Assembly: GCF_017592825.1 (NCBI RefSeq)
Contig: NZ_JAGFMD010000001.1
Coordinates: 62,001-126,000, forward strand
Origin: Roseivirga sp. E12
Lineage (GTDB): Bacteria > Bacteroidota > Bacteroidia > Cytophagales > Cyclobacteriaceae
Length of the DNA stretch: 64,000 nt
Reading direction: 5' to 3'
A program made the position numbers and the translations under genes. Under the pieces are notes generated by a model. That model was not told where the DNA came from and searched no databases. It worked only from the letters and a program-made list of their open reading frames with translations. How positions within the stretch are numbered: the first letter of the stretch is position 1; each line of letters begins with the position of its first letter. Of the stretch, positions 1-64,000 are shown in pieces.

Positions 1-666
1 ATTCATAGTCAGGTTGAAAGTCTTACCATCTAGCATATCTTTGGAGAGTCGCGTTTTTCTACTTGAGCCTGGATCGTGAACATAAAGCTCTTCTGCGTAG
101 TCACCATCGGCATGCAGATGTGTTGAGAGTACACCACGGTCCTCATCAGTTGCCTGAAGAATAGCTGCACCAGCACCATCGGCAAAGATTACAGAACTAG
201 AACGTCCTTCCGTAGACTTATCCAGAGCTGAGGATTGAATCTCTGCACCAACCACGAGAACAGTTTTGTACATCCCGGTCTTAATAAATTGATCAGCCAC
301 AGAGAGTGCATATATAAAGCCAGAACAGGCATTTCTTATGTCTAGTGCTCCTATGCCTTGCAAGCCGAGTTCCCTTTGTAATAAGACGCCAGAACCAGGG
401 AAGAAGTAGTCGGGAGTTATGGTAGCGAAAACAATGAATTCAATGTCCTTAATCTCTATACCTGCGCGGTCAGCAGCCATTTTTGTAGCTCTGGTTGCCA
501 TGTTCGAGACGGTATCTTTATCTGGGTTAAACCACCTACGTGCTTCAATTCCTGTCCTTTCTACAATCCAATCATTGGTAGTATCCATGATCTTCTCTAG
601 GTCGGCATTGGTTACCACATTTTCTGGGACATAGTGTCCAATTCCGGTTATCCTTGACTTTTTCAC
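1..666 (-). CDS. 3-oxoacyl-ACP synthase III (FabH-like), C-terminus off the left edge
   Basis: Partial gene: 222 codons run leftward and stay open at base 1. The translation is a typical KAS III N-terminal half: GIGHYVPENVVTN near residue 8, NDWIVERTGIEAR near 31 and the active-site cysteine C114 in DIRNACSGF. The family averages about 330 residues, so about 110 residues carrying the catalytic His and Asn lie outside the window. KAS III enzymes condense acyl-CoA with malonyl-ACP to start fatty acid synthesis; a secondary-metabolite or fatty-acid paralogue cannot be excluded because no fab neighbour is visible. The start is taken as GTG at 666, preceded by AAGGA; a TTG further upstream is in frame. 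It is transcribed away from the lipoprotein gene to its right. Confidence 0.88.
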   Translation of the reverse strand, partial: MKKSRITGIGHYVPENVVTNADLEKIMDTTNDWIVERTGIEARRWFNPDKDTVSNMATRATKMAADRAGIEIKDIEFIVFATITPDYFFPGSGVLLQRELGLQGIGALDIRNACSGFIYALSVADQFIKTGMYKTVLVVGAEIQSSALDKSTEGRSSSVIFADGAGAAILQATDEDRGVLSTHLHADGDYAEELYVHDPGSSRKTRLSKDMLDGKTFNLTMN

Positions 667-874
667 TCCTTGGCTTTTAGGGTTCTCTTTGACTGGCTTA
701 ATCCGATTCCATAGGTTTGGCCTGTACAAGTAGTATTGGAGTCGAAGTTAAAGAATTCTGATGAATTCGATTGCCAGTTTTTTGAACTCGATTTTGTGAA
801 TTGATGAATTAAGAAAATCTATGTAACCTGTTTCCTATCTCTGCGTAACAGTGTGGATAGGGTTTTTTCAACGA

Positions 875-1627
875 ATGAAAAATTATAGTCTGTACTGTCT
901 GATTTTTGTCGGACTGGTGTGTTTGGAGAGTTGTGGAGATGATGAGCAGAAGTTATCTGCAGATCAGATAATCCAGAAGGCAGTTGAACGCCATGGGGGA
1001 GAAAAGTACAACAATATGGAAGTTGAGTTTGACTTCCGAAAGCGTCATTTCAGAGCCAAAATCAGCAAAGGTCAGTATGTTTATGAACGCAGCTTTCGTA
1101 GTAAGGAAGGTTGGGTTACTGACGTTTGGTCGAACGACAAGTTCAAAAGAATGATCGATGAAAAAGAGATCAAACTTGACCAAGAAAACCTTAGAACCTA
1201 TCGAACCGCAACCAATTCTGTAATCTATTTTGCCTTATTGCCCTTTAATCTAGATGACCCTGTTGTCAACCGTCAACTAATGCGATCGGTTGAGATCAAT
1301 GATAAGGCCTATTATAAGGTTGAGATGACTTATGGCCAAAATGGCGGAGGAGAAGATTTTGAAGATGTCTATGTCTATTGGATCGATAAGGAGGATTTTA
1401 CAATTGATTACCTGGCCTATAGCTTCAATATCAATGGTGGAGGAGTACGATTTAGAGAAGCCTATAACCAACGGGAGGTAAATGGAATCCGCTTTCAGGA
1501 CTATCGAAACTATACGATCGACAAAGACTTTCCGGCTCAGGAGTTGGATTACGCTTTTCAGACCAAACAGCTGAGGTTACTCTCTGAAATTAAGCTTGAA
1601 AATATCAAGGTAGGCTTAGTTGAATAA
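875..1627 (+). CDS. lipoprotein, DUF6503-like
   Basis: About 250 residues. A short signal (KNYSLYCLIFVGLVCLESC) ends in a lipobox-like LESC, so it is probably an outer-membrane or periplasmic lipoprotein. The body begins with IIQKAVERHGG and has an FDFRKRHF segment and many Tyr/Asp residues, resembling the Bacteroidota DUF6503 family of periplasmic beta-rich proteins of unknown function (recalled from family appearance, not searched). ATG at 875 is chosen because it places a charged residue directly before the hydrophobic core; a GTG at 851 would add eight residues. It converges on the SRAP-like gene, with the two 3' ends overlapping by 12 bases (1616-1627). No enzyme motif is visible. Confidence 0.75.
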   Translation: MKNYSLYCLIFVGLVCLESCGDDEQKLSADQIIQKAVERHGGEKYNNMEVEFDFRKRHFRAKISKGQYVYERSFRSKEGWVTDVWSNDKFKRMIDEKEIKLDQENLRTYRTATNSVIYFALLPFNLDDPVVNRQLMRSVEINDKAYYKVEMTYGQNGGGEDFEDVYVYWIDKEDFTIDYLAYSFNINGGGVRFREAYNQREVNGIRFQDYRNYTIDKDFPAQELDYAFQTKQLRLLSEIKLENIKVGLVE

Positions 1628-2314
1628 AGTCAAATTGCCAAACTGATTGGCAGGAGGTACCTTTTCCCACAATGCTTTATTATTGAAATTAGGATCTGAC
1701 AGCTTCGGATTGATAGTATGTTGAAAGATATGCTCTTCACTATAAGGCTTGATGAAATCATGAATACTTTCAGAAGTATTTGATTCATTTAGCCATTCCA
1801 ACAACAAGTCATCATTTAAAATAGCAGGCATTCTTTCGCTAACCTTGATCACTTCGGAAGAAGCGGGTGTGGTAATCATCATAAAAGTGTGAACAGTGTC
1901 GCCAGCTTCAGTTTCAAAAGAGTCCCAAAGTCCCGCAATAGCAAAAACCGCATTGTTCTCTAGATGAAATCGATAAGGCACTCTTTCCTTTTTGGCTATC
2001 TCCTTCCAACTATAAAAACTGTCCGCAACGATGACGCAACGCTGCATTTGTAATGACTTCTTTAAGCTTGGTTTAGTGAGAATGTTCTCCACTGGGGCAT
2101 AAAGTAGCTTGTCACTTACCCCTCTGCTTTTTGAAAAAGAAGGGTTAATTCCCCAGTAAAAATGAGATAAGTGTTCAGGGTTCTCACTGGTAATTACCGG
2201 TAGCACATCACTTGGTTGAGCGTTAAAGGTTGGTATATAGTCGTCTGCAACTTCGGTTTGAAAGTGTTCAGCAATGACCGATCCTTGAGCCGCAATGGAG
2301 TAGTTGATCTGCAT
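1616..2314 (-). CDS. SRAP (YedK/HMCES-fold) protein lacking all catalytic residues
   Basis: 232 residues, the normal length for a SOS-response-associated peptidase-fold protein. Family landmarks are present in order: FYWGINP (52-58), RCVIVADSFYSW (92-103), AIAGLWDSF (125-133), ITTPAS (147-152) and RMPAIL (161-166). Active SRAP proteins use Cys2 to crosslink abasic DNA, helped by an Asn, Glu and His (Cys2, Asn75, Glu105, His160 in E. coli YedK). Here residue 2 is Gln, the NAR(V/S)ET Asn is Tyr72 (LLYAPVEN), the FYEW Glu is Ser102 (FYSW) and the HDRxP His is Ser159 (VSERMP). A TAA lies two codons before the ATG, so no upstream MCG start exists. The fold looks intact but the known chemistry cannot occur; inferred to be a pseudoenzyme or a DNA-binding adaptor. 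Confidence 0.85.
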   Translation of the reverse strand: MQINYSIAAQGSVIAEHFQTEVADDYIPTFNAQPSDVLPVITSENPEHLSHFYWGINPSFSKSRGVSDKLLYAPVENILTKPSLKKSLQMQRCVIVADSFYSWKEIAKKERVPYRFHLENNAVFAIAGLWDSFETEAGDTVHTFMMITTPASSEVIKVSERMPAILNDDLLLEWLNESNTSESIHDFIKPYSEEHIFQHTINPKLSDPNFNNKALWEKVPPANQFGNLTLFN

Positions 2315-2504
2315 GAATTAGTTTTGAGAAAGTTACTCCAAGTTGACTAAAAAAGCTAATCGTACTTGTCATCATATTGATGCTGAGGGATGCAACAATC
2401 GTTTGCAGAAAAAGGGTGAAAAGAGGAGTACAGAATAGCGTATCTTTAATTTGAATATAGAGCTATTTAAAACTATTTTTGGTGCTCAAATTTTAGAGAG
2501 ATTT

Positions 2505-4148
2505 ATGGCTGAAATTGTAAGAATGCCGAAAATGAGCGATACCATGGAAGAAGGGGTAATCGCGGTTTGGCATAAAAAGGTAGGAGATAAGGTAGATTCA
2601 GGTGAGTTGATGGCCGAGATAGAGACAGACAAGGCTACAATGGATTATGAATCTTACAACGAAGGGACAGTACTCTATTTAGGTGCTACTGAAGGAGATG
2701 CCGTCCAGGTAGATGGTATTTTGGCCATCGTTGGAGAAGCTGGTGAAGATTATCAAGCATTGCTGAATGGTGGTGCTGTTGCTACCAGCGAACCTAAAGA
2801 AGAAGTTGAAACAGCTGCTCCTAGTGCAGCTCCAAGCGAGAAGATTGACACAAGTGCCATAAACGCTGAAATTGTAAGAATGCCGAAAATGAGTGATACC
2901 ATGGAAGAAGGTACCATCTCGGCTTGGCACAAAAAAGTTGGTGATACAGTGGAGTCAGGCGAATTAATGGCTGATGTAGATACTGACAAAGCCACAATGG
3001 AATATGAGTCCTATAATGACGGTACCGTACTTTATTTAGGTGCTGCTGAAGGAGAAGCTGTTAAAGTGGATGGAATTCTGGCGATCGTAGGTGAGCCAGG
3101 TGCCGACTACGAAACTCTAATTAAGGCTGAAGGACAAGGTGGGGCAGAAGAAGCTCCTGCACCACAAGTAGAAGCTGCTCCCGCAGCGGCCGCACCCACG
3201 ACTAGTTCGGCTCCTGCGTCAAGTACTCCAGCTCCTGCACCGGCAGTAGCAACATCTTCTAATGGCAGAGTAAAGGCTTCTCCATTGGCTAAGCGTCTAG
3301 CTTCAGAAAAAGGAATTGACATCAGCCAAGTACCAGGAAGTGGCGAAGGAGGAAGAATTGTAAAAAGAGATGTTGAAGGCTTTGTTCCTGCTGCGGCTCC
3401 TGCGAGCCAACCAGCAGTAGCTAATGATGCTCCAGCACCAGTCCAACTGCCAACTGTCGTTGGTGAAGAAAGCTTCGAAGAAGTGAAGCTAAGTCAAATG
3501 CGCAAAGTGATTGCACGAAGACTTGGCGAGAGCAAATTTGCTGCACCACACTTCTACCTGACCATGGAAATTAACATGGACAAGGCAATAGAAGCACGTA
3601 AGAGCATGAATGAGGTGTCTCCTGTGAAAATATCATTCAATGATATGGTCATCAAAGCAGCAGCAGTTGCCTTAAGAAAGCACCCTGGTGTTAATTCATC
3701 ATGGTTAGAAGATAGAATTAGAACTAACCACCATGTCCATATTGGTGTGGCTGTAGCAGTTGACGAAGGCTTGCTAGTGCCTGTGGTTAAGTTTGCAGAC
3801 AACAAACCATTATCACATATCTCTGCAGAGGTTAAGGACCTTGGAGGAAAGGCCAAGAGCAAGAAGTTGCAACCTCAAGAAATGGAAGGCAATACCTTCA
3901 CCATTTCCAACTTGGGAATGTTCGGTATTGAAGAGTTCACGGCCATTATCAACCCGCCTGATGCTTGTATTATGGCAGTGGGAGGAATCAAGCAAGCTGC
4001 CATTGTAAAAGATGGACAGTTGGCCATTGGTAATATGATGAAAGTCACCATGTCATGTGATCATAGGGTAGTAGACGGTGCAGTAGGTTCGGCATTTTTG
4101 CAAACCTTCAAATCACTACTTGAAGATCCAGTAAGGATTTTGGTTTAG
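2505..4148 (+). CDS. pdhC: pyruvate dehydrogenase complex E2, dihydrolipoyl acetyltransferase
   Basis: 547 residues from ATG 2505; a TTG at 2451 would add an 18-residue tail that is not family-like. Two lipoyl domains occupy about 1-80 and 120-200, with lipoylated lysines expected at K43 (ETDKATM) and K162 (DTDKATM). Ala/Pro-rich linkers follow, then a peripheral subunit-binding domain at about 257-295 (ASPLAKRLASEKGID) and the catalytic domain at about 320-547 with the signature CDHRVVDGA near 517-525. It transfers acetyl from lipoamide to CoA in the cytosolic pyruvate dehydrogenase complex. E1 and E3 genes are not in the window. The two lipoyl domains are nearly the same sequence. A strong terminator follows directly. 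Confidence 0.95.
   Translation: MAEIVRMPKMSDTMEEGVIAVWHKKVGDKVDSGELMAEIETDKATMDYESYNEGTVLYLGATEGDAVQVDGILAIVGEAGEDYQALLNGGAVATSEPKEEVETAAPSAAPSEKIDTSAINAEIVRMPKMSDTMEEGTISAWHKKVGDTVESGELMADVDTDKATMEYESYNDGTVLYLGAAEGEAVKVDGILAIVGEPGADYETLIKAEGQGGAEEAPAPQVEAAPAAAAPTTSSAPASSTPAPAPAVATSSNGRVKASPLAKRLASEKGIDISQVPGSGEGGRIVKRDVEGFVPAAAPASQPAVANDAPAPVQLPTVVGEESFEEVKLSQMRKVIARRLGESKFAAPHFYLTMEINMDKAIEARKSMNEVSPVKISFNDMVIKAAAVALRKHPGVNSSWLEDRIRTNHHVHIGVAVAVDEGLLVPVVKFADNKPLSHISAEVKDLGGKAKSKKLQPQEMEGNTFTISNLGMFGIEEFTAIINPPDACIMAVGGIKQAAIVKDGQLAIGNMMKVTMSCDHRVVDGAVGSAFLQTFKSLLEDPVRILV
2508..2911 (+). repeat. direct repeat inside pdhC (start of each lipoyl domain)
   Basis: Bases 2508-2554 and 2865-2911 match over 47 positions with one difference, 357 bases (119 codons) apart. 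The proteins stay very similar through the rest of both domains (MPKMSDTMEEG, ESGELMA-type, LYLGA, VDGILAIVGE), while codon differences accumulate outside the first 47 bases. Confidence 0.9.
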
Positions 4149-4158
4149 AACAAAGCAT

Positions 4159-4193
4159 AACAAAGTCCCGTATCATACGGGACTTTGTTTTTT
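4159..4193 (+). terminator. rho-independent terminator after pdhC
   Basis: Perfect 14-bp stem (4159-4172 with 4176-4189), 3-base loop, then a run of T. It lies between the pdhC stop and the hslV start and separates the two transcription units. Confidence 0.9.
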
Positions 4194-4208
4194 AAATACA
4201 TATAGAGA

Positions 4209-4748
4209 ATGACTAAGATTAGATCGACTACAGTACTAGCAGTAAAACATAATGGTTCGGTATCCATCGGTGCTGATGGCCAGGCTACAATGGGTAATAC
4301 GGTTGCCAAGAGCAATGTGAAGAAGATAAGGAAGCTGCAAGACGGAAAGGTCGTGACAGGATTTGCTGGTTCTACGGCAGATGCTTTTACGTTATTAGAG
4401 CGATTTGATGAGAAACTTAGCGCCTACGGTGGTAATATGAAGAGGGCAGCGATTGAGCTGGCCAAAGACTGGAGAACAGACAGGTATCTTCGTAAGCTTG
4501 AATCAATGCTAATTGCCGCTGATAAAGATGATGTGCTTATAATTTCCGGAACAGGGGATGTCATTGAGCCAGATAATGGTATTGCAGCTATTGGTTCAGG
4601 AAGCATGTATGCTCAGGCTGCAGCTCAAGCTTTGCTCAAACATGCAACACAATTAGATAGTCAACAAATTGTAGACGAGAGTCTTAAAATTGCTGCTGAC
4701 ATATGCATCTACACCAACCATAATTTGATTATCGAGAGAATTTCGTAA
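4209..4748 (+). CDS. hslV: HslV (ClpQ) ATP-dependent protease peptidase subunit
   Basis: 179 residues, typical length. [10 protein letters not shown] followed by [13 protein letters not shown] matches the N-terminal catalytic region of HslV; the nucleophile should be Thr7 or Thr8, exposed after removal of a short propeptide (MTKIRS). [16 protein letters not shown] and the C-terminal [11 protein letters not shown] are also family-typical. HslV forms a dodecameric peptidase driven by the HslU unfoldase in the cytosol. hslU is not adjacent, so the pair must be encoded apart. The gene starts 16 bases after the pdhC terminator, so its promoter would have to sit within or very near that hairpin. 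Confidence 0.93.
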
Positions 4749-4853
4749 ATTTGATAGAAGAAGTGGCTCTTTTGCCGCTTCCTGACCACAACCTTCATAA
4801 GCTAAACCACCGCGTTATAGAGGGAGTATGTTCTCCCCAATTGACTTAAGAGC

Positions 4854-5381
4854 ATGAAGAATTTCAAAATTTTATCTTTTCTTTTAGTCCTTTCAATAGG
4901 ATTTTCCTGTGCTGAGGCACCGATATCTACGGAATATCGCGAAGCTAGTGAAGGAAGACTTCTACTAGGTGCTACTGTGCACTTAGGCAATGATGAGGTT
5001 GTTGAAAATGCAGCTTTGGCTGTAAAAGACGGCTTTGTTACGCTCTTAGCGGGTGATGCCATGGATAAAATCGACTTAACGAAATTTCAAGTCGACAAAC
5101 TAGGACCAGAATATCACATTTACCCATTCAAGAAGGCTGAAATAGCTAACTCAGGAATCGTATTGGCGAGAGCTAATGCCGAGCCTATTAACATCGCAAT
5201 TAGAGATCAGGAAGTCGAAAAGTGTATCACTATTGGCTGTGAGGCACAACTGCTCATTTGCTATGGTAGCATTCAGGACATGACTAAGTTTAGAGTCGAC
5301 TACGTGGTGATGGGTGAGGAGAAGGTTAAAATCCTAAGACAAAGCGATTACACTGGTTCAGTGATTTCGAGTAAGAATTAA
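4854..5381 (+). CDS. small lipoprotein resembling an amidohydrolase N-terminal barrel
   Basis: 175 residues. The signal (MKNFKILSFLLVLSIGFSC) ends in a lipobox Cys at 19. Residues about 33-65 (GATVHLGNDEVVENAALAV, then DGFVTLLAG) read like the N-terminal beta-sandwich of imidazolonepropionase-type amidohydrolases, but the HxH metal motif and TIM barrel that should follow are absent. The C-terminal half has two Cys (EKCITIGCEAQ) and no family I recognise. It may be a stand-alone relative of the amidohydrolase composite domain or a chance resemblance. It stands alone, 105 bases after hslV, and ends at a terminator. Confidence 0.6.
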   Translation: MKNFKILSFLLVLSIGFSCAEAPISTEYREASEGRLLLGATVHLGNDEVVENAALAVKDGFVTLLAGDAMDKIDLTKFQVDKLGPEYHIYPFKKAEIANSGIVLARANAEPINIAIRDQEVEKCITIGCEAQLLICYGSIQDMTKFRVDYVVMGEEKVKILRQSDYTGSVISSKN

Positions 5382-5407
5382 GACATAACAACTACTAACT
5401 ATATATG

Positions 5408-5437
5408 AGAGCATCCACTAAGTGGATGCTTTTTTTA
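5408..5437 (+). terminator. terminator between convergent genes
   Basis: 9-bp stem AGCATCCAC/GTGGATGCT (5410-5418 with 5422-5430) followed by seven T. It overlaps the 3' end of the leftward aminotransferase gene by about three bases. Confidence 0.85.
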
Positions 5438-6622
5438 TGTGCATTTGTCAATAATTTGTCGAATGGTATTCCCCGCATAAGCAAGATCTTCGTCTGACAT
5501 ATTAATAGGAGGAGCAAGCCTAAAACTCTCTGGGCATGATAGAAACCAAAAGGCGATGATACCTTTTTCTAGGCAGCGGAGAACAATTTTTTGTACCGTA
5601 TCCGGTGAATCAAACTCGATGGCAAACATCAGGCCCTTGCGCCTGATTTCTTTAATCGAAGGGTGCTCAATTTTCGATTGGAGGAGCTTTCCTTTGGTTT
5701 CAACTTTAGAGACAAGCCCTTCTTCTTGAATGACCTTAAGGTTGGCTAAGGCAGCCGCACAATTCACGGGGTGACCACCGAAGGTTGTGATATGGCCTAG
5801 CATTGGATTATGGGTAAGTAGATCCATTTTCTCCTTGCTGCTCACAAAGGCCCCAATAGGCATGCCGCCTCCAAAAGCCTTTGCAATAGTGAGTATGTCC
5901 GGAACTACGTCAAAATGCTCGAAGGCGAATAGTTTTCCTGTACGACCAAAACCAGTCTGTATTTCATCAAAAATCAATTGGGCCCCGACCTCTGTACATC
6001 GTTGTCTAAGTTTTTGAAGGTAATTCGCAGATGGAATTCTTACACCTGCATCTCCCTGGATTGGCTCAATGATTACGGCAGCTGTCTTTTCTGTGATTTG
6101 ACTTAGATGTGCCTCGTTATTAAAGTCAATAAACCTTACGTCAGGTAATAGGGGTCGAAAAGCATTTTTCTTAACCTCGTTGCCTGAGACGCTCAAGGTG
6201 CCATGCGTGCTACCGTGATAGGACTTGTTGCAAGCGATCAGCTCAGTGCGCCCTGTAATGCGCTTAGCAAGCTTTAAGGCCCCTTCATTTGCTTCGGCAC
6301 CGCTATTAACGAAATAGCAGGAGTTGAGACTGATGGGAAGTAGCTTCGTGAGCTCAATTGCCAGTTCGTTCTGAGGCGTTTGGATAAACTCACCATATGC
6401 CATTACGTGCATGTATTTGTCCACTTGATCTTTGACAGCCTGAACTACCTTAGGGTGGCAGTGTCCAATATTGGATACAGCAATGCCAGATATTAGGTCA
6501 TAGTACTTCTTGCCTGCCTTGTCAAAGATGTAAGAGCCTTTTGCATGACTCACTTCAAGTTCAAGCGGGTGAGGTGAAGTCTGCGCTAGGTGCTTCAAGA
6601 ATATGTCGGATGCTGAAAGCAT
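5435..6622 (-). CDS. class III PLP-dependent aminotransferase (acetylornithine/ornithine type)
   Basis: 395 residues, normal length. Class III hallmarks: NSGAEANEGALKLAKR, the SYHGSTHGTLS loop, IIEPIQGDAGVR, FDEIQTGFGRTG and the PLP-lysine motif TIAKAFGGGMPIGAF. It moves an amino group from an omega-amino donor (acetylornithine, ornithine, 4-aminobutyrate or similar) to 2-oxoglutarate in the cytosol. The substrate cannot be decided here: no arginine-pathway gene is adjacent, and Bacteroidota carry several such paralogues annotated only as aspartate aminotransferase family. It is divergent from the GT39 gene, with 57 bases between starts. Confidence 0.88.
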   Translation of the reverse strand: MLSASDIFLKHLAQTSPHPLELEVSHAKGSYIFDKAGKKYYDLISGIAVSNIGHCHPKVVQAVKDQVDKYMHVMAYGEFIQTPQNELAIELTKLLPISLNSCYFVNSGAEANEGALKLAKRITGRTELIACNKSYHGSTHGTLSVSGNEVKKNAFRPLLPDVRFIDFNNEAHLSQITEKTAAVIIEPIQGDAGVRIPSANYLQKLRQRCTEVGAQLIFDEIQTGFGRTGKLFAFEHFDVVPDILTIAKAFGGGMPIGAFVSSKEKMDLLTHNPMLGHITTFGGHPVNCAAALANLKVIQEEGLVSKVETKGKLLQSKIEHPSIKEIRRKGLMFAIEFDSPDTVQKIVLRCLEKGIIAFWFLSCPESFRLAPPINMSDEDLAYAGNTIRQIIDKCT

Positions 6623-6667
6623 GCGCGAAATTAATCAAGATATGTTTATTGAAATGCCTTGAATGGT

Positions 6668-6675
6668 TAGTTTTG
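6668..6675 (+). promoter_or_regulatory. possible -7 promoter element, near-leaderless start
   Basis: TAGTTTTG fits the Bacteroidota TAnnTTTG -7 consensus and ends four bases before the ATG at 6680. A TTG at 6649-6651 lies 16 bases upstream, one short of the usual spacing. If used, the transcript would begin at about the start codon. Confidence 0.35.
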
Positions 6676-6679
6676 ACGA

Positions 6680-8254
6680 ATGATCAATGAGCACCCTCTC
6701 ATAAAGCCTGAAAAACACCTTATTATAGGTGCTTTGCTGCTTTTGATCTTTTCCTTCTTTTATCAACTTGGGATTTATCCGCTGTTCCTGGAGGAGCCCA
6801 GGAGAGGCCTTATTGCTCTCGAAATGATTTTTCAAGACAATATATGGGTGCCGACACAGACGGGGGACTTATACTTTAGAAAACCCCCAGTCTATAATTG
6901 GGTATTAATAGCATCTTATAAGTTATTCGGTGGTTATACTGAATTCGCCACTAGGTTCTTTTCGGTATTCAGTCACTTGATGTTGTCGTGGGTGACTTTT
7001 CTATTTACACGAAAGTATTTAGGTCAATTAACAGCAGTTCTTGTGGCCATGAGTCTCTTGGTAGCGGCTGATATTCTTATCTATTTCAGTACACTTGGCG
7101 AAATTGACTTATTCTATGCTTTGGTAACTGCGATACCCATATTCGCCACTTATCACTATGGTGAAAAAAAGCAATACTGGAGACTTTTCTTGGTAGTATA
7201 TCTATTTACGGCCATAGGTTTTTTGACTAAAGGACTGACCTCGCTACCATACACTGCAATCACACTATTGGTTTACTTTATACACAAACGACAGTTTAAG
7301 GAGTTGCTCCGGCTACCACATTTTGTGGGGATCGGACTATTTGCTCTGTTGGTTGGAGGTTATTTCTTCATGTATAGCCAATACGAAGACGTGACGGGCT
7401 GGTGGACTACATTGTTCTCAGAGTCAGCAGATAAGGCGACAGGTGGAGGTTTGGTGAAATGGTTAGAACATTTGATTACTTTCCCGCTAGACACAATCAA
7501 GAATATTCTTCCTGCAGGATTATTAATCCCTGTTCTTTTTAGAAAGGACCTTTTGAAAAAGTTGAAAGAAGACCCTTTTGTATGGTATTGTGTTTTGGTA
7601 TTTGCATTTAATTTCTTGGTTTATTGGTTCTCTACAGAGGCCAAGTCAAGGTACATTTATCCGCTATTCCCTTTTCTAATTGTTCCTATAATTCATATCG
7701 CAATTCAAGGCCGAAGTGATGTTTGGCGTAAGGTCATGAATGTAATGGCTTATGTTTTCATTGGTCTTTTTGCTCTTGTACCTATAGTGGGCTTCTTGTC
7801 AAATGAGTTGGAGGTTGTAACGAGCTTGAATGTGATCCTGAGTATTGTATTGTCATTTGTTCTGATACTCTGGTATATGTTTCTGGTGAAAAAGGTGAGG
7901 CCCTATATCATTGTATTGGCAGTAATGGTAGTACTGAAATTCGGTTTTTCAGCAATAGTACCTGTTACAAGGGCCTTAGATACTGGTGCCGCAGAGGATA
8001 AAACCTTAGGTTATGAGATCGTAGAATTGACCAAAGGACAGCCTTTGCATCGATATGGTGATTTGAGAATGTCTTTGACGATTGTCTTCTATGTGGAAGC
8101 AGGTAGGGAGGAGCCTATATATCAAAAGTCTGATTTTGAACAAGGGTTCTATTTTGTCCATGCCGAAGACTTTCCAAGGCATATGGACTACGTTCAGCAT
8201 AAGGAGTTTGCTTATTGGGGAGAGCCTGTCTTCCTGATAGAAATAAAAAAGTAA
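6680..8254 (+). CDS. GT39/ArnT-like membrane glycosyltransferase
   Basis: 524 residues with about ten to twelve hydrophobic segments. The first periplasmic loop holds EEPRRGLIALEM and then GDLYFRKPPVYNW, matching the (D/E)EPR and FxKPP loop of ArnT/protein-O-mannosyltransferase (GT39, PMT_2) enzymes, which move sugars from polyprenyl-phosphate carriers to lipid A, protein or glycans at the outer face of the inner membrane. The acceptor is unknown. The C-terminal soluble tail (about 430-524) is short. No other polysaccharide gene is nearby, so it is probably a stand-alone envelope-modifying enzyme. Confidence 0.85.
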   Translation: MINEHPLIKPEKHLIIGALLLLIFSFFYQLGIYPLFLEEPRRGLIALEMIFQDNIWVPTQTGDLYFRKPPVYNWVLIASYKLFGGYTEFATRFFSVFSHLMLSWVTFLFTRKYLGQLTAVLVAMSLLVAADILIYFSTLGEIDLFYALVTAIPIFATYHYGEKKQYWRLFLVVYLFTAIGFLTKGLTSLPYTAITLLVYFIHKRQFKELLRLPHFVGIGLFALLVGGYFFMYSQYEDVTGWWTTLFSESADKATGGGLVKWLEHLITFPLDTIKNILPAGLLIPVLFRKDLLKKLKEDPFVWYCVLVFAFNFLVYWFSTEAKSRYIYPLFPFLIVPIIHIAIQGRSDVWRKVMNVMAYVFIGLFALVPIVGFLSNELEVVTSLNVILSIVLSFVLILWYMFLVKKVRPYIIVLAVMVVLKFGFSAIVPVTRALDTGAAEDKTLGYEIVELTKGQPLHRYGDLRMSLTIVFYVEAGREEPIYQKSDFEQGFYFVHAEDFPRHMDYVQHKEFAYWGEPVFLIEIKK

Positions 8255-8320
8255 TCGTCTCAAAACCTAGTTCAACGCCATTCTGCTCCGAACCTTCGGA
8301 GTGTTTCAGAATCTTAAATT

Positions 8321-8352
8321 AGTTAGACCCTGAAATAAATTCAGGGTGACGA
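8321..8352. repeat. palindromic intergenic repeat
   Basis: GACCCTGAA and TTCAGGGTGAC arms flank an AT-rich centre (about 8326-8350). The form 'accctgaa...ttcagggtgac' is a familiar dispersed intergenic element in Cytophagales genomes (from memory). It lies between the convergent GT39 and transketolase genes and could act as a weak terminator. Just before it, an imperfect hairpin (CTCCGAACCTTCGGAG, 8285-8300) is also present. Confidence 0.6.
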
Positions 8353-8391
8353 ATTTTGGTTTCTAGACGATTACAAGCTAGAGCCTTACTC

Positions 8392-9345
8392 TTATTTCCT
8401 ACCAATAACTTTCTGCGCGGCCTTCACAATGTTGGCTGCATCAATTCCATACTTGGTCATTAATTCCGCTGGTTTACCACTTTCTCCAAATGAGTCATTA
8501 ACAGCAACCATTTCTAGAGGAGCAGGGTGATTCATTGCCAAAGTCTGTGCAACACTATCACCTAAGCCACCATTCATTTGATGCTCTTCAGCAGTAACTA
8601 CGCAACCTGTTTTAGCAACAGAAGCTAGAATGGCTTCAGTGTCCAAGGGCTTGATAGTATGGATGTTGATTACCTCGGCACTAATGCCTTGCTCAGCCAA
8701 AGCAGCTTCCGCTTCGATGGCCTCCCAGACCAAATGGCCTGTAGCGAAGATGGTCACATCAGAACCTTCAATCATTTTGATGGCCTTTCCAATTTCGAAC
8801 TTCTGATCAGCAGGAGTGAAGATCGGAACCGATGGTCTGCCGAATCGAAGATAAACTGGGCCGTGATGATCTGCTATCGCAATCGTAGCGGCTTTTGTCT
8901 GGTTGTAATCACAAGGGTTAATGACCACCATATTTGGTAGCATCTTCATCATGCCAATGTCTTCAAGGATCTGGTGTGTAGCACCATCCTCTCCAAGCGT
9001 TAAACCTGCATGAGAAGCACAAATCTTCACATTCTTCTCAGAATACGCGATCGACTGTCTGATTTGATCATAAACACGACCTGTTGAGAAGTTGGCAAAA
9101 GTGCCTGTGAAAGGAATCTTACCACCGATGGTCATACCCGCAGCAATACCCATCATATTCGCTTCAGCGATTCCGATTTGAAAGAATCTTTCAGGATTTT
9201 CCTTAATAAATTCCTGCATTTTAAGCGATCCAACCAAGTCAGCACAAAGTGCCACTACATCAGGATTGGTTCTACCGAGCTCGGTCAAACCAGCACCAAA
9301 ACCAGAACGCGTATCTTTCTTTTCTGTATAAGTAAATTTCGTCAT
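8392..9345 (-). CDS. transketolase, C-terminal subunit
   Basis: 317 residues from ATG 9345 (the open frame extends 17 codons further, into the upstream gene's stop region). It contains the pyrimidine-binding and C-terminal domains of a split transketolase: [13 protein letters not shown] at the start, the [17 protein letters not shown] motif with the catalytic Glu that activates thiamine diphosphate, and [15 protein letters not shown]. It pairs with the upstream N-terminal half; together they transfer two-carbon units in the non-oxidative pentose phosphate pathway. The two genes are 10 bases apart. It is the last gene of a leftward operon. Confidence 0.93.
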
Positions 9346-9355
9346 CGTTTCTAGT

Positions 9356-10204
9356 TTAGTAGTCTCCCAAAGTTTCTTCCAATTGACCAAGTGCATCAGC
9401 TAGTTGCTCATCATTCGGAGCCACGCCATGCCATTTGTGAGTGCCTACCATAAAGTCGACACCATAGCCCATTGCAGTAGTCATCAAGTTCAAGATCGGC
9501 TTGCCCTGACCAGTCAAGGCCTTTGCTTCTTCGAGACTAGCCACAACCGAAGCCATGTCATTGCCATTGCTTTCGATTACTGTCCAGCCAAATGCCTCAA
9601 ACTTGGCCTTGAGATCACCTAAAGACATTACCTCGTCTGTAGGGCCATCGATCTGCTGACCGTTATAATCTACTGTTGCGATCAGGTTATCTACTTTACA
9701 GTGAGACGCATACATTGCAGCTTCCCAAACCTGGCCTTCTTCTAGTTCACCATCACCCATAAGCGCGAAGATTAAACTATCATCACCGTTTAATTTCTTA
9801 GCCTGGGCTGCACCGCAAGCCACAGATAGACCTTGTCCTAGTGAGCCAGAAGCCACACGAATGCCTTCCAAACCTTCTTCAGTAGCCGGATGACCTTGAA
9901 GACGTGAATTGATCTTTCTAAATGTGGCTAATTCTGATACTTCGAAATAACCAGCCCTGGCCAGTACACTGTACCAAACTGGAGAGATATGTCCATTGGA
10001 AAGAAAGAAAATGTCTTCGCCTCTTCCGTCCATGTCAAAACCATCATTGCGGTTCATAACGTGGAAGTAAAGGGCTACTAAAAAGTCGGTACAGCCAAGC
10101 GATCCACCAGGGTGGCCAGAGTTGACTGCATGAACCATGCGCACAATATCACGTCTTACTTGTGAAGCGATGCGCTCAAGTTCTGCTGTTGTTGGTTTGC
10201 TCAC
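9356..10204 (-). CDS. transketolase, N-terminal (TPP-binding) subunit
   Basis: 282 residues, the usual size of the split N-terminal half. [21 protein letters not shown] near residue 26, [12 protein letters not shown] near 117 and the thiamine-diphosphate/Mg motif [12 protein letters not shown] near 150, followed by DYNGQQIDG, are all classic. It binds the diphosphate end of TPP and the metal; the active site is completed by the adjacent C-terminal subunit. Split transketolases are common in Bacteroidota and archaea and are sometimes confused with 1-deoxyxylulose-5-phosphate synthase, but the separate two-gene layout and these motifs favour transketolase. Confidence 0.94.
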
Positions 10205-10228
10205 TATTAAAAGTTAAAAGGTTGAGAT

Positions 10229-10678
10229 TTAGTCTAAAATCTGAGCGGTGTGATCTTTCGTTTTCACTTTGGCAATTATCTCTTCGATTACACCACTCTC
10301 GTTGATTACAAATGTAGTTCTTGCTGTGCCCATATACGTTCTTCCGTACATAGATTTTTCTACCCAAGTGCCAAATTGCTCATGAATACTTTTGTCTTCA
10401 TCAGCAATCAGAGGGAAGGGAAGCTCGTATTTAGCAATAAAGTTTTGATGCTTCTTGGCAGAGTCAGAGCTGATGCCTACCACTGCGTATCCAGCCTTCA
10501 ATAAGGCATCATAGTTATCCCTTAGGTTGCAAGACTGTGCTGTACAGCCAGGCGTATTGTCTTTTGGATAGAAATAGAGTACTAGTTTTTTGCCGCTGAA
10601 ATCTGAAAGTTTGATAGGGTTGCTGTCTTGATCGATACCCTCAAAGGCTGGTGCCTTGTCGCCTACTTGTAAAGCCAT
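10229..10678 (-). CDS. bcp: thioredoxin-dependent thiol peroxidase (Bcp/PrxQ)
   Basis: 149 residues, standard for PrxQ. The YFYPKDNTPGCTAQSCNLRD motif gives peroxidatic and resolving cysteines five residues apart, typical of Bcp. MYGRTYMGTARTTFVI is the conserved second half. It reduces hydrogen peroxide and organic hydroperoxides using thioredoxin in the cytosol. The gene lies 3 bases after the M23 peptidase gene and 24 bases before the transketolase pair, so it is co-transcribed with them. Confidence 0.94.
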   Translation of the reverse strand: MALQVGDKAPAFEGIDQDSNPIKLSDFSGKKLVLYFYPKDNTPGCTAQSCNLRDNYDALLKAGYAVVGISSDSAKKHQNFIAKYELPFPLIADEDKSIHEQFGTWVEKSMYGRTYMGTARTTFVINESGVIEEIIAKVKTKDHTAQILD

Positions 10679-10681
10679 GTG

Positions 10682-12607
10682 TTAGTCTAATTTTAGTTTT
10701 AAGAATGATTCGTTGCCGGCATTATCTGCCACCTTCAATTCAAACTCGCCAACAAGAGGTTTGTTTTTATCTAATCGTTCTGACCAGATTAAACTTCTTT
10801 TCGGCTCGTATTTCATGAGAATCCACTCTCCATTCAATTTGGCTTCGAAGCTATTAATTCCAGATAGATTATCCCTGATTGTAAGGCTAATTCTTCCGTC
10901 TTTGACACTACGTTTTTTTATAGTAGGTGCTACATCATCTTTGAGCAAGGTGAACTTGCCAAAACTTGAAAAGTTGAAGGAGAATTTATCCTCTTCATAT
11001 TTTCCACCTACAAAGCCTGGGTTTCGAGGATTGTCGATACTATAAACATGATACTTTTCTATATCATCATATTTCGCCAAAGGCATAAACTCTGCATATA
11101 CCGAACCCTTTAATGGATAACGGTCCTGATCGACTTCAAAAACCTCCATTTGTGCGTCATCAATAAAATGTCGAGCGCGGATATAGACTGTATCGAAAAG
11201 GGCATTCTTTGAAAAACGTAAAGAGTATGTGTCGCTGAGGTAGGAGTGGGCATTGGCAGCGGGGACTCTATCGGCAAAATGAAGAGACTCTTTGGTGCCG
11301 TCATTATAGGTGACTGATTGCGGAAGAAAACGCCTTAAATCGATCAAGTAGACATTCGACTTGTCGCTGGTATAAGTAGGTTCTGCGATAAAAGAGCCTT
11401 TCTGATTATAAAGTGTTATGTTGTTATTGGTCGAATCTTTCGGCTGAAAAAGAACTAGGGCATTGTCTTGCACGTAACTTCCTCTGCTGGCCCTGATCTC
11501 ACTGTCAATAGCTGATACCTTTTCAACTCCACGGAGTGTCATTTCAACCTTACTCGTATTGCCAAATGCATCTTGTAACTGCATAGAAACCCGCTTGGTT
11601 TGACCGGGTGATGCGTAAACAAATCCGTCATTGACCTTGGCATCATAAAAGTCTAGCGTATTGCCTTCGTCTACATAAAGCTTGTTGAATCTTCTTCTGG
11701 ACTCTTTCTGTGCTTGATAATTGGTATGAATCAGGATATTCTTTTGCTTGGCAAAATTGATTGTATCAATGTTCTGACTAAAATAGAGCTGATCATCGAC
11801 TGTCATATCGATTAAGGGTACACCATTCTTATTGGATGCTCCGTTGTGCTGATCATAGGTATAAACTTCAATCCCAATTTTCCCGAAGACGTCTAGCGTA
11901 TCGGGTATAATATAGGTGCTGCCCTCTCTTGTCAATGGAAACTCGAACCGACCGAACTGGCCGTTTACTCTGGAATTCATATCCATAGCCTTTAAAGCCA
12001 CACGCTGAACTGCCGGAGGAATGTTGTCTTCAATTTGTGAAAAGTTGCCTATCCGTAACGGGTCCAGAACTTCTTGATTCAAGCCTCTGATTTCAAAGTG
12101 TAAGTGTGGACCCGTAGATGAACCAGAGTTACCAGATAATCCGATAATCTCTCCTTGTTTTACGACAAATTCATTTCGCTTTGGAAACAGGTTGATCGTG
12201 AAGGATTCTCTTTTGTATTGATTCTTCAGCACATACTCCGCAATAATGGGATTGAATCGCTGTAAGTGAGCATATACAGTTGTAGTACCATTCGGATGTT
12301 GAATGTAAATGCAATTACCGTAACCTCCTGTGGCTACTCTTACTCGACTGACGTAACCTTCGGCAGCAGCAAAGACATTAAGTCCCTCTTTTCCTGCCGT
12401 TTTTATGTCTAGACCAGCATGAAAGTGACTTGAACGCAATTCGCCCATGTTGCCACTTAAGAAATTGGTCTTATCTGGCTGAATGGGAAATTCGAAATAG
12501 TCTTTGTCTATTCCCTCATATTGGGCCTGAAGGCCGAACGGGAAAGCTGTAAGTAGGAAAAGTAAAAGTTTATTTAATCTCAACTTCGAGTAGTAATTTA
12601 TCTTCAA
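10682..12607 (-). CDS. secreted M23 (LytM-type) peptidase
   Basis: Up to 641 residues. There is a signal peptide (LNKLLLFLLTAFPFGLQAQ), a LytM/M23 domain at about 50-185, and a long beta-rich C-terminal region without a clear family. Zinc and catalytic residues are visible: H63 and D67 in HFHAGLDIK, H114 in VYAH, and H168/H170 in GPHLHFEIR. M23 enzymes cut peptidoglycan peptide bridges in the periplasm. No ATG start exists; TTG at 12607 gives the longest form, and TTG at 12583 gives a more compact signal peptide. Either start overlaps the 3' end of the FAH-family gene, so translation may be coupled. Confidence 0.88.
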   Translation of the reverse strand: MKINYYSKLRLNKLLLFLLTAFPFGLQAQYEGIDKDYFEFPIQPDKTNFLSGNMGELRSSHFHAGLDIKTAGKEGLNVFAAAEGYVSRVRVATGGYGNCIYIQHPNGTTTVYAHLQRFNPIIAEYVLKNQYKRESFTINLFPKRNEFVVKQGEIIGLSGNSGSSTGPHLHFEIRGLNQEVLDPLRIGNFSQIEDNIPPAVQRVALKAMDMNSRVNGQFGRFEFPLTREGSTYIIPDTLDVFGKIGIEVYTYDQHNGASNKNGVPLIDMTVDDQLYFSQNIDTINFAKQKNILIHTNYQAQKESRRRFNKLYVDEGNTLDFYDAKVNDGFVYASPGQTKRVSMQLQDAFGNTSKVEMTLRGVEKVSAIDSEIRASRGSYVQDNALVLFQPKDSTNNNITLYNQKGSFIAEPTYTSDKSNVYLIDLRRFLPQSVTYNDGTKESLHFADRVPAANAHSYLSDTYSLRFSKNALFDTVYIRARHFIDDAQMEVFEVDQDRYPLKGSVYAEFMPLAKYDDIEKYHVYSIDNPRNPGFVGGKYEEDKFSFNFSSFGKFTLLKDDVAPTIKKRSVKDGRISLTIRDNLSGINSFEAKLNGEWILMKYEPKRSLIWSERLDKNKPLVGEFELKVADNAGNESFLKLKLD

Positions 12608-13178
12608 TATACGCTTCTAAGGTATCACCAACAACAATAGGACCAACTCCTGCTGGAGTTCCGCTAAATATAATATCTCCCTTTTTCAACGTAAAAAATT
12701 GCGATACATATGCAATGATTTGATCAAAAGTGTAAAGCATCAGACTTGTATTGCCACTTTGTTGTGTCTCACCGTTCTTTTTGAGTGAAAAGTCTAGGTT
12801 AGAAAGGTCATAGTCTGCTTTCGGAAAGAAGTTAGAAATGGGCGCTGAGCCATTAAAACCTTTGGCTTTTTCCCAAGGTAATCCTTTCTCTTTGCATTGG
12901 GTTTGGATGTCTCGAGCTGTGAAGTCGATTCCAATGCCAATCTCATCATAGTATTTATGAGCGAATTTCTCATCGATGAACTTGCCTTCTCGATTGATCT
13001 TTAGCAGTACTTCTACCTCGTAGTGAATGTCTTTGGAGAAATCTGGGTAGTAGAAGGGTGCATTATTGCGTAGCACGGCAGTATCCGGTTTCATAAAGAT
13101 TACGGGTTCTGAAGGCCTTTCATTATTTAGTTCTGCAATGTGGGCGGCATAGTTTCTGCCAATAGCAATAATTTTCAT
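12570..13178 (-). CDS. fumarylacetoacetate hydrolase-family protein
   Basis: 202 residues, the short single-domain FAH form. KIIAIGRNYAAHIAELN at the N-terminus, FMKPDTAVL, the metal-binding HYEVEVLLKI region and FSGTPAGVGP are characteristic. Members hydrolyse acylpyruvates or isomerise 2-hydroxyhepta-dienedioate, or decarboxylate oxaloacetate, with Mg2+ or Mn2+. The substrate is not decidable from sequence alone. It is the first gene of the leftward five-gene operon, divergent from the M48 peptidase gene. Confidence 0.92.
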   Translation of the reverse strand: MKIIAIGRNYAAHIAELNNERPSEPVIFMKPDTAVLRNNAPFYYPDFSKDIHYEVEVLLKINREGKFIDEKFAHKYYDEIGIGIDFTARDIQTQCKEKGLPWEKAKGFNGSAPISNFFPKADYDLSNLDFSLKKNGETQQSGNTSLMLYTFDQIIAYVSQFFTLKKGDIIFSGTPAGVGPIVVGDTLEAYIEDKLLLEVEIK

Positions 13179-13300
13179 TTGTTCGGGTTTAAGGCCTAGG
13201 TCGAGGTGACCGTTTGTCGTTTGGACAAAATTAAAACCTTGTCTTCATTTGACAAGCTCCAAAGATTATTCAATTTTGCTTTTGTAAGCACTGAAACGTC

Positions 13301-14122
13301 ATGAAGAAAATCTCTAAATCCCTTATCGCATCTATTCTCTTACTGGTAATGATCACTTGGGCCTGCACCAAAGTACCGATTACCGGAAGACGTCAGCTGA
13401 CGGGTGTGATCGGGTCGGAACAGATCATTGGTATGAGTGCCGATGCCTACAAACAAGTACTGGATTCCATTCCACTTTCAAACAATCAGGAACAGGTGGC
13501 AATGATCAAGCGTGTAGGGACCAAAATCCAGAAGGCAGTTGAGAAATACTTGACAGATAATGGTAGTGCCAGTCTTCTTGATGGTTTTAACTGGGAATTC
13601 AACCTGATTGATAATGATAGTACGGTCAACGCATGGGCAATGCCTGGTGGCAAAGTGGCTTTCTATACAGGAATTCTCCCTATCTGCAAGGATGATCTCG
13701 GTGTTGCGGTGGTTATGGGCCATGAAGTGGCACATGCAGTGGCCAAGCATGGTCAGGAGCGTATGAATCAAAACTATGCTAAGCAAATTGGTCTTTCTAT
13801 CGGAGCGATCGCCTTGGGTCAAGATCCAACAGTAAGCCAACAAATGGTATTTAGAGCTGTAGGTATTGGTACTGATTTGGCTTTGTTAAAGTATTCTAGA
13901 ACCCACGAATCTGAAGCTGATGAGTTAGGCTTGACTTTTATGGCCATTGCAGGTTATGATCCCAGCGAAGCACCAAAGTTCTGGGAACGCATGTCGGCCG
14001 GTAGCAGTGGACAAGCACCACCAGAGTTTATGTCGACTCACCCTTCTCATGAAACGAGAATTAATCGCTTAAATGCTGCATTGCCTAAGGCATTGGAGTA
14101 CTATGAGGCGAGCGGAAAGTAG
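13301..14122 (+). CDS. M48 family metallopeptidase lipoprotein
   Basis: 273 residues. The signal ends at a lipobox Cys (MITWAC, C22). The HEVAH zinc motif is at 141-145 and the third ligand is E202 in THESEADELG, so the active site is complete. Size and lipoprotein nature resemble the LoiP/YcaL group of periplasmic M48 peptidases, which take part in outer-membrane protein quality control; that role is inference. It stands alone, with 122 bases separating it from the divergent FAH operon. Confidence 0.92.
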   Translation: MKKISKSLIASILLLVMITWACTKVPITGRRQLTGVIGSEQIIGMSADAYKQVLDSIPLSNNQEQVAMIKRVGTKIQKAVEKYLTDNGSASLLDGFNWEFNLIDNDSTVNAWAMPGGKVAFYTGILPICKDDLGVAVVMGHEVAHAVAKHGQERMNQNYAKQIGLSIGAIALGQDPTVSQQMVFRAVGIGTDLALLKYSRTHESEADELGLTFMAIAGYDPSEAPKFWERMSAGSSGQAPPEFMSTHPSHETRINRLNAALPKALEYYEASGK

Positions 14123-14187
14123 TTGTTTGAGTAATGAAGTGGATGGGGGATGAGGTGATTGAGTATTCGCTGAAATCTCATTGCCTT

Positions 14188-14655
14188 TTAATCTGAATGC
14201 AAAATTGAAGCCTCGTCTTCCAATAGCGGACCTATTACTTCAAGTTTGCGGCCTCCCTTATCTAATAACTCTCTTGTCGGCATTTCAAAGACCCAATTTG
14301 GATTGTCTCTTCCTACAATTTCATAATACTTGGCTTTGCTTAAGCCATAAACAAGCTTCCCGATTCCACTCCAGTAAATGGCAGAAGTGCACATAGGACA
14401 AGGTTCGTCACTTGTGTATATGGAGCAGTTCTGCAGATAAGCATGATCATGTGTTTTACTGACTTCTCGTATTAGATTGATCTCGGCATGTGCTAAACAG
14501 TCATTGTCAGTATTAATTGTATTCTCGCCTGCAATGATAACTTCTCCATTTCCATCTACGAGAATACAACCAAAGGGTAAATTGCCTTTCTCTTTTGATT
14601 TCTTTGCTACTTCAATTGCCATTCTGACAAATCTTTTGTCGTTTTCCATATCCAT
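14188..14655 (-). CDS. nucleoside deaminase (cytidine/guanine deaminase family)
   Basis: 155 residues. The CDA-fold zinc site is complete: HAEINLI supplies His and the proton-shuttling Glu, and SDEPCPMCTSAIYW supplies two Cys. KLVYGLSKAKYYE is typical of GuaD/tRNA-specific deaminase relatives. Substrate could be guanine, another purine or a small nucleoside; TadA is less likely because the flanking residues differ and no tRNA context is present. It converges with the M48 gene across a 65-base gap. Confidence 0.88.
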   Translation of the reverse strand: MDMENDKRFVRMAIEVAKKSKEKGNLPFGCILVDGNGEVIIAGENTINTDNDCLAHAEINLIREVSKTHDHAYLQNCSIYTSDEPCPMCTSAIYWSGIGKLVYGLSKAKYYEIVGRDNPNWVFEMPTRELLDKGGRKLEVIGPLLEDEASILHSD

Positions 14656-14697
14656 AGTCTTTCAGGTTTAAGTTCGTATTTATCTCGGGCTTTTTTC

Positions 14698-16557
14698 TCA
14701 AATACTGTTTACAAAGTCTAAAAACACCTTTTTATGAAGGTCTAAGTCCATGTCGGGGGAAAGCGCCACACGTGCTATATAATCTTTGTCACCTTCCTTG
14801 GTAGTTCCTTGAGTAGATGTCGCAGGTATGGTCCAATAGCATCCTTTTAGCTGGCCATAACTCACACAGTATTTACTCTCATTAGGAATCTCATTGATCA
14901 TTAAGTCGATAAGCTTGAGATTTAAGTCCCGTTTGTAAGCCTCTCGTTCTTCATCAGTATCGCCCTTGGTCGGAAGGTCTAATGAAAATACGGAGGGGGT
15001 AAAGCCTTGCGCTGCCAACTCTTCTGATACAAAGTTGATTTTTGCCTTAGGCAAATGTTCCTTGATAAAACTGACAAACTCACGGGTATTCTGATAAGCT
15101 TTATCAATCCTTTGATTCATTGAAGGGAGTTGCTTAGCCAGTATCTCCATTTGAAGCGCTGTAGCTTCATTGTCACAAAGTTCTAGGTGCAAGCCTACCT
15201 TTTCCATCAAGCTTTCGGCAGCCTTGTTGGCGACACCGTAGCCAGCAGTACATTTTCCACCGCTCGGAAACTTCGAACCACTTACATAGGCGATCGTCTT
15301 GACTTTTGACAATATGTCTTTTTCTCCCAAGAAATGGACATTAGGGCAGAAGGTCTGATCTAGAATGAAAACTGGGCTAATTGCTGTTTCTCCAGTCGCT
15401 GTTTTTCGTTCTTTCGTCAAGGCTTCTTCCAACTTGATCATGTCTGGAACCTCGACTCTTGGATTGGTTGGTATCTCGGCAATGATATATGGAATGGCAT
15501 CCTGATTGGCTATTTGGTCTAGCACTTGGTGAGTGCTCAGTACCATATCATTACCACCATCCACTGGTAAATCCACGACTTCGACATTCTCTATACATGC
15601 CGCAATACGCCTCGCCTGATCGTTAGTGCCACCATAACAGTTAGGAGGCACAACAATTTTAATCTCCTTGCCCGGGTGCTTTTCGAGTGCTTCATGAATT
15701 AGCCCCATAACAATAGCATACTGCATAGACAGCCCGCTGGAAGCTACTACTGCTTTGATATTAGTGTCTGCAATGTGGGCTATAGCCGCTAATACTTCAG
15801 CCTTGTCGGATTCAAGTTGATGCGTTTGAGTACCCGGAAGCGTTCCAGTCAGTTGTTGAAGAGCAATTAGGGCGTTGGCCGGTGTCATGGCAATGGTCTC
15901 TCTTCTTCTTACATGCTGAATTTCTGAGATATAAGATGTGTTGTCTTCTCCATTGACCATCAGAATGCTACCCAAGCCTTCGTAATTGTTGATGTAAAAG
16001 TCGATCTCAGTAGAGAGGTTGGTGTCAGCTTCTATAAGGCCATCACTTTTGTTTGAGATGAGAACGGTACTACCGTCAAACCCTACTATGTTATCAGCGC
16101 TTTTAACTTGCTCTAAGTCAAATGTATAATCGTAGATATTCTTTGCAATGTCGGTATCAAAAAGGGCTGGTAACTCACCTTCATATAGGATTCGAGTCTT
16201 TTTATTTTCCAGCAGATTCTTTCTTAGCACCGCCATAATAGGTATTACCCTGGAAGAAAAGCTTATGACGTTTTCTGGGCTGAGCTGATGCATTCTTGCA
16301 ACACCCCATTCCAACACACAGGATAATGGATGACCAAGTCGAATGTAATCATATGCAGTGCGTAGTTCACTCAGAGCCGAGGTTTCAGCATTGTTATCGT
16401 TAAACAAAGCTTCAAACTGCTCTATAAACTCGGTCTTGGCTAGTTCCTCATTGTAGATATCCAGTCGATGAGTGGTTAGGTTGAGCCAGTCGGCTGGCAT
16501 ATTTTCTAAAACATCTTTTAGATAGTCGAGTGTTTTGCTGTATTCCATTCTATTCAC
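14698..16557 (-). CDS. PLP-dependent Cys/Met-metabolism-type enzyme with long N-terminal region
   Basis: 619 residues. The C-terminal two thirds are fold-type-I, cystathionine gamma-synthase-like: SSGLSMQYAIVMGL near 273, the cofactor-contacting D400 in FILDQTF and the probable Schiff-base lysine K429 in YVSGSKFPSGGK. Bacterial gamma-synthases are about 380-400 residues and lack the 220-residue N-terminal region seen here (LGHPLSCVLEWGVARMHQLSP and so on), which recalls the extended fungal-type enzymes. Reaction unknown; transsulfuration or another gamma- or beta-elimination is plausible. It is not in an operon and is followed upstream by a non-coding stretch. Confidence 0.75.
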   Translation of the reverse strand: MNRMEYSKTLDYLKDVLENMPADWLNLTTHRLDIYNEELAKTEFIEQFEALFNDNNAETSALSELRTAYDYIRLGHPLSCVLEWGVARMHQLSPENVISFSSRVIPIMAVLRKNLLENKKTRILYEGELPALFDTDIAKNIYDYTFDLEQVKSADNIVGFDGSTVLISNKSDGLIEADTNLSTEIDFYINNYEGLGSILMVNGEDNTSYISEIQHVRRRETIAMTPANALIALQQLTGTLPGTQTHQLESDKAEVLAAIAHIADTNIKAVVASSGLSMQYAIVMGLIHEALEKHPGKEIKIVVPPNCYGGTNDQARRIAACIENVEVVDLPVDGGNDMVLSTHQVLDQIANQDAIPYIIAEIPTNPRVEVPDMIKLEEALTKERKTATGETAISPVFILDQTFCPNVHFLGEKDILSKVKTIAYVSGSKFPSGGKCTAGYGVANKAAESLMEKVGLHLELCDNEATALQMEILAKQLPSMNQRIDKAYQNTREFVSFIKEHLPKAKINFVSEELAAQGFTPSVFSLDLPTKGDTDEEREAYKRDLNLKLIDLMINEIPNESKYCVSYGQLKGCYWTIPATSTQGTTKEGDKDYIARVALSPDMDLDLHKKVFLDFVNSI

Positions 16558-17259
16558 CTTGAAAAGGCTTCTAATTATAGTTCAAACTGTATATAAGACG
16601 GTTCTCCAAACCGAATCTGAGGTTTTATGACCTGCCAATTATTTGACTGCGGAAATTGTCAAAAAACGGAGTCAATACCAACACTTCTGTTTACAGAAGA
16701 AGTTCCTTTTTTGTCTATAAGGTTAAAAGTATAGAGAAAAAGAATTAGATGAAGATTTGACATGCAAAACTCAATTCTTGCTTTTTGATAGGCCAAAAAG
16801 CAACAAAAAGCCTTTCCGAAAACTCCAAATCCAAGCGCGGTCTTGGCGCATTACCCACGCTGCCTGCCGACCGACTTGTATTTCGCGCTGTTTTCGGTTT
16901 CCCGCCCTCCATCAATTATATGATCAAGTGTAAATCAATCAGTGTGCGGAGGGGATCCAACGTCAGCGGGGCCATTGGTTGATAGAGATGGAAGAAGAGG
17001 TCAATGTCATTCCAATGGTTTTGATGCCTGCCTTTGTCAGCAGACAGGTTGGACTCTTTTTCTTCCTGCCTGCGGTAGGCAGGTTGTTACTTTTCTTTTG
17101 GAGGAGCAAAAGAAAAGTAAGGTTATCTGAGTTGAAATTTAGAACCTCCGTGTCTGATACTTTTTTTGTGAAAGTTTGAGAAGCAATGACCTTTACACCA
17201 ACTCGTCCTTCGCGTTGTTTTCGGGTCCGAGCCCGTCTATTAGAATTGAGTTTGGTTTT
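16558..17259. repeat. 700-base non-coding stretch with stacked hairpins
   Basis: No convincing gene: the short frames here have no family features. Two strong hairpins stand out: 17065-17083 (7-bp CCTGCCT/AGGCAGG stem) and 17087-17120 (14-bp perfect stem, TTACTTTTCTTTTG with its complement, 6-base loop). Fragments related to CCTGCCGAC recur at about 16860 and 17027-17050. The composition (GC-rich motifs such as ttggcgcattacccacgctgcctgcc) differs from the flanking genes. This looks like a cluster of dispersed repeat elements, possibly a decayed mobile element; a structured RNA is also possible. Confidence 0.6.
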
Positions 17260-18189
17260 CTATTCTTTGATGGTAATAGTTTCCAGGTGGACGGGAGTAA
17301 TCACCTTTGAGTCAGGAGATGCGGCTTTCACCTCTTCAATGAAAGGTTTGATTTTCGAATTAATTGCTTGTTCTTGAGAGAAGCCGTATGGTACTCTGAA
17401 GTTGTCCCAATGCGATGGGATTACTGTTTTTGGAAAGCCAGTGAGTTGCATCAAACGCTCCGTATACTTGTAGATTTCTAACCTTGAGAAATTAACGCCT
17501 GGCAATAAAATGTCTGGTCTTAGTCCATCGACTTCTCTTTCGATGTAATTCATAGAGCCCATAGTGAGCACTTTATGGTTTTTGAACCTGGCTAAAAACA
17601 TCAATGAGCCTCCTTCCACAAATTCAGCGATTTTCATGGGAGCCGTTACAGAAGGGGAGATGGTCCGAGAATCAAAGTAATGTTTCTTGTTCAAGGCAGA
17701 ATGAATGGATTCCAAAATACGCACCGAGAAGTTTTCGAATTGATAATCTTCTCCACCTTTTACGGTATACAACTGGTCATTAGGAACACCATAGGCCTTG
17801 AGCACATTGACTGTAGATTCCGTACCAATCACTTTCGCGCCCGTCTTTTTGGCGATGTAGGGTACATCCGAAAGGTGGTCGAAGTGGGAGTGATGTACTA
17901 GAATAAAGTCAGCCTTCTGAATCAGCGAATTAATCAAAACCGTATCGGATTCAAAGTAGTCAGAGCGCTTGTAGACTTTACGTGTATCCTCTTTATTGGA
18001 TGAAGGTCCTTCACCTAGCTTCAGCCGAGAGATATAAGGATCAACCAACACAGTGACCGCTCCATCCGTGATTTCCCAACCCGCTGTGCCGAAGTACCTG
18101 AGCTTGATTTCATCTTCCTGAGCTTGAATGTTTAATGATATTCCAAGGCTGAAAAGGATTATAAGTGCATAGATTTTCGATCGACTCAT
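17260..18189 (-). CDS. secreted metallo-beta-lactamase-fold hydrolase
   Basis: 309 residues with a cleavable signal peptide (IYALIILFSLGISLNIQAQ). The zinc motif HHSHFDHLSDV (HxHxDH) is intact, with a later VIPSHWDNF His. The overall pattern (LRYFGTAGWEITDG, then VLVDPY) resembles UlaG-like/L-ascorbate-6-phosphate lactonase-type MBL proteins, but export to the periplasm argues for a different substrate. Function not assignable. It is divergent from katG across 236 bases. Confidence 0.85.
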   Translation of the reverse strand: MSRSKIYALIILFSLGISLNIQAQEDEIKLRYFGTAGWEITDGAVTVLVDPYISRLKLGEGPSSNKEDTRKVYKRSDYFESDTVLINSLIQKADFILVHHSHFDHLSDVPYIAKKTGAKVIGTESTVNVLKAYGVPNDQLYTVKGGEDYQFENFSVRILESIHSALNKKHYFDSRTISPSVTAPMKIAEFVEGGSLMFLARFKNHKVLTMGSMNYIEREVDGLRPDILLPGVNFSRLEIYKYTERLMQLTGFPKTVIPSHWDNFRVPYGFSQEQAINSKIKPFIEEVKAASPDSKVITPVHLETITIKE

Positions 18190-18377
18190 ACTTCTAAGGT
18201 TTGGTGTTAAAGAGGTGGCAATGTCTTTGAACTAAATTTACAGAAATACCTCTCAAATAAATGATTTTTGTCAGTTTCTGAAGGCTGAATTTAGACCGAA
18301 ATACCCGTGATTTTGCTTATCACTACCTTATAGTTTTTGTCTATACTTTGATAGAAATTATTAATGAAAAGTATTGA

Positions 18378-20645
<2,268 letters not shown>

Positions 20646-20663
20646 GATTCGCTGTTAGAATTC

Positions 20664-20694
20664 AAAAGCGCTGCTCTTCTGAGTAGCGCTTTTT
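20664..20694. terminator. terminator between katG and the small membrane protein gene
   Basis: AAAAGCGCTGCTC pairs with GAGTAGCGCTTTT (one G-U), 4-base loop, followed by T-rich sequence on the + strand and T-rich on the other, so it can serve both convergent genes. Confidence 0.85.
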
Positions 20695-20925
20695 TTATAT
20701 CCGCACCTGGGTTTTGGGACTTTTTTTTCGATTGAAATACCTGCGCAGTATGTAATTTCTAGCAATACTTAAAGCTGTGAAGTAAAGGGTTAATAGTACA
20801 TTCTTTCCAGAATTGCTTTCGATGCCCAGTAAAGGCAATATGAAGTACAACGACAGCATGGTGACTAAAAAACCGATAGTCACATTAATTAGGCTCTCAA
20901 TGAGCGACTCCTTTCTACTTTGCAT
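20695..20925 (-). CDS. small two-helix membrane protein, DUF7220-like
   Basis: 76 residues from ATG 20925, which overlaps the metallophosphoesterase stop by 11 bases; an earlier start at 20964 would lengthen the overlap. ESLIESLINVTIGFLVTMLSL and LLTLYFTALSIARNYILRR give two transmembrane helices separated by a short loop, ending in a basic tail. This pattern resembles the DUF7220/DUF2061 type of small membrane protein (recalled, not searched). Function unknown. Translational coupling with the phosphoesterase is likely. Confidence 0.7.
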   Translation of the reverse strand: MQSRKESLIESLINVTIGFLVTMLSLYFILPLLGIESNSGKNVLLTLYFTALSIARNYILRRYFNRKKSPKTQVRI

Positions 20926-21634
20926 GGAAGGTCTGTACCACTGATGAAATATGACCTTCGTCAAATGTCAATACCCGATATCCAAATGTAACAGAGTCAA
21001 TCACTATGGCATCAGTTTTTTTCTCAATCTGAAATGATACGGCTGGAGTTATATATTGGCTGATGTTTCTGTGTGTTTGATGATCAATCATATGGTAATG
21101 GCCACAGAAGATAATGATCTGTTTATTTGACCCTTCTAGCAAGGCCAATACTTCACTTCGATTCTCCAATTTTCCAATCTCATCAACCATAAGACTTAAG
21201 CCAATGATTGGATGGTGAGAGAAAACTACAATTGTCTTAACTGTGTCAAGTTCATTTCGAAGCCAAACCAACTGCCTATTGTCAATGGTGCCACTAGAGG
21301 AGTCTAAAAAGATGAACTTGAATTCAGCTTTCAAAATGCTACTATAGAGCTTGCTAGTTTCAGGGTGTTCCCCTCTTGAATGGTATTTAGAGATTGTTAT
21401 ATAGTCATCATGATTGCCAAGTGTTAATGCAAGGGAATAGTCTTTGAACTGATCAAAAAAGTAAGCCACAGCATCGTTCTCACCAATATCACCGGTGCAA
21501 ACAACTTCAGATATTCCATGGAGATTAATGTCTTTTAAGACCGTTTTAAGACGCCTTCTAGTCTCTACTCCATGTTCTTTGGGGAAGGCTTCATCAAGGT
21601 GGAGATCAGTAATCTGAGCAATTCGAAACTTCAT
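20915..21634 (-). CDS. calcineurin-like metallophosphoesterase
   Basis: 239 residues. The metallophosphoesterase motifs occur in order: QITDLHLD, CTGDIGEND, LGNHDDY, FSHHPIIG and FCGHYHMIDH, giving the full di-metal site. The pattern resembles the CpdA/Icc type cyclic-nucleotide or related phosphodiesterases, but the substrate cannot be named. No signal peptide; cytosolic. First gene of a two-gene leftward unit with the small membrane protein. Confidence 0.88.
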   Translation of the reverse strand: MKFRIAQITDLHLDEAFPKEHGVETRRRLKTVLKDINLHGISEVVCTGDIGENDAVAYFFDQFKDYSLALTLGNHDDYITISKYHSRGEHPETSKLYSSILKAEFKFIFLDSSSGTIDNRQLVWLRNELDTVKTIVVFSHHPIIGLSLMVDEIGKLENRSEVLALLEGSNKQIIIFCGHYHMIDHQTHRNISQYITPAVSFQIEKKTDAIVIDSVTFGYRVLTFDEGHISSVVQTFHAK

Positions 21635-21686
21635 AGAGCGAAGCTAACTTCTACAGAAAAGGGTTATTTGCACAATCTTGCTGATT

Positions 21687-22538
21687 TTAAGAAAGTGCTC
21701 TATATGCTGAAGGGGTTATACCAAATGCTTTTTTGAAAGTTCTTGAGAAATAGGATTGACTCTCGAACCCGCAGCATGTAGAAATTTCGATAATAGACAT
21801 TTTGGACTCTCTTAAGAGATTTTTCGCTTCGGTCAGTCGAAGACTGGTAATGTATTCTACAGGAGTGGTATAGGTGAGTTCTTTGAAAAGACGATTTAGA
21901 TAGAATTTGCTGATGCCTATTGATTTGCTTAAGCATTCAAGACTAATTGAGTTATTCATATGATCATGCATATACTCCTTTGCCAGTGCAATTATTTTGA
22001 ATAGTTCTTGTTTTGTGCTGTGTTTTACTACCCCAAATCGCTCAAGTCTGTTGCGAATCTCAGTGTGCTCTTCAACAATCAACCCGGCTAGATCAACAAA
22101 AAGAGATTCAATAAGGAGGGGGGAGATGTTCTCTTCATTCAAGAATAAATGAGCATTACGTTTTAACCAATTGCTCAATGCGCCATCGGGTTGACGCTGG
22201 GGATATTCAAACAACTCATTAGCCCTCATTTCTTCTCCAGAAATATTTAGGCAAGCGTTCTCTATAAGGTCCTTTTCTATAAAGAAAGATAATCCTCTGG
22301 TTCCCTTTTTGGCTGCTGTGCTAATGGTGCGGTTATCATTTACAAGTAGATATTGGTCTTTAGAGACCTTTAAATCACCTTCTCCAAAGCTGTAATGCTT
22401 GTATCCTTCAAGAACATATTTCAGTGTATACGTGGATTTATAAGAGACAGAAATATCCTCCTGATGATGGGAGTGAATCACCTTGCTGCCTCGCTGGCTC
22501 GTGAAGTTAGGGGTCGATATTTTTTCAACTTTGATCAC
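21687..22538 (-). CDS. AraC-family transcriptional regulator
   Basis: 283 residues. The C-terminal ~100 residues hold two helix-turn-helix motifs (ISLECLSKSIGISKFYLNRLFKEL and MSIIEISTCCGFESQSYFSRTFKKAFG). The N-terminal half is a probable ligand-sensing cupin-like domain (SYKSTYTLKYVLEGYKHYSFG). The first codon is GTG: a TAA seven codons upstream excludes an extended start. No sure target; the nearest co-oriented genes are the serine hydrolase upstream and the phosphoesterase downstream. Confidence 0.88.
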   Translation of the reverse strand: MIKVEKISTPNFTSQRGSKVIHSHHQEDISVSYKSTYTLKYVLEGYKHYSFGEGDLKVSKDQYLLVNDNRTISTAAKKGTRGLSFFIEKDLIENACLNISGEEMRANELFEYPQRQPDGALSNWLKRNAHLFLNEENISPLLIESLFVDLAGLIVEEHTEIRNRLERFGVVKHSTKQELFKIIALAKEYMHDHMNNSISLECLSKSIGISKFYLNRLFKELTYTTPVEYITSLRLTEAKNLLRESKMSIIEISTCCGFESQSYFSRTFKKAFGITPSAYRALS

Positions 22539-22634
22539 GAAGAAACGGAGTTCTTAATTCGTCCCCTCCAATTTACAACAACAAAAATGGCAACACCTAA
22601 GGTGCTGCCACATTATAATAGATTCAGGTTGAAT

Positions 22635-23705
22635 CTACTTTTCGTTTGCGATATTGAACAGGTTAAAAGTTGCTGGTTGAACTTCTGAGAAGGTACCTGA
22701 GGTGTTCGTTAGAATGACTGTCACGAGCTTTAAGCTAGGCACAATAACGATTTGTGTACATGAACCTGTTTGCTCTCCACTATGACCTATAATGGCGCCT
22801 TCATTGGGTTTAGGATTATAAAGGAACCAACCAAAGCCATAGCCATTTCTTTCTTTTTCAAGACTATGATGTTCTCGCATTAGGTCCATGGTACTTTCCT
22901 TAACGAAAACATTGTTGATGACTGCGTTTCCAAATTTCAGCATGTCTTCTAGCGTAGAGTAGACTCCTCCGCCAGGTATACGATTGCTCAAGTTGTTTTC
23001 TTTTCCATCTCTTGATTTTCCTTTTCTGATCTGATGGTATAGGCTCGATTGATTCGGCTTCTTCTGGCCAAATTTTTCAACACCAGTGTTCGTCATTCCC
23101 GCTTTATCCCAGATGTTCTTTTGCATATAATCCTCGAAAGTCATGCCTGAGGCTCTTTCCACAATTACACCCAAGACAGTATAACCATAAGTGGTATAGC
23201 TGTATCTGGTACCAGGTTCGAATAGAAGTTCTCTGTCTTTGAATATTTCTAGCGCATCATAAAGCGTAGGGTATTCTACTTTAGTCTGAGCGTCTTTAGC
23301 ACTCGTGTAACCCCCAATGCCAGAAGTGTGCGAGAGCAAATGCCTTGTTGTAATTTGAGTTTTCTCATGCTTCGGGTAATCAGGGATATACGTCTGAATA
23401 GGAGTGTCCAAATCGATCAGGTCCTGTTCAACCAGTTGCATTACTGCAATGGCAGTCATAGACTTGGCGATAGATGCTAGTCGAGTGATGGTAGTAGGTG
23501 TGAATTTTACCTCTGACTTGCGATCGGCATAGCCAGCTCCCATTTGCCAAACGGTTTCCCCATCAATGGTAAAGCCGCCTGCTGCCCCAACGATTTTATC
23601 TTTAGTGATAAGACTTTCTAACAGAACTTTTGCCTTGGTAGCTTGGTCTTGTGCTTGGCTGTTGAAACCAATAAAAAGTGCGGTAATGATGATGAGTTTT
23701 TTCAT
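22635..23705 (-). CDS. secreted serine hydrolase, beta-lactamase/DD-peptidase family
   Basis: 356 residues from ATG 23705, which puts a good signal peptide (KKLIIITALFIGFNSQAQ) at the N-terminus; an upstream ATG adds ten residues. SxxK is at S78-K81 (LASIAKSM), the second motif is YTT in RYSYTTYGY in place of the usual YxN, and the third is HSGEQTG (HxG). This is the class C beta-lactamase-like (S12) family, which includes esterases, D-amino-acid peptidases and beta-lactamases. Substrate unknown; antibiotic hydrolysis is not implied. It lies 62 bases downstream of the LytTR regulator. Confidence 0.88.
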   Translation of the reverse strand: MKKLIIITALFIGFNSQAQDQATKAKVLLESLITKDKIVGAAGGFTIDGETVWQMGAGYADRKSEVKFTPTTITRLASIAKSMTAIAVMQLVEQDLIDLDTPIQTYIPDYPKHEKTQITTRHLLSHTSGIGGYTSAKDAQTKVEYPTLYDALEIFKDRELLFEPGTRYSYTTYGYTVLGVIVERASGMTFEDYMQKNIWDKAGMTNTGVEKFGQKKPNQSSLYHQIRKGKSRDGKENNLSNRIPGGGVYSTLEDMLKFGNAVINNVFVKESTMDLMREHHSLEKERNGYGFGWFLYNPKPNEGAIIGHSGEQTGSCTQIVIVPSLKLVTVILTNTSGTFSEVQPATFNLFNIANEK

Positions 23706-23767
23706 TTCGTTGTTATTAATTGTTTCAACAAACATGAAGGATTAATCAGGCCAAACCTCCCTTTTTA

Positions 23768-24556
23768 CTACGTCTGGGATAAACTATCGGCTTTTAGGGG
23801 CGAATGATCTAGCGAAACAAGGTTTTGTTTGTAGCTCTTGGAAACAGGGAGTTCGATTTCGGTAAGAAGTATGGTATTGGAGTCCTTCCATTCTTTGAAA
23901 TGCTCAGGGTTGATCACGTGCGATCGATGCACTTTAACCAACTCAGGCTTTTGGGCATGTACATTCTTCAGGGTAGTTCGGAGTAACTTTCGATTGACAC
24001 CGTCCTTTGTGAGATAAGTCACTTCCACATAGTTATCGGCACTCGAAATACAAATTAAGTCAGACTGTTTGATCTGAAGTACATCTAATTTGTTCTCTCC
24101 TGAAAGGACAATCTTGTCAGACTCAGGGTCTGGTGCTTTTTTGTTTAGGTACCAGCGTACAAAAATCAAAATGGGTAAAATGATAAAGAAGATAGGGTAG
24201 TAGACTTCTAGTGTGAACTTGCTGAAAGAATACACCCCATTGATGATATCTGTTTTGTAGTAGAGATAGCTTCCAATCCATACAATGATATTAAAAACCA
24301 GTAGAAAGACCGATTCAAACAAGGCATTCCATTTACCTGACCTTCTGAACAACCAATTCTGCGCAGGAACCAACATGCAGTACCCGACAATAGATATTAA
24401 TCCATAGGGTGGAAGTATTTGAACCCTAATGGGCATGGGTAAATCTGCAGTGTCAAAGGGGGCAATTAAGACTAGAAACAAAACAAGCCATACACCTATT
24501 ATAATGGCAACTAATACATGGTGCTTATAAGAAGTACTAAGTTTTAAAGGGGACAT
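23768..24556 (-). CDS. membrane-bound LytTR-family regulator
   Basis: 262 residues: four hydrophobic helices (about 12-135) followed by a LytTR DNA-binding domain at about 155-250 (ICISSADNYVEVTYL, RTTLKNV, LVKVHRSHVINP). There is no response-regulator receiver domain, so any signal must come through the membrane part. Such proteins are common in Bacteroidota and usually act on adjacent genes. The serine hydrolase gene directly downstream on the same strand is the obvious candidate target, possibly in one transcript (inference). Confidence 0.85.
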   Translation of the reverse strand: MSPLKLSTSYKHHVLVAIIIGVWLVLFLVLIAPFDTADLPMPIRVQILPPYGLISIVGYCMLVPAQNWLFRRSGKWNALFESVFLLVFNIIVWIGSYLYYKTDIINGVYSFSKFTLEVYYPIFFIILPILIFVRWYLNKKAPDPESDKIVLSGENKLDVLQIKQSDLICISSADNYVEVTYLTKDGVNRKLLRTTLKNVHAQKPELVKVHRSHVINPEHFKEWKDSNTILLTEIELPVSKSYKQNLVSLDHSPLKADSLSQT

Positions 24557-24655
24557 GCAATTGATAAAACTAGGCTTGTGACAAGATAAGTTATAAAATG
24601 GCTTTAGCGAAAAGCTCGATCTTTCTTTTATTAATTACTCTTCAATAGTTATTGA

Positions 24656-25399
24656 CTAATGACACCTAATTGGTCCTGGGTCCAAAGAATGGTTCCCCAA
24701 CAGCTGAACCTTGATGGAGTCTTGAGAATTTGTACCAAGCCAATGATGCACTTCCCGTGTGACACCTCCTAGGTATTTTTGGTCAGAAGGGCCAGTTTCG
24801 AAGCCAGCAACAACTATAATACGTTTATCATTAGCAGAAAGAAGAAACTTAGTCCCAGGTTTTGGGCGTTCGCCTTTAGCCCACATCATAGTCATAAACC
24901 ACATTTCCATAGATGTTGTCAATTCTGACCTTTGAAGATCACCGACAGAGCCCTGCCCAAAGCGACCTCCCTCTTCCGGTGTCCATTCTTTATTCCACGA
25001 GTTTGGGTATAAATCGGTCAAGGAAGCCTTCGGTTCAAATCTTCTATAGATTTTGAGTGACTCTTTTAGGTGGTGTTGAATGCCTTCTGTTTTCGTTTTA
25101 GGCCAAGAGGAGGCTAATTTTTCCGAAGAAGTTACATAATGACTTTCTTCTACAAAACGACCCGAAGTAGGAAGTTCAATAGTCCTATTCCAACCCCTAT
25201 TACCTCTGTTTAAAGCATGTCGAATAGCGGATTCTGTGGTCGTACAATTCCCAGTGGGTATCTGAATGACTCTTTTTGATTCAAATCTTTTGAAGGGTTG
25301 ACATCCCATCAAGCACAAGCCGAGGAGTGCAATAATCAAATTGCTTCTATTGAGAATGCGTGTCGATCGAAATAAGTGATCAACCCATTTGAAAACCAC
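24656..25399 (-). CDS. lipoprotein of unknown function, possible double-psi barrel
   Basis: 247 residues from GTG 25399, overlapping the exonuclease stop by 20 bases. The signal (NLIIALLGLCLMGC) carries a lipobox. The mature part has no family I can name with confidence. Its C-terminal segment (PGTKFLLSANDKRIIVVAG, ETGPSDQKYLGGVTREVHHWLG) has the general look of a double-psi beta-barrel/3D domain, as in RlpA- or MltA-type cell-wall proteins, but this is a weak impression. Cell-wall involvement would suit its position downstream of the Mpl-like ligase. Confidence 0.6.
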   Translation of the reverse strand: MVFKWVDHLFRSTRILNRSNLIIALLGLCLMGCQPFKRFESKRVIQIPTGNCTTTESAIRHALNRGNRGWNRTIELPTSGRFVEESHYVTSSEKLASSWPKTKTEGIQHHLKESLKIYRRFEPKASLTDLYPNSWNKEWTPEEGGRFGQGSVGDLQRSELTTSMEMWFMTMMWAKGERPKPGTKFLLSANDKRIIVVAGFETGPSDQKYLGGVTREVHHWLGTNSQDSIKVQLLGNHSLDPGPIRCH

Positions 25400-26186
25400 T
25401 GAGTTTGATTTTGGTCAGTTTGCGCTTAGTGTCTAGTGAGAAATCACCTTTCATCATCCAATCGTAATAGCCTGGTTCTCTTTTAAAGACTTCCGCCACA
25501 GGTTTGCCTTTATGTTTACCAAAATTAAAGACCTCTTCATTTTTATCGTTGAGGACAATTCTGCCGGCAAGGTCTACCATTCTGGAGGCTACTAAATTGT
25601 GAATAGCACCCATTTCATTCTCGATTTTACCCAACTCTCTACCAGAGGCATCAGTAACATCCATGCCGTTATAGCGCTCTATTTGAGCTTTGAATACTTC
25701 GAAAGTGGCGTCATTATCGGCTTCCGCACCATGTGCACCAACCAATTCCTTTCCACAGTAGAACTTGTAAGCTGCAGAAAGCGTGCGCTGTTCCATCAGA
25801 AAGAAGATCTTTTGCGCATCGATCAGCTTACGATTACTCACATCGAAGTCGACATCAACCCTTAAGAACTCTTCTACCAATAGGGGGACGTCAAAGCGAA
25901 CAATGTTATATCCACCTAGATCACAACCTTCTAAAAACTTGGCTAAATTTTTAGCCAGTTCTTTAAAAGTGGGTTTGTCCTTCACATCCTCATCTCGAAT
26001 ACCATGAATCATGGCTGATTCTTCAGGAATCGGGACGGTTGGGTTTACGAGCTGTACTTTTTTTTCGGTTTCACCATTAGGCATCACCTTTAACATGGCG
26101 AGCTCCACAATTCTGTCTTGAGAAATGTTGATCCCTGTAGTCTCAAGGTCAAAGAATACAAGTGGGTTTTTTAGATTGAGTTGCAT
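25380..26186 (-). CDS. DEDDh 3'-5' exonuclease with ExoX-like C-terminus
   Basis: 268 residues. The DnaQ-type catalytic set is complete: D13 and E15 in FFDLETTG, D99 in YNIVRFD, H152 and D157 in GAHGAEADND. The C-terminal ~65 residues (FNFGKHKGKPVAEVF, GYYDWMMKGDF) match the accessory module seen after the nuclease domain of exodeoxyribonuclease X-like proteins. Probably acts in DNA repair or as a proofreading-like exonuclease. It sits 7 bases after the Mpl-like gene and overlaps the lipoprotein gene, giving a three-gene leftward operon. Confidence 0.9.
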   Translation of the reverse strand: MQLNLKNPLVFFDLETTGINISQDRIVELAMLKVMPNGETEKKVQLVNPTVPIPEESAMIHGIRDEDVKDKPTFKELAKNLAKFLEGCDLGGYNIVRFDVPLLVEEFLRVDVDFDVSNRKLIDAQKIFFLMEQRTLSAAYKFYCGKELVGAHGAEADNDATFEVFKAQIERYNGMDVTDASGRELGKIENEMGAIHNLVASRMVDLAGRIVLNDKNEEVFNFGKHKGKPVAEVFKREPGYYDWMMKGDFSLDTKRKLTKIKLSGFQMG

Positions 26187-26193
26187 TAAGTTC

Positions 26194-27561
26194 TTAATTC
26201 AGAATTGATTTTTTGATTTTTTCCAGGTCGAGACCACCGTAGTTGCCTGAGCTCATTAAAAGTAAGTTTTTGGCCGCCCATTTCTGAGATAAAAGATGTT
26301 TTTCGAGTACTTCAGCTTCCGTAAAGAGTTTTATGTCTTCTCTATCGAAAGCAGTTCTGACTTCCTCTTCGCTGATCATCTCTAGCTTTTTTGCTGCAAC
26401 AGTCTTGGGGTTTATAAAAACTAAAGCCTCGTCTGGAGAGTCAAAAGTGTGGGCATATTGATCGATAAAGTCTTTGTTTAAGCTACTGAAAGTGTGTAGC
26501 TCAATGCAGGCCACCAAAGTTCGATTGTCAAATTGATCTTTAACAGCAGTTGATGTGGCTTTTAGTTTAGAAGGGGCATGGGCAAAGTCTTTGAAAATGA
26601 TGGTTTGGTCATTCTCACCCATTTTTTCCATGCGTTTTGCGGCTCCTGCAAAAGTTTGAATATGGTGGTAGAATTCCTCATCTGTGACATCAATTTCATT
26701 CAGGATGTTTTTAGCCACCTGAAGGTTTTGCATGTTATGCTGGCCAAATACCTCGATAGCGGTTTCGCCAGCTTCATGTAATAAGGAGGTTTGCTGGTTA
26801 TGAATGGTGGCAGGATGCGGACCATAAGGAATCAAATTGTTCGGACTCCCCACGCTTTCAATCAATGCACATAAGGCTTTGTCTTCTTCGGCATAAAAAA
26901 CTTTTCCATGGTCTGGCGTGAGTGCGATAAACTGTCTAAACTGGTCGATATAATTATCTAAAGTGGGGTAGACGTTGTAGTGATCCCAGGCGATTCCGGA
27001 GATGAGGGCCAAGTCATGTTTGTAGTGAAGGAATTTGGGTGTTAAATCAAGTGGAGATGTTGTGTATTCATCCCCCTCAATGATAATGATCGGAGCATCA
27101 GAAAGTTGCACCATCTGATCGAATCCATCCAGTTGTGCACCCACCATATAATCGAAACCTCGATTCATAGATTTCAGCACATGCATGATCATCGATGTGA
27201 TGGTAGTTTTACCGTGGCTGCCTGCAATTACCACTCGCTTTTTGTCCCTGGAGGCCTCGAAAATAAACTCTGGAAAAGAGAGAATTTTTAAGCCAAGACT
27301 TTGTGCTTTAAGCAGTTCTGGGTTGTCTGCTTTGGCGTGCATTCCCAAAATGATGAGATCAATGTTAGGGGTGATACGATCGGCATCCCAGCCTTCACTT
27401 TCTGGTAGCAACCCATGATCTCTTAAGTTGGTTTTCGAAGGGTCAAAGAACATGTCATCTGACCCAGTAACCTGATTATCAAGGTTTTTGAGGCAAATAG
27501 CCAGATTGTGCATAACCGCTCCACCTATGGCGATAAAGTGAATGCGTTGATTTGTGATCAT
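26194..27561 (-). CDS. mpl: Mpl-like UDP-N-acetylmuramate:tripeptide ligase
   Basis: 455 residues, the usual length for Mpl. FIAIGGAVMHNLA at 9-21 is the UDP-binding Rossmann loop; GSHGKTT at 114-120 is the Mur-ligase ATP loop; EGDEY near 160 and HAPSK in the C-terminal domain are typical. Mpl attaches a recycled peptide (L-Ala-gamma-D-Glu-meso-Dap) to UDP-MurNAc, so peptidoglycan fragments can be reused in the cytosol. MurC is the main alternative, but the GGAVMHNLA and GSDDMFFDP segments fit Mpl better. First gene of the operon with the exonuclease and lipoprotein. Confidence 0.87.
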   Translation of the reverse strand: MITNQRIHFIAIGGAVMHNLAICLKNLDNQVTGSDDMFFDPSKTNLRDHGLLPESEGWDADRITPNIDLIILGMHAKADNPELLKAQSLGLKILSFPEFIFEASRDKKRVVIAGSHGKTTITSMIMHVLKSMNRGFDYMVGAQLDGFDQMVQLSDAPIIIIEGDEYTTSPLDLTPKFLHYKHDLALISGIAWDHYNVYPTLDNYIDQFRQFIALTPDHGKVFYAEEDKALCALIESVGSPNNLIPYGPHPATIHNQQTSLLHEAGETAIEVFGQHNMQNLQVAKNILNEIDVTDEEFYHHIQTFAGAAKRMEKMGENDQTIIFKDFAHAPSKLKATSTAVKDQFDNRTLVACIELHTFSSLNKDFIDQYAHTFDSPDEALVFINPKTVAAKKLEMISEEEVRTAFDREDIKLFTEAEVLEKHLLSQKWAAKNLLLMSSGNYGGLDLEKIKKSILN

Positions 27562-27739
27562 GAACTTGTGGATAATGTGAGATTAAAAGTAAAGGAATTG
27601 TATGATGAGCCCAACCAAAGACGTTTAATAAAGGAAATCTTAGGGTGGATATAGTATGTGGAAAACTATGCTAAAGTGTTCGCAAGTCTCTGGAAAAATA
27701 AAGACTTTAAAGTACGTGCATTGTTGACAAAATTCAGAA

Positions 27740-27747
27740 TACATTTG
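27740..27747 (+). promoter_or_regulatory. possible leaderless promoter of dnaB
   Basis: TACATTTG fits TAnnTTTG and ends five bases before the dnaB ATG (27753). TTG at 27721-27723 is 16 bases upstream. Transcription from here would start at about the initiation codon, giving a leaderless mRNA. The short spacing keeps confidence low. Confidence 0.35.
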
Positions 27748-27752
27748 TTGTA

Positions 27753-29318
27753 ATGGAAAAGGAGAGATCAGCGCAATCAAGAACTGGCTATAAGTCCAAG
27801 AGCGGGCTTAGCGATGCGGCTCAACTGGGCAAGTTGCCCCCTCAAGCCGTTGACCTCGAAGAGGCCGTTTTGGGTGCGCTGATGCTGGAGAAAGATGCTT
27901 TGACAAATGTCATCGATATTCTTCGTCCAGAATCCTTTTACAAGGAAGCACATAAGGAAATATATCAAGCGATTTATGACCTTTTCCAAGCTTCCGAACC
28001 TATTGATATTCTTACTGTGACCAGTCAATTAAGAAAGACTGGTAAGATCGAAATTGTTGGCGGTCCTTATTACATCACACAGTTGACTAACCGTGTGAGT
28101 TCGGCAGCTAACATTGAGTACCATGCGAGAATCGTGGTGGAGCAATCTATCAAAAGAGAGTTGATTAGAATTTCTTCTGAAATTCAGAAAGACGCTTTTG
28201 AAGACACCACTGACGTTTTCCAACTGCTCGACAAAATGGAGCAGTCTCTTTTCGAAGTGTCTGAGAACAATGTTCGAAAAGAGTATGACAGCATGCGTAA
28301 CATCATGGCTACTGCGCTTGAAGAAATTCAGACCAGGAAAGATCACCAGGATGGCCTCACAGGAGTACCATCAGGGTTTACGAACCTTGATCGTGTGACT
28401 TCAGGTTGGCAGAAATCTGACCTTGTGATTATAGCAGCAAGACCTGCGATGGGTAAGACTGCCTTTGTGGTATCTGCCCTCAGGAATGCAGCAGTAGATC
28501 ACGGCCAAGCCTGTGCGATTTTCTCTTTAGAGATGTCATCTGTTCAGTTGGTAAATCGATTGATTTCAGGCGAAGCGGAGTTGGAAAGTGAGAAGATCAA
28601 GAAGGGTACACTAGCAGAGCATGAATGGGCACAGCTAGTGCACAAAACAGCAAATTTGACCAAAGCCCCCATATTTATAGATGATACCCCTGCACTTTCA
28701 ATCCTCGAATTGAGGGCCAAGTGTAGAAGGTTGAAACAACAGCATGACATCCAGTTAATAGTAATTGATTACTTGCAGCTGATGTCAGGCGACTCCTCAA
28801 AGAGTGGAGGTGGAGGAGGTAACCGTGAACAGGAAATCGCCTCTATCTCCCGATCTTTGAAGAACTTAGCTAAGGAACTCAGTGTGCCAGTAATTGCACT
28901 GTCACAGTTGAGTAGAGCCGTTGAGACCCGAGGCGGAGATAAGCGTCCCCAGCTTTCCGACCTTAGGGAATCCGGATCAATTGAGCAAGATGCCGATATG
29001 GTAATGTTCTTGTATCGTCCTGAATACTATGGTATTACACAGGATGAAAATGGTATGCCTACACAGGGTGTTGGAGAAGTGATTATTTCAAAGCACAGGA
29101 ACGGATCACTGGAAAATGTACAACTCAAGTTTATTGGTAAGTACACCAAGTTCACAGATTTAGACTCTAATCTGGGCGGAGGAACTTACGGATCATCTTT
29201 CCCTACAGATGGAACGTCAAGTTTTGAATCAGGCGCAGGTGGGTCGGTTACCATTCCTAGTAAGGCAAATGGCGGAGCACCAAATCTTCCAACTAATGAT
29301 GAAGAAGCTCCTTTCTAA
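27753..29318 (+). CDS. dnaB: replicative DNA helicase DnaB
   Basis: 521 residues. The N-terminal domain opens with LPPQAVDLEEAVLGALMLEKDAL, and the RecA-like helicase domain has Walker A in ARPAMGKTAF near 230, Walker B in LIVIDYLQLMSG, ALSQLSRAVETRG and the arginine-finger region SDLRESGSIEQDADMV. No intein interrupts the P-loop region. A Gly/Ser-rich tail of about 55 residues follows the helicase core, a usual Bacteroidota trait. It unwinds DNA at the replication fork as a hexamer. Co-directional with the MDR gene 13 bases downstream. Confidence 0.96.
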   Translation: MEKERSAQSRTGYKSKSGLSDAAQLGKLPPQAVDLEEAVLGALMLEKDALTNVIDILRPESFYKEAHKEIYQAIYDLFQASEPIDILTVTSQLRKTGKIEIVGGPYYITQLTNRVSSAANIEYHARIVVEQSIKRELIRISSEIQKDAFEDTTDVFQLLDKMEQSLFEVSENNVRKEYDSMRNIMATALEEIQTRKDHQDGLTGVPSGFTNLDRVTSGWQKSDLVIIAARPAMGKTAFVVSALRNAAVDHGQACAIFSLEMSSVQLVNRLISGEAELESEKIKKGTLAEHEWAQLVHKTANLTKAPIFIDDTPALSILELRAKCRRLKQQHDIQLIVIDYLQLMSGDSSKSGGGGGNREQEIASISRSLKNLAKELSVPVIALSQLSRAVETRGGDKRPQLSDLRESGSIEQDADMVMFLYRPEYYGITQDENGMPTQGVGEVIISKHRNGSLENVQLKFIGKYTKFTDLDSNLGGGTYGSSFPTDGTSSFESGAGGSVTIPSKANGGAPNLPTNDEEAPF

Positions 29319-29331
29319 ATAATTTTGCGGA

Positions 29332-30333
29332 ATGAAGGGCTTATTGATCACCGATAACCAAGAAGAACCTCTTTTAATTGCTGATGTACCGAAGCCAACT
29401 TTTCAGGCAGGACAAGTTCTTGTACGTATCAAGGCAGCCGCTTTGAACCGAAGAGATCAATGGATCAGACAAGGAATGTATCCTAACATTCAGTTTGGAA
29501 CTGTGCTTGGTTCTGATGGCGCTGGTGTTGTAGAAGCAATTGGAGAAAGCGTTTCAGAAAACCTGGTGGGAAAAGAAGTGATTATTAACCCAAACGTGAA
29601 TTGGGGAAAAGATCCGAAAGCGCAGGCCGCTGACTACTCCGTTTTGGGTATGCCTTCCAATGGTACGTTTGCAGAATATATTGTAGTCGAGGCCGATCGC
29701 TTACAAAACAAACCTGATCATCTAAACTGGACAGAAGCAGCAGCTTTGCCTTTGGCTGGTTTGACGGCCTTTAGAGCTTTGTTTCATCACGGAGCTGCTT
29801 CAACAGGAAAAAACGTCCTTATTTCCGGTGTAGGTGGAGGAGTGGCACAGTTTGCCTTTCAATTTGCCGTAGCTGCAGGTTGCAATGTTTATGTCACTTC
29901 AGGTTCCGAAGAAAAGATGCAAAAATGTCTCTCAATGGGAGCGAAGGGTGCCTATTCTTATAGAGAAGAAGCCTGGTTCACAAAGGCTCAGAAGGAAACT
30001 GGTGGCTTTGATGTAGTGATTGATAGTGCGGGTGGCAATCAAATCAATGACTTTATCAAGATCATGAAACCTGCTGGCCGAATCGTCTTTTATGGTGCTA
30101 CGAATGGCACACCTGAAAAACTAGATATGTTCCGCATGTTTTGGAACCAAATCACATTGCAAGGCTCCACCATGGGCAACGATCAGGAGTTTGAAGACAT
30201 GGTGACTTTTGTCAACCAACACCAAATCAAGCCTATTGTTGATTCCGTTCGTCCATTTGAACAGGCCATTTCAGCTTTTGACGAGATGAAAGCCGGAAAG
30301 CAGTTTGGTAAGCTTGTGGTTGTATTTGACTAA
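29332..30333 (+). CDS. quinone oxidoreductase-like MDR-family NAD(P)H enzyme
   Basis: 333 residues. GroES-like N-terminal domain (VLVRIKAAALNRRDQWIRQG, LGSDGAGVVEAIG) and Rossmann domain with VLISGVGGGVAQFAFQFA near 162. The catalytic-zinc Cys of alcohol dehydrogenases is replaced (RRDQW rather than HxD), as in zinc-free quinone oxidoreductases and enoyl reductases. It likely reduces quinones or activated double bonds with NAD(P)H. Its stop overlaps the stop of the opposing kinase gene in the tetramer CTAA (30330-30333). Confidence 0.85.
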   Translation: MKGLLITDNQEEPLLIADVPKPTFQAGQVLVRIKAAALNRRDQWIRQGMYPNIQFGTVLGSDGAGVVEAIGESVSENLVGKEVIINPNVNWGKDPKAQAADYSVLGMPSNGTFAEYIVVEADRLQNKPDHLNWTEAAALPLAGLTAFRALFHHGAASTGKNVLISGVGGGVAQFAFQFAVAAGCNVYVTSGSEEKMQKCLSMGAKGAYSYREEAWFTKAQKETGGFDVVIDSAGGNQINDFIKIMKPAGRIVFYGATNGTPEKLDMFRMFWNQITLQGSTMGNDQEFEDMVTFVNQHQIKPIVDSVRPFEQAISAFDEMKAGKQFGKLVVVFD

Positions 30334-32219
30334 GGCAGCTCTATTCGGAAATAAACTCCATTGCTGCCGCCTTCATAGGTGAGTTTTCCTTTTAGTTGAT
30401 CAACCATTAATCTTATTAATAGCATCCCAAGTCTTTGAGGTTGATCATGCTCCAAATCATCTTGTATTCCAGGTCCATTGTCTCGATAATGAATAATTCT
30501 TTTGTCGGTTGATACTTCTGAAGCGAGGCTAATTTTACCTTGGTCAATTTCTTTAAAAGCATACTTGAAAGAATTGGTAATCAGCTCATTAATGATCATG
30601 GCCATTGGAATGGCTTCATCAATATTTACTTCAAGACTATCACAATTGATGTTGGTAGTTACATTTTTTTCGTCACCAAAAGCGGCAGCAATTTCAGGAA
30701 TAAGTTGCTTTAAGTATTGCTGAAAATCAACGTTTAATCCTTGGTCAAATTCATAGAGGTTTTGGTGAATTAGGGCCATGGATTGAATCCGATGCCTAAG
30801 TGTTTGATAAAGTTCTTTTTGTGTTTCATTTTGTTCTCCATCCTCTTGTAGATAGATCAAGCTTGAAAGTACAGTTAGGTTATTCTTTACCCGATGATTT
30901 AACTCTTTATATAGCACATTCTTCTGACCAACTACCTCTTTTAACTTGGCATTCGTCTTTCGTGTGATGCCCTGCTGCGTTTTTAAACTCGTGTTAGCAC
31001 GTTTAAGACGGAAATAAAGAACTGCACTTACAATCGCTACGGCCAAGATGATCACTGAAAAGATAGCTGTCGCGATTAGAGCCTGTCTATTTCTAGCCAC
31101 ACGTCTTTGAGCAAGTTCTGTTTCTGTCTGTTGTTCTAGTAGTTTACGTTCTGCAAGCGCCTTTTCATTACTAGTGGTTAGCTCACCCAACTCCATTGAG
31201 TGAATCTCGGCCATACTCTTTTTTGTAGCTCCTAGTGCTTCATTAAGGTATTCTGCACTCTTTTTGTATTGGCCTAGTTCATAATACACCTCTCCAGCTA
31301 GGCGATATAAGTCTCCTAAATTACTTGTCCAGTTATTCTTAATACTTAAGTCAATGGCTTCAAAAGTGATGTCTACAGCCAATTCAGGCTTTCCACTTCG
31401 AGTGTAATGAAGCGCCAAAGTTTGCAGCACCGAAGTATAGTTCCGAAAACGCTCATTGGTCAGCATATGGCCTTTAGCTGAATCTAAATATCTAATAATT
31501 TGATCTGAAGCCGAAGGATCATTGTGCATGAGTAGGTAGCTTAGACCGTTTTGATTCAGTCCAATGAGGTAAGAGTCACCCACTTCTTCGGCAAGTTTAA
31601 GCGCATTATCCAAATGGTAGCGTGTAGTATCATAAGGGGTATCAATAATATCTATTTGAAACTGCAAGAAATAGGATGCCTTTGCATGTAGTAAATAGGC
31701 CTTTGGTCTCATTTCTACTTCATTATTAGCCATTAAAGCTTCGCTTTCTTCAATGTACTTTAGCGCAAGGTCAGCATTGTAAGTAGCTCGATAAAGCTCT
31801 ATGATATAACTGTAGACCCATAGTTGTGCATTGGCGTTTCGCCTTTTCTGATAGAATGTCAAAGCTTCTAGATAGGTTTGAAGAGCAACTGTATACTTGC
31901 CCTCTTCCTTGTTCATGTTCGCTCGAGAAAGGTTCATCTCTATTATGATTACCGAATCGGGTTCGTATTTGGTGAGCGTATTTGACTTTTCAAAAAGTGA
32001 ATTGGCTTCTTCGTAATTACCTCTTTTGGCGAGCAACTGCGCTGCTTCACTGTAGAGAGCAAAAGCTCTTTGTGAATTTGGGGAAGTTGAAGTCAGTTGA
32101 GTTTCTAGTTCACTTAGGACTTTTTCTGGTTCAGGAATGACCGGAAGAGGTGTGTTCTTTTGTTGAAAATTAAAGCCGGCAACTAGTGTGACAGCCAGAA
32201 AACAGTGAGCGATATTCAT
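30330..32219 (-). CDS. TPR-containing sensor histidine kinase (HisKA_2)
   Basis: 629 residues. After a short N-terminal hydrophobic stretch, residues about 35-360 form tetratricopeptide-like repeats (SEAAQLLAKRGNYEEANSLFEK, ALQTYLEALTFYQKR and others), expected to lie outside the inner membrane. One transmembrane helix (about 378-402) leads to a coiled linker and a HisKA_2 phosphoacceptor, ELNHRVKNNLTVLSSLIYLQ, then an ATPase domain (AIPMAMIINELITNSFKYAF, YRDNGPGI, GMLLIRLMVDQLKG). Its partner is almost certainly the divergently encoded response regulator 168 bases away. The stimulus is unknown. Confidence 0.9.
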   Translation of the reverse strand: MNIAHCFLAVTLVAGFNFQQKNTPLPVIPEPEKVLSELETQLTSTSPNSQRAFALYSEAAQLLAKRGNYEEANSLFEKSNTLTKYEPDSVIIIEMNLSRANMNKEEGKYTVALQTYLEALTFYQKRRNANAQLWVYSYIIELYRATYNADLALKYIEESEALMANNEVEMRPKAYLLHAKASYFLQFQIDIIDTPYDTTRYHLDNALKLAEEVGDSYLIGLNQNGLSYLLMHNDPSASDQIIRYLDSAKGHMLTNERFRNYTSVLQTLALHYTRSGKPELAVDITFEAIDLSIKNNWTSNLGDLYRLAGEVYYELGQYKKSAEYLNEALGATKKSMAEIHSMELGELTTSNEKALAERKLLEQQTETELAQRRVARNRQALIATAIFSVIILAVAIVSAVLYFRLKRANTSLKTQQGITRKTNAKLKEVVGQKNVLYKELNHRVKNNLTVLSSLIYLQEDGEQNETQKELYQTLRHRIQSMALIHQNLYEFDQGLNVDFQQYLKQLIPEIAAAFGDEKNVTTNINCDSLEVNIDEAIPMAMIINELITNSFKYAFKEIDQGKISLASEVSTDKRIIHYRDNGPGIQDDLEHDQPQRLGMLLIRLMVDQLKGKLTYEGGSNGVYFRIELP

Positions 32220-32387
32220 AGATTGACGAGTGGAGCAAAAGCTAAAGTATTCAAATTTCTAGTACTAAATGAATTTTACCTGTACCAACATTTAATTTTC
32301 CAGAGACATGTGTTATTCTCAATTGAAAAAATTCATATTGCAATAGACACAACTATTAATTGACAGAGTTACTGGCTGGTATATTCT

Positions 32388-32990
32388 ATGGATTCTTCCA
32401 AAGGGTTTAATATTTTTATTGTAGAAGATGAACTGATAATCGCTGAGAGTCTGAGGCGGATTATTAAAAATCTAGGTCATCGTTGTGTGGCAGTTGCCAA
32501 TTCTTATTTAGTTGCTGAGCGCACGATTCAGGAAGAGAGTTTTGACTTAGTTTTGCTTGATATCAATTTAAATGGTAGAAACGAGGGTATTGAACTAGGT
32601 AAGCTTTGCCAAAGGAAGAAACAACCCTTTTTATATATCACGTCTTATGCGGATCGTGATACTGTCATCGCTGCCAAAATGACCAAGCCAGGAGGCTATC
32701 TTAATAAGCCATTTAGTCCAGAGGATCTAATGATTGGTATTGAAATGGCAACAATAAGTAGGTCTAATGAGTGTCAAGAATTGTTAGGCAAATCAATTTG
32801 TCACCTCAATTTGTCAGAGAGAGAAATGGATGTACTTGAATGTCTCTATACGCGCCAATTGAATTCGGAAATCGCAAACAATTTGTCCATCTCGAGCCAC
32901 ACTGTCAAGTACCACCTTAAGAACATATACAGTAAGTTCGATGTATCGAGCCGTACTGACTTACTTAAAAAACTCCAATCCTTAGTGTAA
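32388..32990 (+). CDS. response regulator, receiver plus LuxR-type HTH
   Basis: 200 residues. The receiver domain (1-125) has the acidic pair E13/D14, phosphoacceptor D58 (LVLLDINL), T85 and K107 (LNKPFS). A LuxR/GerE HTH follows at about 138-198 (LSEREMDVLECLYTR, NSEIANNLSISSHTVKYHLKNIYSKF). Divergent from the HisKA_2 kinase, so they form a two-component pair. The next downstream genes on the same strand encode the large T9SS-secreted protein and its partner; regulation of that operon by this factor is a reasonable but unproven guess. Confidence 0.92.
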   Translation: MDSSKGFNIFIVEDELIIAESLRRIIKNLGHRCVAVANSYLVAERTIQEESFDLVLLDINLNGRNEGIELGKLCQRKKQPFLYITSYADRDTVIAAKMTKPGGYLNKPFSPEDLMIGIEMATISRSNECQELLGKSICHLNLSEREMDVLECLYTRQLNSEIANNLSISSHTVKYHLKNIYSKFDVSSRTDLLKKLQSLV

Positions 32991-33102
32991 TTGTATTGTG
33001 TCAACTGAGTTGGATTTATCCTCCCTCAGCAGTTCTCAGGCTTTCTTTTGTATAGTGCTTGAACTTATAATTACGTCATTCACATTATTAAAAATGTTAT
33101 AA

Positions 33103-33119
33103 CTACCCAAATTGGGTAG
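33103..33119. promoter_or_regulatory. perfect palindrome upstream of the secreted-protein operon
   Basis: CTACCCAA-A-TTGGGTAG: 8-bp arms around one base, 87 bases before the ATG at 33206 and 113 bases after the response regulator stop. No T-run follows, so it is not a terminator. It looks like an operator or dimer-binding site. Confidence 0.45.
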
Positions 33120-33205
33120 GAGGTAGCCTGCGATTTTGGCCTATCTTACAAATGTCATAGTGGTTTTATATCACTGGCATTTTTTAGTCAACCAAAACAT
33201 AACAT

Positions 33206-33652
33206 ATGAGAACTAATTTTACCAAGAATGGGAGGTATGCACTTATACCTTTCCTAATCTCTTTGCTTTTTTTCGGTGGTCCCTATTGGGCTCAGGCTCA
33301 ATCTGAGACTCAGACAGAGCCTGAGTATATTCAGGGATGGACAGCGTTGGAAGAAGCAGAGTTTCATTTTGATGTGCTATATGCCATTGTGAAATGCAGT
33401 CCTGAGAGCAATCCCATGATTTTGCTGAATGCCTTCAACGAGGGAGGAAATGTAAAGAGTATTGGATTTACTTTGAATTTTACTGACGGTAAAGGAAAGA
33501 CGGCTCAACACATTGTTGAAAAGTTTGATATTGCCTTTGCAGACATGCAAATCGCTTCTTGTGACTCAGATGAGTATAAGAATTTAAAATTTCCTGTACC
33601 AACTGGACTTGATCCAAGTAATCTTGCCATAGAAATCACTTACAATAAGTAA
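33206..33652 (+). CDS. small secreted protein co-transcribed with the T9SS protein
   Basis: 148 residues with a signal peptide (ALIPFLISLLFFGGPYWAQAQ). The mature part of about 115 residues has two Cys (IVKCSPESN, IASCDSDEY) that could form one disulfide, and a beta-rich appearance. I recognise no family. Its stop is two bases before the ATG of the 1366-residue protein, so the two are surely one operon, and they may act together (partner, processing factor or anchor; inference). Confidence 0.7.
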   Translation: MRTNFTKNGRYALIPFLISLLFFGGPYWAQAQSETQTEPEYIQGWTALEEAEFHFDVLYAIVKCSPESNPMILLNAFNEGGNVKSIGFTLNFTDGKGKTAQHIVEKFDIAFADMQIASCDSDEYKNLKFPVPTGLDPSNLAIEITYNK

Positions 33653-33654
33653 TC

Positions 33655-36600
33655 ATGAGAAAGTTTATATCAACTTTGATAATGATTGCTTGCTTGGGAG
33701 TGAGTATGCAGTCGTATGGGCAATCGTGTAACGATGTGCCGGTTATTAATAGCTTTGAACCCAATACTGGGTTTATTGGCAGTATAGTAGAAATTTTTGG
33801 AGCAAATTTTGACGCTACAAACCTGGAAAACAATCAGGTTTATTTTGGTGCTACTGAGGCGGTTGTGATCTCTGCTTCATTTGGAAAGCTTGAAGTAATC
33901 GTACCAGTGGGAGCTTCCACTGCACCGATATCTGTTAAAAATCAATGTGATCTAACAGCCTATTCTAAGGTAGCGTTTAATGGCATATTCTGCCCGACAC
34001 CAATCGATAATCAAACTTATCAAAATACAGCGTTTGAATTGAATGGTATCTTCGGAGCGTATAATATGATCTCCCAGGATATGGATTTAGATGGTAGACC
34101 AGATGTGGTATCATCCGGACTGAATGGAGGAATTACAATTGCCAAAAACAATAGTACACCAGGTAACCTAAGTTTCAGTGCATATAATTTTTCAACTGCT
34201 ACGAGATCTGTTTTTGCAGCGGATTTTGACGGTGATGGACTTAAAGACTTGGTGACCAACGCAAGCGTGTTGAGAAATACCAGTACAGGCCCTGGTAATT
34301 TTGGCTTGGCTGTAGCTCATAGCTCACAGGGGATATCTGGTTACCAAGTTGCAGCCGGAGACTTCAACAATGATGGGAAAGTAGATATTGTTGGAGAGAA
34401 TGGAAATATAGCCTGGATAGCGTTTAACACAAGTACCGGACCTGGCCACTTTAGTTTCGGTCCTAGACAGGTCATTGGTAATGTTGGAAGTCGTTGTACA
34501 GGAATTCAAGTTGCAGATGTTGATGGAGATGGTCGAACTGACTTTATCGCCTCTCAAGGGGGAGCCAATCGAGCCGTGAGTGTTAGGAATACAATAACGC
34601 CAGGAAGCATGACTGCCTCATTCGAAGCACCTGAATTTTGGTCATCAGATTCTGATTGGTCAGATGGAAGAGGAACGTTCCCTTACAGGGCGCAGATAGC
34701 CGACTTTGACAAAGATGGTAAGATAGATTTTACATCTTGTAATTATCTGGGAAATACCAACGTGGCGATATGGAGAAATATTTCAACTGTAGGTGATATT
34801 GTTTTTGCACCAACAGTGAATATCCCATCACCAACAAGGAACTACAGAATCGGTGTTGGAGATGTCGATGGTGATGGATTTCCTGATGTGGTGACTAAGT
34901 CTCTTGGCGTCAATGTATTTTCTGTATATAAGAATACTAGTGGAGGGCCTGGAGCGCCTACTTTTGCCTCAAGAGTTGATTACACTTCATCTTCTCGTGC
35001 AGAAGTCTCAGGTATTGTAATCGGTGATTTGGACGGTGACTTTGTTCCAGATATTGCGACTTCAGGAATAAGCAGTAGAACTATAAGGTTTCATAGGAAT
35101 ACGAGTGCTCAGGTTGATTCAGATCCTCCAACGGCCCTCACTAAAAATATCACTGTCGCATTAAATCCAAGTGGTACTGTGTCCATCATTCCAGCAGATG
35201 TGGATAATGGTTCTAGTGATGCCTGTGGACTTGATAGACTTGAACTTGATATCACCAGTTTTACTTGTAATGACATAGGAGAAAATGAAGTTATCCTTAC
35301 AGTATTTGATAACGCTGGTAATCAGACTTCGGCACCGGCAATAGTTAATGTTCAACCAGCGGCTATTATCGTTACGGGTCAAACCACTGTTTGTCAAGGT
35401 GAAACAATTTCAATGACAGCTAATGATGGGGATTCCTATCAATGGCAAAAGGATGGAGTGGATATTCCAGGTGCTACTGACCAGATTTACGTAGCTACCG
35501 AATCAGGAGCATATACTGTGACTGTGCAAAATGCCGGAGGCTGCTCCGGTACTTCATTGCCAACAGACCTAACGGTAAATGATAATCCAACTGTAGATGT
35601 ATTCCCTACTGGGACGACATATATCTGCCCTCCGAGCGGAACTGCCGTCTTAACCGCTTCTCAATCATCAATTTACCAATGGATGAAGGATGGTGTAGAT
35701 ATTCCTAATGCCACACAGCAAATTTATACAGCTACTGAAGTAGGGAACTACAGCGTCAGGGTTATTGATTTGTTTGGTTGTTCTGCTGAGTCTGATGAGG
35801 TGATCGTTGCAGCTAACCCACCAGAAATTGATGTAGTAGAGGGTGCCACTGCCATAACAAGTGGTAGTTTGAGTGATTATGGTGATGTTTTCCCGAATGC
35901 CGATAACGTGAAAACCTTTACTATTAACAATACAGGATCTAATGTGCTTGATATCTCTCAAATTTCTGTAAACGGAACGGATGCTCAATATTTTAATGTA
36001 GTAGGAGCACCAAGTTCCGTGGGTGCAGGCTCGTCTGCTGACTTCGATTTGGTGTTTAATGCTCCAAATATTACTTCTTACAGTGCTTCTGTTACTATTG
36101 TCAGCAATGATTGCGATGAAGGCAACATCACTTTTGATATTGCCGCGGAAATCACCTGTGTAGCAGCAGAGTTCTCCGAGGTGCCAGCGGATATATCTGT
36201 TAATACAGAAGAAGAAAGCTGTGCCGCAACTGTCAACTATCAGGTAGGCGCAAATGGCAATCCAATTCCTGATATTAGCTATAGTTTCACAGGAGCTACA
36301 TCGGGTAGTGGAGATGGAACGGGAGCTGGTGCTTCTTTTAACTTGGGAATTACCAATGTAACGCTGACTGTGACAAATGCTTGTGGGAATGATACCCATA
36401 CATTTACTGTCACGGTAATAGATAATGAAGACCCTGTTCTGTCCGATGTTCCTTCAGATATAACGGTAAACTCGCAGGATACGGATTGTTCTGAGATTGT
36501 GAACTGGACAGCACCAGGTGCTTCTGATAATTGTTCAGTAAGCCTTACAAGTTCACATAATCCAGGAGATGTTTTCCCTGTAGGCACTACAACTGTGACC

Positions 36601-37755
36601 TATACAGCCACTGATGGTAGTGGTAATGCTGTTAGTGCTAGTTTCAATGTTACAGTTGTACCTATTCCAATGGAAATAACAATGATACCTGCCGTCTTCA
36701 ATTCGGTTCAGAGTTTCAACGTGAGTTGTAATGGGGCTACAGACGGTAGTATTGATGCAACAGTGACCGGAGGATGTACTCCTTATACATATAGCTGGAG
36801 TAATGGTGATAATGTTGAAGATCCAACTGGTTTGGGTGCAGGAACTTATACCTTGACTGTAACCGATGCAAATGGCAGTTCAATTAATCAGACTGTTACA
36901 CTTACTGAGCCAGAACCTCTTCAGGCAAGTATCAATATGTCTCCTGAAAACCCAGTACCGACATATGGTGCAGATCATACTATTTATTTGGGTTATGGCA
37001 CTCAAACAGCTCTGTTAATAGCATCAGCTGATGGGGGTAATAACACTTATAGCTATAGTTGGACTGGCGCTGATATCTTAAATGGTGGAAGTTCTGAATC
37101 TATTGAGGTTGGTCCTCAAAGTACTAGTACATACGTAGTTGTGGTTTCAGATGAGAACGGCTGCTCTACTACTGAGAGCTTTACTGTGAACGTTGTAGAC
37201 ATAAGATGTTTACACAGAGATCGCATTAAGGGTAAAGGCAAAGGTAGTAAAGGTAACTATGCTGACCCTGAGACTATGGATAAATGGGATGGTAAGAAAG
37301 TTCACATTTGTCATAAAGGAAGAACCCTTTGTATCAGTGTAAATGCTGTGGCTGATCATTTAATGGAGCATGGAGATGCTTTAGGCACCTGTGGTACCAA
37401 TGTTATGGCAATGGCATCGAATAATCAAGAATCAGGATTTGCTGAAATAATTGAGGTAGGATCAGAAACTGAGACTAGTGATTTGAATGAGTTTAAGCTT
37501 AAAATCAATACTTATCCAAACCCGGCCTCTGATTTTATCAAAATCAATTTCTCTTCAGCTTTGGAAGGTGATGTGAAGTTAGTCTTGCTCGATGTAAATG
37601 GGATCGTTAAGGCTACTCCTTTTGAGGGGCGCCTTGAAGCCAACCAGGAAAAAGAGGTTGAACTTAACACCAAGCCATTTAAAACAGGTGTTTATGTGAT
37701 ACGCTTGATGACACCTATGGGTATTAAGAGTACTAAACTTTTGATTAAACAGTAA
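33655..37755 (+). CDS. large multi-domain T9SS-secreted adhesin-like protein
   Basis: 1366 residues. In order: signal peptide (to about 22); IPT/TIG domain (about 28-112); seven FG-GAP/VCBS calcium motifs of DxDxDG type at about 142, 190, 236, 288, 350, 403 and 458, enough for a seven-bladed beta-propeller; two Ig-like modules (YQWQKDGVDIPGAT, YQWMKDGVDIPNAT); a choice-of-anchor-D-like module (KTFTINNTGSNVLDIS); HYR modules (DNEDPVLSDVPSDITVN); SprB-type repeat (SCNGATDGSIDATVTGGC); a Cys/His module near 1217-1252 (HICHKG, HLMEHGDALGTC); and a C-terminal T9SS sorting domain from about 1283 (YPNPASDFIKINF). It is exported and probably fixed at the cell surface for adhesion or glycan binding. 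Confidence 0.92.
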   Translation: MRKFISTLIMIACLGVSMQSYGQSCNDVPVINSFEPNTGFIGSIVEIFGANFDATNLENNQVYFGATEAVVISASFGKLEVIVPVGASTAPISVKNQCDLTAYSKVAFNGIFCPTPIDNQTYQNTAFELNGIFGAYNMISQDMDLDGRPDVVSSGLNGGITIAKNNSTPGNLSFSAYNFSTATRSVFAADFDGDGLKDLVTNASVLRNTSTGPGNFGLAVAHSSQGISGYQVAAGDFNNDGKVDIVGENGNIAWIAFNTSTGPGHFSFGPRQVIGNVGSRCTGIQVADVDGDGRTDFIASQGGANRAVSVRNTITPGSMTASFEAPEFWSSDSDWSDGRGTFPYRAQIADFDKDGKIDFTSCNYLGNTNVAIWRNISTVGDIVFAPTVNIPSPTRNYRIGVGDVDGDGFPDVVTKSLGVNVFSVYKNTSGGPGAPTFASRVDYTSSSRAEVSGIVIGDLDGDFVPDIATSGISSRTIRFHRNTSAQVDSDPPTALTKNITVALNPSGTVSIIPADVDNGSSDACGLDRLELDITSFTCNDIGENEVILTVFDNAGNQTSAPAIVNVQPAAIIVTGQTTVCQGETISMTANDGDSYQWQKDGVDIPGATDQIYVATESGAYTVTVQNAGGCSGTSLPTDLTVNDNPTVDVFPTGTTYICPPSGTAVLTASQSSIYQWMKDGVDIPNATQQIYTATEVGNYSVRVIDLFGCSAESDEVIVAANPPEIDVVEGATAITSGSLSDYGDVFPNADNVKTFTINNTGSNVLDISQISVNGTDAQYFNVVGAPSSVGAGSSADFDLVFNAPNITSYSASVTIVSNDCDEGNITFDIAAEITCVAAEFSEVPADISVNTEEESCAATVNYQVGANGNPIPDISYSFTGATSGSGDGTGAGASFNLGITNVTLTVTNACGNDTHTFTVTVIDNEDPVLSDVPSDITVNSQDTDCSEIVNWTAPGASDNCSVSLTSSHNPGDVFPVGTTTVTYTATDGSGNAVSASFNVTVVPIPMEITMIPAVFNSVQSFNVSCNGATDGSIDATVTGGCTPYTYSWSNGDNVEDPTGLGAGTYTLTVTDANGSSINQTVTLTEPEPLQASINMSPENPVPTYGADHTIYLGYGTQTALLIASADGGNNTYSYSWTGADILNGGSSESIEVGPQSTSTYVVVVSDENGCSTTESFTVNVVDIRCLHRDRIKGKGKGSKGNYADPETMDKWDGKKVHICHKGRTLCISVNAVADHLMEHGDALGTCGTNVMAMASNNQESGFAEIIEVGSETETSDLNEFKLKINTYPNPASDFIKINFSSALEGDVKLVLLDVNGIVKATPFEGRLEANQEKEVELNTKPFKTGVYVIRLMTPMGIKSTKLLIKQ

Positions 37756-37775
37756 TACAACATTTAAAACCAATG

Positions 37776-37808
37776 AAAGGCTCCGAATATGCATTCGGAG
37801 CCTTTTTT
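37776..37808 (+). terminator. terminator after the T9SS protein gene
   Basis: 13-bp perfect stem (37776-37788 with 37793-37805), 4-base loop ATGC and a T-run. Confidence 0.9.
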
Positions 37809-37932
37809 GTAAGTTCCATCTAAATGTTGTAGGCGCCATTCACAATGGCATTCCTTTTACTATTACAATCCTGTAGTTTACTTCAGAGATAATTTAGTAA
37901 ACTCACTTTTAACTTATCAAAGACTAAAATAT

Positions 37933-39555
37933 ATGAGAATCAATCGGAACAAGTTTGGACTGGTTGCTGCATTGCTGTTCTTAACTCAGATCATCTGGGC
38001 GCAGGACTATAACAATGCCAGTCAATTGGTTCAACGACTTCGTGGATTGGCCAGCTCCTCAAATGCCGCCACCTTGAAGTCCATTACAAAAACATTAGGA
38101 GGCAAAGATGTCTGGATGCTCACCTTGGGTACAGGCGATATGGAGAATAAGCCCGCTATGGCCGTTGTCGGTGGCGTTGAAGGCCAACATCTTTTAGGTG
38201 TAGAAATGGCCGTTCGTTTTGCCGAGGACATTGTCAATAACAATATGAGCGCTTTGGACAATACTACTTACTATGTGTTTCCAAATATGAGCCCTGACGC
38301 CACTGAGCAATACTTTGCTAGCCTCAAGTATGGAAGAAGTGCAAACGCTAAAGACACAGATGACGATCGTGACGGTAGAATGAATGAAGATCCATTCGAA
38401 GACCTCAATGGTGACGGTATGATCACAATGATGCGCGTTGAGGATGCTACTGGCGACTGGATTACTCATCCTGCCGATGATAGGGTAATGATCAAAGCCA
38501 ATAAATCAAAAGGCGAGAAAGGAATGTATCATGTTTTCACCGAAGGTGCAGATAATGATAAGGATGGTGCTTTTAACGAAGATGGAGAAGGTGGAATCTA
38601 CTTTAATAAGAGTATGACTTTCGCATTTGACTACTTCACGCCAGGTTCTGGCGAACATCCAGTTTCTGAATTGGAGAATAGAGCTTTGCTCGATATCCTC
38701 TATACTAAATGGAACATCTATGCTATCATGACTTTCGGTCCTGGGAATAATCTTTCTAGTGCATGGAGATACAATAGAGGCGGAGCTACCAAGAGAGTAG
38801 TGACCAGTGTGCTTAAAGATGATGAGACATTGAATAAGCTAATCTCTGGAAAGTACAACAAGACTGTTGGTACAAAAGACGCACCACCGTCAGTGGAGCC
38901 AGGAGGTAGCTTTAACCAATGGGCATATTTCCACTTTGGTAGAATAAGCTTAAGCACGCCAGGGTGGTGGGCACCAATGGTAAAAGGTGATTCTACCATG
39001 AAAAAGAACAGCGACAAGAATAGGGAGGTGAACTACCTGAGATGGGCTGAGCAAGAAGGCCTCTCGAACTATTTTGCAGACTGGACTGAAATGGATCACC
39101 CAGACTTCCCGGGTATGAAGGTTGAAGTAGGCGGAATCGCTCCTTTTAATATGCTGAACCCTCCAATCTCAATGATTGATGACTTGGCAAGTAAGCATAA
39201 TGAATTCATTATGGAAGTAGCCAAAATGCAGGCAAGTGTTGAGTTGATCAACTTAAGAGCAGAGTCTGTAGGGAAAGGCATGACACGTGTGACGGTCGAT
39301 TTATACAACGGAGGTACATTGCCAACCCATTCTCAAATGGGTAGCCGTTCGCGTTGGCTGAGAAGGCTGAAGGTAGAATTGAAACTGGGTAATGGTCAGG
39401 AGATTGTCTCTGGACGAAAAATTACTTTGATTCCTTCTATCGATGGCGATGCTGCACGTTCAATGACCTGGCTCATCAAGGGTAAGGGTTCAGTTACGAT
39501 CGAAGCTGGAGCTCCGCACATCGGATTTACTTCAACTAATGTTAACCTCAAATAA
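37933..39555 (+). CDS. secreted M14 carboxypeptidase-like protein, catalytic residues lost
   Basis: 540 residues with a signal peptide (KFGLVAALLFLTQIIWAQ). It aligns with the following M14 protein (VWMLTLGT/MWMLQITN, KPAMAVVGG/KPGFYIDGN), yet the zinc motif HxxE is E83-G-Q-H86, the substrate-binding Arg of NPDAR is Thr (SPDAT), the NR pair is KS, and the third zinc His (QSYHNSGG) is replaced in MTFGPGNN. A VEVGG Glu remains. A DxDxDG insert (DTDDDRDGRMNEDPFEDLNG) probably binds calcium. It is either an inactive partner or uses altered metal chemistry. The next gene starts six bases later. Confidence 0.82.
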   Translation: MRINRNKFGLVAALLFLTQIIWAQDYNNASQLVQRLRGLASSSNAATLKSITKTLGGKDVWMLTLGTGDMENKPAMAVVGGVEGQHLLGVEMAVRFAEDIVNNNMSALDNTTYYVFPNMSPDATEQYFASLKYGRSANAKDTDDDRDGRMNEDPFEDLNGDGMITMMRVEDATGDWITHPADDRVMIKANKSKGEKGMYHVFTEGADNDKDGAFNEDGEGGIYFNKSMTFAFDYFTPGSGEHPVSELENRALLDILYTKWNIYAIMTFGPGNNLSSAWRYNRGGATKRVVTSVLKDDETLNKLISGKYNKTVGTKDAPPSVEPGGSFNQWAYFHFGRISLSTPGWWAPMVKGDSTMKKNSDKNREVNYLRWAEQEGLSNYFADWTEMDHPDFPGMKVEVGGIAPFNMLNPPISMIDDLASKHNEFIMEVAKMQASVELINLRAESVGKGMTRVTVDLYNGGTLPTHSQMGSRSRWLRRLKVELKLGNGQEIVSGRKITLIPSIDGDAARSMTWLIKGKGSVTIEAGAPHIGFTSTNVNLK

Positions 39556-39561
39556 GCCGAC

Positions 39562-41301
39562 ATGAAAAAGTATATAAACAAACTCGCTCTATCGATTTGC
39601 TTACTTGGGTTTATAACCCCAGCTTTTGCGCAAAGCGCAGATGAGATATTCAGAGCCGTAGGCTCTCCGCATAATCCTAAGGTTCAGATTAGCTTCAATC
39701 GCTATTATACTGCTGAAGGACATGCAGCATTGACTAAAAAGATTGCTGATGCTCACCCTAACCTCGTAAAGAGGGTTTCAATTGGTAAATCTTATGAAGG
39801 CCGTGATATGTGGATGCTTCAGATTACCAACTTTGAGAAAGGCGAGGCAGATCGTAAACCTGGTTTCTATATTGATGGTAACATTCACTCAAATGAGATC
39901 CAAGGAGCAGAGATATCTATCTATACCGCTTGGTATCTCACAGAGAATTATGGTGATGTGGACTATATCACCAAGATGCTTGATGATCGTATCTTCTATA
40001 TCATTCCAACCATCAATCCTGATGCACGAAATGACTATATGAAGCAACCTAACACGGGTAGTTCTCCGCGTTCTGGAATGATTCCATTAGATGATGATCG
40101 TGATGGTCTTTTCGATGAGGATGCTCCAGATGATCTAGACGGAAACGGCTCTATTACTCAAATGAGAAGGAAGAGTTCTACTGGAAACTTCATTCTTGAT
40201 CCTAAAGATCCACGGAAGATGATTGTTGTAGGTGTCGATGACAATGTACCTGCGAATGTGCAGCGTTATGAGATGCTGGGTCAAGAAGGAATTGACAATG
40301 ACGGTGATGGCCTTGTCAATGAGGACAGAGTAGGTTACTATGACCCGAATAGAGACTGGGCATGGAAATGGCAACCGGATTATATCCAGAGAGGTGCTTA
40401 CAAGTACCCTTTCAGTGTGCCTGAGAATAGAAATGTAGCTGACTTCGTTTTGGCACATCCAAATATCGCAGGCGGACAGAGTTACCATAACTCAGGGGGG
40501 ATGATCCTTCGTGGACCGGGTGCTCAGGAAGATCTATCGACTTATAACCGAGCTGATATCAGAATCTATGACGCCATTGGCCGAAAAGGAGAAAAGATCA
40601 TGCCTGGATATAACTACTTGGTAGTGTATAAAGATTTGTACTCTGTATTTGGTGGTGAGCTAGACTGGATGTATGGTAGTAGAGGTATCTATACTTTCTC
40701 TAATGAGATATTCACTCGTTTTGCTTATTACAAGAACAATGAAGGTGGACAAAACCTGAATTATGATATCGATACTGAGTTGTTGATGGGCGATGCTTTT
40801 GAACCGTGGAAACCTTACAATCATCCAACTTATGGAGAGATTGAAATCGGTGGGTTCAAGAAGAATTTCGGTCGTGCAACACCTGGGTTTATGTTAGAGG
40901 AAGAATTGCATAGAAATATGGCATTCACCCTCTACCACGCTTACCATATGCCGAACTTGAGTATTCCTGAAGTGAAGGAAAAGGACCTAGGTGGTGGATT
41001 GAGAGAGATCACTGCTTATATCCAAAATGATAGGCTTATGCCTACTCATGCATCTCAAGATTTGAAATATAAGATTGAGCGTCCTGACTTTATCAGCATT
41101 TCTGGTGTTGATGTACAAGCAGGAATGGTTGTAGACAATGAGGATAGAGACTTCACGCGAGAGCAGAAGACTGAGCCTCAGAAGCTTAGAATTGACAATA
41201 TTCCAGGTAACTCAATTGTTAAAGTCCGCTGGATTGTTAGCGGAAGAGGCAAGTATACGATTACTGTTGACAGTGCTAAAGGTGGTATTGTAAGCCGATA
41301 G
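39562..41301 (+). CDS. secreted M14 zinc carboxypeptidase
   Basis: 579 residues with a signal peptide (LALSICLLGFITPAFAQ). Active-site residues are visible: H109 and E112 in DGNIHSNE, R156 in NPDAR, N263-R264 in DPNRDW, H309 in QSYHNSGG and the IEIGG Glu. Two acidic inserts (LDDDRDGLFDEDAPDDLDG and IDNDGDGLVNED) look like calcium-binding EF-hand/thrombospondin-3-type loops. It should cleave C-terminal residues from peptides outside the cytoplasm. It is in an operon with the residue-poor paralogue just upstream. No T9SS tail is evident, so the destination is probably periplasm or outer membrane. Confidence 0.88.
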   Translation: MKKYINKLALSICLLGFITPAFAQSADEIFRAVGSPHNPKVQISFNRYYTAEGHAALTKKIADAHPNLVKRVSIGKSYEGRDMWMLQITNFEKGEADRKPGFYIDGNIHSNEIQGAEISIYTAWYLTENYGDVDYITKMLDDRIFYIIPTINPDARNDYMKQPNTGSSPRSGMIPLDDDRDGLFDEDAPDDLDGNGSITQMRRKSSTGNFILDPKDPRKMIVVGVDDNVPANVQRYEMLGQEGIDNDGDGLVNEDRVGYYDPNRDWAWKWQPDYIQRGAYKYPFSVPENRNVADFVLAHPNIAGGQSYHNSGGMILRGPGAQEDLSTYNRADIRIYDAIGRKGEKIMPGYNYLVVYKDLYSVFGGELDWMYGSRGIYTFSNEIFTRFAYYKNNEGGQNLNYDIDTELLMGDAFEPWKPYNHPTYGEIEIGGFKKNFGRATPGFMLEEELHRNMAFTLYHAYHMPNLSIPEVKEKDLGGGLREITAYIQNDRLMPTHASQDLKYKIERPDFISISGVDVQAGMVVDNEDRDFTREQKTEPQKLRIDNIPGNSIVKVRWIVSGRGKYTITVDSAKGGIVSR

Positions 41302-41318
41302 CAGATAAGTAACTAATC

Positions 41319-41356
41319 AAAAAGCCACCCCGATTTTATCGGGGTGGCTTTTTTTT
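41319..41356. terminator. strong terminator between M14 and VOC genes
   Basis: AAAAGCCACCCCGAT pairs with ATCGGGGTGGCTTTT around a TTT loop, with T-runs on both strands; bidirectional for the convergent genes. Confidence 0.92.
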
Positions 41357-41417
41357 ATCGAAGGATTCACTTTTTAACTGAATCCAGAGTACGCTAATCT
41401 GAAAGGGTTATAGTGTT

Positions 41418-41813
41418 TTATAACTTCTCCACCAGTTGAATATTATTCCCGCAGGTATCATTGAATACCGCAAACTTAACAGTTCCCATTTGTGTTGGTT
41501 TAACACTGAATTCAACGTCTAGTTTCGTAAGCCTTTCGTATTCGGAGTCGATATTATCAACATCAAATTGGGTATATGGAAATCCAGCCTCCATTAATGC
41601 GTCTTGAAAGACTTTGCATGGCTCAAAATGGTTGGGAGCTGGCTCCAGCAAGAGCTCTGGGCCATCCTGCCATTCTGGTGAAACGAGTGTAAGCCATCTA
41701 TTACCACCTTCCATCGGTGTGTCAAGTTTCTTGATAAACCCGAGTTTTTCTGTATAGAATTGGAGTGCCTGTTCTTGATCTCTAACCGGGATACTTATAA
41801 GTGTTACCTTCAT
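41418..41813 (-). CDS. VOC (glyoxalase/bleomycin-resistance fold) protein
   Basis: 131 residues. SIPVRDQEQALQFYTEKLGF and the paired half ending VKFAVFNDTCGNNIQLVEKL are typical of the VOC superfamily, which includes glyoxalases, dioxygenases and antibiotic-binding proteins. The typical Glu-based metal site is only partly visible, so enzyme activity is uncertain. It lies 28 bases downstream of an AraC-type gene on the same strand, a common pairing in which the regulator and a VOC protein form a small response unit. Confidence 0.85.
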   Translation of the reverse strand: MKVTLISIPVRDQEQALQFYTEKLGFIKKLDTPMEGGNRWLTLVSPEWQDGPELLLEPAPNHFEPCKVFQDALMEAGFPYTQFDVDNIDSEYERLTKLDVEFSVKPTQMGTVKFAVFNDTCGNNIQLVEKL

Positions 41814-41841
41814 TGTTAATTCAAATTTGTCTATTCAAAGA

Positions 41842-42246
41842 TCAGGAATCATAAACTAAGTCATTTCTCGAAAGTTGCTCTTTTCGAAATTGACTTGGCG
41901 TTTTACCTGTTTTGGTTTTAAAGAGCGCGCTGAAAGAACTCAGGCTTGAGAAACCTACAAAAAAGCAAGCTTCAGTAACTGTGATTCCTTTTGTGAGGTG
42001 CTCTTTAGATTTTTGAATTCGTTTATCTATCAAATGCTGTCTTGGTGTGAGCCCATAATATTTCTTGAACAAGCGTATGAGATGATACTTTGAGATAAAC
42101 CGAACCTTTGACAGGAGGTCTAGATTTAAATCAGTTTCATAATTGCAGTCTATATAGTTTTTAACGTCAATTATGGCATCGATTTGACTCTGGTTTTTGT
42201 AAAGAACCTCATTAAGTCTTTTAAGCTTTCTTTCGTAAAATGTCAT
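41842..42246 (-). CDS. AraC-type DNA-binding protein without sensor domain
   Basis: 134 residues consisting of a short N-terminal helix and an AraC/HTH_18 domain (LDLLSKVRFISKYHLIRLFKKYYG and VTEACFFVGFSSLSSFSALFKTKTG). No ligand-binding domain is present, as in the small SoxS/MarA-like regulators. It is co-directional with the VOC gene 28 bases downstream and probably controls it. Confidence 0.87.
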   Translation of the reverse strand: MTFYERKLKRLNEVLYKNQSQIDAIIDVKNYIDCNYETDLNLDLLSKVRFISKYHLIRLFKKYYGLTPRQHLIDKRIQKSKEHLTKGITVTEACFFVGFSSLSSFSALFKTKTGKTPSQFRKEQLSRNDLVYDS

Positions 42247-42353
42247 TGGTTAATCCGACATAATTATTCCTACACGATCGTATGTAGCAGTTGTCAGTAA
42301 CATCTAAAATAACAAAACTGAATGACTGAGTTGTGGTAATCAACTTTGCAGAA

Positions 42354-42378
42354 CAAAAAAGCCAATCAATGCAGACTG
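42354..42378 (-). terminator. probable terminator of the TPR gene
   Basis: Read leftward, CCAGTC pairs with GATTGG (one G-U) with a bulged C and A/T runs on both sides. It lies just past the TPR stop and upstream of the AraC start. Confidence 0.5.
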
Positions 42379-42462
42379 GTTTTTTTATCTATTAACCTCA
42401 CCTTGGGAGGAGAGAACTGAGGCTTAGATAGCTGATGGATAATTAAATTCTGGATTAAATAA

Positions 42463-42786
42463 TTACTCCATTTCAAACAACAAGTTTTGATGAACCGAAT
42501 TTAACTCTTGAAAGGTCTTTGTATTGTTTTGCGCTTTCGCGAGAGCCATTCCAGTCTCATAGACTTTTAAGGCTTCTTCTTCACGTTCGAATGCTTCTAA
42601 TAGTTGACCAGTTTGGTAGTAGGTGGGGAGATAATCGGCATGCTGGGCTAGTAATTCTTGAAAAATCTTTAAGGCTTCCTCTGGTTTTTCGGAGAGGTAT
42701 TCGCATGCCAAACCATAATGATTAAAGGGATCATTAGGGTCTTCTTCAATATACTTTTTAAGTAAGTCAATTCGGGTTTGATTCAT
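42463..42786 (-). CDS. small TPR protein
   Basis: 107 residues from ATG 42786; a start at 42846 would add 20 residues without family-like features. Two to three TPR-like helical pairs are visible (YIEEDPNDPFNHYGLACEYL, PEEALKIFQELLAQHADYLPTYYQTGQLLEAF, EEEALKVYETGMALAKAQ). Such cytosolic mini-TPR proteins serve as protein-interaction modules. It is divergent from etfBA, and no partner can be named. Confidence 0.75.
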   Translation of the reverse strand: MNQTRIDLLKKYIEEDPNDPFNHYGLACEYLSEKPEEALKIFQELLAQHADYLPTYYQTGQLLEAFEREEEALKVYETGMALAKAQNNTKTFQELNSVHQNLLFEME

Positions 42787-42945
42787 TCGGCCGACTACGT
42801 TTTTATTTACTTGTTTATTGGCTATCTTCGGGGCAAATTTAGGCATCTAGCTTGTCTTTATTCGTCATTTGTCTGATTAACTGCTTTTGGGCAGAACCAG
42901 AGTGACAATCATAGAGTTGATACTAAAATCATTAAATAAGTAAGC

Positions 42946-43683
42946 ATGAACATATTAGTTTGTATCACACATGTTCCTGATACTACTTCACGCATTGCGT
43001 TTACCAATGACAATACCGAGTTCGATAAGAATGGTGTACAGTTTATCATAGGTCCTTATGATGACTACGCGTTGGCAAGAGCTGTAGAGTTGAAAGAGCA
43101 GAACGGAGGGAAAATTACTGTATTGAATGTTGGAGAAGCGGATAGCGATCCAACGATTAGAAAAGCTTTGGCCATTGGAGCCGATGAGGCCATTCGCGTA
43201 AATGCCTTTCCATCGGATTCTTTCTTTGTAGCAAATCAGATTGCTGCAATTGCTAAAGAAGGAGGCTATGACTTGATTTTGATGGGACGCGAGTCGATCG
43301 ATTTCAACGGAGGTATGGTGCATGGTATGGTAGGAGAATTGTTGGGATTACCGTCATTCTCACCTGTGATGCAACTTCAGGTTGAAGGAGGTAATGCTAA
43401 AATTACCAGAGAGATAGAAGGAGGAAAGGAGAAATTAGAAGTTTCACTTCCGTTTGTAGCGGGCTGTCAAGAGCCGATCGCTGAGTGGAAGATTCCTAAC
43501 ATGAGGGGAATTATGTCTGCCAGAACTAAGCCATTGAACGTGGTTGAGCCTTCTGACAATGCTACACATAGTGCGATTTCTGCCTATGAATTGCCGCCAG
43601 CAAAGGGAGCGGTGAAAATGATTGATGCCGACAACGTAAGTGAGTTGGTTGACCTATTGAAAAACGAAGCCAAAGTAATCTAA
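42946..43683 (+). CDS. etfB: electron transfer flavoprotein beta subunit
   Basis: 245 residues. MNILVCITHVPDTTSRI at the N-terminus, ELKEQNGGKITVLNVG and the AMP-binding region near ALAIGADEAIRV (65-76) are typical of EtfB/FixA. With EtfA it carries electrons from acyl-CoA and related dehydrogenases to the quinone pool through Etf-QO. It begins a three-gene rightward run (etfB, etfA, then the bifunctional nuclease-like gene); spacing to etfA is 5 bases. Confidence 0.95.
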   Translation: MNILVCITHVPDTTSRIAFTNDNTEFDKNGVQFIIGPYDDYALARAVELKEQNGGKITVLNVGEADSDPTIRKALAIGADEAIRVNAFPSDSFFVANQIAAIAKEGGYDLILMGRESIDFNGGMVHGMVGELLGLPSFSPVMQLQVEGGNAKITREIEGGKEKLEVSLPFVAGCQEPIAEWKIPNMRGIMSARTKPLNVVEPSDNATHSAISAYELPPAKGAVKMIDADNVSELVDLLKNEAKVI

Positions 43684-43688
43684 GAGAT

Positions 43689-44639
43689 ATGTCAGTTTTA
43701 GTATTTATAGAAACAGAAGACGGAAAGATTAAGAAATCTTCAAGAGAGGCCATCTCTTATGGAGCCGCTTTGGGTGACGTTACAGCTTTGGCACTGGGTA
43801 CAGTGAATGCCGATGAATTGGCAACGGCTGGACAAAATGGTGCTTCCAAAGTACTACACGTTGCAGATGAAAGATTGAATGCAGGATTGATTCAGCCTTA
43901 TGCTGCTGCAATTGCTGCTGCTGCAAGTGAGGCTGGTGCTGATGTAATTGTTACGGCTAAGTCTTCTTTGGCGGATGCCGTAGTCGGAAGAGTGTCTATG
44001 AAATTAGGCGCTTCTCTTGTATCAAATGTCGTTTCATTGCCTGACACTTCTAATGGATTTCAAGTGAAGCGTAGTATTTACACGGGTAAAGCTTTTGCCA
44101 ATGTGAATATGACTACCGATAAGAAGGTATTGGCAATCAAGAAGAACGCGGTCGAGATCAAAGAAGACGGTGGCGCTGCTTCAGTAGAAGCTTTCAGTGT
44201 AAGTCTTGATGATAGCCTATTTGGTACGAAGATCACATCTACAGAAAAAGCAGAAGGTGATGTGTTGTTGCCAGAAGCTGATATTGTGGTATCTGGCGGT
44301 CGTGGTCTTAAAGGACCTGAAAACTGGGGTATTATTGAAGATCTAGCAAAGACTCTAGGCGCTGCTACGGGATGCTCAAAGCCAGTATCAGATATGGATT
44401 GGAGACCTCACCATGAGCACGTTGGACAGACGGGAGTTAAGGTAAGTCCGACACTATATGTTGCAGTTGGTATTTCAGGTGCTATTCAGCACTTGGCAGG
44501 TGTCAATTCTTCTAAGTATATTGTCGTAATTAATAAAGACGAAGAAGCTCCTTTCTTCAAGGCTGCCGATTATGGTATTGTGGGAGACGCTTTCGAAGTC
44601 TTACCTAAATTGAATGAGGCGCTGAAAGCAGCACAATAG
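43689..44639 (+). CDS. etfA: electron transfer flavoprotein alpha subunit
   Basis: 316 residues. The C-terminal FAD-binding domain is clear: VVSGGRGLKGPENW near 200, GCSKPVSDMDWRPHHEHVGQTG near 233 and ISGAIQHLAGVNSSKYIVVIN near 265. It holds the FAD and partners with EtfB. The gene is 5 bases after etfB and 16 bases before the nuclease-like gene. Confidence 0.96.
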   Translation: MSVLVFIETEDGKIKKSSREAISYGAALGDVTALALGTVNADELATAGQNGASKVLHVADERLNAGLIQPYAAAIAAAASEAGADVIVTAKSSLADAVVGRVSMKLGASLVSNVVSLPDTSNGFQVKRSIYTGKAFANVNMTTDKKVLAIKKNAVEIKEDGGAASVEAFSVSLDDSLFGTKITSTEKAEGDVLLPEADIVVSGGRGLKGPENWGIIEDLAKTLGAATGCSKPVSDMDWRPHHEHVGQTGVKVSPTLYVAVGISGAIQHLAGVNSSKYIVVINKDEEAPFFKAADYGIVGDAFEVLPKLNEALKAAQ

Positions 44640-44655
44640 CTTAGATTTTTTAGCA

Positions 44656-45243
44656 TTGAGTAAGGTACAGATTGAAATTCTTGGGCTTTCTTCAAGCCAG
44701 TCCCAAACTACGGGCTCTTTTGCGCTGGTATTAGGTGAGGTCGAAGGAGAAAGAAGACTACCAATTATCATCGGCATGTTTGAGGCGCAGGCGATTGCCC
44801 TTGAAATTGAGAAAATAACACCAAATAGACCCATGACCCACGACTTGTTTAAGTCGTTTGCCCATGGGTTTAACTTTGAAGTGACAGAGATCATTATCTC
44901 CGACCTTAAGGAAGGTGTTTTCTTTGCCAAAATTGTATGTACAGATGGAATCAAGACAATTGAAGTTGATGCGAGACCGTCAGATGCAATTGCAATTGGT
45001 ATTCGTTTTGAAGTACCTTTTTATACGCATGAGACCGTGTTGGCCGAAGCTGGGATCATCTTGACAGATGAGGAAGAGCTGTTGGAGGAGGAGAGTGAAG
45101 AGCCAATATTGGTATCTAAATCTGATGAACGACTTCAGGACTTTTCATTAGAAAAGCTGAATGAGATGTTGGATGAGGCACTTAATGCTGAAGATTATGA
45201 ACGTGCTGCTAAAATCAGAGACGAGATAAATAAAAGAAGTTAA
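44656..45243 (+). CDS. bifunctional nuclease-family (DUF151) protein with UVR motif
   Basis: 195 residues starting at TTG; no nearby ATG fits the family. Residues 1-130 are a BFN/DUF151 domain (RRLPIIIGMFEAQAIALEIE, PMTHDLFKS, VDARPSDAIAIGIRF). The C-terminal 35 residues form a UvrB/UvrC-type coiled motif (LNEMLDEALNAEDYERAAKI). Family members have reported DNase/RNase activity or transcription links in plants and mycobacteria; the role in Bacteroidota is unknown. It follows etfA closely and ends at a terminator. Confidence 0.88.
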   Translation: MSKVQIEILGLSSSQSQTTGSFALVLGEVEGERRLPIIIGMFEAQAIALEIEKITPNRPMTHDLFKSFAHGFNFEVTEIIISDLKEGVFFAKIVCTDGIKTIEVDARPSDAIAIGIRFEVPFYTHETVLAEAGIILTDEEELLEEESEEPILVSKSDERLQDFSLEKLNEMLDEALNAEDYERAAKIRDEINKRS

Positions 45244-45250
45244 TTCAACT

Positions 45251-45287
45251 AAAGCCTTTGTTCAGCCAATGAACAAAGGCTTTTTTA
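45251..45287 (+). terminator. terminator after the etfBA-BFN run
   Basis: 14-bp stem AAAGCCTTTGTTCA with its complement (45270-45283), 5-base loop, then T6. Confidence 0.92.
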
Positions 45288-45300
45288 TGCCTTTAAGAAA

Positions 45301-46608
45301 ATGGATATTATAAGAGCAATCATAGGTCTTTTAGTTCTGGTAGGAATAGCCTACTTACTTTCCGGTAATAAGAAGGCGATTAGCTGGAGACTGGTAGGAG
45401 TGGGTATCGCCATGCAAGTGGTTATAGCCCTTTTGATTGCAGAAGTCCCTTTTGTTAAGAATGTTTTCGACTTCATCAGTCGAGGCTTTGTATCCTTTTT
45501 GAGCTTTGCACTTAATGGTGCTGAGTTCCTTTATGGCGACCTGGCAAAGAATAGTGATGCAGTAGACGGTGTAGGCCATAGCCTTGGTTTCCTGTTTGTT
45601 TTTCAGGCCTTGCCTACAGTAATCTTCTTTTCGGCCATTACGGCTGGACTCTATTATTTAGGAATTCTTCAAAAGATCGTTTATGTATTTGCTTGGGTGA
45701 TGGCCAAGACCATGCGTCTCTCTGGTGCAGAGTCAATGTCGGCTGCTGGTAATGTCTTCTTAGGCCAGACTGAAGCACCTTTATTAGTAAAGCCCTTTAT
45801 TGGTAAAATGACTAAGTCAGAACTCTTGTGTTTAATGACAGGAGGGATGGCGACCATTGCAGGCTCTGTCTTAGGGGCTTATGTTTCATTTCTAGGTGGA
45901 GGTGATCCTGAACAGCAAGCCAAGTTTGCTACTTACCTGTTGAGTGCATCAATCATGAATGCACCTGCAGCTATATTGATGGCTAAGATTTTCCTTCCGG
46001 AAGAGGAGGAAGTGAATAAAGAATTAAAGGTCAGCAAAGACCAGATTGGTGTCAATGTAATTGACGCACTGGCTGGTGGTGCCAGTGATGGTCTTAAACT
46101 GGCTGCTAATATTGGAGCCATGTTATTGGCCTTTATTGCTGTAATCTATTCCGTGAACTGGATTCTGGTCGATGGTATAGGTGCATGGACTGGACTGAAT
46201 GGTTTTGTGGTAGAGTCAACGAATGGTGTTTTTGATGGCTTTAGTTTGCAGTATATTCTAGGCCAGGGCTTTAGAGTCTTTGCTTTCGCAATGGGAGTAG
46301 ACTGGGCCGAAACCCTTCAAGTCGGTAGTTTGATTGGGCAAAAGACAGTGATCAACGAGTTTGTTGCTTACCTAAGTCTTGCTGAAATGAAAGAAGCAGG
46401 TGTACTGAGTGAGAAGGCAATTATCATTTCTACTTATGCCTTATGTGGCTTTGCTAATTTCTCATCTATTGCCATTCAAATAGGAGGGATTGGTAGTTTG
46501 GCACCTTCTCGTCAGGGAGACCTTTCGAAGCTGGGCATGCGTGCTTTAATGGCTGCAACACTGGCCACTATGATGACTGCTACTATTGCCGGGGCTTTGT
46601 TTGGCTAA
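45301..46608 (+). CDS. NupC-type concentrative nucleoside transporter
   Basis: 435 residues with about ten membrane helices. CNT-family motifs: LGQTEAPLLVKPFI near 155, MTGGMATIAGSVLGAYV near 178, SIMNAPAAILMAKI near 217, GQKTVINEFVAYLSL and CGFANFSSIAIQIGGIGSLAP near 380. It imports nucleosides with sodium or proton symport across the inner membrane. Single gene between a terminator and a repeat region. Confidence 0.93.
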   Translation: MDIIRAIIGLLVLVGIAYLLSGNKKAISWRLVGVGIAMQVVIALLIAEVPFVKNVFDFISRGFVSFLSFALNGAEFLYGDLAKNSDAVDGVGHSLGFLFVFQALPTVIFFSAITAGLYYLGILQKIVYVFAWVMAKTMRLSGAESMSAAGNVFLGQTEAPLLVKPFIGKMTKSELLCLMTGGMATIAGSVLGAYVSFLGGGDPEQQAKFATYLLSASIMNAPAAILMAKIFLPEEEEVNKELKVSKDQIGVNVIDALAGGASDGLKLAANIGAMLLAFIAVIYSVNWILVDGIGAWTGLNGFVVESTNGVFDGFSLQYILGQGFRVFAFAMGVDWAETLQVGSLIGQKTVINEFVAYLSLAEMKEAGVLSEKAIIISTYALCGFANFSSIAIQIGGIGSLAPSRQGDLSKLGMRALMAATLATMMTATIAGALFG

Positions 46609-46855
46609 GCTTCTCAAAGAGGAGGACAGCTTCATTCTCAATTGTCCCCCTCTCAGAGGGGGAAGCGCAGCAGGGGGAGGATCAACTCGCGTATTGCCAG
46701 AACTTGTCCATGTTTTTTCCTGCCTAGTGCTCACCTATCTGCCGACAGGCAGGCTTGCAGTGAGTACTGTTCGTATCTAACAAAATTTTATCTGAGGTAG
46801 GTCCGCACTACAAGTGCGAACCAGGGTTGACGGACATTAGCATTTCACAGTGACA
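46609..46855. repeat. intergenic cluster of palindromic elements
   Basis: No gene. A perfect palindrome CCCCCTCT-C-AGAGGGGG is at 46646-46662, a CTGCCGACAGGCAG hairpin at about 46739-46752 is enclosed by CCTGCCT/AGGCAGG-type arms, and a GCACTACAAGTGC inverted repeat is at about 46807-46819. The CCTGCC/GGCAGG arms are shared with the 16.9-17.1 kb stretch. Confidence 0.6.
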
Positions 46856-47410
46856 TCACTTAAAATCATCAGTAAAGTGACCATCATGCTTGCCTTTGGC
46901 GAATTTGGCCTGATTGAATTCTTTCGATTTGCCTTTTGGGACTGTAAGGCTATTCCAGTCTTGTGCTAACATTCTGCCCACATAAACAATTTGTCCTACA
47001 TGATAGGCATAGTGTGCGAGCTGTCGTAGTGCAGCATCCATAATACTGTGGGACTGATTTCTAATGTAAACCCTGGTGCCGAAATTATCTTCATTGACAG
47101 AATCCAATGCTGTAAAAACACATTCCCAGCCTTCATTCCACTTTTGAAGTAGTTCTTCCCGAGTCTTAATGATAGATTCGAATTCCTGATCACGATTTCT
47201 CCATTCTTTCTCCCCGTCACTTGTTAGAAAATCTGTCCAACGTGAGAGCATATTACCCCAAAGATGATTGACAGTTACTGCTATTGAGTTACTGTCTTCG
47301 TTGTACTCGAAAAAGAGATCGTCATCGCTGATTTGGGCCAAGGTTTTTTCGCCAAGTGACTTATAATATTCGAATTGTTTTCTGATACTTTGAAGGTCTG
47401 ATAGGGGCAT
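46856..47410 (-). CDS. DinB-superfamily (DUF1572) protein
   Basis: 184 residues forming a DinB-like four-helix bundle. Metal ligands appear as NHLWGNM and AHYAYHVGQI (two His three residues apart), the normal DinB/YfiT triad. SIAVTVNHLWGNMLSRWTDFLTSDGEKEWR is a DUF1572-type segment. Members are putative metal-dependent transferases, some using bacillithiol or mycothiol; the substrate is unknown here. DinB in this sense is not the DNA polymerase IV gene. Flanked by repeat clusters on both sides. Confidence 0.85.
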   Translation of the reverse strand: MPLSDLQSIRKQFEYYKSLGEKTLAQISDDDLFFEYNEDSNSIAVTVNHLWGNMLSRWTDFLTSDGEKEWRNRDQEFESIIKTREELLQKWNEGWECVFTALDSVNEDNFGTRVYIRNQSHSIMDAALRQLAHYAYHVGQIVYVGRMLAQDWNSLTVPKGKSKEFNQAKFAKGKHDGHFTDDFK

Positions 47411-47738
47411 GGGGTTCAGGGTTTGATTACTTTGTTTAATTTAATCAATCTCTTCTTATCTCGAGCCTGTCGAGGGAACTGAACTTATATTAGTGATGAG
47501 GCCCTTCGTTTCACTCAGGGAGAGAAAGGGGAGTTCTATGCTAACTGTCTTTCATCTCAATCAGAGTCTGTTGCAGTGTACTCAAATCTCTACAGATACA
47601 AAATAGAATAAGTCCCTTCGGCAGGCTCAGGGTAAAAAGATTAGAGTAGATGGCTACCTGAAGCTTCGGAGTCTCTTGCCGAAGACTCTCATTACATTTT
47701 TTAGTCCCTTCATCATACTTAGCGTAAAAGAGGTGGGA
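47411..47738. repeat. intergenic region with REP-like elements
   Basis: No gene in 328 bases. Elements of the type CCCTTCGGCAGGCTCAGGG (about 47613-47630), CTCGAGCCTGTCGAGGGA (about 47459-47477) and CCCTTCGTTTCACTCAGGG (47502-47520) are relatives of the 'ccttcgacaggctcaggg' intergenic repeats well known in Bacteroidota (from memory). Confidence 0.6.
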
Positions 47739-48242
47739 CTAATTTGCCCAGTTTTTACGATCTAACCGGTAAATAGCGCATAGGCCATCTCCAAATAGAC
47801 GCTCTTCTACAAATTCGTAACCCATACGTTCGTAGAACCTGATGGCTTTGACATTCGTCACTAACGGGTCGATGAGAATGGCAGTGACTTCAGGTGCAGC
47901 AAAACATCTTTCAATCGCTTGTCGCATCATTTCGGTCCCATAGCCTTTACCTAGGTCATCTGCTTCACCAATCCAGATATCAATGGCTCTCAAGTTCTTG
48001 GGCACGTCTCCCCAATAATGGGTTTCTTCCAAGTACGGGTCAATGATTTGAATAAAACCTAATGGACGCCCTTCCAATTGAGCCATCAGCTGTTCTCTCC
48101 AAGAAGGAAACTGTTTGAGCTCATTTGTCCAGTCCCAATCATCATCAGGATCAGCATCTATTACATGTTGTTGTTTGTCCCAATACAACAGCGTTTCCAG
48201 GTCTTCAATGGTGGCAATTCTTAACGTAATGTCAGGCTTCAT
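47739..48242 (-). CDS. GNAT acetyltransferase, AAC(6')-like
   Basis: 167 residues. The acetyl-CoA loop and following segments (IDIWIGEADDLGKGYGTEMM, PEVTAILIDPLVTN, AIRFYERMGYEFVEE) match the AAC(6') aminoglycoside acetyltransferase/Acetyltransf_8 group more closely than generic GNATs. WDKQQHVIDADPDDDW near the N-terminus is also AAC(6')-like. Aminoglycoside acetylation is a family-based suggestion only; chromosomal members often act on other amines. It is 9 bases downstream of a nucleotidyltransferase gene. Confidence 0.78.
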   Translation of the reverse strand: MKPDITLRIATIEDLETLLYWDKQQHVIDADPDDDWDWTNELKQFPSWREQLMAQLEGRPLGFIQIIDPYLEETHYWGDVPKNLRAIDIWIGEADDLGKGYGTEMMRQAIERCFAAPEVTAILIDPLVTNVKAIRFYERMGYEFVEERLFGDGLCAIYRLDRKNWAN

Positions 48243-48251
48243 TGAAAGGTA

Positions 48252-49031
48252 TTATTTACTTTCTATTTGGTCAAAATACTTCATTACACTTTCCTCAGTC
48301 ATGGTGGCTAACCTGATGTCCGATCCAAACAAAGAGCGTTGTAATTGTTTGTAAAGCTTAACTGAGTTTCTCAGGGAGGAAAGCAAGGAGGCTTTGTCAT
48401 ACGTAGGTAGTGTGGCCTTAAGCTTGTCAAAATCTTCCGTTGACAAAGTGGTTTCAGCTTTCCTAACACCTCTTGGTTGGTTGCTGTTCTTGATATGGAG
48501 TAAGGGGCCAAAGACTACCATCCTCATAAATGCTGAGAAATCAAAAGCTTCAGTGTGCTCACCTCTGCCAATTTTCAGTAGGGCATAGTGTATCCATGTC
48601 CAGAACCTATCTTCAATCCATTGGTAATCGGGATAGGGAAACTCAGCTTTGGTCTCTGACATAATGCTAGATAATTGTCCATCACGGTCTATCATAAGTA
48701 TAGGGTCTTCTACTCTCGGACCAAATTCTTCTAAGGTTAAGAACTTGATATCGACATGGAGTAGGGGCTCATCGTATAAACAAATAAGCACTCGCGGTTC
48801 CCCCACGTGTTCACCCGTAAAACCATTCAGCAACTTGCCTAATCTAGTGGCATACTCGAGCATTTTTGACTTATCATCCGATAGCCGATGCTGAGTTACC
48901 AAAATCAGGTCAAGATCTGAGTACTCATCAAGTTCATTGGTGAGCCACGAACCAGCTACAGCCAGGCCAATGACATCCTCGTCTTCTTGAAGGGCTTTTT
49001 GGGCGTTCAGGGCAAATTCTCTTTGAATCAT
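48252..49031 (-). CDS. nucleotidyltransferase (aminoglycoside-adenylyltransferase-like fold)
   Basis: 259 residues. The pol-beta-type motif GS-x-DxD is intact (AVAGSWLTNELDEYSDLDLILV), with a third acidic residue in HVDIKFL. The helical C-terminal half (FRFWTWIHYALLKIG-like, FSAFMRMVVFGPLLHIKN) resembles the ANT-type kanamycin-nucleotidyltransferase-like proteins. Substrate unknown. It forms a tight leftward pair with the AAC(6')-like gene, the two enzyme types that also occur in aminoglycoside-modifying proteins. Confidence 0.75.
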   Translation of the reverse strand: MIQREFALNAQKALQEDEDVIGLAVAGSWLTNELDEYSDLDLILVTQHRLSDDKSKMLEYATRLGKLLNGFTGEHVGEPRVLICLYDEPLLHVDIKFLTLEEFGPRVEDPILMIDRDGQLSSIMSETKAEFPYPDYQWIEDRFWTWIHYALLKIGRGEHTEAFDFSAFMRMVVFGPLLHIKNSNQPRGVRKAETTLSTEDFDKLKATLPTYDKASLLSSLRNSVKLYKQLQRSLFGSDIRLATMTEESVMKYFDQIESK

Positions 49032-49090
49032 AGTGTTTAGTACAGATTAAAAAATTAGCGTATTAACGAGTAGAATATACAAGGGTTACA

Positions 49091-49122
49091 AAAAAAGCCC
49101 AAGTAACGAGACCTGGGCTTTC
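49091..49122 (-). terminator. terminator of the molybdoenzyme operon
   Basis: Read leftward, AAAGCCCAGGT pairs with ACTTGGGCTTT (one G-U), followed by T-rich sequence. It lies 24 bases past the stop of the last large-subunit gene. Confidence 0.85.
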
Positions 49123-49145
49123 ATGAATTTTAAGATTGATAGTGA

Positions 49146-51308
49146 CTAGCCCATCGCAATGTCTTGCTTGGTAAACGGGATCTTATACACTCTTCTGCCC
49201 GTTGCCCCTGCAATGGCATTAGCCAATGCTCCACCTGCTGGTGGGAGAGAAGGCTCACCTAATCCGGTAGGATCGTTGAGGCTTTCTACAAAGTGAACAT
49301 CGACTTTAGGAGCTTCCTTCGTTCTGATCAACCTGAACTTATCGAAGTTGGCTGCTTGAGGTGCACCATCTACAAAAGCAAAGTCGCCATACATCGCATG
49401 TCCTATTCCATCTACCACACCACCTTGGATCTGGTTGATAGCAGCTTCAGGGTTGATGACTATACCACAGTCAACTGCGGCCGTCATCTTTGTGATTTTG
49501 GGCTGACCATTTTCAGTGGTTACATCTGCCACTTCTGCCACATAGGTATTATGTGAATAGTAACAGCTGAACCCTTTGCTTACACCAGCTTCTGGATTAC
49601 TCCAGTTACCTTTTTCTGCAGCAAGCTTAATTACGCCAATCATCTTTTCAGGTTCATAGTCTATACTGCCTACAGGATTAGACTTAGCCCTTTCAAGAAT
49701 ATCCAATCTTACCTGAACAGCGTCCACATTCATTTCCTTGGATAATTCATCGAAGAAACTTTGCTCTGCAATAGCAAGGAAGTTGGTGATTGGTGCACGC
49801 CATGCTCCTGTAGTGATATTACTATTCAGGTTATTAGACTCGACTTTGTAGTTTTCGATTCCTCCAGCAGGGAACCAATTCTCACGGGTAGCATTTCCCA
49901 TCTGAATCCCTGCACCTGTTAGGTGATAGCCTGTAATTTTGCCATCCTTATAAGCAGCTCTGAACTTGTACTTTGATGCTGGTCTGTACGTACCTGCCAT
50001 CATATCATCTTCTCGAGAGAACTGCACCTTAACCGGTTTTCTGATTTTGTCAGAAATGGCAGCTGCCTCTAGGGCAAAGTCTCCATAAAGCCTTCGGCCA
50101 AAGCCACCACCCATACGTGTCATTTCACAGGTAATGGTAGATCGCTCTCTTTTTAACAAACCAGCTACTCTTCCTTGCGTCCAATCCGGTGTCTGCGTTG
50201 GTCCTGCCAATAGCACTTTGTCTTCTGTTACATTAGCGAAGAAGTTCATTGGCTCCAATGTGTTGTGTGGTAAGAAAGGTGCTTCGTAAGTTCTTTCAAG
50301 TGTTCCATCAGCTTGCGCGAAAGCTTTCTTGATGTCACCATCCGATCGCTTTAGTGATTCGCTATTCGAAACGTTGAGTAATCTGTTTAACTCACGATCG
50401 TGGTTCGTTGTGCTTTCTAGCCTCGAGGATCGTTCCCATTCTGCCTGCAAGGCTTTTTTACCTTTAAAGGCAGCCCAAGTATTTGTGGCGATAACGGCAA
50501 TTTTCTCGCCTCTGATCTCTCGTTGGTCGGGTCTTTCATTGTCGTCAAAAGTAATTACGTCCAGAACACCATTTACTTTTCTTGCTTCGCTGTCATCAAA
50601 TGATTTTAGCTTGGTGCCAAAAGCGGGTGGTCTCATTACAGCAGCATATACCATTCCATCCGCAGTATAGTCAACTCCGAAAAGTGGTTTACCTGTAACA
50701 ATGTCATCCATATCGACATTGGTCTTACTCTTGCCAATAATTTTAAAGGTCTTTGGATCTTTCAGAGGCACCTCTTCAGGAATTGTTTCACCAACAGCCT
50801 TCGAAGCAAGCTCTCCATAGGAAAGCTTTTTACGGCCATTCATTACAAATCCATTCTCAGTTGTGAGTCCTGCAGCATCTACTCCCCATTCTTTGGCAGC
50901 GGTATTAATCATCAACTGCCTTGTTGTAGCGCCAACCATTCGTAGACTCGCCCATCCTTGACGGATAGACTGACTACCACCAGCCACTTGTCTTTGAAAC
51001 GTGGTGCTGTTTAATGGGGCTTGCTTTACAATTACATCTTCCCAAGCAATGTCAAGCTCTTCAGCAATGATCATCGGCATGGATGTCTTTACATTCTGTC
51101 CAATCTCTGGGTTAGGGGACATGATGGTCACTTGACCATTGTCTGCAATCGAAAGGAATGCATTCATATCGAACCATTCTTTTGGTGCAGCCCTTTCCGC
51201 TTCCATTGGGTTACAGGCCCATGAAAAGCCTATCATTAAACCACCACCCGCTAGAGCAGAGGCCTTCAAGAATGATCGTCTGTTGACTTGTGTTTTTACT
51301 ATCGTCAT
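49146..51308 (-). CDS. xanthine dehydrogenase-family large subunit (copy A), Tat-exported
   Basis: 720 residues. A twin-arginine signal (NRRSFLKASALAGGGLMIGF) with R10-R11 precedes a Cys at 32. The body has the molybdopterin-binding domains of aldehyde-oxidase/isoquinoline-1-oxidoreductase-type large subunits, ending with the catalytic-Glu motif GLGEPSLPPAGG. It oxidises an aldehyde or N-heterocycle in the periplasm using molybdenum cofactor; the substrate is unknown. The partner iron-sulfur subunit is encoded 18 bases upstream. A second copy of both genes lies beside it. Confidence 0.9.
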   Translation of the reverse strand: MTIVKTQVNRRSFLKASALAGGGLMIGFSWACNPMEAERAAPKEWFDMNAFLSIADNGQVTIMSPNPEIGQNVKTSMPMIIAEELDIAWEDVIVKQAPLNSTTFQRQVAGGSQSIRQGWASLRMVGATTRQLMINTAAKEWGVDAAGLTTENGFVMNGRKKLSYGELASKAVGETIPEEVPLKDPKTFKIIGKSKTNVDMDDIVTGKPLFGVDYTADGMVYAAVMRPPAFGTKLKSFDDSEARKVNGVLDVITFDDNERPDQREIRGEKIAVIATNTWAAFKGKKALQAEWERSSRLESTTNHDRELNRLLNVSNSESLKRSDGDIKKAFAQADGTLERTYEAPFLPHNTLEPMNFFANVTEDKVLLAGPTQTPDWTQGRVAGLLKRERSTITCEMTRMGGGFGRRLYGDFALEAAAISDKIRKPVKVQFSREDDMMAGTYRPASKYKFRAAYKDGKITGYHLTGAGIQMGNATRENWFPAGGIENYKVESNNLNSNITTGAWRAPITNFLAIAEQSFFDELSKEMNVDAVQVRLDILERAKSNPVGSIDYEPEKMIGVIKLAAEKGNWSNPEAGVSKGFSCYYSHNTYVAEVADVTTENGQPKITKMTAAVDCGIVINPEAAINQIQGGVVDGIGHAMYGDFAFVDGAPQAANFDKFRLIRTKEAPKVDVHFVESLNDPTGLGEPSLPPAGGALANAIAGATGRRVYKIPFTKQDIAMG

Positions 51309-51326
51309 CTTTTCAATCTTTAAAGG

Positions 51327-51785
51327 TTATAGTTGCTCAGCAGCCGTGGTAATGGCAGCCTTGATTTTGTTATAAGTTCCACAGCGGCAAATATTGCCAT
51401 GTGTTGCATCTTCAATTTCTTGATAAGAAGGATTTGAGTTCTTATTAAGGAGTGCAGCAGCATTCATGATTTGACCTGCCTGGCAATAGCCACACTGGGG
51501 TACATCATGTTGCTTCCAAGCCTCTTGCAAAGGATGGTCTCCTTTTTCTGAAAGCCCTTCGATGGTCGTAATGTCATTTTCACCTACTGCCGACACAGGT
51601 ATCTGGCAAGACCTTACCGCATTGCCATTAAGGTGTACTGTACATGCGCCACATTGGCCAATGCCACAGCCAAATTTCGTTCCTTTCATATCGAGCTCAT
51701 CTCGAAGTACCCAGAGCATGGGCGTATCCGCGCCTGCTTCGACCGAGCGCGTCTGTCCGTTGATTTTTATATTATATGATGCCAT
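51327..51785 (-). CDS. [2Fe-2S] subunit of the molybdoenzyme (copy A)
   Basis: 152 residues with two iron-sulfur clusters: plant-ferredoxin type C40, C45, C48, C60 ([16 protein letters not shown]) and the four-helix type C98, C101, C133, C135 ([18 protein letters not shown]). It passes electrons from the molybdenum site. There is no signal peptide, so it must be exported by riding with the Tat-bearing large subunit. 18 bases upstream of that gene. Confidence 0.93.
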   Translation of the reverse strand: MASYNIKINGQTRSVEAGADTPMLWVLRDELDMKGTKFGCGIGQCGACTVHLNGNAVRSCQIPVSAVGENDITTIEGLSEKGDHPLQEAWKQHDVPQCGYCQAGQIMNAAALLNKNSNPSYQEIEDATHGNICRCGTYNKIKAAITTAAEQL

Positions 51786-51899
51786 ATGTTTGGATTGATT
51801 CTGCTTTAAAATTTAATATACTTCTATTCATCTCAAGTTCATAGGTGAAAAGGAGTAACGGTTCTATTGCTAATTAATCCGTTAGCTCCTAAATCCCTT

Positions 51900-54068
51900 T
51901 TAAACCAAATTGTGTTTTTTGAGCGGTAGCTCTCTTATTCTTTGTCCTGTAACCTGATAAACCGCATTAGTCAAAGCGGGAAACAGGATAGGGTAGGATG
52001 GCTCTCCTAAGCCTTGAGGAGACTCTTCACTGGCGACAAAATGAACATCTACTTCTGGAGAATCTGTTATTCTTAGTTTTTCATAACGATCGAAGTTCTG
52101 CCCGATTGGCGCTCCATCTCGTAACTCTAAGGATTCATAAAGGGCAGCACTAATCGCATCTGTGATACCGCCTTGTACTTGTGCATTGGCGCCAATTGGA
52201 TTGATTACTCTTCCGCAATCGACTGCGACATTCACTTTATCTACTTTTACTTTTCCATCTACAAGACTAGCATCCACAATACATGCGACATAGCTGCCGA
52301 AGATCATTTGCGCAGCAAAACCCTGAGACTTACCACCACCCCAATTCGCCTTCTCTCTTACCAATTCGATCACATTTCTTAGGCGTACTGTATTATAGGT
52401 TGGGCCACCATGGTCTTCATAAGGCATATCTTTGTCTTCGGTTCCAATCAGACCAAGCTGGAACTCAATGGGATCCATTCCAACCTTTTCGGCAAGTTCA
52501 TCCATGAAGCCTTGATATGCATATGTAGTAGCGTTGACTCCAGGGGTTCTTAAGGCACCCACTGGAATATTGGACTTGAGTGGGCTGTAGGTGACTTTAA
52601 AATTGGGAATCATACCTGCTGGTTGTTGATCTGGAAAAGCTTCTGTTCCATGAGCAGGTGTAGACTGTCTATAGAGGTAACGGGACGTTGTACATATATT
52701 CACTTCCATGGCCTCAAGATTCTTACCTGTCAAAGCAGCCTTAAAGTGGTAAGCACCTGCCGGACGATAATAATCTGCTAGAAAGTCGGCTTCTCTTGTC
52801 CAAACTAGTTTAACTGGTCTTTCAACCTTTTGAGATATGAGGACCGCCTCGTTTGCGTAGTCATTTAATAGTCGTCTGCCGAATCCTCCTCCAATTCGGG
52901 TGAACTTCATTTGAACTTGCTCTCTAGGAACACCTGTTATATTACTTGCAGATGCTGCTGCACTACCTGGCGTCTGAGTAGGGCCTATTAAAAGAACCTT
53001 GTCCTTTTGTACATCAGCAATGAAATTCATCGGCTCCATTTGGCTATGGCTGATAAAGGGTACATGGTATTTTGCCTCTATCACCTCATCACTATTTCTG
53101 AAAGCATTGCCGACATTTCCTTCATCTTTCAAGACTGTGCCTTTGGAAGACGCTCCTCTATCTAGTGCTCTTCTCAATCGCTCGTTAGAAGAGATAAATC
53201 CCTTAGGCGAATTCCATTCTGCTTTGACAAGTCCTTTTGCTTTAAAAGCTGCCCATTGGTTCTCTGCAACAATAGCAACTCCGCCAAGCCCGTTTCCCGG
53301 GTTGTCTCCTTGGCTTATTTCAAATATGTCAATGACACCCGGTACAGCTTTAGCCTCGGAGTCTTCAATGTTCGCCAGTTTAGAACCAAAGACTTGCGGT
53401 TTCAATACTGTGGCATAGACCATGCCGTCAATCTCTTGGTCAATACCATATAAGGCCTCGCCAGTTACAATCTTCTTTAAGTCAACATCTGGTCGAGACT
53501 TTCCGATGATATTAAATGTCTTAGGGTCTTTTAGAGGTGGATCTTCATTGAGTTCCAGTTGTGCGGCTGCTTCAGCCAAGTGCCCGTAGTGGAGGCGCTT
53601 GCTACCGTGAGTGACAAAGCCGTCTTCTGTTTTACAGTCTAATGGCTGCACTCCCCATTGGTCAGCTGCTGCCCTGACTATAACATCTCTAACCGCAGCT
53701 CCTGCTTTTCTAAGGTTTTCATAATTTGTCTTAACGCCAGTACTTCCTCCTGCAAACTGAGAGCCTAGTCGACTGTCCAGTTCAGCCTGTTCCACAGTGA
53801 CCATCTTCCAAGGAATATCTAGCTCCTCTGCCAATATCATGGGTAGTGATGTTTTTACACCTTGCCCAATGTCTGGGTTCTTGGCCTTTATCGTTACAGT
53901 GCCGTCTCCATTGATGAGAATGAATGCGTTGATTTCGAGATCTCTAAAATCAGGGTTTTCTGGTAATGTATCGCAGCCTGTCAAGTTGAAGCCTAGCATT
54001 AAGCCGCCACCCGCAATTCCTGTGAGTTTAAGAAAGCCTCTACGCGATGTTGTCAATTGCTCTTTCAT
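51900..54068 (-). CDS. xanthine dehydrogenase-family large subunit (copy B), Tat lipoprotein
   Basis: 722 residues. A twin-arginine signal ([19 protein letters not shown]) ends in a good lipobox, NLTGC with C32, so this copy may be a Tat-exported lipoprotein. The molybdopterin domains and the catalytic-Glu motif [14 protein letters not shown] are present. Its start overlaps the stop of its iron-sulfur subunit gene by four bases (ATGA). The two large subunits are full-length paralogues with clearly diverged sequence, so the duplication is old and substrates may differ. Confidence 0.9.
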
Positions 54069-54532
54069 TCTGTAACTCCTTTCTTAGCGGCTCTGAAAAT
54101 GGCTTTCTTAATACGTGGATAAGTTCCACAGCGACAAATATTCCCGGACATCCATTGATGCACATCTTCTTCTGATGGATTTTCCACTTTTGATAAAAAT
54201 GCAGAGGCTGACATCATTTGCCCAGCTTGGCAATAGCCGCATTGTGGAACATTCTCTTCCATCCATGCCACCTGAACCGGATGACTTCCGTCTTCTGATA
54301 GTCCTTCAATGGTGACAATGTCGGCATTGCTGATAGAGGAAATTGGTAGAGAGCAAGATCTTGCGGCATTACCATTTAAGTGAACGGTACAAGCTCCACA
54401 TTGACCGATACCACAGCCAAACTTGGTTCCTTTCATTTTCAGCTCGTCTCGTAGTATCCAGAGTAGTGGTGTATTGGCTTCGGCTTCTACAGAGAGTGAC
54501 TTGCCGTTAACCTTTATATTATATGATGGCAT
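54065..54532 (-). CDS. [2Fe-2S] subunit of the molybdoenzyme (copy B)
   Basis: 155 residues from ATG 54532 ([10 protein letters not shown], equivalent to MASYNIKING of copy A); a start at 54559 would add nine residues. Both iron-sulfur motifs are intact ([36 protein letters not shown]). The two small subunits are much closer to each other than the two large subunits. First gene of the four-gene leftward run; no signal peptide. Confidence 0.93.
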
Positions 54533-54835
54533 AGAGAAGTTGTTAGACTTGAATTTCAATAGAAGATAAGCTCTAATACGCCAAAATCATAGGCTATAAC
54601 TATGAGTGGGGTTGATGTTCGAGTTTCATAGACGAAAAGCCCAGTTTTCTCGATGAACGCAGAGGGGTAATTTAAATCGCTTTAAACCATAATTTCAGTT
54701 ATAAACATTTGATGCACAGTCTTTACAAGTCACTTTTTTGACTGATGATATCAGAAAAATGCTTTGTACAACAGAATGTAAATAGTCTGTTTCCCATTCA
54801 TTAACTTGGTATCGATTTCACCTAAATACAATACT
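54533..54835. other. intergenic region, no feature supported
   Basis: 303 bases between the divergent molybdoenzyme operon and the coiled-coil membrane protein gene. I see no gene, strong hairpin or clear promoter; it must hold both promoters. Confidence 0.5.
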
Positions 54836-55441
54836 ATGAATCAACCTAAGCATGCCAAGTGGGCAGGGGTTTTAGTACTACTCCTCACGCTCAGTTTCAC
54901 AGTATACGCACAAGAAAACAAACCCCTCAGAAACATCCTTTCCGACATAATGTCCGAGTCGGAATCTTACGAAGAGTATAAGGTAATTAAGACTTCGAAG
55001 TTGCTGAATTTCCGTTCGGCAATGATTGATAGCATTAGCGCCTATCAGTTACAAATCAAAAACCTTGAAATGACAGCTGTCGAGACAAAGGCTGAACTGA
55101 AATCAATTCAGACAGAGCTCGACCTGATCAAGGAAAGACTTCAAATCAGTGAGGAGCAAAATGCTGAAATTGGATTTTTGGGTCTTTCCATTAAAAAGGG
55201 TTTTTACAATGCCCTCGTGTGGTCCTTAATCGGACTGCTTGCCACAATTGTCGCTGTGGTCTATACACGGATTAAACATGTGTGTAGCGTAGTGAAGCGC
55301 GTAAAGTCGGCATATTCCAAGATTGTCGATGAATATCGGCATCAACGTTTTCAGGCCACTGAAAAGCAGATCACTTTAAGAAGAGAATTACAGACCGCAC
55401 TCAATCGATTAGAATCTCTTGAGAGTGGAGTAGAGCAATAA
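54836..55441 (+). CDS. coiled-coil membrane protein with signal peptide
   Basis: 201 residues from ATG 54836; an earlier TTG would put ten residues ahead of the signal. N-terminal signal (AKWAGVLVLLLTLSFTVYAQ); a coiled coil at about 45-105 (IKNLEMTAVETKAELKSIQ, LDLIKERLQISEE); one transmembrane helix at about 122-143 (ALVWSLIGLLATIVAVVYT); and a basic helical cytoplasmic C-terminus (RRELQTALNRLESLE). No family recognised. Signal peptide plus one later helix puts the first coil in the periplasm and the second in the cytoplasm, like a mechanical linker or tether. Monocistronic. Confidence 0.75.
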   Translation: MNQPKHAKWAGVLVLLLTLSFTVYAQENKPLRNILSDIMSESESYEEYKVIKTSKLLNFRSAMIDSISAYQLQIKNLEMTAVETKAELKSIQTELDLIKERLQISEEQNAEIGFLGLSIKKGFYNALVWSLIGLLATIVAVVYTRIKHVCSVVKRVKSAYSKIVDEYRHQRFQATEKQITLRRELQTALNRLESLESGVEQ

Positions 55442-55492
55442 ACAATAGTTAAGATCATTAGTAGTGTCGAAGATGCAGCTAACCCCTGTATC

Positions 55493-55528
55493 AAAAAAGC
55501 CTGTTCGGACGGAACGGGCTTTTTTTTG
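55493..55528 (+). terminator. terminator of the coiled-coil protein gene
   Basis: AGCCTGTTC pairs with GAACGGGCT (one G-U) around about five bases, with A-run before and T8 after. Confidence 0.88.
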
Positions 55529-55531
55529 TAC

Positions 55532-55561
55532 AAAAAAAGCCTATCCAATAGGACAGGCTTT
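55532..55561 (-). terminator. terminator of pckA
   Basis: Read leftward, GCCTGTCC pairs with GGATAGGC (one G-U), followed by seven T. It stands 3-4 bases from the opposing terminator. Confidence 0.85.
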
Positions 55562-55582
55562 CTAGCTTCTATAGTTAATAGT

Positions 55583-57199
55583 CTATTTGTAATCTTCTCT
55601 TGGCTTTGGAGACCCAGCCATGATCTCATCATTAGCATAAGATTCAAACTTGCTAAAGTTGTTCTGGAACATTCTAGCTAGTTTGTTAGAGGTTTCGTAG
55701 AAACCGTCATCATTCTTCCATGTCTCCCTAGCACTGAGTATTTCACTAGGTACATCAGGACATGTCATTGGAATTTCAGCACCAAAGATTGAATGCTTTC
55801 TGTAACCAACATTATCTAATACACCTGAAAGTGCAGCTGAAATCATTGCTCTAGTGTATCTCAACTTAATTCTAGAACCAACACCATAAGGTCCGCCAGT
55901 CCAACCAGTATTGATTAGCCAAACGTTGACATCGTGCTCCTCCATTTTCTTACCAAGCATTTCAGCATACTCAGTAGGGTGGAGTGGCATAAACGGTGCT
56001 CCAAAACATGCTGAGAATACGGGCTGTGGCTCAGTCACTCCAGCTTCAGTACCTGCTACTTTTGAAGTGTAACCAGAAATAAAGTGATACATCGCTTGTC
56101 CTTTATTCAATCTCAAGATTGGAGGCATTACACCGAAAGCATCACATGTTAAGAAGAATATGTTTTTAGGGATTCCTCCGATTGAAGGTTCTGCAATGTT
56201 GTTAATATGGTTGAGAGGGTAAGAAACTCTTGTGTTTTCAGTTACCTCGGTATTCGCATAGTCAACACTTCTAGTACCAGGGTGGAACCTTGTATTTTCA
56301 ACAATCGCTCCATACTTAATGGCTCTGTAAATGTCTGGTTCGTTTTCTTCCGTAAGGTCGATGGCTTTTGCGTAGCAACCTCCTTCAAAATTGAATACAT
56401 TCTTAGATGTCCAACCGTGCTCGTCATCACCAATGAGCAATCGATTTGGGTCTGCAGATAGAGTAGTCTTACCAGTACCTGAAAGACCAAAGAATACTGC
56501 AGTGTCTCTTTCTTCAATACCCATGTTAGAAGAACAGTGCATTGGTAAAACGCCATCCTCAGTAGGTAATAAGAAGTTGAGTACAGAGAAAATCCCTTTT
56601 TTCATCTCACCAGAGTACTCAGTGCCACCGATAAGAATCATTCTCTTAGTGAAGTTTACAATTGCGAAATTTTCCTGTCTTGTTCCGTCAGTCGCAGGGT
56701 CTGCTTTGAATTCAGGACATGAGATAATCGTGAAGTTTGGCTCGAAGTCAGGTAACTTATATGCATCAGGCTTGATGAACATATTGTTGCAGAAGAGGTT
56801 GTGCCAAGCCATAGTGTTGACAACTCTTAGCTTGAGTCTGTGCGTTTTGTCGGCTCCAGCGTAAGCATCTCTCACGTATACTTTACGGTCTTCAAGGTGC
56901 TTGATCATCTTGTTGTAGATGATATCGAAAGATTCTGGAGAAATTCCGATGTTGATGTCGCCCCACCAAACCTTCTCCTCAGTAGACTCATCTCTTACGA
57001 TAAATCGGTCTTTAGGAGAACGTCCTGTGAACTTGCCAGTATCGCACATTAATGCGCCTGTGTCTGTCAAATGCCCTTCGCCATTTTGAATGGCTTCTTC
57101 GATTAACTCAGTGGGGCTGAGGTTCCAATGTGCTTCTTTAACTTTAATTCCGGCTGTTTCAAGCCCAGCTTTGTTGGATTTTATTCCAGTTTCTAGCAT
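55583..57199 (-). CDS. pckA: phosphoenolpyruvate carboxykinase (ATP)
   Basis: 538 residues, normal for the ATP-dependent enzyme. P-loop FGLSGTGKTTLSADP near 240, the kinase-2 LIGDDEHGW, NTGWTGGPYGVG, and the substrate site RSPKDRFIVRD near 55 are all present. It converts oxaloacetate plus ATP into phosphoenolpyruvate, the entry step of gluconeogenesis from amino acids or acetate. A palindrome just upstream suggests regulated expression. Single-gene unit ending in its own terminator. Confidence 0.97.
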   Translation of the reverse strand: MLETGIKSNKAGLETAGIKVKEAHWNLSPTELIEEAIQNGEGHLTDTGALMCDTGKFTGRSPKDRFIVRDESTEEKVWWGDINIGISPESFDIIYNKMIKHLEDRKVYVRDAYAGADKTHRLKLRVVNTMAWHNLFCNNMFIKPDAYKLPDFEPNFTIISCPEFKADPATDGTRQENFAIVNFTKRMILIGGTEYSGEMKKGIFSVLNFLLPTEDGVLPMHCSSNMGIEERDTAVFFGLSGTGKTTLSADPNRLLIGDDEHGWTSKNVFNFEGGCYAKAIDLTEENEPDIYRAIKYGAIVENTRFHPGTRSVDYANTEVTENTRVSYPLNHINNIAEPSIGGIPKNIFFLTCDAFGVMPPILRLNKGQAMYHFISGYTSKVAGTEAGVTEPQPVFSACFGAPFMPLHPTEYAEMLGKKMEEHDVNVWLINTGWTGGPYGVGSRIKLRYTRAMISAALSGVLDNVGYRKHSIFGAEIPMTCPDVPSEILSARETWKNDDGFYETSNKLARMFQNNFSKFESYANDEIMAGSPKPREDYK

Positions 57200-57237
57200 G
57201 ATTTTTGGTTAATTTTCTCTCTTTGTGAAAACGATTG

Positions 57238-57267
57238 CAAAAGTAACTATAGGTATTTAAAATACCT
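57238..57267 (-). promoter_or_regulatory. pckA promoter element and adjoining palindrome
   Basis: Read leftward, TACTTTTG (57245-57238) fits TAnnTTTG, 38 bases before the pckA ATG. Directly upstream, 57251-57267 is a perfect palindrome AGGTATTT-A-AAATACCT (8-bp arms). It occupies the place of the missing TTG -33 box, as an activator or repressor site would. Confidence 0.45.
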
Positions 57268-57421
57268 CCTAAATATACCTGAAAAACTTGTTGGTGATAG
57301 ACTTTTTGATCAATGGAAATCAGGTAAAATTGGCGGTATGAGCCATTTATTAAAATACGATTTGTAAAATGCTTTGACTCATGTTAGATTCAAAGGTTAT
57401 TCTAAAACGAAAAAATTAACT

Positions 57422-58960
57422 ATGTCAGATCAGAAGACGATTTGGGGACACCCTAGGGGACTAGCAACCTTGTTCTTTACAGAAATGTGGGAACGGTTCA
57501 GTTACTACGGTATGCGAGCCCTTCTCATTTTATTTATGGCCACCGCGGTATCAGATGGTGGTTTGGGCTTTGATGATAAAACATCAGGAGCAATCTATGG
57601 ACTTTATACCATGGGGGTTTACTTGCTCGCTTTGCCCGGAGGTTGGTTAGCCGATCGTTTATTTGGTCTTAAAAAGTCCGTTTGGTATGGTGGTATTATC
57701 ATCGCATTAGGACACTTTACAATGGGTATCCCTGGAATTCTCCAGTTATTCTCTGGTGCAGCTGAAAAGGCTGAACTCTCAGCATTAGATACCAACGCCT
57801 TTTTTCTGGGGCTGATTTTAATCGTAGTTGGTACAGGCTTATTAAAGCCAAACATTAGTTCAATCGTAGGGCAACTCTATGCTCCTGGAGATAGTAAGCG
57901 TGATGCGGGCTTCTCAATATTCTATATGGGAATTAACATTGGTGCCTTCGCGGCTCCACTGCTAACCAGTTCTGTTGCTGAGTATAACTGGCATTTAGGC
58001 TTTGGTCTTGCAGGCTTTGGTATGGTGTTGGGTCTTATTCAATACCGATTGACTTCGGGTACTCTAGCGGATGTAGGTAATGCTCCTGTGGTGGAGACAC
58101 CTCAGGAAAAAGAATCTCAGAGTTCACTAAAAAAGATTACTACGGCAATTGTAGGGGTAATTGGTATCCTTGTAGTGCTCATGTTCTCAGGAGTAATTCC
58201 TGTGAATGCTGAAGCTATTGCCAACATATCAGGTATCATTATAGCTGTTGTAGCATTCTCATACCTTGGATATATAATTGTTCTTGGAGGCTTAGAGAAA
58301 AGTGATAGAAATAAGGTAATTGCCATTGGGGTAGTTTTTATCTTCTCAGCGGTGTTCTGGTCTGGTTTTGAGCAAGCAGGTTCTACCTTGAATCTCTTTG
58401 CAGATCGCTTTACCGATCGCTCTATCTTTGGGTGGGAAATGCCTGCAGGCTGGTTCCAGTCTGTTAACTCAACTTTCATTATCCTTTTTGCTCCATTCTT
58501 CGGTGCAATGTGGATTTGGTTGGCTAAAAGAAATTTAGAGCCGAGTTCTCCATTGAAGTTCTTCTTTGGACTATTTGGCGTGGCAGCAGGCTTCTTCGTG
58601 ATGTACTTCGCAGCTAAGATTGCTGCTTCTGGAGACATGGCAGCACCTACTTGGTTAATCTTTACTTATTTGTTCCATACATGGGGCGAATTAAGTTTAA
58701 GCCCTGTTGGCTTGAGTTTAACAACGAAACTTGCACCAAAAGGCTATCAAGGCCAAATGATGGGTATCTGGTTCCTTTCAGTATCACTTGGTAATTTGTT
58801 AGCAGGCCTGATCGCTGGTGAAGCAAGTGGAGGAGATGCGGAAGCATTGGCCAATATGCCTTCTCAGTATATGACCATTGTACTGACCACCTTTGGAGCA
58901 GCACTGCTATTGCTCGCACTGAATAAACCACTGAGGAAACTCATGGGAGACGTTCACTAA
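57422..58960 (+). CDS. POT-family peptide MFS transporter
   Basis: 512 residues from ATG 57422 (MSDQKTIWGHPRGLATLFFT); the open frame extends 16 codons further upstream without family features. The ExxER proton-coupling motif is present in FFTEMWERFSYYG. GGIIIALGHFTMG, GTGLLKPNISSIVGQLY and FSIFYMGINIGAFAAPL are conserved POT motifs. It imports di- and tripeptides with protons through the inner membrane. It suits the peptidases encoded around it. Single gene. Confidence 0.94.
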   Translation: MSDQKTIWGHPRGLATLFFTEMWERFSYYGMRALLILFMATAVSDGGLGFDDKTSGAIYGLYTMGVYLLALPGGWLADRLFGLKKSVWYGGIIIALGHFTMGIPGILQLFSGAAEKAELSALDTNAFFLGLILIVVGTGLLKPNISSIVGQLYAPGDSKRDAGFSIFYMGINIGAFAAPLLTSSVAEYNWHLGFGLAGFGMVLGLIQYRLTSGTLADVGNAPVVETPQEKESQSSLKKITTAIVGVIGILVVLMFSGVIPVNAEAIANISGIIIAVVAFSYLGYIIVLGGLEKSDRNKVIAIGVVFIFSAVFWSGFEQAGSTLNLFADRFTDRSIFGWEMPAGWFQSVNSTFIILFAPFFGAMWIWLAKRNLEPSSPLKFFFGLFGVAAGFFVMYFAAKIAASGDMAAPTWLIFTYLFHTWGELSLSPVGLSLTTKLAPKGYQGQMMGIWFLSVSLGNLLAGLIAGEASGGDAEALANMPSQYMTIVLTTFGAALLLLALNKPLRKLMGDVH

Positions 58961-58968
58961 AGACTTTT

Positions 58969-58996
58969 AAGCCTCGACCTAGTCGAGGCTTTTTTA
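58969..58996 (+). terminator. terminator after the peptide transporter
   Basis: AAGCCTCGAC/GTCGAGGCTT, 10-bp stem with CTA loop and T6. Confidence 0.9.
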
Positions 58997-59018
58997 TAAC
59001 ATTTAAATCCTAATCATT

Positions 59019-61868
59019 ATGAAACACAATCTTAAGAAATTAAGCGGTCTCCTGATGCTACTCCTGTTTGTAGCAACAGCTTGCGATGTGTCCGTTGATT
59101 CATCTTCAGATGAATTCTCTGTGGACTACAAGAAGTACACTTTAGAGAATGGTCTTGAAGTAGTATTACATCAAGATACTTCCGACCCAATGGTGGCAGT
59201 CGCAGTGCTCTACCACGTAGGTTCAAACAGAGAGAAAGTAGGCAAGACTGGTTTTGCACACTTCTTTGAGCATATGTTATTCCAAAATTCTGAAAATGTA
59301 GGAGCAGGGAATTTCATTAAAAACATGAATGACCTTGGCGGTACCTTCAACGGAGGTACTTGGACTGACGGTACGGTTTATTTCGAAACGGTGCCAAGTG
59401 ATGCACTGGAGCAAGTACTTTGGATGGAGTCTGACAGAATGGGCTTTTTCATTAATACGGTTTCTGAATGGGGACTTGAGAACGAGAAGCAGGTTGTTAA
59501 GAATGAAAAGAGGCAAGGGGTAGATAACAGACCTTATGGACATAAAGAATATGTTCAGCTTACAAACCTTTATCCAGAAGGTCACCCATACAGTTGGGAT
59601 GTGATTGGTAGTTTGGAAGACCTTCAGAATGCTACTGTTGACGATGTTAGAGAATTCTATGAAAAGTGGTATGGTGTTAATAATGCCACATTGGTCATTG
59701 CCGGAGATATTGATGAAGCTGATGCTGAAGCATTAGTAGAAAAGTATTTTGGCGAGTTAGAGCCAAGAGCAGAGGTAGAGGCTATTGAGCCTATGCCAGC
59801 TGTGCTGAATGCAAACAAGCTTCTTTTTCATGAAGACAAGTTTGCTAACCTTCCTGATTTAGAAATGGTTTGGCCAACTGTTGAAAAGTACCACCCTGAT
59901 ATGTGGGCACTGGATCTATTAGGTCAAATACTAACAGATGGAAAGAAGTCCGCTTTGTACAAGGTGATTGTTGAAGAAAAGAAGCTAGCACCATCGGTAT
60001 TTGCTTTCAATAGTTCTAATGAGATCGCAGGAACATTCAAGCTAGGCGCTAGAGCTTTTGATGGTACTAACTTAAACGACCTGAAGGCTGCTTTAGATGA
60101 GGCTTTCACAAAGTTTGAAACTGAAGGCTTCTCTGATGCTGATTTAGATAGAATTAAGATTGGACTAGAAACAGGGCTTTACAATTCTGCATCGAGTGTT
60201 TTCAGTAAGGCATATCAACTAGCTGACTATAACACCTTCGCAGGTGACCCGGGGTATATTACTACAGACTTGAAGAACAGCTTGGCTGTGACAAGAGAAG
60301 ACATTATGCGTGTGTACAACCAGTATATCAAAGGTCAGAATTTCTTGGCTACAAGCTTTGTTCCGGTAGGGCAAGGAGATTTGGTACTAGATGGTTCTGT
60401 TAAGGCATCGGTAGTTGAAGAAGCTATTGTACAAGGTGCTGAGGGCAACCTTGATAAGTATGAGAAGGATGTTGAGTTTGTAAAGACTGCTTCTAAGATT
60501 GACAGAAGTACAGCCCCTCCGCTGAAAGGTGAGTTAAGTTTTGCCCCACCTTCAATCTCTAAGGCGGAGTTGGTTAACGGAATGGATGTGTTACATATCT
60601 ATCAAGATGAGCTTCCTATGGCGCAGTTTAGTATCCGTATCAAGGGAGGAATGCTACTTGATCAGCCAGAAAAGGTTGGTACGTCAGCCTTATTAGATAA
60701 CATGATGATGGAGGGTACAGCAACCAAAACTCCACAAGAACTACAAGAGGCAATTGGCCAACTTGGTGCAAGTGTTAGAGTATTTACGTCTCAGGAATAC
60801 ATGACGATCTCCGGTAACTGCTTGGCTAAGAATTATGATAAAGTCTTAGAGTTAGTTCATGAAGTGATTACTCAGCCTCGCTGGGACGAGACTGAATTTG
60901 AAAGGGTTAAGAGTTCGGCTCTGAACTCCATCCAACAAAGGAATGCCAACCCGAATGCTATTGCATCAAAGGTCTTTAATAAGGTCTTGTATGGTGAGGA
61001 TCATATTTTCGCAAACCCAGTTTCAGGAACATCTGCGTCCGTAAGTGGTATTACCCTAGATGACTTAAAAGCATACTATGAAAGCAACTTTTCGCCATCA
61101 ATTGCTTCTTTTCACTTTGTAGGAGCAATCAGCGAGGCAGATGTTGTTAAGTCTCTGGATATATTTGACGATTGGGAAAGTAAAGAGGTGAGCTTTCCAT
61201 CATACGAGATAAAAGCACCTTCCCTTGACTCCAGAATTTATTTTGTGGACTATCCTGAGGCTAAGCAATCGGTGATAAACATAGGTCGTGTAAGCATGGA
61301 AGGAGATAACAGCGATTATGCCGCAGCTACCATGGCCAATTATAAATTAGGTGCTGGCTCTGGATCTATTCTTTTCAGGAAACTAAGACTAGAGAAAGGC
61401 TATACTTATGGTGCCTTCTCAAACTACTCTAGAAAGCAGAACGGAACATCATTCACAGCAGCATCGAGTGTTAGAAGTAATGTCACTAAGGAGTCTGTTG
61501 AGCTCTTCAAGGAGATTTTAGATAACTATGGCGATGAATTTTCTGAGGACGATATGAACTCTACCAGGACTTCAATTCTGAGAAGCAACACCCAGTCATA
61601 TGAGACATTGGGCAGTTTGGTGGGGATACTTCAAAACATTTCTACTTACGACTTACCATTAGATTATGTACAGAAAGATGAGGCTACGCTGAAGTCTATG
61701 GATGTGGCAGAAGCCAAAAGGTTAATTGCCGAATATATGAACCCTGATAAGCTGATATATGTGGTGGTAGGAGATGGTAAAACTCAACTGAAAAGATTGA
61801 ATAATGTTGGTCTAGGAAAGCCAGTATTGGTCAATAAGGATGATGAAAGCTTAGTCATCAAGAAGTAA
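59019..61868 (+). CDS. two-repeat M16 metallopeptidase lipoprotein
   Basis: 949 residues. The signal ends in lipobox C22 (LLLFVATAC). The N-terminal M16 half holds the inverted zinc motif HFFEH (GFAHFFEHMLFQN) and the downstream Glu; the C-terminal half is an inactive M16 repeat (ISKAELVNGMDVLHI onward). Such fused M16 proteins form a closed clamshell that degrades peptides. A lipoprotein in the outer or inner membrane facing the periplasm is expected. Single gene with its own terminator. Confidence 0.93.
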   Translation: MKHNLKKLSGLLMLLLFVATACDVSVDSSSDEFSVDYKKYTLENGLEVVLHQDTSDPMVAVAVLYHVGSNREKVGKTGFAHFFEHMLFQNSENVGAGNFIKNMNDLGGTFNGGTWTDGTVYFETVPSDALEQVLWMESDRMGFFINTVSEWGLENEKQVVKNEKRQGVDNRPYGHKEYVQLTNLYPEGHPYSWDVIGSLEDLQNATVDDVREFYEKWYGVNNATLVIAGDIDEADAEALVEKYFGELEPRAEVEAIEPMPAVLNANKLLFHEDKFANLPDLEMVWPTVEKYHPDMWALDLLGQILTDGKKSALYKVIVEEKKLAPSVFAFNSSNEIAGTFKLGARAFDGTNLNDLKAALDEAFTKFETEGFSDADLDRIKIGLETGLYNSASSVFSKAYQLADYNTFAGDPGYITTDLKNSLAVTREDIMRVYNQYIKGQNFLATSFVPVGQGDLVLDGSVKASVVEEAIVQGAEGNLDKYEKDVEFVKTASKIDRSTAPPLKGELSFAPPSISKAELVNGMDVLHIYQDELPMAQFSIRIKGGMLLDQPEKVGTSALLDNMMMEGTATKTPQELQEAIGQLGASVRVFTSQEYMTISGNCLAKNYDKVLELVHEVITQPRWDETEFERVKSSALNSIQQRNANPNAIASKVFNKVLYGEDHIFANPVSGTSASVSGITLDDLKAYYESNFSPSIASFHFVGAISEADVVKSLDIFDDWESKEVSFPSYEIKAPSLDSRIYFVDYPEAKQSVINIGRVSMEGDNSDYAAATMANYKLGAGSGSILFRKLRLEKGYTYGAFSNYSRKQNGTSFTAASSVRSNVTKESVELFKEILDNYGDEFSEDDMNSTRTSILRSNTQSYETLGSLVGILQNISTYDLPLDYVQKDEATLKSMDVAEAKRLIAEYMNPDKLIYVVVGDGKTQLKRLNNVGLGKPVLVNKDDESLVIKK

Positions 61869-61883
61869 GATAAAGCGATTAGT

Positions 61884-61917
61884 AAAAAGCTCTTTCATAT
61901 ACTGAAAGAGCTTTTTT
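61884..61917. terminator. bidirectional terminator between M16 and UDG genes
   Basis: AAAAAGCTCTTTCA pairs with TGAAAGAGCTTTTT across a TATAC loop; T-runs on both strands serve the convergent genes. Confidence 0.92.
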
Positions 61918-61929
61918 TATATCTGATAA

Positions 61930-62514
61930 TTAGCGTATGATTTCCTTAACGGTGCGCTGCAGTTCGGGAACAACGGATTCCTCGAACCAAGAATTCTTCC
62001 GCATCCATATGCCATTTCGAGGCGATGGATGTACCAGACAAAAGTACTCTGGTAAATAAGATTCGAAGTTTCTCACTGTTTCTGTAAGTGTAGCTTCCGT
62101 TCGCTTTCCCAAGTAATAATTCTGGGCATACTGCCCGATAAGGAGCGTGAGCTTAATGTTTTGTAAATGGCCGAAGATCTTGGTGTGCCATTCTGGGGCA
62201 CATTCAGGACGTGGAGGAAGGTCGCCTGATTTTCCTTTTCCAGGGTAGCAAAAGCCCATGGGTACTATTCCGAAAAGCTCAGTGTCGTAGAATTGCTCAT
62301 CAGTGACACCGAGCCACTTCCTTAAGTTTCTTCCAGATGCATCGTCCCAAGGGATACCCGAGGCGTGTACTTTAGTACCTGGCGCTTGCCCAATAACTAG
62401 GATTCTAGAGTTTTCGCTAAGCGAAACCACTGGATTAGGTTCGTGCGGAAACTTCCCTTTACAAATTTGACATTCTTTGATGTCTCTGAGCAGTTCAGAA
62501 AATGATTGAGCCAT
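61930..62514 (-). CDS. uracil-DNA glycosylase-superfamily protein with four-Cys cluster
   Basis: 194 residues. Motif A is GQAPGTKVHASGIPWDDASG and motif B is HPSPRNG. Four Cys (C15, C18, C89, C105; ECQIC and GFCYPGKG..PEC) repeat the spacing of [4Fe-4S] family-4 UDGs (CxxC, then two Cys 16 apart). It should remove uracil or a related damaged base from DNA. Motif A departs from the GEAPG form of canonical family 4, so it may be a separate subgroup. It lies 5 bases after the MFS gene, ending a leftward operon. Confidence 0.88.
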   Translation of the reverse strand: MAQSFSELLRDIKECQICKGKFPHEPNPVVSLSENSRILVIGQAPGTKVHASGIPWDDASGRNLRKWLGVTDEQFYDTELFGIVPMGFCYPGKGKSGDLPPRPECAPEWHTKIFGHLQNIKLTLLIGQYAQNYYLGKRTEATLTETVRNFESYLPEYFCLVHPSPRNGIWMRKNSWFEESVVPELQRTVKEIIR

Positions 62515-62519
62515 ATGCT

Positions 62520-63818
62520 TTAGCCTTGCTGTTTCTTAAGTGTAAATAAACGAAACGAAAGCAGAAAGATTAAGAGTAAAAGCCCTGCTGCCGTATAGAA
62601 GGTTACGTTGCCGACAATTCCAAAGAGCCAACCACCTAGTAAGAGCCCTAGAATACTGGCCAAGCTACCTACACTGTTGGCAACTCCTTGGACAGCACCT
62701 TGTTGTTCGTCTCCCGCATATTTGGAGAGTAGAGATAGGAACGAAGGCCACATAAGGCCATTACCTAAGGCAAAGAAAGTAAGAGCCCCATAAGTGAAAA
62801 CAATATTAGATGAACCGATTAATAGGAAGTTTGCGACTAGCAGAAGGCTTCCAATTGTGATAAGGAATTCATCTGACACTCTTTTTGATAATTGACTTAG
62901 AATTGGACCTTGGACTAGAATCAGTAAGCCACTCATTATTGAAAAAAAGATTCCAAGATCAAAAGCAGACCAATCTAATGCTTTTAGAGCGTGCATTGGG
63001 AAGGATACATAGAAGAAACTAAAACCGAGAAAGGTTAGAAAGTAAATCAAGAGCATAAAGGGTATGTTCTTAATCTTTAAAACAGCTCTTAAGCCCTTTT
63101 CAGGACAGTCTTCTACTTCATAGCAATCCTTTTGTTCGGTAGCGAAGAGTTTCCGAAGCTTAAACTGACTCAAATCTGGCTTGACTAAATCAGTTTTGGA
63201 TTCTGGAAGTCTGAACCAAATGACGTAGAGTGCTACGATGGATATGAGCATTGCAGCACCTACAGGAATAGCCTCCTTAAACTCAGTTGCTCCGAGTAAA
63301 CCAGCGATGGAAGGTCCTAAAATGAAACCAAGACTCGATGACATGGCCATTTTACCGAAATTGGCCTTTCTGTTTTCATCTGTTGAAACATCAGAGAGAT
63401 AGGCATTGGCAACAGAGATGTTTCCCCCAGTAATGCCATCAAGAGCCCTTGCCGCGAAAAGAATGATCAAGGGGAGGGTAAGTGCAAAACTTCCAATTGA
63501 AGTGCCGTTTGCCTCAAATAAGACTGTCTTTGGTGCAAACAAGGCTACCATAAAGATGATCCAGGCGAGGAGAGTACCTGCCTGACTTATGAAGAGTATA
63601 CGCTTTCTGCCATACTTATCGGACCATCGTCCAAGTACTGGAGCACCAAAGAATTGAAAAGCAGGGTAGACCGAGCCCATTATACCGTAGATAAACTCAT
63701 TACCTCCGAAATCATTTACCAAGAAAACCAGAAAGGGCAGAACTATACTATAACCTAATGTCCCTATGAAATTGACGGCCAATACAGGGAATAGGGTGGG
63801 TTTACTGCTAACTGCCAT
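62520..63818 (-). CDS. MFS efflux transporter, TetA-like
   Basis: 432 residues, about twelve helices, with MFS motif A (APVLGRWSDKYGRKRIL) between helices 2 and 3 and GVTG/ITGGNISVANAYLSDV in helix 5. The arrangement resembles the drug:H+ antiporter TetA/TCR group. A loop after helix 6 (LRKLFATEQKDCYEVEDCPEKG) is Cys-containing and unusual. Substrate unknown. Its ATG shares the A of the upstream GNAT stop (TAATG), so translation is coupled. Confidence 0.87.
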   Translation of the reverse strand: MAVSSKPTLFPVLAVNFIGTLGYSIVLPFLVFLVNDFGGNEFIYGIMGSVYPAFQFFGAPVLGRWSDKYGRKRILFISQAGTLLAWIIFMVALFAPKTVLFEANGTSIGSFALTLPLIILFAARALDGITGGNISVANAYLSDVSTDENRKANFGKMAMSSSLGFILGPSIAGLLGATEFKEAIPVGAAMLISIVALYVIWFRLPESKTDLVKPDLSQFKLRKLFATEQKDCYEVEDCPEKGLRAVLKIKNIPFMLLIYFLTFLGFSFFYVSFPMHALKALDWSAFDLGIFFSIMSGLLILVQGPILSQLSKRVSDEFLITIGSLLLVANFLLIGSSNIVFTYGALTFFALGNGLMWPSFLSLLSKYAGDEQQGAVQGVANSVGSLASILGLLLGGWLFGIVGNVTFYTAAGLLLLIFLLSFRLFTLKKQQG

Positions 63819-64000
63819 TACAATAGGTGTTCAATTGAGGTGATTGGTTTAATTTCCAAAGGCTCAGCGCTGTTATCACCCAAATCCAAATCCCACCAGC
63901 TGGTATTATGCCATTTTCCAAGTTTAAAGCCTATGCCTTTCATTTCACCTATATGTTTGAAGCCAAGACTCTTATGAAATTCAACGCTGGGGTCATTAGG
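63818..64000 (-). CDS. GNAT acetyltransferase, phosphinothricin-acetyltransferase-like, cut by right edge
   Basis: Only the last 60 codons are in the window. PNDPSVEFHKSLGFKHIGEM followed by KGIGFKLGKWHNTSWWDLDL is the C-terminal half of the phosphinothricin N-acetyltransferase-like (YncA/Pat) GNAT group, which acetylates methionine sulfone, glufosinate-like or amino substrates. The stop TAA overlaps the MFS start. It is the upstream gene of the operon with the MFS and uracil-DNA glycosylase genes. Confidence 0.85.
   Translation of the reverse strand, partial: PNDPSVEFHKSLGFKHIGEMKGIGFKLGKWHNTSWWDLDLGDNSAEPLEIKPITSIEHLL

Follow-up and report, generated by a model that had tools for sequence, protein, structure and literature searches.

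A SRAP ortholog without the crosslinking residues in Roseivirga sp. E12, and a possible non-catalytic role for its C-terminal tail at the sliding clamp

Introduction

SRAP proteins are known as self-sacrificing crosslinkers of abasic sites, and DinB is a known client of the sliding clamp. The 2013 SRAP family paper describes the catalytic triad as absolutely conserved, and lists 2f20 among the autocleaved SRAP structures with a Cys (PMC3765255). In E. coli YedK, the N75A change by itself scarcely impairs the protein. The C2A mutant is reported to cleave AP DNA rather than crosslink it, and the lyase activity of C2A E105Q is 25-fold slower than that of C2A (PMC9436759). Human HMCES, which retains the chemistry, has been suggested to travel with PCNA through a C-terminal motif (PMC8053108). 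For C-terminal clamp-binding motifs the published consensus is QL(S/D)LF (PMC9690074), and an alternative one is Q-aliphatic-x-[LM]-[FL] (PMC13254535). In the open-licence PMC literature, none of the matches listed, as far as their text was accessible, described a SRAP lineage that is catalytically dead or a bacterial SRAP that binds the clamp.

Here we describe a SRAP gene in a 64,000-nucleotide stretch of the Roseivirga sp. E12 genome (the window). Compared with YedK, its product, a pseudo-SRAP, has all four catalytic residues as well as Arg4 and Arg77 replaced, and has an added tail.

Results and Discussion

The pseudo-SRAP gene (1616..2314, minus strand) starts with ATG and encodes 232 amino acids. 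Its product matched the Pfam SRAP profile (PF02586) with 152 bits (cut-off 27.1) over model positions 5-211 of 214, and the structural model has the predicted SRAP fold; judged by its sequence, the window protein is a SRAP by descent and fold. The earlier note had described an intact frame with a start fixed by an upstream stop, and this description holds. Two in-frame stops precede the ATG by 2 and 7 codons, and in 19/19 orthologs of the genus an in-frame stop is found no more than 15 codons upstream, with no Met-Cys in the stretch from stop to start, so that an alternative start carrying Cys2 is excluded. All 19 orthologs are 232 amino acids long with no indels, the 18 others being 55-95% identical to the window protein.

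To place the catalytic sites we used YedK from NC_000913.3 as the reference of the alignment, which agreed with the earlier note that four sites are replaced. Cys2, the crosslinking nucleophile, is Gln2 (codon 2309..2311, minus strand, as for all codons given here), Asn75 is Tyr72 (2099..2101), and the acid-base pair Glu105/His160 is Ser102/Ser159 (2009..2011 and 1838..1840). A single-sequence error is ruled out, none of the four catalytic residues being present in any of the 19 genus genomes, and in the window protein no other residue takes the place of the acid. Across the 19 members, site 159 is S, T or A and column 102 is D in 6, A in 6, N in 2, C in 2 and S, T or I in the rest, which means that an acid is still present at site 102 in 6/19. 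Cys93 was considered as an alternative nucleophile and rejected; it is invariant, but to the same degree in intact orthologs. The window protein very likely does not crosslink abasic sites stably, as far as its residues tell. As the defining residues of crosslinking SRAPs are missing, an annotation of the pseudo-SRAP as a peptidase or an abasic-site processing enzyme should be avoided.

The window gene lies in a conserved neighbourhood. A convergent gene for a DUF6503 protein (851..1627, plus strand) overlaps its 3′ end by 12 bases, the divergent gene on the other side encodes a 2-oxoacid dehydrogenase E2 (2451..4148, plus strand, in the longest reading; an ATG lies at 2505), and HslV follows at 4209..4748 (plus strand). 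FabH, beta-ketoacyl-ACP synthase III (1..588, minus strand; named from locus L092), extends beyond the window. The order FabH, DUF6503, SRAP, E2, HslV was found in 18/18 other genus genomes; in G012 and G008 the interval from DUF6503 to SRAP is about 1 kb longer. At the intact loci of other family genera (loci of at most 7.8 kb) FabH was present in 21/22, E2 in 21/22 and HslV in 18/22, versus 23/58, 8/58 and 6/58, respectively, at the degenerate family loci of the same size limit. Because this neighbourhood is shared, the window gene is, by position and sequence, orthologous to the intact SRAPs and no stray paralogue. The neighbours were also considered as operon partners, and were rejected as such, being metabolic and without a link to replication. 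There were no PADLOC-DB anti-phage defence families matching at E 0.1, and one PHROG match, phrog_1599, is of unknown function.

The earlier note had raised the possibility of a canonical MCGR paralogue in the same genome. None was found in a profile search of the 4.7-Mb host genome, where two candidates were scored and the sole SRAP match was the window gene. Eleven of the 19 genus genomes have one SRAP and eight have a second, which carries C/N/E/H in seven and C/N/D/H in one. A SRAP of some kind occurs in 211/216 family genomes among the matches listed, and it is the single one in 25/58 degenerate family genomes, again among the matches listed and with some of the assemblies incomplete. More divergent, degenerate second-copy SRAPs lacking the tail were seen in family genomes at L049, L063, L070 and L071.

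Selection on the gene is strong. The dN/dS ratio was 0.016-0.043 in the 5 of 10 pairs for which it could be computed, the other five having no dS value; as dS exceeded 1.2 in four of the five computed pairs, saturation is absent only from L028/L022 (dS 0.17, ratio 0.032). The reading of the earlier note that selection acts on the fold without the crosslinking residues is thus upheld by these ratios and by the 19/19 genomes, but they do not establish the DNA-binding role it suggested; Arg4 and Arg77 are replaced in 19/19, while Arg161 is kept in 18/19. In degenerate rows the catalytic columns had entropies of 1.3-3.1 bits, versus 0 in intact ones, and within the genus sites 2 and 102 had 1.6 and 2.5 bits. 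Many other columns were kept in degenerate rows, namely (in window-protein numbering) Asn31, Pro34, Trp54, Gly55, Arg92, Cys93, Asp98, Trp103, Lys104, Lys108, Lys109, Pro113, Arg115, Trp130, Pro163 and Trp174, and in the tail Gln224, Gly226, Leu230 and Phe231. The mean column entropy was 0.98 bits in the intact set, 0.99 in the genus and 1.76 in the other degenerate rows, so that the relaxation of the broad degenerate set is partly plain divergence. The intact set had been filtered on LF plus one residue at the end, which makes its Leu-Phe conservation true by construction, and the degenerate sets on length only (228-236 amino acids). Alignment and synteny demonstrate, at the level of sequence, that at the same locus the four catalytic residues were replaced, with the predicted fold, the length and strong purifying selection retained.

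The wider family shows every degree of loss. Among 117 tail-bearing orthologs, 25 keep all four catalytic residues, four keep three, 11 keep two, 45 keep one and 32 keep none. These rows were chosen by the tail pattern, and 115 of them are from the family, one per genome; the remaining two, G040 and G043, both degenerate, are from outside it. The 92/117 degenerate rows are not a prevalence, because the loci were picked by SRAP score, 54 of the 80 family loci having been taken for a low and 26 for a high score among the matches listed. The rows cover 56 genera, of which 17 are purely intact, 38 purely degenerate and one (g104) mixed. The four-residue loss, whose spread among relatives the earlier note had left to be checked, is genus-wide (19/19), but elsewhere in the family the picture is varied, the 25 fully intact rows included. 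The residues were lost in no fixed order, since some members have lost Cys2 only and others retain it without Glu and His. L275 (3455-4153) and L118 (6001-6699) start with MPGR and L254 (3453-4151) with MSER, all with Asn75, Glu105 and His160 kept; L257 (3504-4205) also starts with MPGR and keeps these three, with Arg77 changed to Pro; g69 and G114 retain Cys2 and have lost Glu and His.

In a tree built without the catalytic columns from 86 of 128 rows, with long branches and near-duplicates removed, losses were nested among intact relatives: G199 with G020 (99/95), G122 with G249 of the same genus (100/98), G021/G105 with g49/g52 (99/92), and g69 within an intact Cyclobacteriaceae clade (100/99). 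One clade for all losses was rejected with p-AU 6.02e-8, for a group named after the first tree was seen, and a single origin of the 50 main degenerate rows was not rejected (p 0.197). The nesting and the rejection of one clade together imply at least five losses, if losses are irreversible and the genes did not move between lineages; the fewest state changes in either direction are six. Outside the family, C/N/E/H are kept in 60/66 members of the class. The six exceptions comprise four members of other Bacteroidota families that have lost His only (L321, L330, L342 and L349; Cys, Asn and Glu are kept, and Pro or Gly stands at the His160 site), L346, in which Asp replaces Glu, and the poorly aligning L352. 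For BT_1218 of B. thetaiotaomicron (2f20), the alignment shows Asn, Glu and His and does not extend to residue 2.

The C-terminal tail QFGNLTLF (residues 224-231; 1622..1645, minus strand), which we propose as a clamp-binding motif, is common to intact and degenerate orthologs, and YedK has no such tail. Q224, G226, L230 and F231 are at 100% in both degenerate sets (the genus and the other degenerate rows), and ortholog endings follow Q-[FHYN]-G-[NSH]-[YLF]-[TSMI]-L-F plus one or two residues, with N and T/S predominating. The claim of conservation is based on loci and rows other than the tail-selected 117: the tail was found in 80/80 fetched family loci and in 117/122 rows of 229-243 amino acids, and the five rows lacking it are all intact. 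Other Bacteroidota SRAPs have a Q..LF ending in 25/97. Canonical or near-canonical ones end in QLSLF (L017), QLDLF (L018, L298 and L300) or QLGLF (L060, L333 and L339), which match the clamp-binding motif exactly or nearly, and QGSLF is the ending in L005, L032, L054, L064 and L303. Among non-Bacteroidota SRAPs the Q..LF ending occurred in 0/34, and LF plus up to three residues in 4/34; as background, it occurred in 2/843 non-SRAP ORFs of the fetched loci, both of them DinB. The Fisher p for the tail pattern was 3e-24, with related rows treated as independent and two rows cut by contig ends removed by hand. Up to two trailing residues were allowed in the background and up to three in the SRAP pattern, and no match needed more than two.

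The pseudo-SRAP shares a short hydrophobic C-terminal motif with clamp binders such as DinB, but differs from them in its position 1 and in that the tail is possibly part of the fold. Against the clamp consensus the window tail, NLTLF, has Asn for Gln at position 1 and Thr for Ser/Asp, and because of this Asn the family tail, N-[LYF]-[TS]-L-F, fails the literal consensus. In the models, the mean pLDDT of residues 221-230 is 86 for the window protein and 78 for an intact ortholog from Belliella; single-residue bridges occur at 222 and 228, and window residues 231-232 have a pLDDT of 62. Given this moderate confidence and the bridges, it may be that the tail just packs against the domain it belongs to. 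As Asn replaces Gln and the models fold the tail back, we put clamp binding itself somewhat below an even chance.

DinB itself ends in QLTLDF in the window genome. Of 25 Y-family polymerase ORFs in family genomes only two have a clamp-pattern ending; three of 356-365 amino acids end in QLKLF, QLTLEF and QLSIPF, and the 22 longer ones, mostly ImuB-like, are unmatched. In genus g95, dinB lies 2.3 kb (L214) and 1.2 kb (L216) from a degenerate SRAP, that is, at two of three loci, and the products end in QLKLF or QLRLF; dinB was near SRAP in no other searched locus. Another Y-family polymerase of the window genome (L384, G000:C11:653000-664500) ends in NPFTGEPPPLLANRRQ, is ImuB-like by eye and lacks a clamp-like C-terminus. 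Its gene sits just upstream of a second DnaE of 1010 amino acids.

The reading we prefer, which we put a little below an even chance, is that this is the resident SRAP minus its crosslinking chemistry, with a retained non-catalytic job at the replication clamp. The resident gene of the family has very likely lost the chemistry, and the retained job would, less surely, be exerted at the clamp. The C-terminal tail would dock the protein on the DnaN sliding clamp, comparable to the motif proposed to place HMCES at forks, the clamp of HMCES being PCNA. From there the SRAP body could cover template-primer junctions non-covalently, or else it could compete with other clients of the clamp, DinB for example, or serve them as an adaptor. 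Against this reading speak, besides the Asn and the possible packing of the tail, the metabolic neighbours, the lack of the tail in YedK and in the four divergent second copies, the 0/34 among non-Bacteroidota SRAPs, the mere two clamp-pattern endings among 25 Y-family ORFs, the Asp at site 102 in 6/19 genus members and the small effect of N75A. A broader proposal is more doubtful, namely that Bacteroidota SRAPs carry a sliding-clamp tail, as the bacterial counterpart of the PCNA-binding motif of HMCES, together with a catalysis-independent clamp job, which would have outlived a chemistry lost at least five times in one family, leaving a clamp-tethered pseudo-SRAP as the sole SRAP in many genomes.

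Alternatively, the tail might be a structural cap and the retained job a non-covalent shielding of single-stranded or junction DNA, with neither chemistry nor clamp. This is rather unlikely, but it would agree with the partly ordered tail of the models and with the basic residues R92, K104, K108, K109 and R115, which persist in intact and degenerate sets. Arg161 (1832..1834; YedK Arg162) is also retained, being lost in the genus only in L031, and Arg4 is kept in 72/73 degenerate rows outside the genus. However, within the genus Arg4 is Asn, Ser or Thr in 19/19, and Arg77 is Pro in 19/19 (Pro74, 2093..2095). The mean pI drops from 7.6 in 25 intact orthologs to 5.0 in the 19 genus members; global charge was nevertheless set aside as a weak sign of lost DNA binding, because that of YedK is 5.2 as well.

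Somewhat less likely still is a re-use of the former active-site pocket to bind a small ligand or a peptide, in a new protein-interaction role that has nothing to do with DNA. The large hydrophobic residue at site 72 (F in 9, Y in 8 and M in 2 of the 19) and the invariant Pro at 74 suggest a pocket that was remade rather than one that drifts, but within the genus there is variation at sites 2 and 102, and the pocket residues differ between degenerate genera, which suits one shared ligand poorly. A residual lyase, in which the N-terminal amine attacks abasic sites and some lineages turned into AP lyases, is highly improbable for the window protein. Gln at position 2 should leave Met1 on, and Glu105 and His160 are missing too, a setting in which the slow C2A E105Q lyase of YedK argues against activity. 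The members that lost Cys2 only, together with the lyase activity of YedK C2A (PMC9436759), fit it better, and by analogy the Pro- and Ser-for-Cys2 forms could be AP lyases. A decaying relic, or an error of sequencing or start site, has next to no probability in spite of the variable catalytic columns of degenerate rows, the pseudogene being rejected by the dN/dS ratios and the full-length frames, and the error by the 19/19 orthologs and the upstream stops.

Returning to the resident SRAP with a non-catalytic job, the repeated loss of chemistry from one and the same chromosomal gene, which nevertheless stays strongly selected, suggests that SRAP has a second function that is non-catalytic. A locus occupied by intact orthologs in some genomes and by degenerate ones in others, with the members that lost Cys2 only, forms a natural experiment that makes such a function testable. 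If the tail binds DnaN, SRAP would be placed on the replication clamp in bacteria and humans alike.

Elsewhere in the window we noted a transketolase split in two overlapping genes on the minus strand (8392-10204), with the N half at 9356-10204 and the C half at 8392-9396. Two adjacent genes at 49146-54068 (minus strand) each have molybdopterin cofactor-binding domains, and at 33655-37755 (plus strand) a 1366-amino-acid protein with FG-GAP, HYR and SprB repeats is encoded, which is probably a secreted adhesin-like protein.
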